Source: a virus. From it: a DNA stretch of 47,071 nt. A program made the translations under genes and the position numbers. The notes beneath the pieces are model-generated. The model worked only from the letters and a program-made list of their open reading frames with translations, made no database searches and had not been told where the DNA came from. Positions 1-47,071 of the stretch are shown here, piece by piece (the first letter of the stretch is position 1; every line of letters begins with the position of its first letter). The stretch is from positions 1 through 47,071 of IMG/VR virus record IMGVR_UViG_3300033153_016045; one strand, 5' to 3'.

Positions 1-1026
1 ATGAAATGTGGCAGAAAAGCGATATCGGCAAACAAAATTAGAAAAATTGAAGAGTTGAACAAAAAAGGAATGATACAGCGAGATATTGGAAAGATTTTAA
101 ATATTACAGGTGGTACTGTTGGTAGATATTTGAGACGACAAAAAATATATATCAAAAATAATCCTGGGCAAAAATCGATGCTGACACAACAAAATAAAAT
201 TATTATTGATTTTCTTGTGAGACAAAGTTGGACAAGCAAAAAAATTGCCAACTATCTTGGTATTCCTTGGTACGTTGTCAGTTATTATCAGAGAAAAAAC
301 AAAATAAAAAGAGTCGATAAATTTCATTTTAATAATGAACAAAGACAGATCATAAAAAGAATGCGATTAGAAGGAGACACTTATCGTGGAATTGCAAAAA
401 CAATAAAAGAAAACCAAAACACGGTAGCCGATTATTGCCAAAAAAAGAAGATATTCCCAATACAAGAAGATATTCCCGAAGGATATAAAAAATGTTCTCA
501 ATGTGGAAAAATAAAATTATTTTCAGAATATGGAAAGTGCAAAGGATTTAAAAATGAAATAAGGCCATATTGTAAAAAATGCCATAAGAAAAAACGCAGT
601 ACTCCTGAAGTAAAAGCCGCTAGAGCTAAAAAGCAAAGATGTAGACGCCGCGAAGATTTAAGATTTCAACTAGATGAGGCTATGAGTTCTGCTATAAGAA
701 AAGCTCTTGCTGGCCAAAAAAATGGATATAAATGGGAGACGCTAGTACATTATAGTTTAGATGATTTAATGAAACATCTGGAAAAGCAATTTCTAAAAAA
801 CATGAATTGGAATAATCACGGAAAAGAGAAAGGACAATGGAGCATAGATCATATTATTCCTAAATCGCGATTTAATTATGAAAAAGCAACAGATATTGAT
901 TTTCAAAGATGTTGGGCCTTGGAAAATCTTAAACCGATGTGGCACAGCAAAAATATAGCAAAAAGCAATAAAATTAAAAAACCATTCCAGCCATGTTTAA
1001 AAATAGAGATCAATAGTACTAGTTAG
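1..1026 (+). CDS. HNH endonuclease with helix-turn-helix N-terminus
   Basis: The 341-residue protein begins with lysine-rich helix-turn-helix-like segments (about residues 8-45 and 65-95, each with an 'IGKIL' or 'IANYLG' type recognition-helix pattern). A zinc-finger-like CSQC...CKKC pair follows near residues 160-195, and the C-terminal HNH core contains WSIDHIIPKS and a LENLKPMW segment. This is the architecture of a free-standing phage homing-type nuclease. It lies 8 bp upstream of the small terminase gene; HNH proteins next to terminase can also assist packaging (HK97 gp74 is the known case). The DNA is much more A+T-rich than the terminase genes, which suggests separate acquisition. Its 5' end coincides with the window edge, so any upstream extension is not visible. 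Confidence 0.85.
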   Translation: MKCGRKAISANKIRKIEELNKKGMIQRDIGKILNITGGTVGRYLRRQKIYIKNNPGQKSMLTQQNKIIIDFLVRQSWTSKKIANYLGIPWYVVSYYQRKNKIKRVDKFHFNNEQRQIIKRMRLEGDTYRGIAKTIKENQNTVADYCQKKKIFPIQEDIPEGYKKCSQCGKIKLFSEYGKCKGFKNEIRPYCKKCHKKKRSTPEVKAARAKKQRCRRREDLRFQLDEAMSSAIRKALAGQKNGYKWETLVHYSLDDLMKHLEKQFLKNMNWNNHGKEKGQWSIDHIIPKSRFNYEKATDIDFQRCWALENLKPMWHSKNIAKSNKIKKPFQPCLKIEINSTS

Positions 1027-1034
1027 GAGAAAAA

Positions 1035-1487
1035 ATGCCAGGACCGAGTCCAGCACCAACAGCACTTAAATTGCTAAAAGGTGTCAAACCATATCGGATC
1101 AACCAGGCCGAGCCGAAACCGAAATCAGTAAGCGGCAATATCCCAGCAGGCTGGGCGTTATGGATGTCGGACATAGCGAAACGATTTTGGAAACGAAATG
1201 CTCCAAGAATTGCGAGTGCAGGAATTCTGACCGAGGCGGATCTTGATAGTTTTCGAATTCTTTGCGAGCTCTACGCCAGCTGGATTCAGATCACCAACAA
1301 GATTCGCAAAATTGGTGAAACTTATGAAACCGGGACCATGTGGAAAAAAAGGCCCGAAGTATCAATAAGAGAAGATTTGGAGAAACGGCTCTTATCATAT
1401 CTTCAGCAATTTGGTATGATGCCTTCGGGCAGAAGCAGAATAGCGTTGCCGCCCCAAATACCGGAAGATGATGATGATCTGGACTAA
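1035..1487 (+). CDS. terS: Terminase small subunit, P27 family
   Basis: The 150-residue product starts MPGPSPAPTALKLLKG, the characteristic opening of P27-type small terminases, which bind phage DNA and present it to the packaging motor. A TAGGAGAAAAA ribosome-binding site precedes the ATG. The central helical segment (about 45-130) carries the usual 'ADLDSFRILCELYASW' pattern, quoted here only in part. Length is typical for the family. The stop codon overlaps the start of the large subunit by one base, implying translational coupling. Confidence 0.9.
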   Translation: MPGPSPAPTALKLLKGVKPYRINQAEPKPKSVSGNIPAGWALWMSDIAKRFWKRNAPRIASAGILTEADLDSFRILCELYASWIQITNKIRKIGETYETGTMWKKRPEVSIREDLEKRLLSYLQQFGMMPSGRSRIALPPQIPEDDDDLD

Positions 1488-3148
1488 TGTTTGATAAACA
1501 GCTTGCCGAGAAAGCTTGTAACTTTTTTCCAAAGTACTTGAGGCATACCAAAGGACGGTGGGCCGGGGAACGGTTTGAATTATTGCCCTGGCAAAAAGAC
1601 CTTATAAAAAAACTCTTTGGCACGATAAAAGCCGATGGGTATCGGCAATATAATTTTGTGTATTGTGAGATCCCCAAAAAGAACGGGAAAAGTGAAATCG
1701 CCGCAGGGATCGCTTTGAAACTATTATTTGCCGATCACGAAGCCGGTGCCGAGATCTACTCGGCGGCCAGTGATCGCGACCAAGCGAGTATAGTATTTAA
1801 TGTTGCCGCCCAAATGATACGTTATAATCGTGTCCTTGCAAATAAATGCAAAATTATCGATTCAACGAAAAGAATTATTCACAACAATGGATCTGTCTAT
1901 AGAGCTTTATCTGCGGAAGCTTTCAGCAAAGCTGGATATAATGTTCATGGTGTGATTTTTGACGAGCTTCATACTCAGCCCAATAGGGATCTCTGGGACG
2001 TGCTTACTCAAGGAGCAGGTGATGCAAGGCGACAACCTGTATTTTTTGCGATCACTACCGCAGGTTATGACCGAAATTCAATATGTTGGGAAATCCATGA
2101 ATATGCTCGCCAGGTGCGAGATGGAATCATAGAAGATCCGACCTTTTTGCCAGTTCTTTATTATGCGGAAGAGGAGGCAGATTGGAAAGATCAGAAAGTG
2201 TGGGAATCCTGCAATCCTTCTTTATCGACATTATATGATGATGATAGAGGAATAATTGATATCTCAAAAGTCAAGCAAGCCTGTCGAAAAGCACAGGATT
2301 CACCGGCACTTGAGAATAGTTTCCGGCGTCTGCGATTGAATCAATGGGTAAAACAAGAGACACGCTATATTCCCATGGATAAATGGCGAGGTCAATGTGC
2401 TGAGTCATTCGATCCGGATATGTTGCTCGGACTCGATTGCTACGGCGGCCTGGATCTAGCCTCCATCACGGACCTGGCGGCGTTCCTCTTACTTTTCGAA
2501 GTGGATGGCCTGACCTACTGTTTGCCGAAGTTCTGGATTCCGGAGAAAAATATTGAAAAGCGTTGCCGCCGGGATCGCGTGCCTTATGACATATGGGTGC
2601 GACAGGGATATATCACGGCTACGCCCGGAAGTACGATTGATTATGACTACATCGAAAACGAGATTGAAGAATTAGGCAAAATGTACAAAATACAGGAAAT
2701 CGCCTTTGATCGGTGGGGATCGGCACAGATCATCCCGCACCTGGAGATGATGGGATTTACTGTTTTGATGTTCGGCCAGGGTTGGAAATCCATGAGCAAC
2801 CCGACGAAAGCCATGTTGCGTGAAATTCTAAATGGAACACTCCGGCACAATAACAATCCTGTATTGACCTGGATGGCGGACAATCTCATGGTAATGACTG
2901 ATGCCGCAGCCAACGTAAAACCCGATAAAGAGAAATCCACAGAGAAGATCGATGGCATTACAGCCCTGATTATGGCTCTGGACCGAGTTATTATTCATCA
3001 ACCGCAAGAAAGCGTATATGCAAAGAGAGGTATTATCACGATTGGCGGAGAAGAAAAAGAAAAAAAGGAAGTGGAAGAGAAAGAGCCGAAAACAAAAAAG
3101 ATGACCATAGACGAAGTGCTTAAAAAAAGATATAGGAAACCCACTTGA
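1487..3148 (+). CDS. terL: Terminase large subunit (ATPase and nuclease)
   Basis: The 553-residue protein is the DNA-packaging motor. The Walker A-like PKKNGKS is at about residues 63-69 and the Walker B VIFDE at about 156-160, followed by LHTQ. A C-terminal RNase H-like nuclease domain begins near residue 316 with GGLDLASITD, and further acidic residues lie in the DRWGS and MTDAAANVKPDK segments. Length fits the Terminase_1/HK97-like group. The tail after residue 520 is a charged Lys/Glu stretch. The gene is coupled to the small subunit through a TAATG overlap. Confidence 0.95.
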   Translation: MFDKQLAEKACNFFPKYLRHTKGRWAGERFELLPWQKDLIKKLFGTIKADGYRQYNFVYCEIPKKNGKSEIAAGIALKLLFADHEAGAEIYSAASDRDQASIVFNVAAQMIRYNRVLANKCKIIDSTKRIIHNNGSVYRALSAEAFSKAGYNVHGVIFDELHTQPNRDLWDVLTQGAGDARRQPVFFAITTAGYDRNSICWEIHEYARQVRDGIIEDPTFLPVLYYAEEEADWKDQKVWESCNPSLSTLYDDDRGIIDISKVKQACRKAQDSPALENSFRRLRLNQWVKQETRYIPMDKWRGQCAESFDPDMLLGLDCYGGLDLASITDLAAFLLLFEVDGLTYCLPKFWIPEKNIEKRCRRDRVPYDIWVRQGYITATPGSTIDYDYIENEIEELGKMYKIQEIAFDRWGSAQIIPHLEMMGFTVLMFGQGWKSMSNPTKAMLREILNGTLRHNNNPVLTWMADNLMVMTDAAANVKPDKEKSTEKIDGITALIMALDRVIIHQPQESVYAKRGIITIGGEEKEKKEVEEKEPKTKKMTIDEVLKKRYRKPT

Positions 3149-3189
3149 TAAATTTGCAATTTTATGTTAAATATAAACTATCCCCTGGA

Positions 3190-3208
3190 GCACCGGAACA
3201 CCCCGGCC
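3190..3208 (+). repeat. 19-bp GC-rich motif, copy 1 (upstream of portal)
   Basis: The motif gcaccggaacaccccggcc sits just before the portal ribosome-binding site. A second copy with two C-to-T differences is at 5891-5909, where it forms the left side of the terminator before the protease gene. CCGG...CCGG can form a small hairpin. Both copies precede structural genes, so an mRNA-processing or regulatory role is possible but unproven. Confidence 0.6.
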
Positions 3209-3212
3209 CACC

Positions 3213-3227
3213 AGGAGGATACATATA
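3213..3227 (+). promoter_or_regulatory. AGGAGG ribosome-binding site serving an ATA start
   Basis: AGGAGG occupies 3213-3218 and is followed after six bases by ATA at 3225-3227, which opens the portal frame. No ATG, GTG or TTG exists in that frame between the stop at 3174-3176 and TTG at 3429, far inside conserved portal sequence. This site therefore decides the start. Confidence 0.65.
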
Positions 3228-5303
3228 AAACTTTTAAATAGACTTTCTAATTCTTTTAAAGCGTTTAGACTCAATTTTAGCCTTTCTGATCTGGATGATA
3301 TTCTCGACCGGCGACTTTACGGCCGTTCCACCGAATCAGGTATCAATATCAGCAATGACACGGCTCTGAATTATAGTGCTGTCTTTAATGCAGTCGCAAT
3401 CATCTCGGGCACTCTTGCGAGTCTTCCTTTGATTTTTTACCGCCGTCTGAATGAACGTGGTAAGGAACGTTTCACGGCCCATCCGCTTTACGATGTTTTG
3501 CACAATCTGGCCAACAGGGAAATGACAAGTTTTGTCTGGCGGGAAGTAAGCCAAGCGCATCTTTTATTGTGGGGCAATGTTTATTCCCAGATTATCAGAA
3601 ACAGAATCGGGCAGGTGATTGAACTGTGGCCCCTCAATCCAGCCGCCGTGGAAGTAAAGAGAGACGAAAACAATAAAATAATCTATGAAGTTACAGAAAA
3701 AAGCGGCAAACGGATCTTCCAAGCTGAAGAAATCCTGCATATCCCAGGATTGGGATACGATGGTAGAAAAGGTTATTCGGTTTTGACCATGGCCCGAGAA
3801 TCCATGGGGCTTGGGCTTGCGATGGAGACTTTTCAGGCACGGTTTTACGGGGCAGGCACACACATCGGTGGAGTATTGGAGCATCCGGGAAAACTCGGCG
3901 ACGAGGCACTCAAACATCTGCAGGAAAGTGTAAAAGAAGAATATGGCGGTTTATCAAAATCGCATGGTTTATTTGTCGCTGAAGAAGGTATGAAATATAA
4001 ACCCGTGGGTATGCCCTTAGAAGATGCGCAATTTCTTGAAAGTAAAGTATTTCAGATCGGTGAGATCGCTCGCTGGTTTAACCTGCCGCCCCATAAACTT
4101 AAAGAGCTCAGCAAAGCCACATTCAGCAACATCGAAGAGCAACAGATCGAATTTGTGCAAGACTCTATCCGCCCGTGGCTTGTGCGTTGGGAACAACACA
4201 TTGCATGGAAACTATTGTCCCGGGAAGAACGAAAGCGATTTTTTGCCGAGTTTTTGATCGGCGGGCTGCTGCGGGGCGATATGGAATCAAGAATGAAAGC
4301 TCTGGCAGTCCAACGACAAAACGGCATCATTACCGCGGATGAATGGCGATCACTCGAAAACATGAATCCCATGGGCGGAAGAGCCGGAAAGGCTATCTGG
4401 ATGCCGCTTAATATGTTGGATGTCAACTCACCTCTCCCAGAACCGAAACCGGAGAAAAAACCGGGAGAGGGAGAACAAGAGGGGAAAGCCTCTACTGATT
4501 ATGGGTTTCGTGTTGAGCCACGTTCTGTTGTGGCAAGAAGAAGGACTGCCAAAGCCTATAAAGCCGTATTCCGGGCCATGGAAAAAGAGATCCTTGCAAA
4601 AGAAATCCCTGCAATCAAAAAGATAGCCCGCAAAACGCTGAAAACCCGCGATTCAGGAGAATTTATTTATGCGATAGGTGAATTTTATACAGAATTTAAA
4701 AAATTCGTGCGGGAACGATTTGCTGGTGTATTTGCACAATATGGTGAGGCGATCTATCCGCTGGCTGCCGATGAAATAGGGGCGAGCCCGGATCTTACCG
4801 ATGAATACAAAGCTTATTTGGCCGAATATACCGATCATTCAACAAACCGCTATATTGAGAGCTCCCGGGGACAGTTAAAGGCGGTAGTGTTGAAACATCG
4901 AGAAAATGATGCTGTAAAGGAGATTGAGAAGCGTCTTGCAGAGTGGGAGGAAAGGCGTCCGGATAAAGTTGCGGACTTGGAAACAGTAAATGGCGAATCG
5001 GGGACGGCAAGCTTTGTATATCTGGCTGGTGGTTTTCGTACCGAGTGGGTTACATTCGATAAATCTTGTCCGTATTGCGAGAGTTTAAACGGGAAAACGG
5101 TCAGTCAGGGAATGAATTTTATTAATGCTGGGGAATCCTTTCAACCCGATGGAGCGGAAAGCCCATTGATCGTAACGCAGAATATCAGTCATCCGGCAGC
5201 ACACCAGGGGTGTGATTGTAGTGTGCAGGCAAGCTTCATGAGATCAGCGAGAAAGAGTACCGAAAAAGTGGCCGCCCCTAATCAGGAATCCAAGCATGGT
5301 TGA
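3225..5303 (+). CDS. Portal protein fused to a MuF-like minor head domain
   Basis: HK97-type portals form the dodecameric ring at the capsid vertex through which DNA passes. From the proposed ATA start the protein is 692 residues. Portal sequence runs to about residue 420 and includes ALNYSAVFNAVAIISGTLASL near the N-terminus and FNLPPHKLKEL in the middle. After a linker rich in Pro, Glu and Lys, residues about 460-690 are MuF-like: an FRTEWVTFDKSCPYCESLNG segment and a terminal HPAAHQGCDC motif, as in Mu gpF-type minor head proteins. The first conventional start (TTG 3429) would remove about 68 residues of conserved N-terminus. A misassembled base or +1 frameshift from a short ORF at 3164 is the alternative to a genuine ATA start. 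Confidence 0.85.
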   Translation: MKLLNRLSNSFKAFRLNFSLSDLDDILDRRLYGRSTESGINISNDTALNYSAVFNAVAIISGTLASLPLIFYRRLNERGKERFTAHPLYDVLHNLANREMTSFVWREVSQAHLLLWGNVYSQIIRNRIGQVIELWPLNPAAVEVKRDENNKIIYEVTEKSGKRIFQAEEILHIPGLGYDGRKGYSVLTMARESMGLGLAMETFQARFYGAGTHIGGVLEHPGKLGDEALKHLQESVKEEYGGLSKSHGLFVAEEGMKYKPVGMPLEDAQFLESKVFQIGEIARWFNLPPHKLKELSKATFSNIEEQQIEFVQDSIRPWLVRWEQHIAWKLLSREERKRFFAEFLIGGLLRGDMESRMKALAVQRQNGIITADEWRSLENMNPMGGRAGKAIWMPLNMLDVNSPLPEPKPEKKPGEGEQEGKASTDYGFRVEPRSVVARRRTAKAYKAVFRAMEKEILAKEIPAIKKIARKTLKTRDSGEFIYAIGEFYTEFKKFVRERFAGVFAQYGEAIYPLAADEIGASPDLTDEYKAYLAEYTDHSTNRYIESSRGQLKAVVLKHRENDAVKEIEKRLAEWEERRPDKVADLETVNGESGTASFVYLAGGFRTEWVTFDKSCPYCESLNGKTVSQGMNFINAGESFQPDGAESPLIVTQNISHPAAHQGCDCSVQASFMRSARKSTEKVAAPNQESKHG

Positions 5304-5430
5304 AAAAATCGATGTAGACGGTGTAACATCTAAAGTGCAGAATGCTATCATGGGAGGAATTATCAAGAGCATCCGACAGAGCAAGGATGAACGGGAGATA
5401 GTGGAAATTATTATAATGGATGTAGCATGA
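5296..5430 (+). CDS. Small hypothetical protein (44 aa)
   Basis: The ATG overlaps the last codons of the portal gene, giving MVEKIDVDGVTSKVQNAI followed by a hydrophobic ending EIIIMDVA. The family is not recognised. Tight overlap with the portal stop and absence of any other use for this DNA support it as a real small late gene. Its function is unknown. Confidence 0.5.
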   Translation: MVEKIDVDGVTSKVQNAIMGGIIKSIRQSKDEREIVEIIIMDVA

Positions 5431-5431
5431 C

Positions 5432-5602
5432 ATGATGAAGATGACTGCGATGACGATCTGTGCAAACAAGGGGCTGATTGACAACATGAAGGCAATGGCC
5501 TTGGAGTTGGCCGAGATGTATGAAGGAAATATCAAAATCGAAATTAATACGAATGCGTTAAATGGGCTTGTAAAAATACAGATAACGGAGTACGATGTTT
5601 AA
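5432..5602 (+). CDS. Small hypothetical protein (56 aa)
   Basis: The frame starts with ATGATGAAG one base after the preceding stop and encodes a 56-residue product containing ALELAEMYEGNIKIEINTNA. There is no clear ribosome-binding site apart from likely coupling to the upstream small gene. The beta-strand-like C-terminus (LVKIQITEYDV) looks protein-like. No family is recognised. Confidence 0.45.
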   Translation: MMKMTAMTICANKGLIDNMKAMALELAEMYEGNIKIEINTNALNGLVKIQITEYDV

Positions 5603-5630
5603 CGGGGTTATACTAATGGCCATCCACGCA

Positions 5631-5725
5631 GAGAAACCCACGGGTGCTGAGCGAGCCAGGGAGGAAGAGAAACCCAACTCAATAGAGCGAGCCACGTGGC
5701 CGGAGAAACCCACCAAAAGAGAGCG
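5631..5725 (+). repeat. Alternating 18-bp tandem repeat, cluster 1
   Basis: GAGAAACCCA occurs at 5631, 5667 and 5703. GAGCGAGCCA occurs at 5649 and 5685, with GAGCG at 5721. The two motifs alternate every 18 bases exactly, so the full period is 36. The spacers between them are unrelated 8-mers. Read in one frame it gives a hexapeptide pattern xEKPxx/xERAxx within a 61-codon ORF (5595-5780) of doubtful reality. Confidence 0.75.
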
Positions 5726-5727
5726 GA

Positions 5728-5749
5728 GGGGCTGTTTGAAAACGGCCCC
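5728..5749 (+). other. Perfect-stem hairpin
   Basis: GGGGC (5728-5732) pairs with GCCCC (5745-5749). Inside it GTTT pairs with AAAC across a two-base loop. There is no T-run on the plus side, so it is not a classical terminator for plus-strand transcripts. It directly follows the first repeat cluster. Confidence 0.5.
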
Positions 5750-5776
5750 CACTTATATCCCCTGCCAAATTAGCAC

Positions 5777-5802
5777 TTGACAAAATAGATGATATATATA
5801 AA
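5777..5802 (+). promoter_or_regulatory. Possible sigma70-like promoter
   Basis: A perfect TTGACA lies at 5777-5782 and TATAAA at 5797-5802, in a very A+T-rich stretch. The 14-bp spacing is shorter than the 16-18 optimum, so this is a weak call. A transcript from here would cross repeat cluster 2 and meet the terminator at 5901-5936. Confidence 0.35.
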
Positions 5803-5814
5803 TATAAAGTGTAG

Positions 5815-5855
5815 GAGCGAGCCAGTAGAAAAGAGAAACCCACGTCCGCCGAGCG
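5815..5855 (+). repeat. Alternating 18-bp tandem repeat, cluster 2
   Basis: GAGCGAGCCA (5815), GAGAAACCCA (5833) and GAGCG (5851) repeat the same two motifs with the same 18-base spacing as cluster 1, about 90 bp downstream. No ORF start serves this copy; a TAG lies immediately before it in the relevant frame. The 5603-5949 interval therefore holds repeats, a hairpin, a possible promoter and a terminator, but no gene I can support. Confidence 0.7.
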
Positions 5856-5900
5856 TTCTTTAAAAAATTAATTTTGTTTTATTAGTCAGAGTACCGGAAT

Positions 5901-5936
5901 ACCCCGGCCTGCCGATTGATGGGCCGGGGTTTTTTA
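5901..5936 (+). terminator. Rho-independent terminator
   Basis: ACCCCGGCC (5901-5909) pairs with GGCCGGGGT (5922-5930) around a 12-base loop, followed by a T-run to 5935. It lies 14 bp before the prohead protease start, so either the protease-capsid transcript starts beyond it or the terminator is leaky and tunes head-gene expression. Confidence 0.85.
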
Positions 5937-5949
5937 TTTGGAGGTTATT

Positions 5950-7239
5950 ATGCCATTGCCAAAACCAAAAGATGGAGAAAAACAGGATGATTTTATAAAA
6001 AGATGCATGTCCAGCGAGGCAATGAAAAAAGAATTTCCCGATAGCGATCAACGCCTGGCTGTGTGTTTTCAAAAATGGCGGGACAAGGACAAAAAAGATA
6101 TGGAACCGGGAGAACTGAGAGGGGCGCTCCCTTACAAAGACAAGGGAGCGGCAGATGAGGGCACATCATGGAATGGACCGAAAGAGGTGGCAGCCGCAGA
6201 GGTTGATGACCTAAAAATTATGTGTGCTTGGGTTGATCCTGAACAAACAGATACCAAGCAAGGTTATAAACTTCCTCATCATAGAAACTCAGATAAAAAA
6301 GCGGTCTGGAAAGGCGTGAGTGCCGCCGGCGCCGTTATTATGGGGGCTCGCGGGGGAGCCGACATTCCTGATTCGGATATTCCGGCTGTGAAAAAACATT
6401 TGGGTCGTCATTATGCCCATTGGGACAAGACACCTCCTTGGGAAAGCAAAGAAAGCAAATCGGATCAAAAACAAATGTCGATAACCAATGGGAACATCGA
6501 GAGGCGTTATTTAAAGGATATGGAACTGCGCCTTGTTGATGGGGAGGATGAGAATGTCATCACCGGATATGCCGCAGTATTTGATAAATACAGCGAGGAC
6601 CTGGGATGGTTTAAAGAGAAGATCAAGAAGGGTGCCTTCAGCAAGACAATTAAAGAAAATGATATCCGTGCGTTGATCAATCATAATCCGGACCTGATTA
6701 TCGGGCGAACCAAGAATAAAACTCTCAAACTCTGGGAGGATGATAAAGGTCTGGGCTTTGAGGTCAAATTGCCTGATACTTCTTATGCCAAGGATCTAAC
6801 CGAAAGCATCAAGCGTAAGGATATCACCCAAAACTCTTTCGGATTCCAGATGATTAAGGATGAATGGTCCAAGGATGGGAAAAAGCGGCTTTTAAAAGAG
6901 GTGAAACTTTTTGACATCTCCCCGGTCACCTTCCCGGCGTACAAACAGACAAGCGTAAAAATGCGGTTGCATGAAATAGGTATAGATTTTGAAGCCCTGA
7001 ATCTGGCCTTTATTCGGGCAGAGAGGGGCATCATAACCGATTCGGACGTGGATCTATTCCACTCGACAATAGAGATTCTCAAACGCTATATTCCTGCCGA
7101 GGAGGAGCCGCTCATTGAGATCGTAGAAGATCCTGAGCACTCCGCCGCTTTGGAAGAGCCGGAACCGATTTCCACTCAAGTAAAAGTTAGGGTGGCGGAT
7201 ATGGTAATCAAAAAATATCTAGGAGAAAGACATGGCTAA
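5950..7239 (+). CDS. Prohead protease (HK97/S78 type) with N-terminal extension
   Basis: The maturation protease cleaves scaffold and capsid N-termini during head assembly. The ATG at 5950 is chosen because GGAGG ends six bases upstream; an in-frame TTG lies at 5938. Residues 1-150 form an extension with a FPDSDQRLAVCFQKW segment and a YKLPHH...GARGG...HLGRHYAHW domain seen in many phage protease fusions. The S78 core occupies about 170-340, with VITGYAAVFDKYS, INHNPDLIIGRT and the catalytic-serine region ITQNSFGFQM. The last eight bases overlap the capsid gene. Confidence 0.9.
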   Translation: MPLPKPKDGEKQDDFIKRCMSSEAMKKEFPDSDQRLAVCFQKWRDKDKKDMEPGELRGALPYKDKGAADEGTSWNGPKEVAAAEVDDLKIMCAWVDPEQTDTKQGYKLPHHRNSDKKAVWKGVSAAGAVIMGARGGADIPDSDIPAVKKHLGRHYAHWDKTPPWESKESKSDQKQMSITNGNIERRYLKDMELRLVDGEDENVITGYAAVFDKYSEDLGWFKEKIKKGAFSKTIKENDIRALINHNPDLIIGRTKNKTLKLWEDDKGLGFEVKLPDTSYAKDLTESIKRKDITQNSFGFQMIKDEWSKDGKKRLLKEVKLFDISPVTFPAYKQTSVKMRLHEIGIDFEALNLAFIRAERGIITDSDVDLFHSTIEILKRYIPAEEEPLIEIVEDPEHSAALEEPEPISTQVKVRVADMVIKKYLGERHG

Positions 7240-8548
7240 AGAGAATTTGATAGAGGAGCTTAAAATCCTCAGCGAGCAGATCGAGGAGATCCGCAACAAG
7301 GAAGAGCCGACAGCAGAGGATTATAAGAAGCTGGATGAGCTTTGCGATCAGGTTGAGGAGATTAACAACAAGCTTGAGATCGAGGAAAGGGTACGTGGGG
7401 TTACGGCATCTCTCAATCAGCCCACAAGCCAGCCCGCCGGGCTGGAAGATCCGAATGCAGGCGAGCAAAAAGGGTTTAGCAGCTTCGGTGAATACCTTCA
7501 GGCCGTAGCCCGGGCGTCTTCGCCCGTGGGCATGGAGATCGGAGGCAAGCCCTGCGGTGTAGTCGACAAACGGCTTCTTATCGCACAACAAGAACTCCGT
7601 TCTACCGGTCTTGAGGGATCCACACCCAGCCTGGGCGGTTTTCTGGTGCAGAAAGACTTTTCGACCCAGTTGATCACGAAGGCCCATGATACGTCGATCC
7701 TTTTTAACCGGGTTCGCAAGATCCCGATCAGCACCAATTCCAACGGCATCAAGATCCCTGGAGTTGACGAGACTTCCAGGGCAAACGGTTCCAGGTGGGG
7801 CGGTATCAGGATGTATTGGAAAGAAGAGGGAGGCACAAAAACAGCGAGCAAACCTAAATTCCTGCTGATCGAGATGGATCTGAAAAAGCTCATCGGCCTT
7901 TGTTATGCAACAGATGAACTTTTGCAGGATGCTTCGGCACTGGAAACAGTGATTCGAGAAGGATTTGCCGAGGAGATGGGATTTAAACTTGATGATGCGA
8001 TCATCAACGGCACTGGAGCTGGACAGCCGCTAGGTATACTCAACTCTGGCTGTCTCGTGACTGTATCAAAGGAAACAGGTCAGGCGGCAAATACCATTGT
8101 CTGGGAGAACATCAAGAAGATGTATGCTCGGCTGTGGGCGCGCAGTGTGCCTAATATGGTCTTCTTGCATAACCAGGACTGCCTACCGCAGATGATGAAC
8201 ATGAGTATGTCGGTCGGCACCGGTGGGGTTCCGGTTTGGATGCCGGCAGGGGGAGCATCAGGTAAACCGTACAATACAATATTCGGTCAACCGGCGATTC
8301 CCATCGAGCAGTGTCAAACTGTTGGCACCAAAGGTGATATTTACATGGCGGATTTGTCTCAGTATGTTTGTATCACGAAGGGCAACCTACAGACGGCTTC
8401 AAGTATTCACGTTCAATTCACGACCGATGAGACGGTGTTCCGGTTTGTATATCGGGTAGATGGGCAACCTCTGTGGAACGCAGCCCTGACTCCATATAAA
8501 GGCAGTAATACTCAAAGTCCGTTTGTTGCGTTAGCGGCAAGGACATAG
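7232..8548 (+). CDS. Major capsid protein, HK97 family
   Basis: The 438-residue protein has an N-terminal coiled-coil delta/scaffold-like domain (about 1-60, with ELKILSEQIEEIRNKEE) that the protease upstream would remove. The HK97-fold body follows, containing GGFLVQKDFSTQLI, a LCYATDELLQDASALE segment and the GQPLGILNSGCLV motif typical of the family. The start overlaps the protease stop, consistent with coupled, stoichiometric expression. Confidence 0.93.
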   Translation: MAKENLIEELKILSEQIEEIRNKEEPTAEDYKKLDELCDQVEEINNKLEIEERVRGVTASLNQPTSQPAGLEDPNAGEQKGFSSFGEYLQAVARASSPVGMEIGGKPCGVVDKRLLIAQQELRSTGLEGSTPSLGGFLVQKDFSTQLITKAHDTSILFNRVRKIPISTNSNGIKIPGVDETSRANGSRWGGIRMYWKEEGGTKTASKPKFLLIEMDLKKLIGLCYATDELLQDASALETVIREGFAEEMGFKLDDAIINGTGAGQPLGILNSGCLVTVSKETGQAANTIVWENIKKMYARLWARSVPNMVFLHNQDCLPQMMNMSMSVGTGGVPVWMPAGGASGKPYNTIFGQPAIPIEQCQTVGTKGDIYMADLSQYVCITKGNLQTASSIHVQFTTDETVFRFVYRVDGQPLWNAALTPYKGSNTQSPFVALAART

Positions 8549-8558
8549 GAGGAATAAA

Positions 8559-9029
8559 ATGGGAGCACATGGAATAACACTCTGCGAAGAGGGACATTTT
8601 GTCACTCTAATCGCGCCACAATCACAGTCGGCCGCTTTGACGAGTGAAGTATTTAGCATGGAGAATTACAGCCATGCCACGATCATTGTGCAGGGTGGTG
8701 CTGGAAGCAGCACTACAATCACCGTAAGCGAATGTGACGACTTCACTCCGACCACAGCTGCTACAAAAACATTTAGCTATGCGCAAGAAACAACTGCTGA
8801 TGGAGACACAGCAACAGCACTTGCGGCAGCCACGACAGCAGGGGTTGCACTCGGCACAGCAACCGGGATCTTTACCATTATTGAGATTGATGACACCGAA
8901 CTGACGGACGGATATCCATGTATCCAGATCAACCTATCAGATCCGGGCACGTCAAAATTGGTCAGTGCATTTGCAATCTTGACTGGGCCGCGTTTTGGTG
9001 AGGATATCACGCAGACAGCTATCAGTTAG
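8559..9029 (+). CDS. Beta-rich head protein, decoration candidate (156 aa)
   Basis: Located directly after the capsid gene with an AGGAGGAATAAA ribosome-binding site. The sequence is Thr/Ala/Ser-rich with alternating hydrophobic residues (NYSHATIIVQGG, TITVSECDDFTP), suggesting a beta-sandwich. The ATIIVQGGAGSS pattern resembles the inserted domain of the connector gene at 11113. Position and composition suggest a capsid-surface or head-stabilising protein. No family can be named with certainty. Confidence 0.75.
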   Translation: MGAHGITLCEEGHFVTLIAPQSQSAALTSEVFSMENYSHATIIVQGGAGSSTTITVSECDDFTPTTAATKTFSYAQETTADGDTATALAAATTAGVALGTATGIFTIIEIDDTELTDGYPCIQINLSDPGTSKLVSAFAILTGPRFGEDITQTAIS

Positions 9030-9095
9030 GCGCGAGCCTTATCGAATTGATGTTGACAGGGATCTTCTCGCGGAGATCTCTGTATTCAAAACTTT

Positions 9096-9129
9096 CGCCA
9101 GGATTATCAATCGAAATATAATCCTGGCG
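9096..9129 (+). other. Perfect 12-bp inverted repeat between head genes
   Basis: CGCCAGGATTAT (9096-9107) is followed by a 10-base loop and its exact complement ATAATCCTGGCG (9118-9129). There is no T-run after it. It sits in the 128-bp gap before the gene at 9158, and could be an mRNA stability or processing hairpin or a protein-binding site. Confidence 0.7.
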
Positions 9130-9157
9130 CTCTATAACGGAGCGGAGGTTAAAAAGC

Positions 9158-9895
9158 ATGGGACACGCAAATGTACATTCACGGTATGAAGTAGGGCAGC
9201 TTGTTTTTTGGGAAGCTCCTTATCGGCAACGATGGGTGGATGCTATCGGGCCGAACGTCATTAAATATATCAACGATTTTAATGATGAATATGGGACAGA
9301 AAACTGGGTGGAGACGGCCGTGGGCACAAGTGCCGTAGCATCCTATGATCTGGCAGGCGGACACATCCTTTTTTATACGGCTGGAGATGATGGAGACGGC
9401 ATCCAGGTACAGAAGCTTGGCGGATACATGGCAACCGTCAATGACCCGATATATTTTGGGGTGCGTTGGCAGATCCGGGGATCTACCGGGATGGGCTCTT
9501 GCTCCGTGGCCATGGGATTGTGTATCGAGGACACGACTATAGCAGGTGGAGTAAGCGACGGGATTTATTTCTATTCCGGTTCTGCGGATACCACAATCCA
9601 ACTCAAAACTGTGCTGAATAGCGGCACACCCGGAATAAGTACGGCTGGGACGATAGCAGTCAACACTTATTACATTGATGAGTTTTACTTCAATGGTGCA
9701 GCCACCACCGGTGCAACGGTGGTCAAACACTGGCATGACGGCACGTACATCGGTGAAATCTCATCGTCTACTATCTGCGGAGACGAAGCCCTAGCGATCT
9801 CGCTCGCCTATATGGATGAGGCGGGACACGCATCTGCGACAACCGGTCTGGTAGTTGACTGGGTGCGTTGTATCCAGTTGCTTGCCAGTAGATAA
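9158..9895 (+). CDS. Putative jelly-roll (concanavalin-like) structural protein (245 aa)
   Basis: A GGAGG site precedes the ATG at 9158. The protein has alternating beta-strand patterns, aromatic and Gly-rich turns, and a C-terminal VVKHWHDGTYIGEISSS segment like LamG/concanavalin-type folds. Such proteins are found among accessory head or fibre proteins and may bind glycans. It lies in the head module between the capsid and connector genes, so a decoration or head-fibre role is inferred. Catalytic motifs are not seen. Confidence 0.7.
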   Translation: MGHANVHSRYEVGQLVFWEAPYRQRWVDAIGPNVIKYINDFNDEYGTENWVETAVGTSAVASYDLAGGHILFYTAGDDGDGIQVQKLGGYMATVNDPIYFGVRWQIRGSTGMGSCSVAMGLCIEDTTIAGGVSDGIYFYSGSADTTIQLKTVLNSGTPGISTAGTIAVNTYYIDEFYFNGAATTGATVVKHWHDGTYIGEISSSTICGDEALAISLAYMDEAGHASATTGLVVDWVRCIQLLASR

Positions 9896-9904
9896 GCTAT
9901 TTCG

Positions 9905-10564
9905 ATGGCCGTCAAATATATCGCGAGCATACACAATTATTCCGGTCTCAGCTCGGATACCAAGCCAACAACGGATGTTCCTGTAGGTTCGGTATTTTCA
10001 GAAACTGATTTAGGTACGACTTATCGTTTTGATGGTACAAATTGGAATTTGGTATTTCCGGCGGTAGAACCTAATTGTCGCGGTGCCTTGTTAACTATTA
10101 GTCACAGAGAATATGAGGTGCATCGGGGTGTATTTTTTTCAGCCACACATGCGCAATCTATAGGAGACGGATCGGTATCAACAATACTTTTTGAAACGCC
10201 GGGAAGTGCAACGGCAACAATACATTCTGTGGCGGAACTCGCATCAAGTGGCGCAGGAACATTATTATTTTCCGAAACACCAAATGCGACGGTGGGAACA
10301 GTAATTACAGGATACAATAATAATCGGACGATAGGTGGTTCCTCCGAGCTTTCTTTGACATATGATGGGGCAGTAACAACGACGGGAACAATACTTGAGC
10401 ATACGGTTGTCGGAACGGAAAAAGGGGCGAAAATTGGTGGAGAAGTTATGGGAGATAATGAATGGGTGTTGAATCATTCAACTCGATATCTTTTACAGTT
10501 TACGGCTTCGGCGGCTTCAAATATTGCATGGAATATATTCTGGATAGAGTGCAGTGAGAATTAG
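9905..10564 (+). CDS. Head-module structural protein (219 aa)
   Basis: The product starts MAVKYIASIHNYSGLSSDTK and contains GTTYRFDGTNWNLVF, a short Trp/Tyr motif common in phage surface proteins. The rest is Thr/Ser/Gly-rich with regular beta-strand alternation and no charged clusters. It is one of three consecutive beta-rich genes after the capsid gene. A decoration or fibre role is likely, but the family is not recognised. Confidence 0.7.
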   Translation: MAVKYIASIHNYSGLSSDTKPTTDVPVGSVFSETDLGTTYRFDGTNWNLVFPAVEPNCRGALLTISHREYEVHRGVFFSATHAQSIGDGSVSTILFETPGSATATIHSVAELASSGAGTLLFSETPNATVGTVITGYNNNRTIGGSSELSLTYDGAVTTTGTILEHTVVGTEKGAKIGGEVMGDNEWVLNHSTRYLLQFTASAASNIAWNIFWIECSEN

Positions 10565-10574
10565 GAGTTAAAAT

Positions 10575-10955
10575 ATGGCGGCGGCAGGAACATGTACAAT
10601 AATTGAAGAAAATTTTAGCAGTACAAAATTAATCTCCTGGACATGGATAGGAGGAACGGGAGAAAGCGTGATTGGTTCTGCTACGACTGAAAGTTATTAT
10701 ACGGGACAGCTTATTTTCTGTGCAATCGTACCGGATAGTTCAAATGCTCCAGCAGATGGTTATACGGTACAAATTCTTGACAAAAACGATATAGATTTAT
10801 TGGCTAATGGAGGTTTAAGTTGTGGAACCGCATCAGTTGAAACTATATTAGAAAGTTCGCTCGGAGCTTGCGCAAACACCCAACTTGAACTTTCGGTAAC
10901 AAATTCTGGTTCGGCGGGCACGGAAACTGGTGTAGTCCATTTATGGATCAGATGA
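10575..10955 (+). CDS. Head-module structural protein (126 aa)
   Basis: This small beta-rich protein contains SWTWIGGTGES and a VPDSSNAPADGYTVQILDKN motif, a pattern I associate with small proteins encoded between capsid and connector genes in many siphoviruses. A TTAGGAG site precedes the ATG. The role is unknown but is probably part of the virion surface. Confidence 0.7.
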   Translation: MAAAGTCTIIEENFSSTKLISWTWIGGTGESVIGSATTESYYTGQLIFCAIVPDSSNAPADGYTVQILDKNDIDLLANGGLSCGTASVETILESSLGACANTQLELSVTNSGSAGTETGVVHLWIR

Positions 10956-10961
10956 TTATCA

Positions 10962-11165
10962 ATGAATTATATCCGAGAGCAATTAGTAATGGCTTACGGT
11001 AGTTTGGATAAAAAGGGTCGGCATCGAAAAAGCCGACAAAGAATTCGATATGAGACGGCCAGGATTCGCTACGATGAAGTCGAGATGATCCGGCCAGATA
11101 AGGGGAAAAAGAGTGGCATTGACGCTCGTAACAGAACCCAGCATAGAGCCAGTAAGTCTCGCTGA
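10962..11165 (+). CDS. Possible small basic protein (67 aa)
   Basis: This frame fills the gap between 10955 and the connector start and overlaps the connector by 53 bp. The product is Arg/Lys-rich (KKGRHRKSRQRIRYETARIR). There is no convincing ribosome-binding site, and the overlap is long, so it may be spurious. An internal ATG at 10989 is an alternative start. Confidence 0.35.
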   Translation: MNYIREQLVMAYGSLDKKGRHRKSRQRIRYETARIRYDEVEMIRPDKGKKSGIDARNRTQHRASKSR

Positions 11166-12057
11166 AGCTAAAGACCATATCAGGCTCGCATCTACATCGT
11201 TCGAAGAGGATTTGACGCCGGAGCAAAGCATCCGTTCGGGTTCTCATGCTGTAGCATCATCTTACAGTTTAGTGGGATCTGGCATTTCGGTTCTCAATTA
11301 TTCCGCACTTGTGATTTTGGAATCTGGTGCAAACGGGACGGGGGGGACTGTTGATGTCAAAATACAAGATGCGGCGCAAGGTTCGGCCGGAGCTGCATGG
11401 GCTGATTGGGGTAGTGCTTTTGCTCAGGTGACAACTTCTAATGATAATGCCATCCAGGAGATGGAATATACGGGACTACGACAATATATACGTACCGTGG
11501 CAACGGTAGCCGGGTCCGCCTGTGCCTTTGGGACTACGGTGGTAAAGAGCGCACCTACAACGCCGGAAGATACCATCATTACAGATTTTATTGTGGCGGC
11601 ACGGGATTATTGCGAAAAATATCAAAACCGGGCTTATATTGATCAGACCTGGAATCTGGTTTTGGATGATTGGCCCGATGGAGATATTATTACCGTACCG
11701 AGGCCACCATTAGGAACCGTAACCAGTATCACTTATTATGGGACTGGTGGAACTGCGGCTACGATGACTGCAGATACCTATATTGTGGACACGGATAGTG
11801 AGCCGGGACGAATATCATTAGGATACGGGGAGACATGGCCTAGTGAAACATTGCGTCCGGTCAAAGGTGTAGTAATACAATATCAGGCCGGATATGGAAG
11901 TGCTGCATCTTCGGTGCCGACACGCATCAAGCAGGCTATCAAATTACTTGTTGGGCACATGTACGAGAACAGAGAGAATACGGATATTAAAACCTTTGTT
12001 GATATTCCTTACGGCGTACATGCGCTACTTGGCATGGATAGGATCTGGCCGATATGA
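11113..12057 (+). CDS. Head-tail connector (gp6-like) with an inserted beta domain
   Basis: Connector proteins of the HK97 gp6/SPP1 gp15 group form the ring below the portal. The N-terminus EPVSLAEAKDHIRL and the later IITDFIVAARDYCEKYQNRAY plus WPDGDIITVPRPPL are family hallmarks, but they are separated by about 115 residues (roughly 30-150) of Thr/Ser/Gly-rich beta sequence absent from standard family members. The start is GTG at 11113 behind AGGGGAAAAAG. The stop overlaps the ATG of the HNH gene (ATGA). Confidence 0.85.
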   Translation: MALTLVTEPSIEPVSLAEAKDHIRLASTSFEEDLTPEQSIRSGSHAVASSYSLVGSGISVLNYSALVILESGANGTGGTVDVKIQDAAQGSAGAAWADWGSAFAQVTTSNDNAIQEMEYTGLRQYIRTVATVAGSACAFGTTVVKSAPTTPEDTIITDFIVAARDYCEKYQNRAYIDQTWNLVLDDWPDGDIITVPRPPLGTVTSITYYGTGGTAATMTADTYIVDTDSEPGRISLGYGETWPSETLRPVKGVVIQYQAGYGSAASSVPTRIKQAIKLLVGHMYENRENTDIKTFVDIPYGVHALLGMDRIWPI

Positions 12058-12782
12058 AACAAATGAATTGTATGGTGTGTGGAAAATTGATAAATCAGAC
12101 TTCATACAATCGAAAATATTGTGATGGCTGTCGAAAAATTAAAAATGCAGCCTATAAGAGAAAATGGTATAATGAGAATCTTGAAAAGGGACGATCATAT
12201 TTTAAAAAATGGAGCAAAAAAAATAGAGAAAAATATTTGAAAGGCAGAAGAAAAAAATATGCGGAAAATCCAGAGAAATATATAAAGGCGACTGTAGAAT
12301 GGGGGAAAAATAATCCTGAGAAAAAAAGAGAAAAAGATAAAAGATGGAGATTAAAAAATCCTGAGAAAAATAAAGAAATGAAAAGACAATATAGTTTGAG
12401 AAATAGAAAAACCATTCAAGAATATAGAAAAAGAAATAAAGAACATATAAAAGAAATAAAAAAAGCATGGGTAGAAAAAAACAGGCAACATGTAAGAAGA
12501 AAAAATTTACATAGACAGGCAATAAGAAAGAATGCTGTTGGATCGCATACAACTGAAGAATTTTTGATGCTATGTGAGAAATATCAATGGGTATGTGTTT
12601 ATTGTGGGTGCGATTTAGATGAAAAAAGTGTCACTGAAGATCATATGATTCCATTATCAAAGGGTGGAAGTGATAATATTTCCAATATTGCTCCAAGTTG
12701 TAGTTTTTGTAACGGTAGCAAAAATAACAAGACCGCAGAAGAATTTATGAAGTTGATTGAAGAGAGAAAACAAAGTGCGTAG
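12054..12782 (+). CDS. HNH endonuclease inserted in the connector-closure junction
   Basis: The 242-residue protein has an N-terminal CMVCGKLI...YCDGCRK zinc finger, a long Lys/Glu/Asn-rich region with repeating 'NPEKxxx' units (about 60-130), and a C-terminal HNH core with CVYCGCDL, EDHMIPLSKGG and a CSFCNGSKNNKT ending. It is fitted between two head genes with start and stop overlaps only, typical of homing nucleases. The base composition is far more A+T-rich than its neighbours. Confidence 0.88.
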   Translation: MKQMNCMVCGKLINQTSYNRKYCDGCRKIKNAAYKRKWYNENLEKGRSYFKKWSKKNREKYLKGRRKKYAENPEKYIKATVEWGKNNPEKKREKDKRWRLKNPEKNKEMKRQYSLRNRKTIQEYRKRNKEHIKEIKKAWVEKNRQHVRRKNLHRQAIRKNAVGSHTTEEFLMLCEKYQWVCVYCGCDLDEKSVTEDHMIPLSKGGSDNISNIAPSCSFCNGSKNNKTAEEFMKLIEERKQSA

Positions 12783-13098
12783 CGGCCGCCTGAGACACCG
12801 GATCAGGTTGAAAAGCCCGATTCAGACTCCTGATGGGATGGGTGGAATTACAAAAACTTGGGGGACAGTGGGAGTATATTGGGCATCGATTGAACCGTTA
12901 CGAGGGCGAGAATATATTGAATCGCATCTGGAAAATGCGGAGGTTACGGGAAAGATCATCATGAGGTATTTGGCGGCAATCAATCCGGCTATGAAGATTG
13001 AATACGGTAACCGGGAGTTTGAAATTCTATCGGTCATCAATGTTGATGAAAAAGATCGGGAGTTGCAGCTGATGGTCAAAGAAATGGTGATCGCGTGA
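12775..13098 (+). CDS. Head closure / head-tail adaptor protein
   Basis: The product (107 residues) matches the SPP1 gp16-like head-tail adaptor pattern: RSGRLRHRIRL at the start, DGMGGITKTWGTVGVYWASIE in the middle, and ILSVINVDEKDREL near the end. GTG at 12775 is preferred over TTG at 12757 because the family begins with this RxGxLRHRI pattern. The start overlaps the end of the HNH gene by eight bases, so insertion of the HNH gene has preserved it. Confidence 0.82.
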   Translation: MRSGRLRHRIRLKSPIQTPDGMGGITKTWGTVGVYWASIEPLRGREYIESHLENAEVTGKIIMRYLAAINPAMKIEYGNREFEILSVINVDEKDRELQLMVKEMVIA

Positions 13099-13526
13099 AT
13101 ATTGCAATTAATACCGCTGGCATATGGTATGGTGATCAAGTTATCAGCGACTTGAGAGATGAATTGCAAAAATCATTTTTCGAGTCTGCTAAAAGGATTG
13201 AGACAGATGCCAAGGCTAATGTGGCTCTTGGCCCCGGTGATCCGATGCACTTGCGAGATACTATCCGAGCACGGCAGGCCGTCCAGGAAAGATATAAACC
13301 GAGTGCCTATGTGTTTGCAGGAGATAGAGACAGAGGAGTTTTTTGGCATTACATGGTTGAATTCGGGACATATTTTCAGCCAGCACATCCTTTCTTGCGA
13401 CCAGCGGCTGACAAGAATTTTAATCCCGCTCTTGCTGAAGCAGCCCATGCGGGACAAAGAGCTATTAATGCAAAGCGACGAGCCGGTGAGAAAACAAGAC
13501 GGATCGGTATGGGAAAGAAAAGATAG
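13095..13526 (+). CDS. HK97 gp10-like neck/tail-joining protein
   Basis: The 143-residue protein has helix-rich N-terminal sequence and the family's VEFGTYFQPAHPFLRPA motif near residues 95-112. Proteins of this group sit at the head-tail interface. The start is GTG at 13095, overlapping the upstream stop (GTGA). The C-terminus is basic. Confidence 0.85.
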   Translation: MNIAINTAGIWYGDQVISDLRDELQKSFFESAKRIETDAKANVALGPGDPMHLRDTIRARQAVQERYKPSAYVFAGDRDRGVFWHYMVEFGTYFQPAHPFLRPAADKNFNPALAEAAHAGQRAINAKRRAGEKTRRIGMGKKR

Positions 13527-13913
13527 ATGCAGATACATGAAAGAATAGGCTATGAACTTCTCAATAATACCGATATTACAGCTATTGTCGGCACAAACAT
13601 CTATCACGGCCTGCGTCCAGAATCAGGAGATCCCTGTATTAATTATTTTGAAGTAAGTTATAGATTATTGGGAGGAGATCAATTTGAACAGGCACGGTAT
13701 CAAATATCATGCCGGGCAAGTACCCCGGGCGTTGCTCAGGACTTAGCACGAAAAGTTTGTGTTTTATTTCAAGGCACAAAGGGAACGGTTAACGGCTTTG
13801 ATGTACAGATGGGAACAGTAGAAAACAAAATGTTACTACCGGAACCTGGAACAGATCTATATCATGTGCCGGTAGATATCAGGTTTTTATGGAGTGAAAA
13901 CCAAGTCAGCTAG
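13527..13913 (+). CDS. Tail terminator/completion protein (DUF3168-like)
   Basis: Features of the family are the N-terminal 'TDITAIVGTNIYHG' pattern, a central QISCRASTPGVAQDLARKV helix, and a final VDIRFLWSEN strand. These proteins cap the tail tube and join it to the head. At 128 residues the length is normal. The gene abuts the gp10-like gene directly. Confidence 0.82.
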   Translation: MQIHERIGYELLNNTDITAIVGTNIYHGLRPESGDPCINYFEVSYRLLGGDQFEQARYQISCRASTPGVAQDLARKVCVLFQGTKGTVNGFDVQMGTVENKMLLPEPGTDLYHVPVDIRFLWSENQVS

Positions 13914-13924
13914 GAGGCAAAATT

Positions 13925-14572
13925 ATGGCTTTGGGACATTATCAGCAAACGGATCTCACCATCACCGGATGTACTCTGATCGGTGGATGGAAGATGGCAA
14001 CCGCACCGACATCTGGAGTTTTTGAAGGAGCTACGGCGTTTGGCTCAGGTGCTACCATTTTGGGTATCGGGAATCTCACTGGATTTACCGAAAACATCGA
14101 GATGACCACAACCCAAGCAGGTAATAGCAATATGCCGGAGAAGGTAGTTGCAAATCATTCGGCAACCATCACTTTCGAGCTTCTTGAATTCTACCTGCCG
14201 ACATTCGATGAAATCCGAGGCGGTAGTTTGGATACGGAGAACCAGGCGACAGCGAGTACTTATCTTACGGGTGTCGGAGGTGCTGGTGCGGGCAGTGCAG
14301 GAACGGTAAACACTATCTCAACGGGCGGATTAAATGCAATCGATGAAGCAGCATTTGCATTCTACAACGTGCGGATGGAAGCCGGGGCTACGGTGGAAAC
14401 GATTATCGTGATACACAAGGCGCGGATATCGGCGGGGCTTACGTTCACACCAAAAACCGACCATGACACCGATCCTGTAACGGTATTCCCGTTCACCCTT
14501 GAAGCAGAGCTTGATACCAGCCAGACTGCAGGCAATCAGCTCTACGTCATAGAGACCGAACTCGGCGCATAA
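13925..14572 (+). CDS. Major tail (tube) protein
   Basis: The 215-residue product is encoded between the tail terminator and the chaperone, the canonical position. It has repeated beta-strand patterns, GFTENIEMTTTQAGNSNMPE and SATITFELLEFYLP, as in siphovirus tube proteins. A strong AGGAGGCAAAATT site precedes the ATG, consistent with high expression. Confidence 0.85.
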   Translation: MALGHYQQTDLTITGCTLIGGWKMATAPTSGVFEGATAFGSGATILGIGNLTGFTENIEMTTTQAGNSNMPEKVVANHSATITFELLEFYLPTFDEIRGGSLDTENQATASTYLTGVGGAGAGSAGTVNTISTGGLNAIDEAAFAFYNVRMEAGATVETIIVIHKARISAGLTFTPKTDHDTDPVTVFPFTLEAELDTSQTAGNQLYVIETELGA

Positions 14573-14576
14573 GTAT

Positions 14577-14996
14577 ATGGACGGAAACAATAAACCCATC
14601 ATTCATGATCTGGATGTTTTGCGTCCGGCTCCTGAATATGTAAAACTTGCAGGAAAAGAAATAGATATCTCCTTTATTCCCTCAGGGATTGCCATCGACA
14701 TTACAAACTTACAGGATGAGATGCGCAAACTGACCGATTCGCCTGAGAAATTAAAAAAGATTCAGGAGGGAGGTGAGGAGACAGCAAGAAGTTTTGATAT
14801 AGCGGCAGAACTCTGCGCACGAATCACAAGCAGCCAACATGAAGAGATGACAAAAGAATGGTTGCTTAAAAATACGGATGTGATTCAGATTAAAACATTG
14901 ATGGAGTACATTACAAAGGCCGTATTTAAAAGCTTCGAGGGTATAGAGGATAAAGAATTAAAAAAGCAACGGGCGGCCAAGACGGGCAACCCCTAA
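14577..14996 (+). CDS. Tail assembly chaperone, short form (gpG analogue)
   Basis: The 139-residue acidic helical protein lies between tube and tape-measure genes, where lambda has G. It contains AIDITNLQDEMRKLTDSPEK and ends in a charged Lys/Arg segment carrying the frameshift signal (see 14960-15009). Without frameshifting, translation ends at TAA 14994-14996, inside the stimulatory hairpin's loop. Confidence 0.85.
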   Translation: MDGNNKPIIHDLDVLRPAPEYVKLAGKEIDISFIPSGIAIDITNLQDEMRKLTDSPEKLKKIQEGGEETARSFDIAAELCARITSSQHEEMTKEWLLKNTDVIQIKTLMEYITKAVFKSFEGIEDKELKKQRAAKTGNP

Positions 14997-15244
14997 AGCT
15001 TGGTCGCCTGTTTGCGGTGATGGGGATTCTCTACGGATGGGCAACTAAAGAATACTTGCTGGAGAAAATGAGTTTTGGACAGATTATCATGTATCTGGAA
15101 TATGGTTTGCAATTTAAGTACCCAAAGCCAAAAGAACCAGGAAGTTCTGGAAATACAAGCATGATAGGAAAATCTGCCGAGGAAATACGAAAGCGGAAAA
15201 ATGAATTGAGACGGCAATTCGGCGAGAATATTGAGGGATTGTAA
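14577..15244 (+). CDS. Tail assembly chaperone, -1 frameshift product (gpGT analogue)
   Basis: The downstream frame is open from 14954 to the stop at 15242-15244, but its only starts (GTG 15017, ATG 15020) have no ribosome-binding site. Shifting by -1 at A AAA AAG (14960-14966) joins 130 residues of the first frame to 92 of the second, for about 222 residues. The second part contains ILYGWATKEYLLEKMSFGQI, the T-like domain that binds the tape measure. The arrangement matches lambda G/GT. Confidence 0.85.
14960..15009 (+). promoter_or_regulatory. Programmed -1 frameshift signal
   Basis: The slippery heptamer A AAA AAG is at 14960-14966, in phase with the zero frame. After four bases, an 11-bp stem forms between 14971-14981 and 14999-15009, with two G-U pairs and a 17-base loop. 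Upstream, AGAGGA (14945-14950) gives a Shine-Dalgarno-like element nine bases before the heptamer. This is the same three-part design as the E. coli dnaX signal. Confidence 0.9.
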
Positions 15245-17535
15245 TGGGTCTAGTAGGGGATCTTGTTGTACGTATAATCGGAGAGGATGCACAATTTCGA
15301 GCTTCTGTTGACAAATCAGAAAAGAAACTCAAAGACTTCGATGAGACGGCGAGAAAATTAAGCGAGAATCTGACAAAGGCTGGCAAGAAAATGACAACCT
15401 TTGTCACCCTTCCTATTCTTGGTCTCGGTGCCGCTTTTGTAAAGGCCGCCGCCGATGCTGAGGAAGTCAACAGCAAATTTAATATCGTATTTCGGGACCA
15501 GGCCGCAGGGGTGCGTGAATGGGCCGAAGAGTTTAGTGCATCAACGGGACGCGCAACCGTTGATAATGTGAAATTCCTTGCCAGTGTGCAGGATTTATTT
15601 GTACCTCTCGGTGTTGCCCGGGATGAGGCGGCGGACCTGTCAAAATCCGTGGTCACTCTTGCAACCGATGTTTCATCTTTTAATAATTTACCGACGGCGG
15701 ATGTGTTGCGAGATATTCAAAGTGCTCTAGTCGGGAATCATGAAACGGTACGGAAATACGGTGTTGTGCTTGATGAGGCCACGGTTAATCAAGAACTGCT
15801 CAATATGGGTGTTGAGGGCGGCTATAGGGCGGCAACTGCGGCGGAGAAAGCAATCGCCAGATACAATCTGATTCTGGCCGGTACCACGGATGCTCAAGGC
15901 GATGCCGTGCGGACAGCCGGTTCTTTTACAAACAGATTTGTGGCATTGAAATCAAGCGTCAAAGATCTGGCTGAAAGTTTTGGCAATCTTTTACTGCCAA
16001 CGGTACAGAAATTAGTTGAAGGTGTTACCGGAGCCATAAGATTTGTCAACGAACTGGATGACAGTCAGAAAACATTAATCATAACCGTGGCGGGATTGGC
16101 AGCAGCTATAGGACCGTTATTGCTTGTGGCAGGGAAAATGGTAACTCTTTTTGCGCTAATGGCGGGACCTGCCGGATGGGCAACATTAGCTGCAATAGCT
16201 GTTGTGACACTGGGAACCGCAATTTGGAAACTTACAGAAACCTCAAGAAAAGAGAAAAAATTAGATAGAGAAATTATTGCTCTAAAAAGAGAACTTCGGG
16301 TTTCGCGCGAAGAAGAAAAAGCTGCAATTCTTGAAACATTAACAGCTAAAATCCGGGAGCAAATAGCCAATCTTGAAATGCAAAAGGCAGAAGCCGAAGC
16401 TCGGATGAAAGCCCATGCTGAAATATTTGGTTTGATTGATGCTGAAAAAGCGTTTGGGCATGAACTCGGAACACTCAGCAATAAAATAAAAGGCAATCAA
16501 GAAAGCTTATCCGGTCTTAGCGAGGAACTAGGTGAACAATATGAAAAGGTGGCTAAATTAAAACAAGAAAATGAGAATTTAGTTATTCAACTACCGAAAC
16601 TTGAAGAAAGTACTGATGACCTGAAAGAGAAAACAGAGCAATTAAATGTCGACCTTCAAGAATGGATCACAAACCAAACACAGATTGTTGCTGGATTGCC
16701 AGAATTGAGTCGTGCACAACTTGGTTTGACTGATATCATGAGTGGGTTTACTGATGAACTGAATAAAAGAGAACAGACATATGAAGATGTAACGGAAACA
16801 GAAAAAGAGCTTACCGATAAACGTATTGAAGAAATAAATCGCGAGGTTGATGAAGCGATAGAGGCTTATGATTTAAGAACTCAGGCACTTTTGACAGCAG
16901 AGCAAGAACAAAAAAGAATTCAGGACGAAGCTCGGGCTGCTGAGATAGAAGCTGAAAAAGAAAAAACAAAACAAATAAAAACAATACGGCAAGGATTATT
17001 TTCAACAACGGTTGGACTTATTAATGCTTTGTCTCAAATCCGTTCCAACTATTACGCGCAGCTTTTGATGGATGAAGAATTATCAGAGGATGAGCGCAAA
17101 AGAATTCAACGGGATGCCGCGATAGATGCGAAAAAGTTTGCTCTCTTTGAAGCAATTATTACCGGGGCGCAGGCGATTATCAGCGGGTTTGCAACAAAGC
17201 CTTTTGTGCCGTTAGGACTTGCTATGGGTACTCTGGCAACAGTTTTGACCGGTGCACAGATAGCAGCGATTGCAAGTCAACCGATACCGGAACTTGCAGA
17301 AGGTGGTGTTGTGCCGGCACTGCTGCATCCGAATGAGGCAGTCTTGCCGCTTGATAACGAGGAGGCGATGTCACGGATTGCCGATGCCATTACAAACGCC
17401 CGTGCGCCGTCTGTCACCATGGGAGACAATCTGATGCACGTAACGGTAAACCTCGGCAATAAAGTTTTGTACGATGATATCACCCGGGCCACAAAAGACA
17501 GGCGTATCCTGATAGATGGGGGGGCCGTAGTGTGA
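15244..17535 (+). CDS. Tape measure protein
   Basis: The 763-residue protein sets tail length. The N-terminus (VVRIIGEDAQFRASVDKSEK) and coiled-coil followed by the hydrophobic KMTTFVTLPILGLGAAFVKAA segment are typical. Hydrophobic transmembrane-like stretches lie near residues 280-330 and 610-680, and long coiled coils at about 340-460 and 515-580. The C-terminus has the LAEGGVVPALLHPNEAVLPL motif common to tape measures. The start overlaps the chaperone stop (TAATG). Confidence 0.92.
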   Translation: MGLVGDLVVRIIGEDAQFRASVDKSEKKLKDFDETARKLSENLTKAGKKMTTFVTLPILGLGAAFVKAAADAEEVNSKFNIVFRDQAAGVREWAEEFSASTGRATVDNVKFLASVQDLFVPLGVARDEAADLSKSVVTLATDVSSFNNLPTADVLRDIQSALVGNHETVRKYGVVLDEATVNQELLNMGVEGGYRAATAAEKAIARYNLILAGTTDAQGDAVRTAGSFTNRFVALKSSVKDLAESFGNLLLPTVQKLVEGVTGAIRFVNELDDSQKTLIITVAGLAAAIGPLLLVAGKMVTLFALMAGPAGWATLAAIAVVTLGTAIWKLTETSRKEKKLDREIIALKRELRVSREEEKAAILETLTAKIREQIANLEMQKAEAEARMKAHAEIFGLIDAEKAFGHELGTLSNKIKGNQESLSGLSEELGEQYEKVAKLKQENENLVIQLPKLEESTDDLKEKTEQLNVDLQEWITNQTQIVAGLPELSRAQLGLTDIMSGFTDELNKREQTYEDVTETEKELTDKRIEEINREVDEAIEAYDLRTQALLTAEQEQKRIQDEARAAEIEAEKEKTKQIKTIRQGLFSTTVGLINALSQIRSNYYAQLLMDEELSEDERKRIQRDAAIDAKKFALFEAIITGAQAIISGFATKPFVPLGLAMGTLATVLTGAQIAAIASQPIPELAEGGVVPALLHPNEAVLPLDNEEAMSRIADAITNARAPSVTMGDNLMHVTVNLGNKVLYDDITRATKDRRILIDGGAVV

Positions 17536-19358
17536 GAATCCTGTATTCAAATCAATGGGACCTCTACTCACTCACCGAGAGTCAGGAAGATGCGAGCTAT
17601 CCGGTGGAAAATACTCAAGATATCCGGCTTGCAAAAGTATGGCGGACAGAGACGGCCAATGCTGCATCGATTGTTATTGATGGAGGGGGAGAGAATCTTG
17701 AGGTATTTCAGGCAACTGAGAATCTTGTCTCTGACCCTGAGGATTTAACTACTGCTAATTGGACAAAGATTAATTGTACTGCTGCATTAGGCAATATATA
17801 TTATGATGGAAAAAGATTTACAGAAATTACACTTACTGATGATGGTGGATATATTACTCAATCAATTGTTTTTACAAATAATACAGTTAAGGGAATGACA
17901 GTTACTGTTAGGCGTGGAAATGGCACAAATACTGAAATATTATTAAGAGACCACGATGATGGATTGGCAGTTAAATTAAATTTAAGTATAAATTGGGATA
18001 CTCGAGTTATCACAGAATCTACCGGTGTTGTTGTTATTGCTGATTGGAAAGACGAATATATTGTACAGATTACAGCATATTCATTGGCTGTAATCGCAAC
18101 GAATGACAATAAAATATGGTTTCGAGGAGCTTCCAATGGTGATTGGTTTCATGTCACGGCTGTTCAATTAGAAAATCTTCCATATGGAACTGTATATACA
18201 TCGACTAATCGTGCCGCTAATCATCCTGATGAAACATTTGAAATGCCCTCTAAGTTTACAATTGATATGATTGTTAAATCATGGTTCAGATTCGATACAG
18301 GATCAGAAAAAAGATATTTATCATTCTATATTGATGCAACGCATAGATTTTTCATTCGTTATAGTCATGATAATGATAAAATAAGTATGTACTGGATTGA
18401 TGGAACTAATATAAGAAGTATTCATTCGCAACAATTCGACGAGGGTACGAACTATACAAATATAAACCAAAAAATAAGAATAATAGCATCTGTTGATTTA
18501 ACTACAGGGACAACAGCAGGTAGTCGTTTAATTGTTGAACCTTTGGAGAGTGGAGCAATTAATGAGGAAACTGAATGGAGCGGAGCAATCGATGCTCATT
18601 CGTCTACTTTTTCAACTTTATCTATTGGACACGAAAATGATGATTTACAAGCCGATAGTCAATTTGAATATATAAGAATATATGCCGGTACTCTAGTCGG
18701 TACTGTCGGCGATAGCGATGATGCTGATGCGCTACTGGCTGAAAAAGAACTTATTCTTGAAAAAGAATATCTTGTCAAAATTACTGTTGACAGTGCTGCT
18801 ATTCTTAATCACAACTTAAGTGCTGATGCAACCATTAAAATACAAGGTAACGATTACGATAGCTGGAATGGACCACCACTTGATGAAACCATGACCTGGC
18901 GGGCGGACACGATAGTCACATTTATCACCGAAGCTTCCTATCCTTTCTGGCGGTTTTCTATCACCGATCCAAATGTAAGTGACGGATATTTTGAAGTTGG
19001 GCGGTTTTTTCTCGGTACCTATCTCCAGGTGGACCCTGCCAGTCTCGTAGAGTGGCCGGAAACACATGTGCGAAATGACCAAGTAATGTTTTCTAAGTCC
19101 AACCAGCTCTACGGGGACGAAGGGGTAGGATGGAAAGAGCTGCATTACAAGTTTCCCCGGTCCACGGACGGCATGAAGGAATCGATAGAAACCATGTGGG
19201 GGAGTTGCGGGAAATTCGTCCCACTGATTTTTCTGAACTACGATGATACGTTCACCGAGGTTCCGCCCCTGTACTGTGTGATTCGAGAGGATATAGTGTT
19301 TGAACATTTAGCCAATGATTTTTGGAAATTTGATCTTAGCTTACGGGAGGTACGCTAA
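17532..19358 (+). CDS. Minor/distal tail protein with large inserted binding module
   Basis: The start is GTG overlapping the tape-measure stop. Residues about 1-55 and about 400-608 look like one ordinary distal tail protein. Between them lies a roughly 340-residue beta-rich module with a NLVSDPEDLTTANW opening, a FTIDMIVKSWFRFDTGSEKR segment and IEYIRIYAGTL-like ending, resembling paired carbohydrate-binding/LamG modules. The inserted part is more A+T-rich than the flanks. A receptor- or glycan-binding role is inferred. Confidence 0.75.
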   Translation: MRILYSNQWDLYSLTESQEDASYPVENTQDIRLAKVWRTETANAASIVIDGGGENLEVFQATENLVSDPEDLTTANWTKINCTAALGNIYYDGKRFTEITLTDDGGYITQSIVFTNNTVKGMTVTVRRGNGTNTEILLRDHDDGLAVKLNLSINWDTRVITESTGVVVIADWKDEYIVQITAYSLAVIATNDNKIWFRGASNGDWFHVTAVQLENLPYGTVYTSTNRAANHPDETFEMPSKFTIDMIVKSWFRFDTGSEKRYLSFYIDATHRFFIRYSHDNDKISMYWIDGTNIRSIHSQQFDEGTNYTNINQKIRIIASVDLTTGTTAGSRLIVEPLESGAINEETEWSGAIDAHSSTFSTLSIGHENDDLQADSQFEYIRIYAGTLVGTVGDSDDADALLAEKELILEKEYLVKITVDSAAILNHNLSADATIKIQGNDYDSWNGPPLDETMTWRADTIVTFITEASYPFWRFSITDPNVSDGYFEVGRFFLGTYLQVDPASLVEWPETHVRNDQVMFSKSNQLYGDEGVGWKELHYKFPRSTDGMKESIETMWGSCGKFVPLIFLNYDDTFTEVPPLYCVIREDIVFEHLANDFWKFDLSLREVR

Positions 19359-19360
19359 AT

Positions 19361-20140
19361 ATGGCGGGAACCATCATTTCCACGCCTGCCACGGGGGCAG
19401 CGTCTTGGGTGGATTTTATTACCCAGCAAGGTGCAACCGACACGGGATACATGCGGGTAAGTTTGACAAACTTCAGCGGCACGGTGGCCTCGGCGATTGC
19501 CACCGGTTCTGTGCTGGAGTGCGCAGGAAGCATTTATACTTTTACGGAAACTGCAATTTCGCTCGCAAGCGGCACGCCCAGTGCTGATGTGGCTGTTTAC
19601 TACACCGTGATCCCCTCTGCGGGTGGTACGACTGTCAGCGTAGTAATGGATGACACGACACCAGTGTGGGTAGATGCGAAACAGGGATTTTACTTGTCGG
19701 CGGCAAGTCTCACCCGAGTAATTGGTGGTGCTTATATTGGAACGGCGGCAACCTATTATACAAAATTTATTTATACACCACAGAGCGTCAATGAATGTTT
19801 ATCGACCAACAGAACAAGGCCATTCCTGAAGACTGTAAGCAATATTGGTGAATGGAACATGGACGCGACTATAAGTGTAGACGTATCAATTCCAGGGAAT
19901 ATTCACCCCTCCAGAATCCGTGATGTGATTGCTATAGTCAAGAAGGATGATAATGTGTATCACTATGATTTGCTAACAAATAATGGAACCCTAGTTGGTG
20001 GATTTTTAGCAATAGTACCCGGCTCGGCTTGCGTTCGACTCTTCCGTGTTACAAATGGTTTTTTCGATGATGTTGATTACAACGCGACCGCTAGTACTAT
20101 GGCAAACCGTGGGTGGGTTATGATGGAATGGGAAGCGTGA
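19361..20140 (+). CDS. Minor tail protein (259 aa)
   Basis: The protein begins directly after the distal tail gene and is Thr/Ser/Gly/Ala-rich with beta-strand alternation and a few charged residues (SAGGTTVSVVMDDTTPVWVD). The C-terminal half has WNMDATISVDVSIPGN. Position between the distal tail and hub genes indicates a baseplate or fibre component; no family is recognised. Confidence 0.7.
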   Translation: MAGTIISTPATGAASWVDFITQQGATDTGYMRVSLTNFSGTVASAIATGSVLECAGSIYTFTETAISLASGTPSADVAVYYTVIPSAGGTTVSVVMDDTTPVWVDAKQGFYLSAASLTRVIGGAYIGTAATYYTKFIYTPQSVNECLSTNRTRPFLKTVSNIGEWNMDATISVDVSIPGNIHPSRIRDVIAIVKKDDNVYHYDLLTNNGTLVGGFLAIVPGSACVRLFRVTNGFFDDVDYNATASTMANRGWVMMEWEA

Positions 20141-20143
20141 TTG

Positions 20144-20461
20144 ATGTTAATTAAGGCGATTATTCTTTTGTCAGGTTCATTTTTTGGCAGTCCCGAAATG
20201 GATGGAATACTTCTGAACGGATATTTAAATGGTGTAGTATCGATTGCCCCGCCGGAAATATATGAAGAAGCTATCAGGCTGGAACAAATAAAACTATTCA
20301 GTCAAAATTGCAAGGATGTGAATTTAGATAATTTTATAGCTGCATTGTATGGGAATATTGATCGGCCTGTTTTCAAATGTGGTGTAGCTCTTTCGGGTTT
20401 TTATAAAAAAGCATGGATATTAAGTTTCTATTTTACTGGAATGATGTCAGGGCATAGATGA
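20144..20461 (+). CDS. Hypothetical tail-module protein (105 aa)
   Basis: The frame starts at ATG 20144, with TTG just before, and encodes MLIKAIILLSGSFFGSPEMD followed by a helix-rich body with a KAWILSFYFTGMM end. The N-terminus is hydrophobic but not a clear signal peptide. The stop overlaps the next start by four bases. Not recognised; possibly a small baseplate accessory protein or chaperone. Confidence 0.6.
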   Translation: MLIKAIILLSGSFFGSPEMDGILLNGYLNGVVSIAPPEIYEEAIRLEQIKLFSQNCKDVNLDNFIAALYGNIDRPVFKCGVALSGFYKKAWILSFYFTGMMSGHR

Positions 20462-22233
20462 GTTACACCGACTATATCACAAAGCCGACTTCCCAAAAAA
20501 TTGTCATCGTCGAGATAGATGTCACCGAAGATTCTGAGTTTATCAATTTCGAACCGGGGATATGGTTTATCACTTACTATGTGAGTGTGGGGAATGCTAC
20601 CTATAACTTTGGTAATGGTGCTTTTGGCTATGGGAATTTCGGCAGTTCGGGTGTAGCTACTCTGACAAATGATAATCCGAAAGTACGCATCAACTCTTTT
20701 TATGCAACCGATGAGTGGTATACGAAAGTGACAACACTTGCCAGCTTGAGGACAACCGATAAGTCATTCTATTTTGATGCATCCACCAGCCGGATCTATA
20801 TACACTTCGCAAACCATGATCCTCCTTGGTGTTTTGCCTCGAAGAAGCTTGGCGTGAGTCATGGATATTCCAACCGTGCGAAATACTATGATGATATCTT
20901 TTACGCTGCAAAAGTTGCATCGGTACCAAATATCACTCGAAGCAAAGATCCACTATTTTTCGGGCGCATCTCTTTTGACGGCGGTACCATCTCGTTAATT
21001 AATACGGATGGAGAATTCGACAGCTATGAAAGCGATTATGAAATCTACGGCTCGGTCGTGCGTATTCTTCTGGGGTTTGAAGATAATACCTATGCCGATT
21101 TCAAAACAATGTATGAAGGGTACCTCGAAAACCTGCAACTCACCGAAGAAATCTTTGAGCTCGATGTAAACGACAAACGGAAACAGCTGTCTCGCAAACT
21201 GCCGACTGAGGTATTCAACACGACGACCTATCCGGATCTAAAAGCCAAGAATGCCGACAAGCCGATTCCCCTGGGATACGGCACTATCTTAAACGCATTG
21301 GTAATCTGCACAAATGAAGATGGTAGTACTCCCTGGAGCTTCAAAATTTGTGACACGACAAACCATCCCATCAAATCAATTGATGCGGTGTATGTAGAAG
21401 GTGGTACGGCACGAACGTTAGTGTCCGTTTCTTCAAGCGATCTATCGACGGCAACATTTACTCTGACCGCAGGAACCTATACCGCCGGTAGCGACACGGT
21501 GACTGTAGATTACAAAGGTTACACAACCGGCGGCACTTTAATTTCAAACGGCGTAGATATTATCCGAGATATTCTTGTCAATTATTTCTCAAAACCCTAT
21601 ACAAATACTTTTTTCAATACGACTGCTTGGGGATCAGCTCGGACAATAGCCGCAGATATCGGTATCCATATCGACGAGCCAAAAGAAGGATGGGAGATCA
21701 TCGAGGATATATCTTACTCTCTGGGCGGCAATTTCATCGTACAGGATGATGGGCTTTTCACTTTCCGTTCTTATGACTCCGGCCGGGGGGTGGATCAAAC
21801 AATCAAATATTGGGAGCTGCTACAGGATCTGGCCGTTGCTTATGATACCGATGAAGTGCTGACTTCCTGCCGGATAGGATATAACAAGGATTGGGCTGAA
21901 AACACATACACTCATCTATTGTATAATACATCGGAGAGTATAATCGCCGATAAATTTAAAACATATCGGGAGCGCACTTTTGATACTCTGTTGACCGCCT
22001 CTGGTAGCGCCACGACATTTGCCGAGAATATCATGGCGATATCTGATGATGTACGACCTATTCTGACGGTACGAACCAAGATGCAATCAATTGATAGAGA
22101 AATCAGTGATATGGTAAACGTGGAATATAAGCTGGAAAACCGTGATTTTGTCGGCACCATGAGTTGTGAAGTGATAGGAAAGTCTGTTAATCTGGATGAC
22201 ATGACAGTGGAACTGACTTTGAGAAAAACATAA
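20458..22233 (+). CDS. Baseplate hub / tail-associated protein (591 aa)
   Basis: The protein has IVIVEIDVTEDSEFINFEPG at the start, and a VPNITRSKDPLFFGRISFDGGTI region leading to repeated 'LxNTDGEFD' and 'YEGYLENLQLTEEIFEL' motifs, characteristic of siphovirus hub proteins with tandem beta domains. The C-terminal third (about 480-591) has RIGYNKDWAENTYTHLLYN. Position after the distal tail genes and before lysis genes supports a tail-tip role. Confidence 0.75.
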   Translation: MSYTDYITKPTSQKIVIVEIDVTEDSEFINFEPGIWFITYYVSVGNATYNFGNGAFGYGNFGSSGVATLTNDNPKVRINSFYATDEWYTKVTTLASLRTTDKSFYFDASTSRIYIHFANHDPPWCFASKKLGVSHGYSNRAKYYDDIFYAAKVASVPNITRSKDPLFFGRISFDGGTISLINTDGEFDSYESDYEIYGSVVRILLGFEDNTYADFKTMYEGYLENLQLTEEIFELDVNDKRKQLSRKLPTEVFNTTTYPDLKAKNADKPIPLGYGTILNALVICTNEDGSTPWSFKICDTTNHPIKSIDAVYVEGGTARTLVSVSSSDLSTATFTLTAGTYTAGSDTVTVDYKGYTTGGTLISNGVDIIRDILVNYFSKPYTNTFFNTTAWGSARTIAADIGIHIDEPKEGWEIIEDISYSLGGNFIVQDDGLFTFRSYDSGRGVDQTIKYWELLQDLAVAYDTDEVLTSCRIGYNKDWAENTYTHLLYNTSESIIADKFKTYRERTFDTLLTASGSATTFAENIMAISDDVRPILTVRTKMQSIDREISDMVNVEYKLENRDFVGTMSCEVIGKSVNLDDMTVELTLRKT

Positions 22234-22460
22234 TGAAACTAAAAGAGATACGAAAATTATCTGATCGAGAACTGCTTGTCAAGACTTTCGGCGATGTGGA
22301 ACACATCAAAGGCATATTAGGTAACGGCGGTGGGGTGCTGGAGGATATCCGGCAGCTACAGAAAGCTCAAGGCCGCTATGTTACCCGGGGCGAACTCATG
22401 CTCGTTGTGGGCATTATCTCGGTGATATTTGCAGGGGTAGGAGCTCTGATCTATTTTTAG
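22233..22460 (+). CDS. Small membrane protein, holin-associated candidate (75 aa)
   Basis: The soluble, charged N-terminal half (KLKEIRKLSDRELLVKTFGD, with a heptad-like pattern) is followed by a single C-terminal transmembrane segment MLVVGIISVIFAGVGALIYF. This layout resembles XhlA-type haemolysin/holin accessory proteins. It lies one base-overlap after the hub gene and just before the endolysin, marking the start of the lysis cassette. Confidence 0.65.
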   Translation: MKLKEIRKLSDRELLVKTFGDVEHIKGILGNGGGVLEDIRQLQKAQGRYVTRGELMLVVGIISVIFAGVGALIYF

Positions 22461-22485
22461 ATCGGGTAAATCTGGGAGGGGAACT

Positions 22486-22989
22486 ATGTTGAAACTGGAG
22501 TACATACCCAAGGGAATTGATGAGATTGTCGACTATTATGGCGCGGCTGGCCGGATAGTTAACGGAAAATTCAAGAAAGATCAGGGCTGGTTCGACGAAA
22601 ACGTCAAGGTCTTCCATCTTTCTTTCCCCCTCCGGCAGAGTTGGAATCAACAGGAAATCCGAGCCTTTCATGCACACAAGAAAGTAGGCGCGGTCATGGC
22701 GGATGCCCTCCAGGAGATCTACGAGTTCTACGGGCTTCGGCTGATGCGTCTGCACGGGCTTGATTTCTGGGGAGGCGTTTATAATCCCCGACTGAAACGA
22801 GGATCCCGAGAACCATCGACGCACGCCTGGGCGATAGCTATCGACCAGTGCCCGGAGCTGGGACCATACGGAGAAGCTCCCAGAACTCCTTGGATACTTG
22901 TGGAAGCTTTCGTCAAACGTGGTTTTCTTTGGGGCGGTCTTTGGGAATATCCAGATGGCCAACATTTTCAAGCGGCGGATGGTTTTTGA
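22486..22989 (+). CDS. Endolysin, M15-family D,D- or L,D-carboxypeptidase-like
   Basis: The 167-residue enzyme carries the zinc-binding pattern of VanY/M15 peptidases: PSTHAWAIAID gives H113 and D120, and DGQHFQ gives H160. It would cleave the peptide part of peptidoglycan in the periplasm. No signal peptide is seen, so export must rely on a holin. A GGGAGGGGAACT site precedes the ATG. The two neighbouring membrane proteins support the lysis assignment. Confidence 0.82.
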   Translation: MLKLEYIPKGIDEIVDYYGAAGRIVNGKFKKDQGWFDENVKVFHLSFPLRQSWNQQEIRAFHAHKKVGAVMADALQEIYEFYGLRLMRLHGLDFWGGVYNPRLKRGSREPSTHAWAIAIDQCPELGPYGEAPRTPWILVEAFVKRGFLWGGLWEYPDGQHFQAADGF

Positions 22990-22991
22990 CG

Positions 22992-23204
22992 ATGAAACGC
23001 AAATTGGGAAGAAAGTTCGCCTTTGCCATCTTCTGCGCCGTGCTTTGCATTTTTGCAGTCATTGCCTTCTGCTATTACATCAAAGAGCCAAATGCTCCGC
23101 TACTGCTGACCATGGTTGCCGCTCCATGCCTGGCGATAATTGCTGGTGTTGTCGGGGTGGAAGGCGTGAAGGACATCAAGGTTGCAAAGAACGGGGGAGG
23201 CTGA
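22992..23204 (+). CDS. Holin candidate with two membrane segments (70 aa)
   Basis: Starting at ATG 22992, the protein has a basic N-terminus (MKRKLGRK), a first membrane helix FAIFCAVLCIFAVIAFCYYI, a short turn, a second helix around LLLTMVAAPCLAIIAGVVGV, and a charged tail. Length and topology are those of class II-like holins. The stop overlaps the start of the dual-frame lysis genes. Confidence 0.65.
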   Translation: MKRKLGRKFAFAIFCAVLCIFAVIAFCYYIKEPNAPLLLTMVAAPCLAIIAGVVGVEGVKDIKVAKNGGG

Positions 23205-23740
23205 TGTGTCCAAAATCAAGTGGTATTTGGTGGCGTTCCTTATCGGGGCAATTCTCGGTGCAGGCATTGTGCTTATCACTCTGTATTGCCCTTCTTCTCG
23301 TACCATCGCCGATCTTCGGGCTGAGTCCGACCGAGCATCTCAAAAATATCGAGCGGAACTTGACCGCTATACTGGCCTACTCGCAGAAGCTAGAAACCGA
23401 GCTGGAGAACTCGCAGAGGATCTCGGGCGAGCAACAGAAGAATATCAAGCAGCTCTTGAGCGAGTTGAACAGCTTGAAGGCCAGGCTCGAGACCTCCAGG
23501 AGCTTATTGGAGAAATACAAGAATCAGGCGGGCGAGCTACTCAGTACAATCAGAGAATTAGAGGTGAGGCTGAAACAGCTCTCGAAAGCTTGCGAGAATA
23601 CCGTGCGGCCCTTGCAGCAGGCCTTGACGGTGGCGGAGGAAGAGATCCACCGGCAGAAGATTAAGACGGTGATCTACGTGATCCTTGCTGTGGCTACGGC
23701 CGGGGCTGCCGGCTATGGGATCGGGAGAATGGTGAAATAA
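23204..23740 (+). CDS. Coiled-coil membrane protein, frame A of dual-coding lysis locus (178 aa)
   Basis: The ATG at 23204 begins two bases before the GTG of the overlapping frame and shares its GGGGGAGG site (23192-23199). The product has an N-terminal hydrophobic segment (ALCLSLCIALLLVPSPIFG) that looks like a signal sequence, a long coiled coil (about 45-145) and a C-terminal membrane helix (VIYVILAVATAGAAGYGIG). Whether it is an outer-membrane-reaching spanin partner or an unrelated protein is not settled. Confidence 0.6.
   Translation: MCPKSSGIWWRSLSGQFSVQALCLSLCIALLLVPSPIFGLSPTEHLKNIERNLTAILAYSQKLETELENSQRISGEQQKNIKQLLSELNSLKARLETSRSLLEKYKNQAGELLSTIRELEVRLKQLSKACENTVRPLQQALTVAEEEIHRQKIKTVIYVILAVATAGAAGYGIGRMVK
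23206..23664 (+). CDS. i-spanin (Rz)-like coiled-coil protein, frame B of dual-coding lysis locus (152 aa)
   Basis: The GTG start at 23206 opens a frame with an N-terminal membrane helix (YLVAFLIGAILGAGIVLITL) and a long Ala/Glu/Arg-rich coiled coil, the layout of inner-membrane spanins, which fuse the two membranes after endolysin action. Its whole length is overlapped in another frame by the gene at 23204. No lipoprotein (Rz1-type) signal was seen in either frame. Both frames are open and protein-like. Confidence 0.65.
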   Translation: MSKIKWYLVAFLIGAILGAGIVLITLYCPSSRTIADLRAESDRASQKYRAELDRYTGLLAEARNRAGELAEDLGRATEEYQAALERVEQLEGQARDLQELIGEIQESGGRATQYNQRIRGEAETALESLREYRAALAAGLDGGGGRDPPAED

Positions 23741-23763
23741 AAAAGCGGGTCGCTTGGACCCGC
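23739..23763 (-). terminator. Rho-independent terminator for the minus-strand genes
   Basis: GCGGGTC (23745-23751) pairs with GACCCGC (23757-23763) over a five-base loop, with six A residues on the plus strand at 23739-23744, which make the U-run of a minus-strand transcript. It lies in the 33-bp gap between convergent gene groups. It may also slow plus-strand transcripts leaving the late operon. Confidence 0.85.
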
Positions 23764-23773
23764 TTGATAGGGA

Positions 23774-24175
23774 TTATTGGGCTGGTTTCTTGCGTGGTCT
23801 GCCGCCCAGCCTGCCGTTGCGCCTGCTGGCGGCGGCTTTTCGCTCGCTTTTGACGCGACCCAGAGTTGCGGCACTTTCCCGGGCCCGTACTGGATCATCG
23901 GCGGCATATACATATACCGTGGTGGGCCCAACAGCGGCAGCGCCGTAGCCCATGTCTTGCAGAGTACTCTCGCATGATACGGCATTACCGGTTATGATGA
24001 GCTCACGCGCCGCACGGGTGCGACGGGTTTTGTGCTCCCAGTATTCGGGATGCACGAAATGTAACCGGGTTCCGTTTTTGATGGAGGGATAATCTGTATA
24101 TTCTCCCTCCCGCTCGCCGACCACGGCAAAATAGGTTGCGTCGTGCCCGCCCTCTAGTCCAATAAAACTCCTCAT
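23774..24175 (-). CDS. Hypothetical protein with basic C-terminus (133 aa)
   Basis: The start at 24175 is preferred over the longer frame at 24193 because GGAGG sits just upstream of it. The N-terminal part (RSFIGLEGGHDATYFAVVGE) is followed by a central ITGNAVSCESTLQDMGYG region, and the C-terminus is an Arg/Lys-rich RRNGRLGGRPRKKPAQ tail found on several prophage DNA-associated proteins. The family is not recognised. It is the last gene before the terminator. Confidence 0.65.
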   Translation of the reverse strand: MRSFIGLEGGHDATYFAVVGEREGEYTDYPSIKNGTRLHFVHPEYWEHKTRRTRAARELIITGNAVSCESTLQDMGYGAAAVGPTTVYVYAADDPVRARESAATLGRVKSERKAAASRRNGRLGGRPRKKPAQ

Positions 24176-24192
24176 AACATCCTCCTGCCCCA

Positions 24193-24210
24193 TATAGCCG
24201 GGGCTACGCT
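24193..24210 (-). repeat. 18-bp intergenic repeat, copy 1
   Basis: On the plus strand it reads tatagccggggctacgct. It overlaps the stop of the gene at 24209-24427 and lies just ahead of the ribosome-binding site of the gene at 23774-24175. TAGC...GCTA allows a short hairpin. The position relative to a minus-strand gene start is shared with copies 2 and 3. Confidence 0.7.
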
Positions 24211-24427
24211 ATTGGTGTTGTGGTTGTATCACGTAATATATTTTTCGCCTCGGTATCACCACGGCGTGATCTCGATCCCAATCACTTTTGCCCTTCAACC
24301 AGCGCTCGCCGGTGATAGTATCTCCCGTGATAGATGTTATCCTATAACAGGTCCCGTGCGGCAGCACCTTCACCTCACAACCCGGATCGATGTCAAGCAA
24401 TCTCTGTTCATAACAGGCGATTTCCAT
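24209..24427 (-). CDS. Small conserved protein, paralog 1 (72 aa)
   Basis: The sequence MEIACYEQRLLDIDPGCEV, with VLPHGTCYRITSI and VVIPRRKIYYV, closely matches two plus-strand genes at 44561 and 45447. Alternating hydrophobic residues suggest a compact beta-barrel, perhaps SH3-like. No function is known to me. Retention of three copies on both strands implies a useful role or recent duplication. A TAGAGGTACAAGT leader precedes the ATG. Confidence 0.75.
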   Translation of the reverse strand: MEIACYEQRLLDIDPGCEVKVLPHGTCYRITSITGDTITGERWLKGKSDWDRDHAVVIPRRKIYYVIQPQHQ

Positions 24428-24459
24428 ACTTGTACCTCTATATTCTCTCTCTTGTCACG

Positions 24460-24477
24460 TATAGCCGGGACTACGCT
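24460..24477 (-). repeat. 18-bp intergenic repeat, copy 2
   Basis: Plus-strand text tatagccgggactacgct, located about 33 bp before the start of the gene at 24209-24427. It differs from copy 1 at one position. The surrounding interval 24428-24541 contains no gene I can support. Confidence 0.7.
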
Positions 24478-24541
24478 AGATATACTACCGAGCAATTAGT
24501 GAGACTGCCCAGCAGTAGTATCATTGGGCAGATTTGAATGG

Positions 24542-24814
24542 CTAATCAAGTATTGCTACCGTTTTTACGTCTGCCTCTTTTGCAAGGCTGGCAAGTTTCC
24601 GCTCAGCTGCGGAAGACAGGGTAAGCGCAACAACCCTGCCGCCAGGGCCAGATAACACCATGTTTCTATCATCTGTGAGGTATGTGATCAAATGTCCTAC
24701 GAATACCTCATAGTTTCCCGCTTGCGTCTGGCATACTTTTGCTTCCTTCAGCCATCCACCTCCGGTTTTCCCCTGATAGATTTTTTGGGTGGGGATTTTG
24801 TACAGATCGTTCAT
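24542..24814 (-). CDS. Hypothetical protein (90 aa)
   Basis: The ATG at 24814 follows GAGGAGGACAAA, the same leader as the gene at 24898. The product contains MNDLYKIPTQKIYQGKTGGG and a C-terminal SSAAERKLASLAKEADVKTV helix. It looks like a small soluble alpha/beta protein; the family is not recognised. It is in the middle of the minus-strand operon. Confidence 0.65.
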   Translation of the reverse strand: MNDLYKIPTQKIYQGKTGGGWLKEAKVCQTQAGNYEVFVGHLITYLTDDRNMVLSGPGGRVVALTLSSAAERKLASLAKEADVKTVAILD

Positions 24815-24832
24815 TTTGTCCTCCTCATCCCG

Positions 24833-24850
24833 TATAGCCGGGATCACGCT
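24833..24850 (-). repeat. 18-bp intergenic repeat, copy 3
   Basis: Plus-strand text tatagccgggatcacgct, located 18 bp before the start of the gene at 24542-24814 and directly next to the tRNA-like element. All three copies share TATAGCCGGG and ACGCT. Confidence 0.7.
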
Positions 24851-24855
24851 GAATA

Positions 24856-24898
24856 TGGCACCGGGCGGGAGTCGAACCCGCCACAGCCTTGCGGTACC
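24856..24898 (-). other. tRNA 3'-half-like sequence
   Basis: On the minus strand it shows a perfect T-arm: GCGGG, loop TTCGACT, CCCGC (plus coordinates 24865-24881). This is followed by CCGGTGCCA, as at a tRNA 3' end. No matching GCACCGG 5' acceptor strand or anticodon arm is present upstream. A retained tRNA 3' end is what tRNA-integrating elements carry at attP, but no integrase is visible here. Confidence 0.55.
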
Positions 24899-25218
24899 TA
24901 GTCCGAGTGTGAGTGCCGCAGCTCGGCAACTCGTTGATGAGGTGAGAATGTCCCTCCGCCATCTGGCATGTACGCGCACGCATAGGTAATGCGTGCAGCA
25001 TCGGCATGACACATACCCCGCCGACGATGCTCGATATACAACTCCACCAAAAATGTTACATCCTCCCGGCTAAGTGGCCGCTTGACGAGAGGGGCGGAAA
25101 AATCCCTGCGTCCGTTAGAATCACAAGGATATTCTTCCAGAACATCTTGAGTGTCGAGCACCTTTTCGATCAACTCATCTCTCATCTTCTTGATCGCGAT
25201 CTCTTGTTCTTTGGTCAT
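24898..25218 (-). CDS. Hypothetical helical protein (106 aa)
   Basis: The start at 25218 has the GAGGAGGACAAA leader; longer versions up to 25260 would begin inside the promoter. The product is helix-rich and charged (EQEIAIKKMRDELIEKVL), with a SREDVTFLVELYIEHRRRG segment that might be a small regulatory helix bundle. The 3' end touches the tRNA-like element. It is the first gene of the minus-strand operon. Confidence 0.65.
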   Translation of the reverse strand: MTKEQEIAIKKMRDELIEKVLDTQDVLEEYPCDSNGRRDFSAPLVKRPLSREDVTFLVELYIEHRRRGMCHADAARITYACAYMPDGGGTFSPHQRVAELRHSHSD

Positions 25219-25248
25219 TTTGTCCTCCTCACTCTTAATCATACTCTC

Positions 25249-25277
25249 AATATAACCCATCGGTAGGTATTTGTCAA
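25249..25277 (-). promoter_or_regulatory. Sigma70-type promoter for the minus-strand operon
   Basis: On the minus strand, TTGACA (plus 25272-25277) and TATATT (plus 25249-25254) are separated by exactly 17 bp. Transcription would start near 25243, giving a leader of about 25 bases before the ATG at 25218. This is close to the consensus and would drive the genes down to 23774. Confidence 0.8.
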
Positions 25278-25388
25278 GGAGTTTGGGAAAAAATTTGAAT
25301 TTTTTTTCACTTTTTTTGAAAAACTACTTAACAGATCTCTAGCCATATTGCGGGAATCAACGTATCGCAACATAGATAGGCTGAAATA

Positions 25389-25802
25389 CTAGCGTTTTTT
25401 CCCTTTGATTATCGGCATTTGCCCTTCAAAACGAACGAATATTTTCTCATAGCTACCTTCCCAATTCTGTTGTGGCGTATCATAATTTGTTATCCATGGC
25501 ATAACTGGATGCATGCAATAGTGGCGAAATCCGATTTCCAACCATTTATTGCGCCATCCAGCATCAAAGCGGAATGTCATTTGATAAGGCGAAAAATCGT
25601 AGCCATTTGTAGTTTTCCAGAAATAACAGCGCATTGCTCCGCCGACATAAAAACCATAAGTTTCTACCGAAGCTTCCATGTATGTATAGAATGAATGTTT
25701 AGCAAATACAGCTTGGAAGTCTGGTTCATACATTACGAAACCATAATTAGGAAGCATTCCTGTTTCTAATGCAAATACGAATACAAGCCAGTTCATTTTC
25801 AT
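25389..25802 (-). CDS. Beta-rich protein, possible envelope protein (137 aa)
   Basis: The protein has a short hydrophobic N-terminus (NWLVFVFALETGMLP) and then alternating aromatic and polar residues typical of beta-strands (FYTYMEASVETYGFYVGGAM), with WLEIGFRHYCMHPVMPW in the middle. It resembles a small outer-membrane barrel or periplasmic beta protein, but the signal sequence is weak. A GGAGG site precedes the ATG. It is divergent from the RHH gene at 25916. The 25261-25388 gap beyond its stop holds A/T-rich sequence and the promoter above. Confidence 0.6.
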   Translation of the reverse strand: MKMNWLVFVFALETGMLPNYGFVMYEPDFQAVFAKHSFYTYMEASVETYGFYVGGAMRCYFWKTTNGYDFSPYQMTFRFDAGWRNKWLEIGFRHYCMHPVMPWITNYDTPQQNWEGSYEKIFVRFEGQMPIIKGKKR

Positions 25803-25868
25803 ATCCTCCTGTTGACAAATATATCATTATAGGCCAAAAAATACAAGGAAAAAAGTGGAAAAAAATGG

Positions 25869-25897
25869 TTGACAGAGCACAGAAGATGCTTTATACT
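25869..25897 (+). promoter_or_regulatory. Sigma70-type promoter for the RHH regulator
   Basis: TTGACA (25869-25874) and TATACT (25892-25897) are separated by 17 bp. Transcription would start near 25904, only about 12 bases before the ATG at 25916. The region is divergent from the gene at 25389-25802 and is a natural place for an operator. Confidence 0.8.
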
Positions 25898-25915
25898 CTA
25901 ATCATGGGAGTGGAA

Positions 25916-26080
25916 ATGATGGAAAAAACAAAGGAATATTCTTTCAAGATAAGTATGAGAGAACAGGATGCGCAGCGTTTTGAGTCTTTTGCACAGGAAT
26001 CTGGCATGAAAAAACTGGCTATTGTGCGCAAGGCTATACTGCGGTACATCGAAGAGAATGAGCAGGATTCTCAAAAATAG
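25916..26080 (+). CDS. Ribbon-helix-helix regulator (Arc/CopG type, 54 aa)
   Basis: The start at 25916 is chosen because longer frames begin upstream of the promoter. KEYSFKISMREQDAQRFESF forms the beta-strand and first helix, and ESGMKKLAIVRKAILRYIEE the second, as in dimeric RHH repressors. It probably binds its own promoter region and may control the divergent gene or the early operon. A GGGAG site lies six bases upstream. Confidence 0.75.
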   Translation: MMEKTKEYSFKISMREQDAQRFESFAQESGMKKLAIVRKAILRYIEENEQDSQK

Positions 26081-26100
26081 ATGGGAAGGGAGCTGGAAGG

Positions 26101-26244
26101 ATGAGTAGTATCCTGGCCCGTATCCGCTACTGCGGTCGCCGTGGTGACGAGCAGAAAGCTAGGCTGCTTTACCTAGCCTACGACGTTGACTTTCGAGAAT
26201 ACCAGCGGGCTTATAAGGCGGGACGGCGGGAGAGACGGGCCTGA
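26101..26244 (+). CDS. Small basic hypothetical protein (47 aa)
   Basis: The ATG follows GGGAGCTGGAAGG. The peptide MSSILARIRYCGRRGDEQKA is Arg/Tyr-rich and ends RRERRA. It lies between the RHH gene and the next gene with short gaps. No family is recognised; a nucleic-acid-binding accessory role is possible. Confidence 0.5.
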   Translation: MSSILARIRYCGRRGDEQKARLLYLAYDVDFREYQRAYKAGRRERRA

Positions 26245-26257
26245 ACAAGGAGGAGGC

Positions 26258-26935
26258 ATGAACGAAATGGAAGTATTTAAGGAGTTGGTAAAACGGGAAC
26301 CAAATCTACTTTCTCTGCCGATGGAGCAGCTTGTACCTATCAGCTTTATCGGTGATGCGGCAGTAGCGGCTTATCGAACGATCATCGGGCAACTTAAGCG
26401 GATGGATCAGCTTGATGAACAGAACAAGAAAACACTCAGCGATGGACAGGATGCAGGGAAGATGCAGTTATTGATTCAAGCAGCTATTGGTTCAAAACTA
26501 ATAGAAGAAAGACCCGATAAGGCTGGAACCGGTCTATCTCCTGATGAGAGGCACGAGGTTGCTGAACAATCTCGTTTAACTCACCAACAAAGAACAACCG
26601 CAAGAACGATCTCTAAGCACCCAGAAATCATTGAGGAAGTGATCAAGGAAGCGGAAGAAAATGAGGATATCCCTAATAAGACGGCGGTACTGAACAAAGT
26701 CAAAGCAAATCGCGAGAAAGAACTCCGCGAGAAATATCAAAAAGAAACCAAAGCTAAAAAAACAAACAATACAGCTCAAACTACTGGAGAAGCTTTGATA
26801 TATCTCGGCAAGCTACGAGAAATTGTATTGCTTCTCCCGGCTAAGATTCCGCCCGAAGGATGGACTGATGAATCTTTTGCCGAGGCAAACGCAATGGTTG
26901 AAATTATTCGCAAGAGATTGGAGGCATGGCCATGA
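26258..26935 (+). CDS. Hypothetical DNA-binding-type protein (225 aa)
   Basis: The ATG at 26258 follows AAGGAGGAGGC. The middle section (TARTISKHPEIIEEVIKEA and DIPNKTAVLNKVKANREKEL) is reminiscent of the helical DNA-binding part of ParB-like or replication-associated phage proteins. The C-terminus has a helical LGKLREIVLLLPAKIPPEGW region. The identity is uncertain. It lies directly upstream of a winged-helix gene with which it overlaps by four bases. Confidence 0.55.
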   Translation: MNEMEVFKELVKREPNLLSLPMEQLVPISFIGDAAVAAYRTIIGQLKRMDQLDEQNKKTLSDGQDAGKMQLLIQAAIGSKLIEERPDKAGTGLSPDERHEVAEQSRLTHQQRTTARTISKHPEIIEEVIKEAEENEDIPNKTAVLNKVKANREKELREKYQKETKAKKTNNTAQTTGEALIYLGKLREIVLLLPAKIPPEGWTDESFAEANAMVEIIRKRLEAWP

Positions 26936-27381
26936 GATCAGAACACGTATCAGAAAATCGTGGAAGAAAACAGAGCGTCACAAAAGAGGAAATTTTCGAT
27001 TACCTGAGTGACAAACGTTGGCACACGAAATTAGAAATAGCTGCTTCTTATGAAGTTTGTCCTTCTACGGTTTCAAAGCGAATCAAGGAGCTCGTTATTG
27101 ATGGATGGGGGATTATTACCGGATCTCTTGGCTATATGTTAACCGAACCCGCAGATATTACAGATGAAGATATGGCTCGGGCTATTGAGAGGATGGTCAA
27201 TTATATGGTTGGAATCGTTGCCCGCCAAGCACTCAATGCGAAACCCATGAAACGATTGATGGCTGCGGCCCGGAAAATGCTTCCCAAAACAAAAGATGAA
27301 AGAATGATAGTACGAAAATATCTCGTCCAGCTTACTCATCTTATTGATTGGCAAGAATCAGAAGATGAGGACATAGAATGA
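26932..27381 (+). CDS. Winged helix-turn-helix protein (149 aa)
   Basis: ATG 26932 is preferred over 26926 because the TTGGAGG site is then seven bases away. Residues about 20-70 carry EIFDYLSDKRWHTKLEIAAS and YEVCPSTVSKRIKELV, a winged HTH with a clear recognition helix. The C-terminal half is helical and ends acidic (ESEDEDIE). It may regulate early genes or act in replication. Confidence 0.65.
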   Translation: MRSEHVSENRGRKQSVTKEEIFDYLSDKRWHTKLEIAASYEVCPSTVSKRIKELVIDGWGIITGSLGYMLTEPADITDEDMARAIERMVNYMVGIVARQALNAKPMKRLMAAARKMLPKTKDERMIVRKYLVQLTHLIDWQESEDEDIE

Positions 27382-27566
27382 AACGATCCTGTAGTTGGTG
27401 TAAACGAGATATGGGTGAGATTGCCCCGGAACAGCCGGTGATAACTCACGGGATTTGTGAGTCATGCAAAGCAAAGATCCTGGCCGAAGGGGACGGCCAG
27501 TTTTCGGGCGGGGAGCGGGATTTCCTTCCTCCTTCAACCGCATTCCGCCCTTCTTTGAAGGCATGA
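27378..27566 (+). CDS. Small zinc-finger protein (62 aa)
   Basis: CSWCKRDMG and ICESCKAKI provide two CxxC pairs about 24 residues apart, a zinc ribbon-like layout. The ATG overlaps the upstream stop (ATGA). The short C-terminal tail is disordered. Such small zinc proteins often contact DNA or RNA polymerase, but no target can be inferred. Confidence 0.65.
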   Translation: MKRSCSWCKRDMGEIAPEQPVITHGICESCKAKILAEGDGQFSGGERDFLPPSTAFRPSLKA

Positions 27567-27567
27567 C

Positions 27568-27711
27568 ATGGAAGATATAGCACACCTAGCGCTTGTGCTT
27601 ATAGCAGGGGGATTAACAGCCGTGGCGTTGGTCATGGCTATTATACAGGGCTACCGGAAGAGGCGGCCCAGAGAGGAGCGGAAAGATGGGCAAGGTTTAT
27701 TTGGGAGATGA
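27568..27711 (+). CDS. Small single-span membrane protein (47 aa)
   Basis: The ATG lies 4 bp after the start of the preceding stop context and encodes MEDIAHLALVLIAGGLTAVA, continuing into a membrane helix, followed by a strongly basic cytoplasmic tail (YRKRRPREERK). The 3' end overlaps the next gene by 26 bp. The function is unknown. Confidence 0.55.
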   Translation: MEDIAHLALVLIAGGLTAVALVMAIIQGYRKRRPREERKDGQGLFGR

Positions 27712-27943
27712 GGTCAAGGATAGCATCAGCGAATTCAAGGGAATCGCAACATGCCGGATTGAGTATTTGACCGGCTGTGTGCAGATCCAAATAACAGCCG
27801 AAGGAACAGGTGGAAAGATTGAGGAGTGGATCGACGAACAACGTCTTGTTGTGACAAAGGCAGGTGCCTATGGTCTGCCGGAAGAGGAAGTCAAAGAAGC
27901 CCCGGCGGGTCCTCAGAATGTGCCGCCTGCTCGCCATCCGTAA
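27686..27943 (+). CDS. Conserved small phage protein (85 aa)
   Basis: The N-terminal LGDEVKDSISEFKGIATCRI with EYLTGCVQIQI is a compact beta pattern shared by many phage proteins, perhaps a KOW/SH3-like fold. The C-terminal tail (EEVKEAPAGPQNVPP) is disordered. A GGAGCGGAAAG site precedes the ATG. No biochemical role is known to me. Confidence 0.7.
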   Translation: MGKVYLGDEVKDSISEFKGIATCRIEYLTGCVQIQITAEGTGGKIEEWIDEQRLVVTKAGAYGLPEEEVKEAPAGPQNVPPARHP

Positions 27944-27987
27944 ATAGAAGATCGGGGGGACGTTTCCGACCGAAAGGAGATCCGGAT

Positions 27988-29322
27988 GTGAGTGATGACA
28001 TGATATTCACACGAGAGGAACACCGTGGATGGTCAATAAGGATCTATCCTAACAAAAAACAAAAGCAGGAAATTGATCATACAATCGAAGCTTGTCGGCA
28101 ATTTTGGAATTGCCTTGTTGGTGCCGGCAAACAATATCGATGGATATTAGCTGATCTATATCAAGATAATGGAGAACCGACAAAAGAAGAAAAGCAACAA
28201 ATACGCACAGATATGTATATTGATTCTTGCGGAAAGCGATCAGTAGAAAGATTTTGCGAGCGATATCCTGAGTTTGCGGATGTATGCAAATCAGCCTTAT
28301 ATCAGGAAAAACGGAAATATGATAATGCCATAAAACAGGTTCAGAAAGGTTTGCGGAAATGGCCTCACCCACATAAAGATCAATCTTTTGGTAGCTATCG
28401 ATTGCAAGGTAACGGATTCCGCTGGGAAGAAAAAAGAATCCATATTGGAAAGATTGCAGACTATATAAAAATGCGAGACAAGAGCATCGATTCATGGTCT
28501 GCCGAAGTTTTGTCTCAGAATAATGATGTAACCGTGAAAAGAAGTGCAACCGGCAAATATTATATAGTTGTTGCAAGAACAGTGCAGACACCAATTCCTC
28601 GGGGAGGGGAATATAAGCAGATAATTGGCCTTGATATGTCATTCATGGCAAATGGATTTGTTACTTCTGAGGGAGAAACCTATTCCTTTCCCAGACATTT
28701 TCGCAAGACCTTGGAAAGACGCAGACATCTAAATCGCAGGATATCAAAAAAACAAAAAGGTTCGAAGAACTTTCATGATTATCGAAAGAAAATTGCCAGA
28801 ATAGACGAACGAATCAGAAATCAATTGAAAGATTTTCAATTAAATATAGCTAAAAATTTGACGCAGAGTGCAGATGCGATAATAGTCGAAAAACTATCAT
28901 TATCGGCAATGCAGCAAATATTTGGAAAAAGCATTCGTGAAATTTCTTGGGGTCAATTCACTGAGATATTGAAGAGAAAGTGTAAAGAGAACAACTGTGA
29001 GTTAATAGAAGCAGATAGATTTTTCCCTTCGACACAACTTTGCAATAAATGTGGTTACCAGAATCGAGAGTTGGCCGGGAAAAAAGGACTGAGTATCCGA
29101 TCCTGGGTCTGTCCCGAGTGTGGCAAGACCCTGGACAGAGATATTAATGCAGCTCTAAACCTTGCCCAATATGGGCGAGAAAAAATAGAGATGGTTGCAC
29201 GAACCATAAGCTCACAAGAGCCGGTAGCACAAAAATGTACTGCTGAGACCGGTGTTGACGGTGAGCATCCGGAAACCCGGGCAAGGTTCGCGGAAAGCAG
29301 GCAAAATGTGCTTACTGCGTAA
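27988..29322 (+). CDS. tnpB: TnpB, RNA-guided nuclease of the IS200/IS605 family
   Basis: From GTG 27988 (AAAGGAGA eight bases upstream) the 444-residue protein is full length. The RuvC residues are all present: D216 in IIGLDMS, E301 in IIVEKLSL and D385 in LDRDINAALNL. Between the last two lies a zinc ribbon with CNKC (352-355) and CPEC (375-378). An N-terminal WED-like beta segment (GWSIRIYPNKKQK) is intact. There is no TnpA gene and no obvious left end, so it may be a stand-alone or domesticated copy. The 171 bp after its stop probably encode the 3' part of a guide RNA. Confidence 0.92.
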   Translation: MSDDMIFTREEHRGWSIRIYPNKKQKQEIDHTIEACRQFWNCLVGAGKQYRWILADLYQDNGEPTKEEKQQIRTDMYIDSCGKRSVERFCERYPEFADVCKSALYQEKRKYDNAIKQVQKGLRKWPHPHKDQSFGSYRLQGNGFRWEEKRIHIGKIADYIKMRDKSIDSWSAEVLSQNNDVTVKRSATGKYYIVVARTVQTPIPRGGEYKQIIGLDMSFMANGFVTSEGETYSFPRHFRKTLERRRHLNRRISKKQKGSKNFHDYRKKIARIDERIRNQLKDFQLNIAKNLTQSADAIIVEKLSLSAMQQIFGKSIREISWGQFTEILKRKCKENNCELIEADRFFPSTQLCNKCGYQNRELAGKKGLSIRSWVCPECGKTLDRDINAALNLAQYGREKIEMVARTISSQEPVAQKCTAETGVDGEHPETRARFAESRQNVLTA

Positions 29323-29339
29323 GAAGTTAAGAGCCTGTA

Positions 29340-29371
29340 GTTGCAACGTGTACGCGGGTACGGAATGTGAG
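29340..29371 (+). repeat. 32-bp direct repeat behind tnpB, copy 1
   Basis: Begins gttgcaacgtgtacgcgg and ends in ggaatgtgag; identical to copy 2, which starts 67 bp later. Contains a perfect 8-bp palindrome GTTGCAAC and a 4-bp stem GTAC/GTAC. Followed by aaggttaggcgcgctc. Confidence 0.85.
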
Positions 29372-29406
29372 AAGGTTAGGCGCGCTCTTCCAAACAAACG
29401 AACGGG

Positions 29407-29438
29407 GTTGCAACGTGTACGCGGGTACGGAATGTGAG
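29407..29438 (+). repeat. 32-bp direct repeat behind tnpB, copy 2
   Basis: Exact copy of 29340-29371. The intervening 35 bp is unique. Followed by tgttaccacgagtccg, so if each copy is a right-end element, two different guide sequences would result. Confidence 0.85.
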
Positions 29439-29493
29439 TGTTACCACGAGTCCGCCATCCCCTCTATAAAACCATGGTATGAGGAGGATAAAT

Positions 29494-29697
29494 ATGATCA
29501 TACCCAAATGCATTGCAGATCGCTACTTGGAGATCGAGGAGGAGCTGGCCACTCTAGATGAGGCTAGTGATCAGGCTGCTACGTTGCGCCTGGAACGGGC
29601 GGAGCTGGACAGCCTGGTGGGCCAGGAGTGCCCGTACTGTGGCACTCAACATAGGCTCGGTGAGTGCTCCTATTTTGAGGCAGAGTCAAGGAGGTAG
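29494..29697 (+). CDS. Small protein with C-terminal zinc-finger-like motif (67 aa)
   Basis: ATG 29494 follows GAGGAGGATAA. A helical N-terminus (RYLEIEEELATLDEASDQ) leads to CPYCGTQHRLGECSYF, giving three Cys and one His. It lies immediately ahead of the Erf gene and probably belongs to the same recombination operon. Its function is not recognised. Confidence 0.65.
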   Translation: MIIPKCIADRYLEIEEELATLDEASDQAATLRLERAELDSLVGQECPYCGTQHRLGECSYFEAESRR

Positions 29698-29699
29698 GT

Positions 29700-30839
29700 A
29701 TGGAGGAGGACAAACAGTTAATGGTAGGTAGGGAAGGGGACAAACAGTTAATGACGGTTGATCCGGAGAGCCTTATCGCCCGTGCGATAGACAAAGGGCT
29801 GCCCGTTGATAGTTTAGAGCGGCTTTTAGAGATGCGGACCCAGCTCAAGACCGAATGGGCTCGGGATGAATTCTACCGGGAACTGGCACTTTTCCAATCA
29901 AAATGTCCGATTATCATCAAAACTCGGCAAGTTTTCGATAAATCTGGCAAATTACGGTACAAATTCGCTTCATTAGACGAAATTATTGCAAAAATCAAAG
30001 CGCCTCTCAAAAAACACGGATTCAGCTACACTATCAAAACCAAGCAAGAAAACGAGTCGGTCACGGCTATTGTTGAGGCGCACCATGTTGCCGGCCACAC
30101 CGAAGTCACGGATTTTACTGTACCGATTGATCCCAGTGCTTATATGAATGCCGCTCAGAAGGTGGCAAGTGCACTCACCTACTCAAAACGTTACGCCTTC
30201 TGTAACGCTTTCGGGATCCTCACCGGCGATGAGGATGATGATGCTCAGGGCCAAGGAAATGAAAAACAATCAGAAAATAGGCCTCCTCTCCGTGCACCCC
30301 AGACAATCACTGAGATTAAAAAGGTAACTCAAGAAAAACGGGACAAAACCGAGCTGCCCAAGGAACAAAAAGAGTTTGCCGATAAGCGCCACGCAGAACT
30401 CATTGAATTACTCAAAAATCCTGGGCTTAATGGCAAAAAGGTTATTGCTTTAATAAAAGCCTCAGATATGCCCGAACACCGATATGATGTGACCTGGCTG
30501 GAGATGGCTATCACCCGAACTATTCAGGAGATAGAGAAGCAGGAGGCAATATTGGCTGTAAACGCGCAAGAAGAACTGATCCAAGGCAGCAAGAAACAAC
30601 AATGGGAGCTATCCCAGACAGTACAAACAGATCCTTACTCAGAGATAATGCTGATACTCGGCACAAAAGAGAAATCACGGGAAGGACCGATAATCGCCCT
30701 ATTTGCCGCTCAGGAAAAAGTCGAATGGAAGGAAAAAGCGGATAAGGCAAGGAAAAATCCGGAAGAAATGCTCGGCATACTGCAGGAACTTGATGTAGTT
30801 TCCGAGCAACGGCGCAACAAAATCAAGGGGGCTATATGA
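29700..30839 (+). CDS. erf: Erf-family single-strand annealing protein
   Basis: The 379-residue protein has the ERF core at about residues 55-185: YKFASLDEIIAKIKAPLKKHG followed by DPSAYMNAAQKVASALTYSK and the RYAFCNAFGI ending, quoted in parts. Erf proteins bind single-stranded DNA and anneal complementary strands during phage recombination and circularisation. The C-terminal half is charged and helical. A PD-(D/E)XK nuclease downstream is a likely partner. A nine-codon repeat (EGDKQLM, EEDKQLM) occurs at the N-terminus. Confidence 0.85.
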   Translation: MEEDKQLMVGREGDKQLMTVDPESLIARAIDKGLPVDSLERLLEMRTQLKTEWARDEFYRELALFQSKCPIIIKTRQVFDKSGKLRYKFASLDEIIAKIKAPLKKHGFSYTIKTKQENESVTAIVEAHHVAGHTEVTDFTVPIDPSAYMNAAQKVASALTYSKRYAFCNAFGILTGDEDDDAQGQGNEKQSENRPPLRAPQTITEIKKVTQEKRDKTELPKEQKEFADKRHAELIELLKNPGLNGKKVIALIKASDMPEHRYDVTWLEMAITRTIQEIEKQEAILAVNAQEELIQGSKKQQWELSQTVQTDPYSEIMLILGTKEKSREGPIIALFAAQEKVEWKEKADKARKNPEEMLGILQELDVVSEQRRNKIKGAI

Positions 30840-31519
30840 ATGACCTAATGATGACGGAACGCACTGAGATCGAAAAGGAGATCAATCCGGTTATCGCTGC
30901 AGCGCAGACTCTTGAGGTAACGGATACTGTCTCTTACACGCAGGCCATGGAGCTGGGAAAAGCTTGTTCGGCGAGAATCAAGCTCGTTGAAGAAAAGCTC
31001 GGCCCGGCCAAAAAAAAGACCTATGCCGCCTATCAAGAAGTGATGCGGGTGATGAAGTCTTTTATTGATCCTCTGCAAACGGCAAAAAAGTTGATCTCGG
31101 ACAGAGCTTACACCTGGCAGAAGGTCGAGGAAGAACGCAAGCGCAAGGAGGCGGAAGAAGCCCGGCGCCTAGCCGAGGAAAAGGCTGCAAAGAAACGAAA
31201 GGCCGAGGAAGATGCTCGTATAGCACTGGCTGAGAGAATCGCTAAGGAGGGTATGCAGGAGCAGGCCGAGGAAATACTGGAGGCTCCCGTCGTAGTTGAA
31301 GTGGAAGAAGTTGCCCCTCCTGCCCCAAAAGTTACAGTCCAGGGAGCGAGCGTCCGAGAAAACTGGAATTTTGAGATTGTGGATGAATCCTTAATTCCCC
31401 GTGAATATATGATGCCTGACACGGTAAAAATTAGGCGAGTAGTTAAGGCGATGAAAAAGGAAACTAAAATCGCCGGGGTGCGGGTGTTTGATGCGGGAAC
31501 CGTTGCATTTCGATTATGA
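30836..31519 (+). CDS. Coiled-coil recombination-module protein (227 aa)
   Basis: The start overlaps the Erf stop. An N-terminal helical domain (TLEVTDTVSYTQAMELGKAC) is followed by an Ala/Glu/Lys/Arg-rich coiled coil at about residues 95-150 and a C-terminal globular part with ENWNFEIVDESLIPREYMMP. Proteins of this pattern frequently accompany phage annealing proteins. The exact function is unknown. Confidence 0.7.
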   Translation: MNDLMMTERTEIEKEINPVIAAAQTLEVTDTVSYTQAMELGKACSARIKLVEEKLGPAKKKTYAAYQEVMRVMKSFIDPLQTAKKLISDRAYTWQKVEEERKRKEAEEARRLAEEKAAKKRKAEEDARIALAERIAKEGMQEQAEEILEAPVVVEVEEVAPPAPKVTVQGASVRENWNFEIVDESLIPREYMMPDTVKIRRVVKAMKKETKIAGVRVFDAGTVAFRL

Positions 31520-31806
31520 ACGGAAAGAAAGACAAAACGCAGATCTCACAGGGTGATTTCGAGAGAGCGGTGTTCGAAGCAATGCGGCGAGGTGGTTGGA
31601 TTCTCCCGCAGAACGTGGAGGAGGTCCGGCGAGCCGAGGAGGAACTCGCTGCGAATCTGGTCGAACTTCCTCCGGGACTTGCTGATCCCTACACCGTGCT
31701 GGATCAACCACACCATAGAATCCGGCTGAGAGAAAAACTGGAGGTTGGCCGCGACTCAATTCTGGAGCAGAATCATGATCAAGTACACACTTCCACCGGA
31801 TCTTGA
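31516..31806 (+). CDS. Hypothetical protein (96 aa)
   Basis: The start overlaps the upstream stop. The N-terminal part FERAVFEAMRRGGWILPQNVEEVRRAEE, quoted in two pieces (FERAVFEAMRRGGWILPQN and EEVRRAEE), and LPPGLADPYTVL are seen in phage and chromosomal proteins of unknown function. The last 32 bases overlap the nuclease gene. Confidence 0.6.
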   Translation: MNGKKDKTQISQGDFERAVFEAMRRGGWILPQNVEEVRRAEEELAANLVELPPGLADPYTVLDQPHHRIRLREKLEVGRDSILEQNHDQVHTSTGS

Positions 31807-32386
31807 GATTACACGTTTTGAGGATGGTGCCCACTGGTTTACTCATCAGGGCCGCTATCTCACATCTGTCGGCAAAATCCTGAATGCTGTTTTCCCCATG
31901 CCCGAGATCGATCCCTACTATTTGACCCGGGGGAAATTTGTCCACACGGCCTGCTGCATGATTGATGCGGGAAACCTGGACTGGGACGCACTCGATGATC
32001 GGTTGTTGCCCTACTGCCGAGCTTATCGAGCCTTCATCGAGATGTCCCATCCGGTAGTAGAGGCTTCGGAGCTCATCGTGGTGATGCCTGATTATTCCTA
32101 TGGCGGGCGTCTGGACCGGGTTTTTCGCCTTCCCGGGCGGGACCGATTACTGGTAACCGATATCAAGGTCGGAATGGGAAAAGAACACCGTTACAAACTA
32201 CAGGTAGCGGCTTATGCCCTGGCTCTGGCGGGAAAGCATGTAGCCGATTACGATTTGGCTCTGCTCAACCTGGGAAAAAATGAACAACCAAGATTGACCG
32301 TGCTTCCGGATCCAGCTAACAAAGCTGCGGAATGGAAGAAGATTTTGGCCGATTTTCTCAACGGAGAAAATAACGATGGCGAATAG
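31775..32386 (+). CDS. PD-(D/E)XK exonuclease-like protein (203 aa)
   Basis: From ATG 31775 the protein carries YGGRLDRVF (motif II Asp), LVTDIKVG (D-x-K) and YKLQVAAYALAL (the Q-x-x-x-Y motif), the RecB/Cas4-type nuclease signature, at about residues 105-150. In phages this gene next to an Erf annealing protein usually supplies the 5'-3' exonuclease of a two-component recombination system. Confidence 0.8.
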   Translation: MIKYTLPPDLEITRFEDGAHWFTHQGRYLTSVGKILNAVFPMPEIDPYYLTRGKFVHTACCMIDAGNLDWDALDDRLLPYCRAYRAFIEMSHPVVEASELIVVMPDYSYGGRLDRVFRLPGRDRLLVTDIKVGMGKEHRYKLQVAAYALALAGKHVADYDLALLNLGKNEQPRLTVLPDPANKAAEWKKILADFLNGENNDGE

Positions 32387-32801
32387 ACTGAAGATGCGTG
32401 CACTGATACCGGAGTACGATGCTACCACCGGGAGGGCCATGGTTCAACTTCTTAGTGATTACCGTGAGGCATTTGCCATCCTACACCAGCGGGTGAAGGG
32501 TGCAGTGTGGGAGCTTACCGCCGGCAAATGGTATCGCCGACGCACAACGGGATGGAGGAGTCAAAACCATAGAATTAATTCTCATATCCAACAAATCAGC
32601 ATGGAGACAGGTCAAGATTTTGCGACGGTGAAAATGATGGCGAAGATAAATGCTATTGATCAAGGATATCCATTTATTTCTTATCGGGATCGAATAATTC
32701 CAAAAAGTGAAACTGAAATTAATACACAAGAAGCTTCCTTGTTGATAGAAGCCATAAATCAAATGGCTGCAGAACTTGGTATTATCCTGAAGGAGAGATG
32801 A
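32376..32801 (+). CDS. Recombination-module protein of unknown function (141 aa)
   Basis: The sequence TGWRSQNHRINSHIQQISME followed by DFATVKMMAKINAIDQGYPF is a recognisable phage family pattern, often placed after recombination nucleases. Lambda NinB is a possible functional analogue but I cannot confirm homology. The start overlaps the nuclease gene by 11 bp. Confidence 0.6.
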   Translation: MANRLKMRALIPEYDATTGRAMVQLLSDYREAFAILHQRVKGAVWELTAGKWYRRRTTGWRSQNHRINSHIQQISMETGQDFATVKMMAKINAIDQGYPFISYRDRIIPKSETEINTQEASLLIEAINQMAAELGIILKER

Positions 32802-33521
<720 letters not shown>

Positions 33522-33812
33522 ATGATTACCGAGATGATCATGAAACATTGCCGCAAATACAAGTATAGCAGGGAATATATGATCTACTGGTTGCGCCACG
33601 TTAAATGCGAAGTGCCTGACTGTCCCAAATTGGCTGCCGCGCCGCATCATATCCGGAGCCGTGGTGCTGGGGGGAAAGACAATCCTGAGAATCTTATCGC
33701 ACTCTGTACCGATCATCATAGGGAAATAGAATGCCTAGGGCGCCAGCGTTTTACCTATCTACATCCTTCGTTGCGGGGACGGTTTGGTACGGCGAAACGG
33801 GGGCCGAGATGA
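33522..33812 (+). CDS. HNH-type nuclease, small (96 aa)
   Basis: The product has CEVPDCPKLAAAPHHIRSRG and ENLIALCTDHHREIE, the Cys-Cys plus HHIRSRG...CxxHH core of compact HNH nucleases such as those of phage recombination regions. The final basic residues may bind DNA. It overlaps the next gene by four bases. Confidence 0.8.
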   Translation: MITEMIMKHCRKYKYSREYMIYWLRHVKCEVPDCPKLAAAPHHIRSRGAGGKDNPENLIALCTDHHREIECLGRQRFTYLHPSLRGRFGTAKRGPR

Positions 33813-33913
33813 ATGAGGATGACCGCGTAATGTATCTGGTGATTGCCAGCATAGTGATTTTTACTATCACGTGCATCATTCTCTTGGCCTTTGACGGGTG
33901 TGTGCTACCATGA
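33809..33913 (+). CDS. Very small membrane protein (34 aa)
   Basis: The ATG overlaps the HNH stop. MNEDDRVMYLVIASIVIFTI continues into a single hydrophobic helix ending DGCVLP. The function is unknown. A ribosome-binding site of GGGGGCCGAG type is weak. Confidence 0.5.
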   Translation: MNEDDRVMYLVIASIVIFTITCIILLAFDGCVLP

Positions 33914-33955
33914 TCTATTGGATTTGCATCAAACAACAAAGAAAGAGGGGGAAAT

Positions 33956-34111
33956 ATGAAAAGGTGCATGGGGTTGGGAAAAAACAGGAAACAATGCATG
34001 ACGTGTAAACGGCTTCCTCTAACACCAGAGGAAGAGGATGAACAATGTGGATGGATTGATCATCGGCAAATGAGAATTCCTTGCAAGTGGCATCTGTCTA
34101 AAAAGAACTGA
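33956..34111 (+). CDS. Small Cys-rich protein (51 aa)
   Basis: GAGGGGGAAAT precedes the ATG. The peptide MKRCMGLGKNRKQCMTCKRL carries Cys residues that, with later CGWIDHRQ and PCKWH, could bind zinc. The family is not recognised. It forms a run of small zinc-type proteins with the next gene. Confidence 0.6.
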   Translation: MKRCMGLGKNRKQCMTCKRLPLTPEEEDEQCGWIDHRQMRIPCKWHLSKKN

Positions 34112-34116
34112 AGACT

Positions 34117-40171: not shown

Positions 40172-40739
40172 GAGTCACAGTATTGCTAACAATCTAACTT
40201 TTGGAGAATTAAAAAATTTACGGGGGCATCTTCTTCATTTGGTTGATCCAGTAATATTAGGGAAAACTACATCTATTTACTTTCCTGATTATAGAACCGA
40301 ACGGGATTTAGAACAGAAAGGAATAGATTTTCAAATAGTGACAGATTTTAAAACATATAAATTCCAAGGGAAACTTAGAAGATCAGAATGGTGGTTAAAA
40401 CGAGGAATAGATTTCTTTATTGAGGATAAGAACAGTATTCGCAAAAATGGCGAAGGATGGTTTTACCGATATAGAAATAATGGAATTGATTACTTTATTC
40501 TTGGCTGGAAATCTCCCCAAAATGGATTTTTTTATTTAGAATTATATAAAAATTTTAATGATATCTTTTTCAAAACAATAGATTCTATTTTAGAAAAGGA
40601 ATCTCTTTTTCGCCCTCCGCCGCACAAGCAACATGATAAAAACTACAATGATCTTGGAGAAACTAGCGGTTTTATTTTGCCTCTGGTTAAGATAAAAAAG
40701 CTTTTGGTTTCATACAGTTCTTTTTTATCAGATGATTAA
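40164..40739 (+). CDS. Nuclease-like protein paired with the MT-A70 methyltransferase (191 aa)
   Basis: YRTERDLEQKGIDFQIVTDF and TYKFQGKLR give an acidic residue followed by Q-x-K, consistent with a PD-(D/E)XK-like site. A second GIDFFIEDKNSI and GWFYRYRNNGIDYFI follow. The gene is more A+T-rich than its neighbours. Overlap with a DNA methyltransferase suggests a restriction-modification pair or a solitary repair nuclease. The catalytic assignment is an inference. Confidence 0.5.
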   Translation: MPKSHSIANNLTFGELKNLRGHLLHLVDPVILGKTTSIYFPDYRTERDLEQKGIDFQIVTDFKTYKFQGKLRRSEWWLKRGIDFFIEDKNSIRKNGEGWFYRYRNNGIDYFILGWKSPQNGFFYLELYKNFNDIFFKTIDSILEKESLFRPPPHKQHDKNYNDLGETSGFILPLVKIKKLLVSYSSFLSDD

Positions 40740-40768
40740 AATAGCATAAGGAATAAAAGAGGAACTCT

Positions 40769-41482
40769 TTGAGCAAGCAGAGATACGTAGATACCCGATT
40801 TTGGGATGATTCCTATGTATTAACCCTAGACCCATCGGAGAAGCTAGTATTTTTATATTTACTCACCAATCCGCTAACTGCTATTTGCGGGGTATATGAG
40901 ATTGCACTTAAGCGAGTCGCTTTCGATACCGGGTTTGATCGAGATACGGTGATGCGCATTTTGTCCCGGTTTGAGCGTGATGGCCGGTGTATATACCGAA
41001 ACGGATGGATTGCTCTGCGTAACTGGATCAAGCATCAAAGCGATTCACCGAAAATTCAACGTGGTATCGAATTACAACTTGTCGATGTACCTGCAGAACT
41101 CGCTGAATACGTGCGCGGATACCCTATGGGTATCCTATCACATACTAATACTAATACTAATACTAATACTAATACTAATTCTAATTCTAGCGGCTTACCG
41201 CCGCATGAAAAGAATAAAATCGGCACCGAAGCCAAAGAATGTCTGGACTACTACTTTAACAAACACGTAGAAGTGCGAGGGTATAAACCAACGATATCTG
41301 CCGGCAAGGACATGAAACTGTTGAAAACCCTGCTGAAAAACTATGACGTGGCGGCCGTCAAAGAAGTAACTGATATATTTTTTGGCTACAATAAGCGCAC
41401 CGATTTTTCGCTAGGCAAACTATTTATGCGGTTCGATACGCTTTACGGCGTGCTGAAAGACAAGGCGGAAGGAAGAAGATGA
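40769..41482 (+). CDS. DnaD-like replication initiation protein (237 aa)
   Basis: TTG 40769 starts a product with TRFWDDSYVLTLDPSEKLVF and NWIKHQSDSPKIQRGIE, the N-terminal winged-helix domain of phage replisome organisers. A low-complexity Asn-Thr linker (about residues 126-139) leads to a C-terminal helical domain with a YYFNKHVEVRGYKPT segment. The role is to open the origin and recruit helicase loader. The following genes form its operon. Confidence 0.82.
   Translation: MSKQRYVDTRFWDDSYVLTLDPSEKLVFLYLLTNPLTAICGVYEIALKRVAFDTGFDRDTVMRILSRFERDGRCIYRNGWIALRNWIKHQSDSPKIQRGIELQLVDVPAELAEYVRGYPMGILSHTNTNTNTNTNTNSNSSGLPPHEKNKIGTEAKECLDYYFNKHVEVRGYKPTISAGKDMKLLKTLLKNYDVAAVKEVTDIFFGYNKRTDFSLGKLFMRFDTLYGVLKDKAEGRR
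41144..41189 (+). repeat. Hexanucleotide microsatellite (actaat)n
   Basis: Six perfect ACTAAT units (41144-41179) and two TCTAAT-like units encode the (Thr-Asn) linker of the replication protein. A change in unit number keeps the frame. Confidence 0.9.
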
Positions 41483-41745
41483 CTGAAGCAGAGAAGATGG
41501 CAGAGGAATTTTGTGGTAACTTTGAGCAATATGAAGGCAGCATTGTTAACCCGAAAGGGCCGATAACAAAAATCCCTCAAGATGAAATAACACAATTTAT
41601 CCGCCAAGTTGCCGAGAGGACACGGGAGGAATGTTATCGAATGACAGTGAAAAAAATGGAAGTAACTAAATACACAGGATGGAAACCATTTGATGATTGT
41701 CTATTAGCAATCCGCTGTGCCCATTGGGAAGATAAAGAAGTATGA
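41479..41745 (+). CDS. Hypothetical protein (88 aa)
   Basis: The ATG overlaps the upstream stop. The protein is acidic, with TEAEKMAEEFCGNFEQYEGS and QFIRQVAERTREECYRM. No family is recognised. It is in an overlapping chain of small genes after the replication gene. Confidence 0.65.
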   Translation: MTEAEKMAEEFCGNFEQYEGSIVNPKGPITKIPQDEITQFIRQVAERTREECYRMTVKKMEVTKYTGWKPFDDCLLAIRCAHWEDKEV

Positions 41746-42098
41746 GACAGACAAAACCTGAAAACAGCGGTAAAGGTGCAAAGCGATGTTCTGCTTGTGG
41801 CGCAAAACTTTGGATGTGGGATGCTATGATGTTGCGATGGTCCGGGCCTTGGCATTTCCAAGAATGCCCGTCTATCCCGAGTGGTAACGAACTGGATCTG
41901 CGAAACCTTGAGGAAAGAGAGCGGTGGCAAGAAGAGAAAGCGGTACCGAGAAAGCAGGCGGCGAGAATCTTGAAAGCTATCAATCTAATGATGGTCTCTC
42001 CGAATGATGAGGTGATGCGGCAGCGGAAAGTTGCAATACAGGAGGAAATCAGGGAGATGTGTAAACGAAAGATAAGTGTGAGAGAAGGGAATGAGTAA
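41742..42098 (+). CDS. Zinc-finger protein (118 aa)
   Basis: KRCSACGAKLWMWDAMMLRW and GPWHFQECPSIPSG suggest a zinc-binding domain; the rest (AARILKAINLMMVSPNDEVM) is helical. The start overlaps the preceding stop by four bases and the end overlaps the next gene by eight. The function is unknown. Confidence 0.65.
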   Translation: MRQTKPENSGKGAKRCSACGAKLWMWDAMMLRWSGPWHFQECPSIPSGNELDLRNLEERERWQEEKAVPRKQAARILKAINLMMVSPNDEVMRQRKVAIQEEIREMCKRKISVREGNE

Positions 42099-42312
42099 GA
42101 TAGAAACGAGGATATGCGGAACTTGCAGATTTTATTCACATAAAAAATATAAAGATGGCGGTTTGGTAGAGGGATGGTGGTATTCAATAGGAATTTGTAG
42201 TGCTCCAGGTACTTTACATCTTAAACCTCCTGAATGGGGGAGCTGTCATTTATGGAAAAGAGAAAGAAAGGGAACGAGTAAAGAAAGGGTAAGTTTAGGA
42301 GGGGCGAGATGA
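42091..42312 (+). CDS. Cys-rich hypothetical protein (73 aa)
   Basis: ICGTCRFYSHKKYKDGGLVE, GICSAPGTLHLKPP and WGSCHLW match a widespread small-protein pattern (CxxC-FY...C...C) in phages, probably zinc-binding. The start overlaps the upstream gene and the stop overlaps the next ATG. Confidence 0.7.
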   Translation: MSKIETRICGTCRFYSHKKYKDGGLVEGWWYSIGICSAPGTLHLKPPEWGSCHLWKRERKGTSKERVSLGGAR

Positions 42313-42476
42313 GAAGATATTATTTACCGTTTTATAAACCTACATACAACTTATTACTATGGGCTTGGCGGGTGTGGAAGTACACAAAAGGGCACAGATG
42401 GTATCATAGGATATTCCGAGTTTTTCTTTATCGGTTAAAAAGAGAGTGGGCCTGGAATCACGGGGAATATTATTGA
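42309..42476 (+). CDS. Small aromatic-rich protein (55 aa)
   Basis: MRRYYLPFYKPTYNLLLWAW is followed by a run rich in Trp, Tyr, Arg and Lys (KGHRWYHRIFRVFLYRLKRE). The ATG overlaps the upstream stop. It could be amphipathic and membrane-associated. Too short for a family call. Confidence 0.55.
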   Translation: MRRYYLPFYKPTYNLLLWAWRVWKYTKGHRWYHRIFRVFLYRLKREWAWNHGEYY

Positions 42477-42508
42477 GAGCATAGAAATATAGCACAAGGA
42501 GAAGGGGA

Positions 42509-42748
42509 ATGGATGAGGCACGTATTAAGGAATTGGCATTAAAGCTATGGCAGCATCCTAGGGTGGCGTTTCAATCGGATAATCGTGATGCTGTGTTAGA
42601 AATCATTTCTGAACATTTTCGTATCATAGCCGCCGAGGCCCGGAAAGAGGGAATAGATTGGATGCGGGACGTATTTTTAAAAGATGTTTATTGGACTTAT
42701 AACAAGATAGAAGCAGCAGCCGAGCAGTTAAAAAAGCTGGGGAAATGA
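42509..42748 (+). CDS. Hypothetical helical protein (79 aa)
   Basis: GGAGAAGGGGA precedes the ATG. The protein is mostly helix (ARIKELALKLWQHPRVAFQS, HFRIIAAEARKEGIDWMRDV). The family is not recognised. Confidence 0.65.
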   Translation: MDEARIKELALKLWQHPRVAFQSDNRDAVLEIISEHFRIIAAEARKEGIDWMRDVFLKDVYWTYNKIEAAAEQLKKLGK

Positions 42749-43039
42749 TTGAATGTTCCTAATATTACTTTTGTGGGACGAGCAATGTATAAAGGTGAAA
42801 GCGATAGCTGGGCAGCTAAGGGAGCAAGGATGACATTTAAACAGTGGCGGCATGTTTCAGACGGCGCACGACTGCCTAGTTCTGCATGGGATATTTTACA
42901 AGACTGGGGAGCAGAGCGGGAGAAGCTAATCGGGGCGCTGGAAAAATGTGTTTTTGTTATGGATGGTGAGAATATTACTCAGCAGACATACATCAGAGAA
43001 GCCCGTGCTGTTCTGACAGAAGTAAGGAGGACTGGATGA
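42749..43039 (+). CDS. Hypothetical protein (96 aa)
   Basis: A TTG directly after the upstream TGA starts the frame; ATG 42785 would give 84 residues. It contains MTFKQWRHVSDGARLPSSAW and a coiled C-terminal helix. The function is unknown. Confidence 0.6.
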   Translation: MNVPNITFVGRAMYKGESDSWAAKGARMTFKQWRHVSDGARLPSSAWDILQDWGAEREKLIGALEKCVFVMDGENITQQTYIREARAVLTEVRRTG

Positions 43040-43614
43040 AATTGTACAAGCTGACTGATAAAAACGATCAGACCCATGGAGGCTGCCAATGGGGAAAGGG
43101 CGTGACCCACACGGCAGACGGGAAAGGTAGGTTGTGTACTAAGCACTGGATACATGCGTATACTGACCCGATTTTGACGGTGTTGGTGAATCCCATACAT
43201 GGCGAATATGATACAGAAACAGGACACATGTGGGAGTGTGAGGGCGAGATAGGCAGGAATGATAGAGATCAGAAGGTTGGATGTAAAAAACTGACCACCA
43301 TAAGGCGCATAGATATGCCGCAGATAACGATAGAGCAAAGAGTGCGGTTTGCCATTCTTTGCGCAAAGAAAGTATGCAAAGACAGGAAATGGAATAAATG
43401 GGCAAATAATTGGTTAAACGGGAAAAATAAGACTGCTGATGCCGTCTATGCCGCTTTCGATGCCGCCGGTGCCGCCGCTCATGCCGCCACCCATGCCGCC
43501 TCCGGTATTACTGGTGCCGCCACCCATGCCGCCTATGCCGCCGTCTATGCGGCCTATGTCGCCGATATCAATTTAATTGAGATCGCTCATAAAGCTATTA
43601 GGGAGACGAAATAA
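43036..43614 (+). CDS. Phage protein with alanine-repeat C-terminus (192 aa)
   Basis: The first 90 residues (KLYKLTDKNDQTHGGCQWGK, HWIHAYTDPILTVLVNPIHG, QKVGCKKLTTIRR) match a widely distributed phage/metagenome family sometimes labelled DUF7666. From about residue 136 it becomes Ala-rich with Tyr, His and Thr inserts (AHAATHAAS, AAYAAVYAAY), coded here mainly by GCC. It is the second alanine-repeat protein in the window, using different codons from the first. Confidence 0.7.
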   Translation: MKLYKLTDKNDQTHGGCQWGKGVTHTADGKGRLCTKHWIHAYTDPILTVLVNPIHGEYDTETGHMWECEGEIGRNDRDQKVGCKKLTTIRRIDMPQITIEQRVRFAILCAKKVCKDRKWNKWANNWLNGKNKTADAVYAAFDAAGAAAHAATHAASGITGAATHAAYAAVYAAYVADINLIEIAHKAIRETK

Positions 43615-43619
43615 AAAGA

Positions 43620-44078
43620 ATGAAAGCATATTGGCATATTCATCATAATCAGTTATTGGAGTTCTCGGATAACATCCGGGAGCGAATTGAGTATATCAAG
43701 CGGCATAAGCCTGCGTATGAAACAGATCTGCGTTTGGCGCTGCTTAAACCTGTACGAGGGAAACTACCTCGTGCTGTTGTTGAAGCGGAAAAAGCTTGTC
43801 AGAAAGCACGAATAGCTAAAGCGGAAGCATATGTAGCCTGGATAACTTATTGTAAAGCACAAAAGTTTTGTAAAAAGGCGCGGGTAATTTATAAAGTACG
43901 ACGAGAGGCTTTTAAGAAAGCAGTGATGACTTATAAAAAAATGTGGAGTGCTCGCTGCAAAGTAATCGAGATCTACCGAGCCGAGATAGAAGCCCTGCAT
44001 AAAAAAGAATGTCCTAACTGCCCATGGAATGGGAAGACGATATTTCCAAGAGAAGAAGAAGAGGATGCTGTTGTATGA
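43620..44078 (+). CDS. Conserved phage protein of unknown function (152 aa)
   Basis: MKAYWHIHHNQLLEFSDNIR, followed by ERIEYIKRHKPAYETDLRLA and LLKPVRGKLP, is a pattern I associate with many phage genomes. The middle is a long Lys/Ala/Arg-rich helix with regular Tyr and Cys. A C-terminal CPNCPW pair may bind metal. The stop overlaps the next start. Confidence 0.7.
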   Translation: MKAYWHIHHNQLLEFSDNIRERIEYIKRHKPAYETDLRLALLKPVRGKLPRAVVEAEKACQKARIAKAEAYVAWITYCKAQKFCKKARVIYKVRREAFKKAVMTYKKMWSARCKVIEIYRAEIEALHKKECPNCPWNGKTIFPREEEEDAVV

Positions 44079-44212
44079 GCGAGATAATATATACGAAGCG
44101 GCTATTTTCAGGTTATTGGCATGTCCGGTTTGGGCCACACCGGTTTGCGCAGTGGAAAACAGGAGAATTATGTAGGCCGGAAAATGTATTTGGAGCTGGT
44201 GGGGATGAATAA
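44075..44212 (+). CDS. Small conserved phage protein (45 aa)
   Basis: ATG 44075 overlaps the preceding stop. MSEIIYTKRLFSGYWHVRFG, then PHRFAQWKTGE, is a compact beta pattern found in small phage proteins. After TAA the same frame continues with Cys-rich coding-like sequence to 44311 (see rejected list). Confidence 0.6.
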   Translation: MSEIIYTKRLFSGYWHVRFGPHRFAQWKTGELCRPENVFGAGGDE

Positions 44213-44330
44213 CAGCTAGCTGAAGAAGCTAACAAAGCAGTCTACTGTCAGTCAGCTCGGTGTACTTGTTGGGATGAGCCCGGCGATATTAATTGTCCTG
44301 TACATAGCTTATAAATATGGAGGTAGAAAG

Positions 44331-44564
44331 ATGAAAAAACTATGTAAAAACTGTCTCTATTGGTGTCAACGTACACCTATCCATTATTTGCCTTACGGCA
44401 ATTGTAGTTGTGAGAAATTCATCTACGCCGGTAGTCTCTCTTCTTCCTATTCCACTGATTCGTTGTTCTATTGGGATGCCGAGGGTTGTGCCGCCAGTTT
44501 TGTCACTGGTCCTGAGTTCGGCTGCGTGCACTGGCGCAGGAAAGAGAAGGAGGCGAAGGTATGA
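44331..44564 (+). CDS. Cys-rich small protein (77 aa)
   Basis: GGAGGTAGAAAG precedes ATG 44331. CKNCLYWCQRTP, YGNCSCEKF, EGCAASF and FGCVHW place eight cysteines in a probable zinc or Fe-S binding domain. It is similar in style to 42091-42312. The last bases overlap the paralog at 44561. Confidence 0.68.
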   Translation: MKKLCKNCLYWCQRTPIHYLPYGNCSCEKFIYAGSLSSSYSTDSLFYWDAEGCAASFVTGPEFGCVHWRRKEKEAKV

Positions 44565-44794
44565 AAATTGCTTGTTATGATCGTCAATTACTTGACATCG
44601 ATCCGGGTTGTCATGTGAAGGTGTTACCGCATGGAACGTGGTACAGGGTAACGTCTATCATAGGTAATACTATCACTGCCGAACGCTGGCTAAAGAGTAA
44701 AAATGCATGGAACCGGGATCATGCCGTGGTGATACCGAGGCGAAAAATATTTTATGTAGTAAATCCAATAAATTGGGAGGAGAAAGGGAGATGA
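44561..44794 (+). CDS. Small conserved protein, paralog 2 (77 aa)
   Basis: MKIACYDRQLLDIDPGCHVK, VLPHGTWYRVTSI and VVIPRRKIFYVV are shared with the genes at 24209 (minus strand) and 45447. The C-terminal NPINWEEKGR is specific to this copy. The function is unknown. Confidence 0.75.
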   Translation: MKIACYDRQLLDIDPGCHVKVLPHGTWYRVTSIIGNTITAERWLKSKNAWNRDHAVVIPRRKIFYVVNPINWEEKGR

Positions 44795-45450
44795 ACTCGG
44801 AAGAGATAAAGAAGAAACTTGAAAAATGGAATATTGCATATACTGATTATCGTCCGTCCCGTAAAACCCGTGTCGATGACGTGCTTATGGAGGATGCCGA
44901 GATAGATGTTGCGTGGCTCATCGCTGAGGTTGAGCGGTTGCAGCAGTGGGTAAATGATCTACAGAGTAGAATGTATATTAATTGTGTTTATTGCGGACAT
45001 AGATATGGACCCGATCCTGATACTCCTGTGGCAATGGCAGACATCCTACGCCAACACATAGAGATATGCCCCAAACATCCATTATCACGCATGAAAAGCC
45101 GTGCCGAGAAAGCCGAAGCTGAAGTAAAACGATTACAAAAAGCAGCGATAAAGGACATATCTTATTGTGCAATCCACCACACCTATCCCTGTGAAGGAGA
45201 ACCTTGTTGGGCATGTGCTGAACCTTTTATCCAGAAGGAAGTAGAGCGTGCCGAAAAAGCCGAGGGCCGAATCAGAGAACTAGAGGAAGGATTAAAGCCG
45301 TTTGTCGAAGCTGCAAAGGAAGCTGATAGAAATAAAATTAGTGAAGAAACAATAATTTGGAAACCGCAGAATAGTTTTAGGAAAACTTCTGGAATCAGTA
45401 TAGGCGACTTATGTAAAGCTTATCGCCTGCTGGAGGAGAAGGAAAGATGA
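44791..45450 (+). CDS. Conserved phage zinc-type protein (219 aa)
   Basis: ATG 44791 is behind GGGAGGAGAAAGGGAG. NCVYCGHRYGPDPDT and ILRQHIEICPKHPLSRMK form a widespread phage domain with a CxxC and HxxxC zinc site. Two coiled coils flank it (about 45-60 and 105-125), and a final ISIGDLCKAYRLLEEKE helix closes it. The role is unknown. Confidence 0.7.
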   Translation: MNSEEIKKKLEKWNIAYTDYRPSRKTRVDDVLMEDAEIDVAWLIAEVERLQQWVNDLQSRMYINCVYCGHRYGPDPDTPVAMADILRQHIEICPKHPLSRMKSRAEKAEAEVKRLQKAAIKDISYCAIHHTYPCEGEPCWACAEPFIQKEVERAEKAEGRIRELEEGLKPFVEAAKEADRNKISEETIIWKPQNSFRKTSGISIGDLCKAYRLLEEKER

Positions 45451-45662
45451 AAATCGCTTGTTATGAACAGAGATTGCTTGACATCACCCCAGGTTGTCAG
45501 GTGAGGGTGTTGCCGGATGGTTGTTGGTATAGGGTAACGTCTATTATAGGTAATACCATCACTGGCGAATGTTGGCTGGAGAGCAAAAATGACTGGAACC
45601 GGGATTATGCCGTGTTGATACCGAGGCGAAGAATATATTATGTGGTACAACCACGATATTGA
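45447..45662 (+). CDS. Small conserved protein, paralog 3 (71 aa)
   Basis: MKIACYEQRLLDITPGCQVR, VLPDGCWYRVTSI and VLIPRRRIYYVV are again the same family. It overlaps the upstream stop by four bases. The two plus-strand copies are separated by one gene, consistent with a local duplication. Confidence 0.75.
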   Translation: MKIACYEQRLLDITPGCQVRVLPDGCWYRVTSIIGNTITGECWLESKNDWNRDYAVLIPRRRIYYVVQPRY

Positions 45663-45673
45663 GGAGGTAAATC

Positions 45674-45901
45674 ATGCAAGAACAACATAATGATGGGTTA
45701 GTTAGTCCCGTGACGCCTTTCCTGAAAAAGGTTATGGAGCTGGCTCTTAACGATCCGCATGTTGAATCTGTAGAGGTGTTCAAGGAAGGATCGAAGGCTC
45801 ACGAAAAAGCAAAACAAAATTGGTCACGATTGACTAAAAATCAGAAACGCCGCATTCGGCAGAGACTAAAAAAACGTGGGTTACCGGGAGGTAAATCATG
45901 A
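45674..45901 (+). CDS. Hypothetical basic protein (75 aa)
   Basis: TGAGGAGGTAAATC precedes the ATG. The N-terminus is acidic to neutral (HNDGLVSPVTPFLKKVMELA), and the C-terminus strongly basic (KNQKRRIRQRLKKRGLPGGK), as in small nucleic-acid-binding proteins. No family is recognised. Confidence 0.65.
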   Translation: MQEQHNDGLVSPVTPFLKKVMELALNDPHVESVEVFKEGSKAHEKAKQNWSRLTKNQKRRIRQRLKKRGLPGGKS

Positions 45902-46524
45902 AACTTGAACATTGGGTTATTGTTGTTATGCTGCTGCTACTGACAGCACTGGGAGGGATGATGGTGCTCAATACCATCATCGGGCAGCAACAGGAGGAGC
46001 TCGCCGAGAAAGAGCGGGATGTGGCCGCGCTTAAGGCGCAGGTTGCCAACCTGGAGGAGCAGCTCCGCCCTAAAGCTTATTGCCCGCCGCTTGAGCAATT
46101 GTGGATTTCTTCAGGCACTGGGTATAGGGTGCCACCACTAGGTGGTCTGGGTATTGATGAGACATTGCATCGGGGAACGGATCTAGCTGCGCCAATAGGC
46201 ACACCGGTTCATGCGCTTTTGGCAGGAAGAATAGCCGAACATTGGGTTCCATCAGATGGCAGAAAATGGAAAGGACATCCGATAATGGGTGGCTATTTGG
46301 TAATTGACCATGGGAATGAGTTGCTCAGTGAATATGCACATCTCAGCGTCACATATGTCCACGAGGGCGATTGGGTGGAAATGGGTCAAATCATAGGATT
46401 GGTTGGAGATACAGGTATTTGCACTGGGCCACATCTTCATATCGCCGTTGTTGTTTCGCCTTTTAGATATTTAGAGGAAAGAAAATGCATCATAGATAAT
46501 AAGAAATGGGTGGAGGAGCGGTGA
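45898..46524 (+). CDS. Membrane-anchored M23 peptidase (208 aa)
   Basis: An N-terminal membrane helix (VIVVMLLLLTALGGMMVLNT) is followed by a short coiled coil and a complete LytM/M23 site: H91 and D95 in HRGTD, H148 in YAHLS, and H179/H181 in GPHLH. M23 enzymes cut peptidoglycan cross-links. It lies far from the lysis cassette, among early genes, so a role in cell-wall remodelling or superinfection control is as likely as lysis. Confidence 0.85.
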   Translation: MKLEHWVIVVMLLLLTALGGMMVLNTIIGQQQEELAEKERDVAALKAQVANLEEQLRPKAYCPPLEQLWISSGTGYRVPPLGGLGIDETLHRGTDLAAPIGTPVHALLAGRIAEHWVPSDGRKWKGHPIMGGYLVIDHGNELLSEYAHLSVTYVHEGDWVEMGQIIGLVGDTGICTGPHLHIAVVVSPFRYLEERKCIIDNKKWVEER

Positions 46525-46718
46525 TGCTTTGGATAGGAATCTTACGATGTAGAGATTGCGGAACTGAATTGAATCGGGCTGTACATGTGCCAGAGAAAGA
46601 AAAAACACGAGTGAATCTAACCAGTGCCTTTGCCAGCGGAAGCTGTCCTAATGGCTGTCGCTATACGTTTTCCGATCTTAATCTGAATACAGTTTTGGAA
46701 TGGGTGGAGGAGCGATGA
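46524..46718 (+). CDS. Zinc-finger protein (64 aa)
   Basis: ATG 46524 behind GGAGGAGCGG. RCRDCGTELNRAVHV and SCPNGCRYTF provide four cysteines in a zinc-ribbon pattern. The C-terminus VLEWVEER repeats the ending of the upstream M23 gene (KKWVEER) together with its DNA. Confidence 0.65.
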   Translation: MLWIGILRCRDCGTELNRAVHVPEKEKTRVNLTSAFASGSCPNGCRYTFSDLNLNTVLEWVEER

Positions 46719-47071
46719 TAGCTTTTTGGCTTGGAAAGGCAATCTCGGAAAATGATCGCCTCCTCCCTGGTAAAGGGCGCTTCCGGGTGAATCCAGAATA
46801 CCAAGCGTTCAAGGAATCGGTGGCCTGGGTTCTTCGCAAACAGCATCTTGATAATCCGCCAGTCAAGGGGCCAGTATGCGTCCGGCTGTTCATAGAACTC
46901 AACCCTGGGATGGATGCGCAGAACATACTCAAGCCGGTGTTCGATGCCCTGGAGCTGGCGGGCGTGATCAAGAATGATAGGCAGATCCGGACCTTCTCTT
47001 GCTATCGTGAGGACCGGACAGCGAAGGAAGAAGACCGAATAGGAATACTCATCCAGGAGATGAAAGAATGA
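46715..47071 (+). CDS. rusA: RusA-like Holliday junction resolvase (118 aa)
   Basis: ATG 46715 follows GTGGAGGAGC. The central VCVRLFIELNPGMDAQNILK and PVFDALELAGVIKNDRQI carry the family's acidic residues (D67, N70, K73, D77, D88). RusA resolves four-way junctions during phage recombination and before packaging. The gene ends on the last base of the window; across a circular junction it would sit next to the terminase-side HNH gene. Confidence 0.85.
   Translation: MIAFWLGKAISENDRLLPGKGRFRVNPEYQAFKESVAWVLRKQHLDNPPVKGPVCVRLFIELNPGMDAQNILKPVFDALELAGVIKNDRQIRTFSCYREDRTAKEEDRIGILIQEMKE

Follow-up and report, generated by a model that had tools for sequence, protein, structure and literature searches.

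A co-initiated, fully overlapping pair of helical membrane proteins as a putative spanin equivalent of spirochaete phages

The locus described here raises two questions: does one stretch of phage DNA encode two long proteins, read in different frames from almost the same start, and what would two such proteins do for the phage? The locus lies in IMG/VR virus record IMGVR_UViG_3300033153_016045, and the whole stretch that was analysed (positions 1 to 47,071 of that record, 47,071 nucleotides) is referred to as the window. The two frames are called A and B. The spanin step is the last in phage lysis and breaks the outer membrane. Based on the results below, A and B are two genuine proteins with a near-identical start that probably act together as the equivalent of a two-component spanin. 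The coordinates of the features discussed are collected in Table 1.

Table 1. Features of the lysis region of the window and of the proteins encoded by frames A and B
Feature	Position	Strand	Basis or remark
Small protein with C-terminal membrane segment, 75 aa	22233..22460	+	ORF; hydrophobic C-terminus; opens presumed cassette
Endolysin, Peptidase_M15_4 (L-Ala-D-Glu / D-Ala-D-Ala peptidase type)	22486..22989	+	PF13539, E = 5.4e-12
Putative holin, 70 aa, two membrane segments	22992..23204	+	Sequence
Shine-Dalgarno-like site GGGGGAGG common to ATG 23204 and GTG 23206	23193..23200	+	Sequence
Frame A, 178 aa	23204..23740	+	Signal peptide without lipobox, long helix, C-terminal membrane helix
Frame B, 152 aa	23206..23664	+	N-terminal membrane helix and long helix; Rz-like profile
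A, predicted periplasmic helix	residues 42-155
A, predicted C-terminal membrane helix	residues ~156-174, nt 23669-23725
B, predicted N-terminal membrane helix	residues ~5-26, nt 23218-23283
B, long helix	residues 34-142

The start region reads GGGGGAGG CTGATGTG, in which the stop codon of the holin-like gene (TGA, 23202-23204), the ATG of frame A (23204-23206) and the GTG of frame B (23206-23208) share bases as TGATGTG. The preliminary description, made from the window sequence, had proposed that one ribosome-binding site serves both starts and that two frames stay open for more than 450 bases. Both proposals are borne out: a single Shine-Dalgarno-like site precedes the two starts, a feature that recurs in most relatives, and B is open from its GTG to the stop ending at 23664, so that A and B overlap by 459 nt. 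The interval 23204-23740 that had been given for the two proteins applies to A, while B is 76 nt shorter. The lysis-type setting was also correctly recognized, as the M15 endolysin and the holin-like gene lie directly upstream of the pair. The endolysin also matches the phrog_17001 endolysin (E = 5.4e-16). The holin-like gene has a sub-threshold Pfam match only (PF07332, E = 0.006), but its position is conserved in two relatives (L002 and L004). For the small protein at the front of the presumed cassette, family searches gave no match above noise. Elsewhere in the window, the portal, protease and major head genes belong to ordinary tailed-phage families, a phrog_506-type transposase (27826-29322, E = 8.5e-74) lies near an Erf-like ssDNA annealing protein (29700-30839), and a second peptidoglycan-hydrolase-like gene (45898-46524), far from the lysis cassette, matches the phrog_6700 endolysin (E = 8.6e-22) as well as metallo-endopeptidases and tail lysins.

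Direct searches of viral contigs and of 50,697 phage records with the window A or B protein gave no match. The window endolysin used as query reached two viral contigs of one lineage at 78% (L002 and L003) and a third at 45% (L004), and all three carry the same double frame right after the holin-like gene, although the encoded proteins are only approximately 17-34% identical to A and B of the window. The holin-like gene of L003 (approximately 5678-5690) has a two-base insertion relative to the near-identical L002 (approximately 790-800), which is either a broken copy or an assembly error. Because the integrase of L002 matched a Spirochaetaceae MAG, Spirochaetota genomes were searched with A and B profiles. 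These searches produced 50 tabulated loci from spirochaete phages and genomes, a few of which are near-duplicates of others. Both frames are also present in L148 and in three contig-end fragments (L171, L203 and L215). Since the two profiles have loci in common, they do not corroborate each other fully independently. Three further candidates (L117, L205 and L213) were rejected as tandem-repeat artefacts. A first genome scan with endolysins and a search of phages with a Treponema-like A protein gave no match, and the best-matching genomic relative of the endolysin (L006, in G363) has no pair adjoining it. One treponemal genome (G277 C1) carries four near-identical copies of the pair at separate places (L074, L075, L110 and L111), apparently belonging to multiple related prophages. 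From these relatives, we infer that the host of the window phage is a spirochaete.

Every complete locus carries both frames, and openness of the second frame can be compared with chance. When synonymous codons of the window genes were permuted, B was open in 0.5% of permutations with A fixed and A was open in 4.3% with B fixed. Across loci, the test was applied to a region defined by A alone (approximately codon 11 to 66% of A). Frame B contains 0 stops in this region, compared to 96.4 expected from synonymous permutation of A (minimum 72 in 500 runs), while the third frame contains 316 compared to 316.9 expected; an earlier test on 40 loci had given 0 stops in B compared to 83.6 expected. 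Free occurrence of stop codons in the other frame, which the preliminary description had named as one of two observations that would count against double coding, is therefore not seen in B. Substitutions follow the same pattern. Counting substitutions in 16 pairs by a simplified OLGenie-type method, with bootstrapping over pairs, gave omega values of 0.48 [0.41-0.54] for A, 0.59 [0.54-0.65] for B and 1.04 [0.90-1.17] for the third frame; as multiple hits are uncorrected and some pairs are only 66-75% identical, these are rough figures, although the third frame provides an internal contrast. The constraint in both frames that had been suggested as a check is thus found in the relatives. Both frames are real and under selection, stop-free and with purifying selection in the homologues. 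The opposing explanation, that only one frame is a gene and the other is open by chance owing to GA-rich coiled-coil and T-rich hydrophobic codons, draws on some high-GC members (such as L067 and L167) in which fixing one frame would often leave the other open by chance, but we give it virtually no weight given the stop and substitution counts and the fact that B keeps its own start, an anchor of its own (lipobox or membrane helix) and a C-terminal motif that is conserved.

The starts of the two frames are similarly constrained. They lie at most 28 nt apart in every complete locus, in the same register, and subtracting the B start from the A start gives 1 modulo 3 in 50 of 50 tabulated loci. 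Three offsets, +4 (19 loci), -2 (13 loci, the ATGTG type of the window) and +7 (five loci), together cover 37 of the 50; start codons were inferred throughout, with no good start pair in L210 and uncertain starts in L066, L067 and L156. Loci first found through B alone also carried A, with the exception of two tandem-repeat artefacts, and no unpaired A or B was present among strong matches. The separate homologues in non-overlapping contexts that had been proposed as a further check were not found. Programmed frameshifting, by which A and B would be joined into one product, is suggested by frames that run one base apart along their whole length, but it is very improbable because nearly all loci have a separate start codon for A and for B close to a shared Shine-Dalgarno site and the start offset varies by steps of three while the frame relation stays fixed. 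Chance openness, a single real frame and a frameshift fusion are all rejected on the stop and substitution tests.

The earlier proposal that both proteins combine a membrane segment with a long coiled coil is supported by their predicted structures. AF2 models, built on a shallow three-sequence alignment, place a helix at residues 7-32 and one long helix at residues 42-177 of A (mean pLDDT 83.9), and helices at residues 3-26 and 34-142 of B (mean pLDDT 83.7). The core helices have a heptad-like periodicity of 3.5-3.6 residues that is far above shuffles (z = 6.5 for A and 7.4 for B). Members of the A family have an N-terminal hydrophobic segment that ends in sites resembling those of signal peptidase I (such as AQA-LE, AHG-QD and SFG-EE, identified by eye), then a hydrophilic helix and, at the C-terminus, a hydrophobic one. 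A lipobox is absent from every A member seen. Members of the B family have an N-terminal anchor followed by a helix that matches A's in length and carries the conserved C-terminal motif. The anchor occurs in two forms. Treponema-like phages and a few others have a clear lipobox (LSGC, LAAC, LSSC or LASC), whereas B of the window and of most other loci has a membrane helix that shows a GxxxG-like pattern. The claim that neither protein has a lipobox therefore stands for the window pair but not for the Treponema-like relatives, in which B is a lipoprotein. The two forms cluster on both the A tree and the B tree (2 changes compared to approximately 10 in shuffles), on trees with weak backbone support and with the window on a long branch. 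In three chromosomal loci (L152-L154), LVGC, IVGC or LAGC occurs within the membrane helix of B, and these motifs may represent a bridge between the two anchor forms. B of the window matches the Rz-like spanin phrog_6197 (E = 4.2e-4), and B members match several Rz-like spanin PHROGs weakly; such matches may reflect a composition of membrane helix plus coil. A Foldseek search with A found nothing, and the PDB and NCBIfam matches are to generic coiled coils.

The main argument for a role in lysis is position. In phages, the pair directly follows the holin and/or the endolysin, and the endolysin belongs to at least five unrelated types: M15 (the window and L073), CHAP (L074), M23 (L113), YkuD (L115) and C39 (L168). 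Recognized holins (phrog_1129/1299) adjoin the pair in L070 and L112. That different lytic enzymes share the pair at one position argues for the spanin-equivalent reading.

If this reading is correct, the pair could function as follows. With one ribosome-binding site feeding both starts, A and B would be made in near-equal amounts. A would be exported by Sec, lose its signal peptide and remain a type I protein (N-out, C-in) of the inner membrane, while B would be anchored by its N-terminus, in the outer membrane if it is a lipoprotein and in the inner membrane if it has a membrane helix. The helices of A and B, approximately 16 nm long, would zip together in the periplasm and, after cleavage of the peptidoglycan by the endolysin, cause the membranes to fuse or rupture. 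These topologies are predictions from sequence. The parts of the Treponema-like version are consistent with a bridge, with the C-terminus of A in the inner membrane and the lipid of B in the outer one. The version with a membrane helix in B, which is that of the window, seems to have two inner-membrane anchors, so the C-terminal helix of A would have to reach the outer membrane, the pair would act solely from the inner membrane, or a further, unseen partner would take part.

Specific definitions must be used to decide if the window pair can be called a spanin. B has the N-terminal type II helix (its orientation predicted from sequence) and periplasmic domain of an i-spanin, and A does not fit that description. 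The lipobox lipoprotein of an o-spanin is absent from the window pair and is represented only by B of the Treponema-like relatives; no separate lipobox ORF was present within 2.5 kb of any of 40 loci scanned, window included. A is not a unimolecular spanin, which combines an N-terminal lipobox with a C-terminal transmembrane domain, as it has the latter without the former. Lacking a lipobox, the window pair has no conventional outer-membrane anchor, and because a two-component spanin, as defined by the standard criteria, must include an outer-membrane lipoprotein, we class the pair as spanin-like rather than as a proven member.

The family is not restricted to lysis cassettes. Approximately 20 loci form a chromosomal group without holin, endolysin or other lysis neighbours, which indicates that the family also acts outside phage lysis. 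RNase HII (rnhB) is directly upstream and DUF3276 downstream in four of these, from four genomes (L067, L068, L155 and L161), a placement kept across divergent spirochaete genomes without phage genes nearby, while L156 and L163, from two genomes, adjoin Era and L212 adjoins translation factor IF3 (infC) with rplT (by eye). In seven chromosomal pairs, omega is 0.46 for A and 0.56 for B, and phage-type pairs behave alike, though the phage-type group includes L207/L212 and L208/L209, later found to be chromosomal or unclear. Both the gene neighbourhoods and the purifying selection would fit a primarily bacterial envelope pair, such as a tether or spacer between the inner and outer membranes, with the lysis version of spirochaete phages derived from it. 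This origin appears unlikely to us because occurrence is patchy (of the order's 394 genomes, 29 have A, counting prophage copies) and because most chromosomal copies group together, apart from the phage set, which is more diverse; this grouping, whose backbone support is weak, also fits domestication of a phage pair.

A somewhat stronger, if still unlikely, alternative is that both proteins remain in the inner membrane as a coiled-coil complex in cis that is not a spanin, and serves for example in holin regulation, endolysin control or superinfection exclusion. Both anchors do look like inner-membrane helices in the window and most relatives, and the chromosomal copies have no lysis neighbours. 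This explanation is opposed by the Treponema-like phages, in which B is a lipoprotein at the same cassette position, and by the persistence of the pair beside lysis genes while the type of endolysin changes. We therefore retain the spanin-equivalent reading for the phage pairs. For the family as a whole we suggest, more tentatively, co-initiated and fully overlapping envelope genes that encode two interacting helices, a family that would include a mirror-image spanin (a type I inner-membrane subunit with a partner whose anchor swaps between lipid and membrane helix) and a chromosomal branch kept by spirochaetes for a cellular function.

Kongari et al. (2018, PMC6139136) were unable to assign spanins for 13% of Gram-negative phages and allowed, without an example, for an i-spanin that is a type I inner-membrane protein; the A/B family is a concrete candidate for it. 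Embedded spanins have been predicted by the usual criteria in Leptospira (PMC8705779), while lysis genes go unmentioned in a survey of treponemal prophages (PMC11144348). In the open-access literature, where absence is weak evidence, we found neither a co-started pair with full overlap nor a type I subunit described, nor any spirochaete spanin outside Leptospira, and among other spanin topologies nothing was recognizably like the A/B pair by title and abstract. The pair may thus offer a first candidate for an outer-membrane lysis system in phages of spirochaetes other than Leptospira. Long overlapping genes in bacterial chromosomes are still disputed, and approximately 50 homologous pairs allow long same-strand double coding to be measured in both phages and bacterial chromosomes. 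If our reading is true, the chromosomal branch would be among the clearest long same-strand double-coding pairs maintained in bacterial chromosomes. As one of the two frames tends to be lost in standard gene calling, similar pairs have probably been missed elsewhere.

Three known systems resemble the pair in part. TIGR04211 SH3_and_anchor (YgiM-like) envelope proteins consist of a signal peptide, a coil and a C-terminal membrane anchor, and A has the same order. Six of 13 A proteins match this profile (best E = 3.1e-8), in matches that are coil-driven and may fall short of the curated cut-off. In contrast to TIGR04211 proteins, which are not known as a double-coded pair, A shows no SH3 domain and is too short for an added one. 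Like the unimolecular spanin gp11 of phage T1, A has an exported N-terminus and a C-terminal membrane helix, but it lacks a lipobox, is helical rather than beta-rich and is always paired with B. The closest parallel is with lambda Rz/Rz1 and other embedded spanins, which also have two out-of-frame overlapping genes ending the lysis cassette; B, like Rz, is an N-terminally anchored coiled coil and weakly matches Rz-like profiles. In approximately 70% of known embedded pairs, the o-spanin starts 0.4-0.5 into the i-spanin gene and ends at 0.9-1 (PMC6139136), whereas A and B start together (0.00) and B ends at approximately 0.67-1.07 of A. The arrangement thus differs from Rz/Rz1, as had been proposed: the overlap is full and co-initiated, both window proteins are long helices and neither is a lipoprotein, A has a type I C-terminal anchor, and the anchor of its partner B is a lipobox in Treponema-like relatives and a membrane helix in the window.
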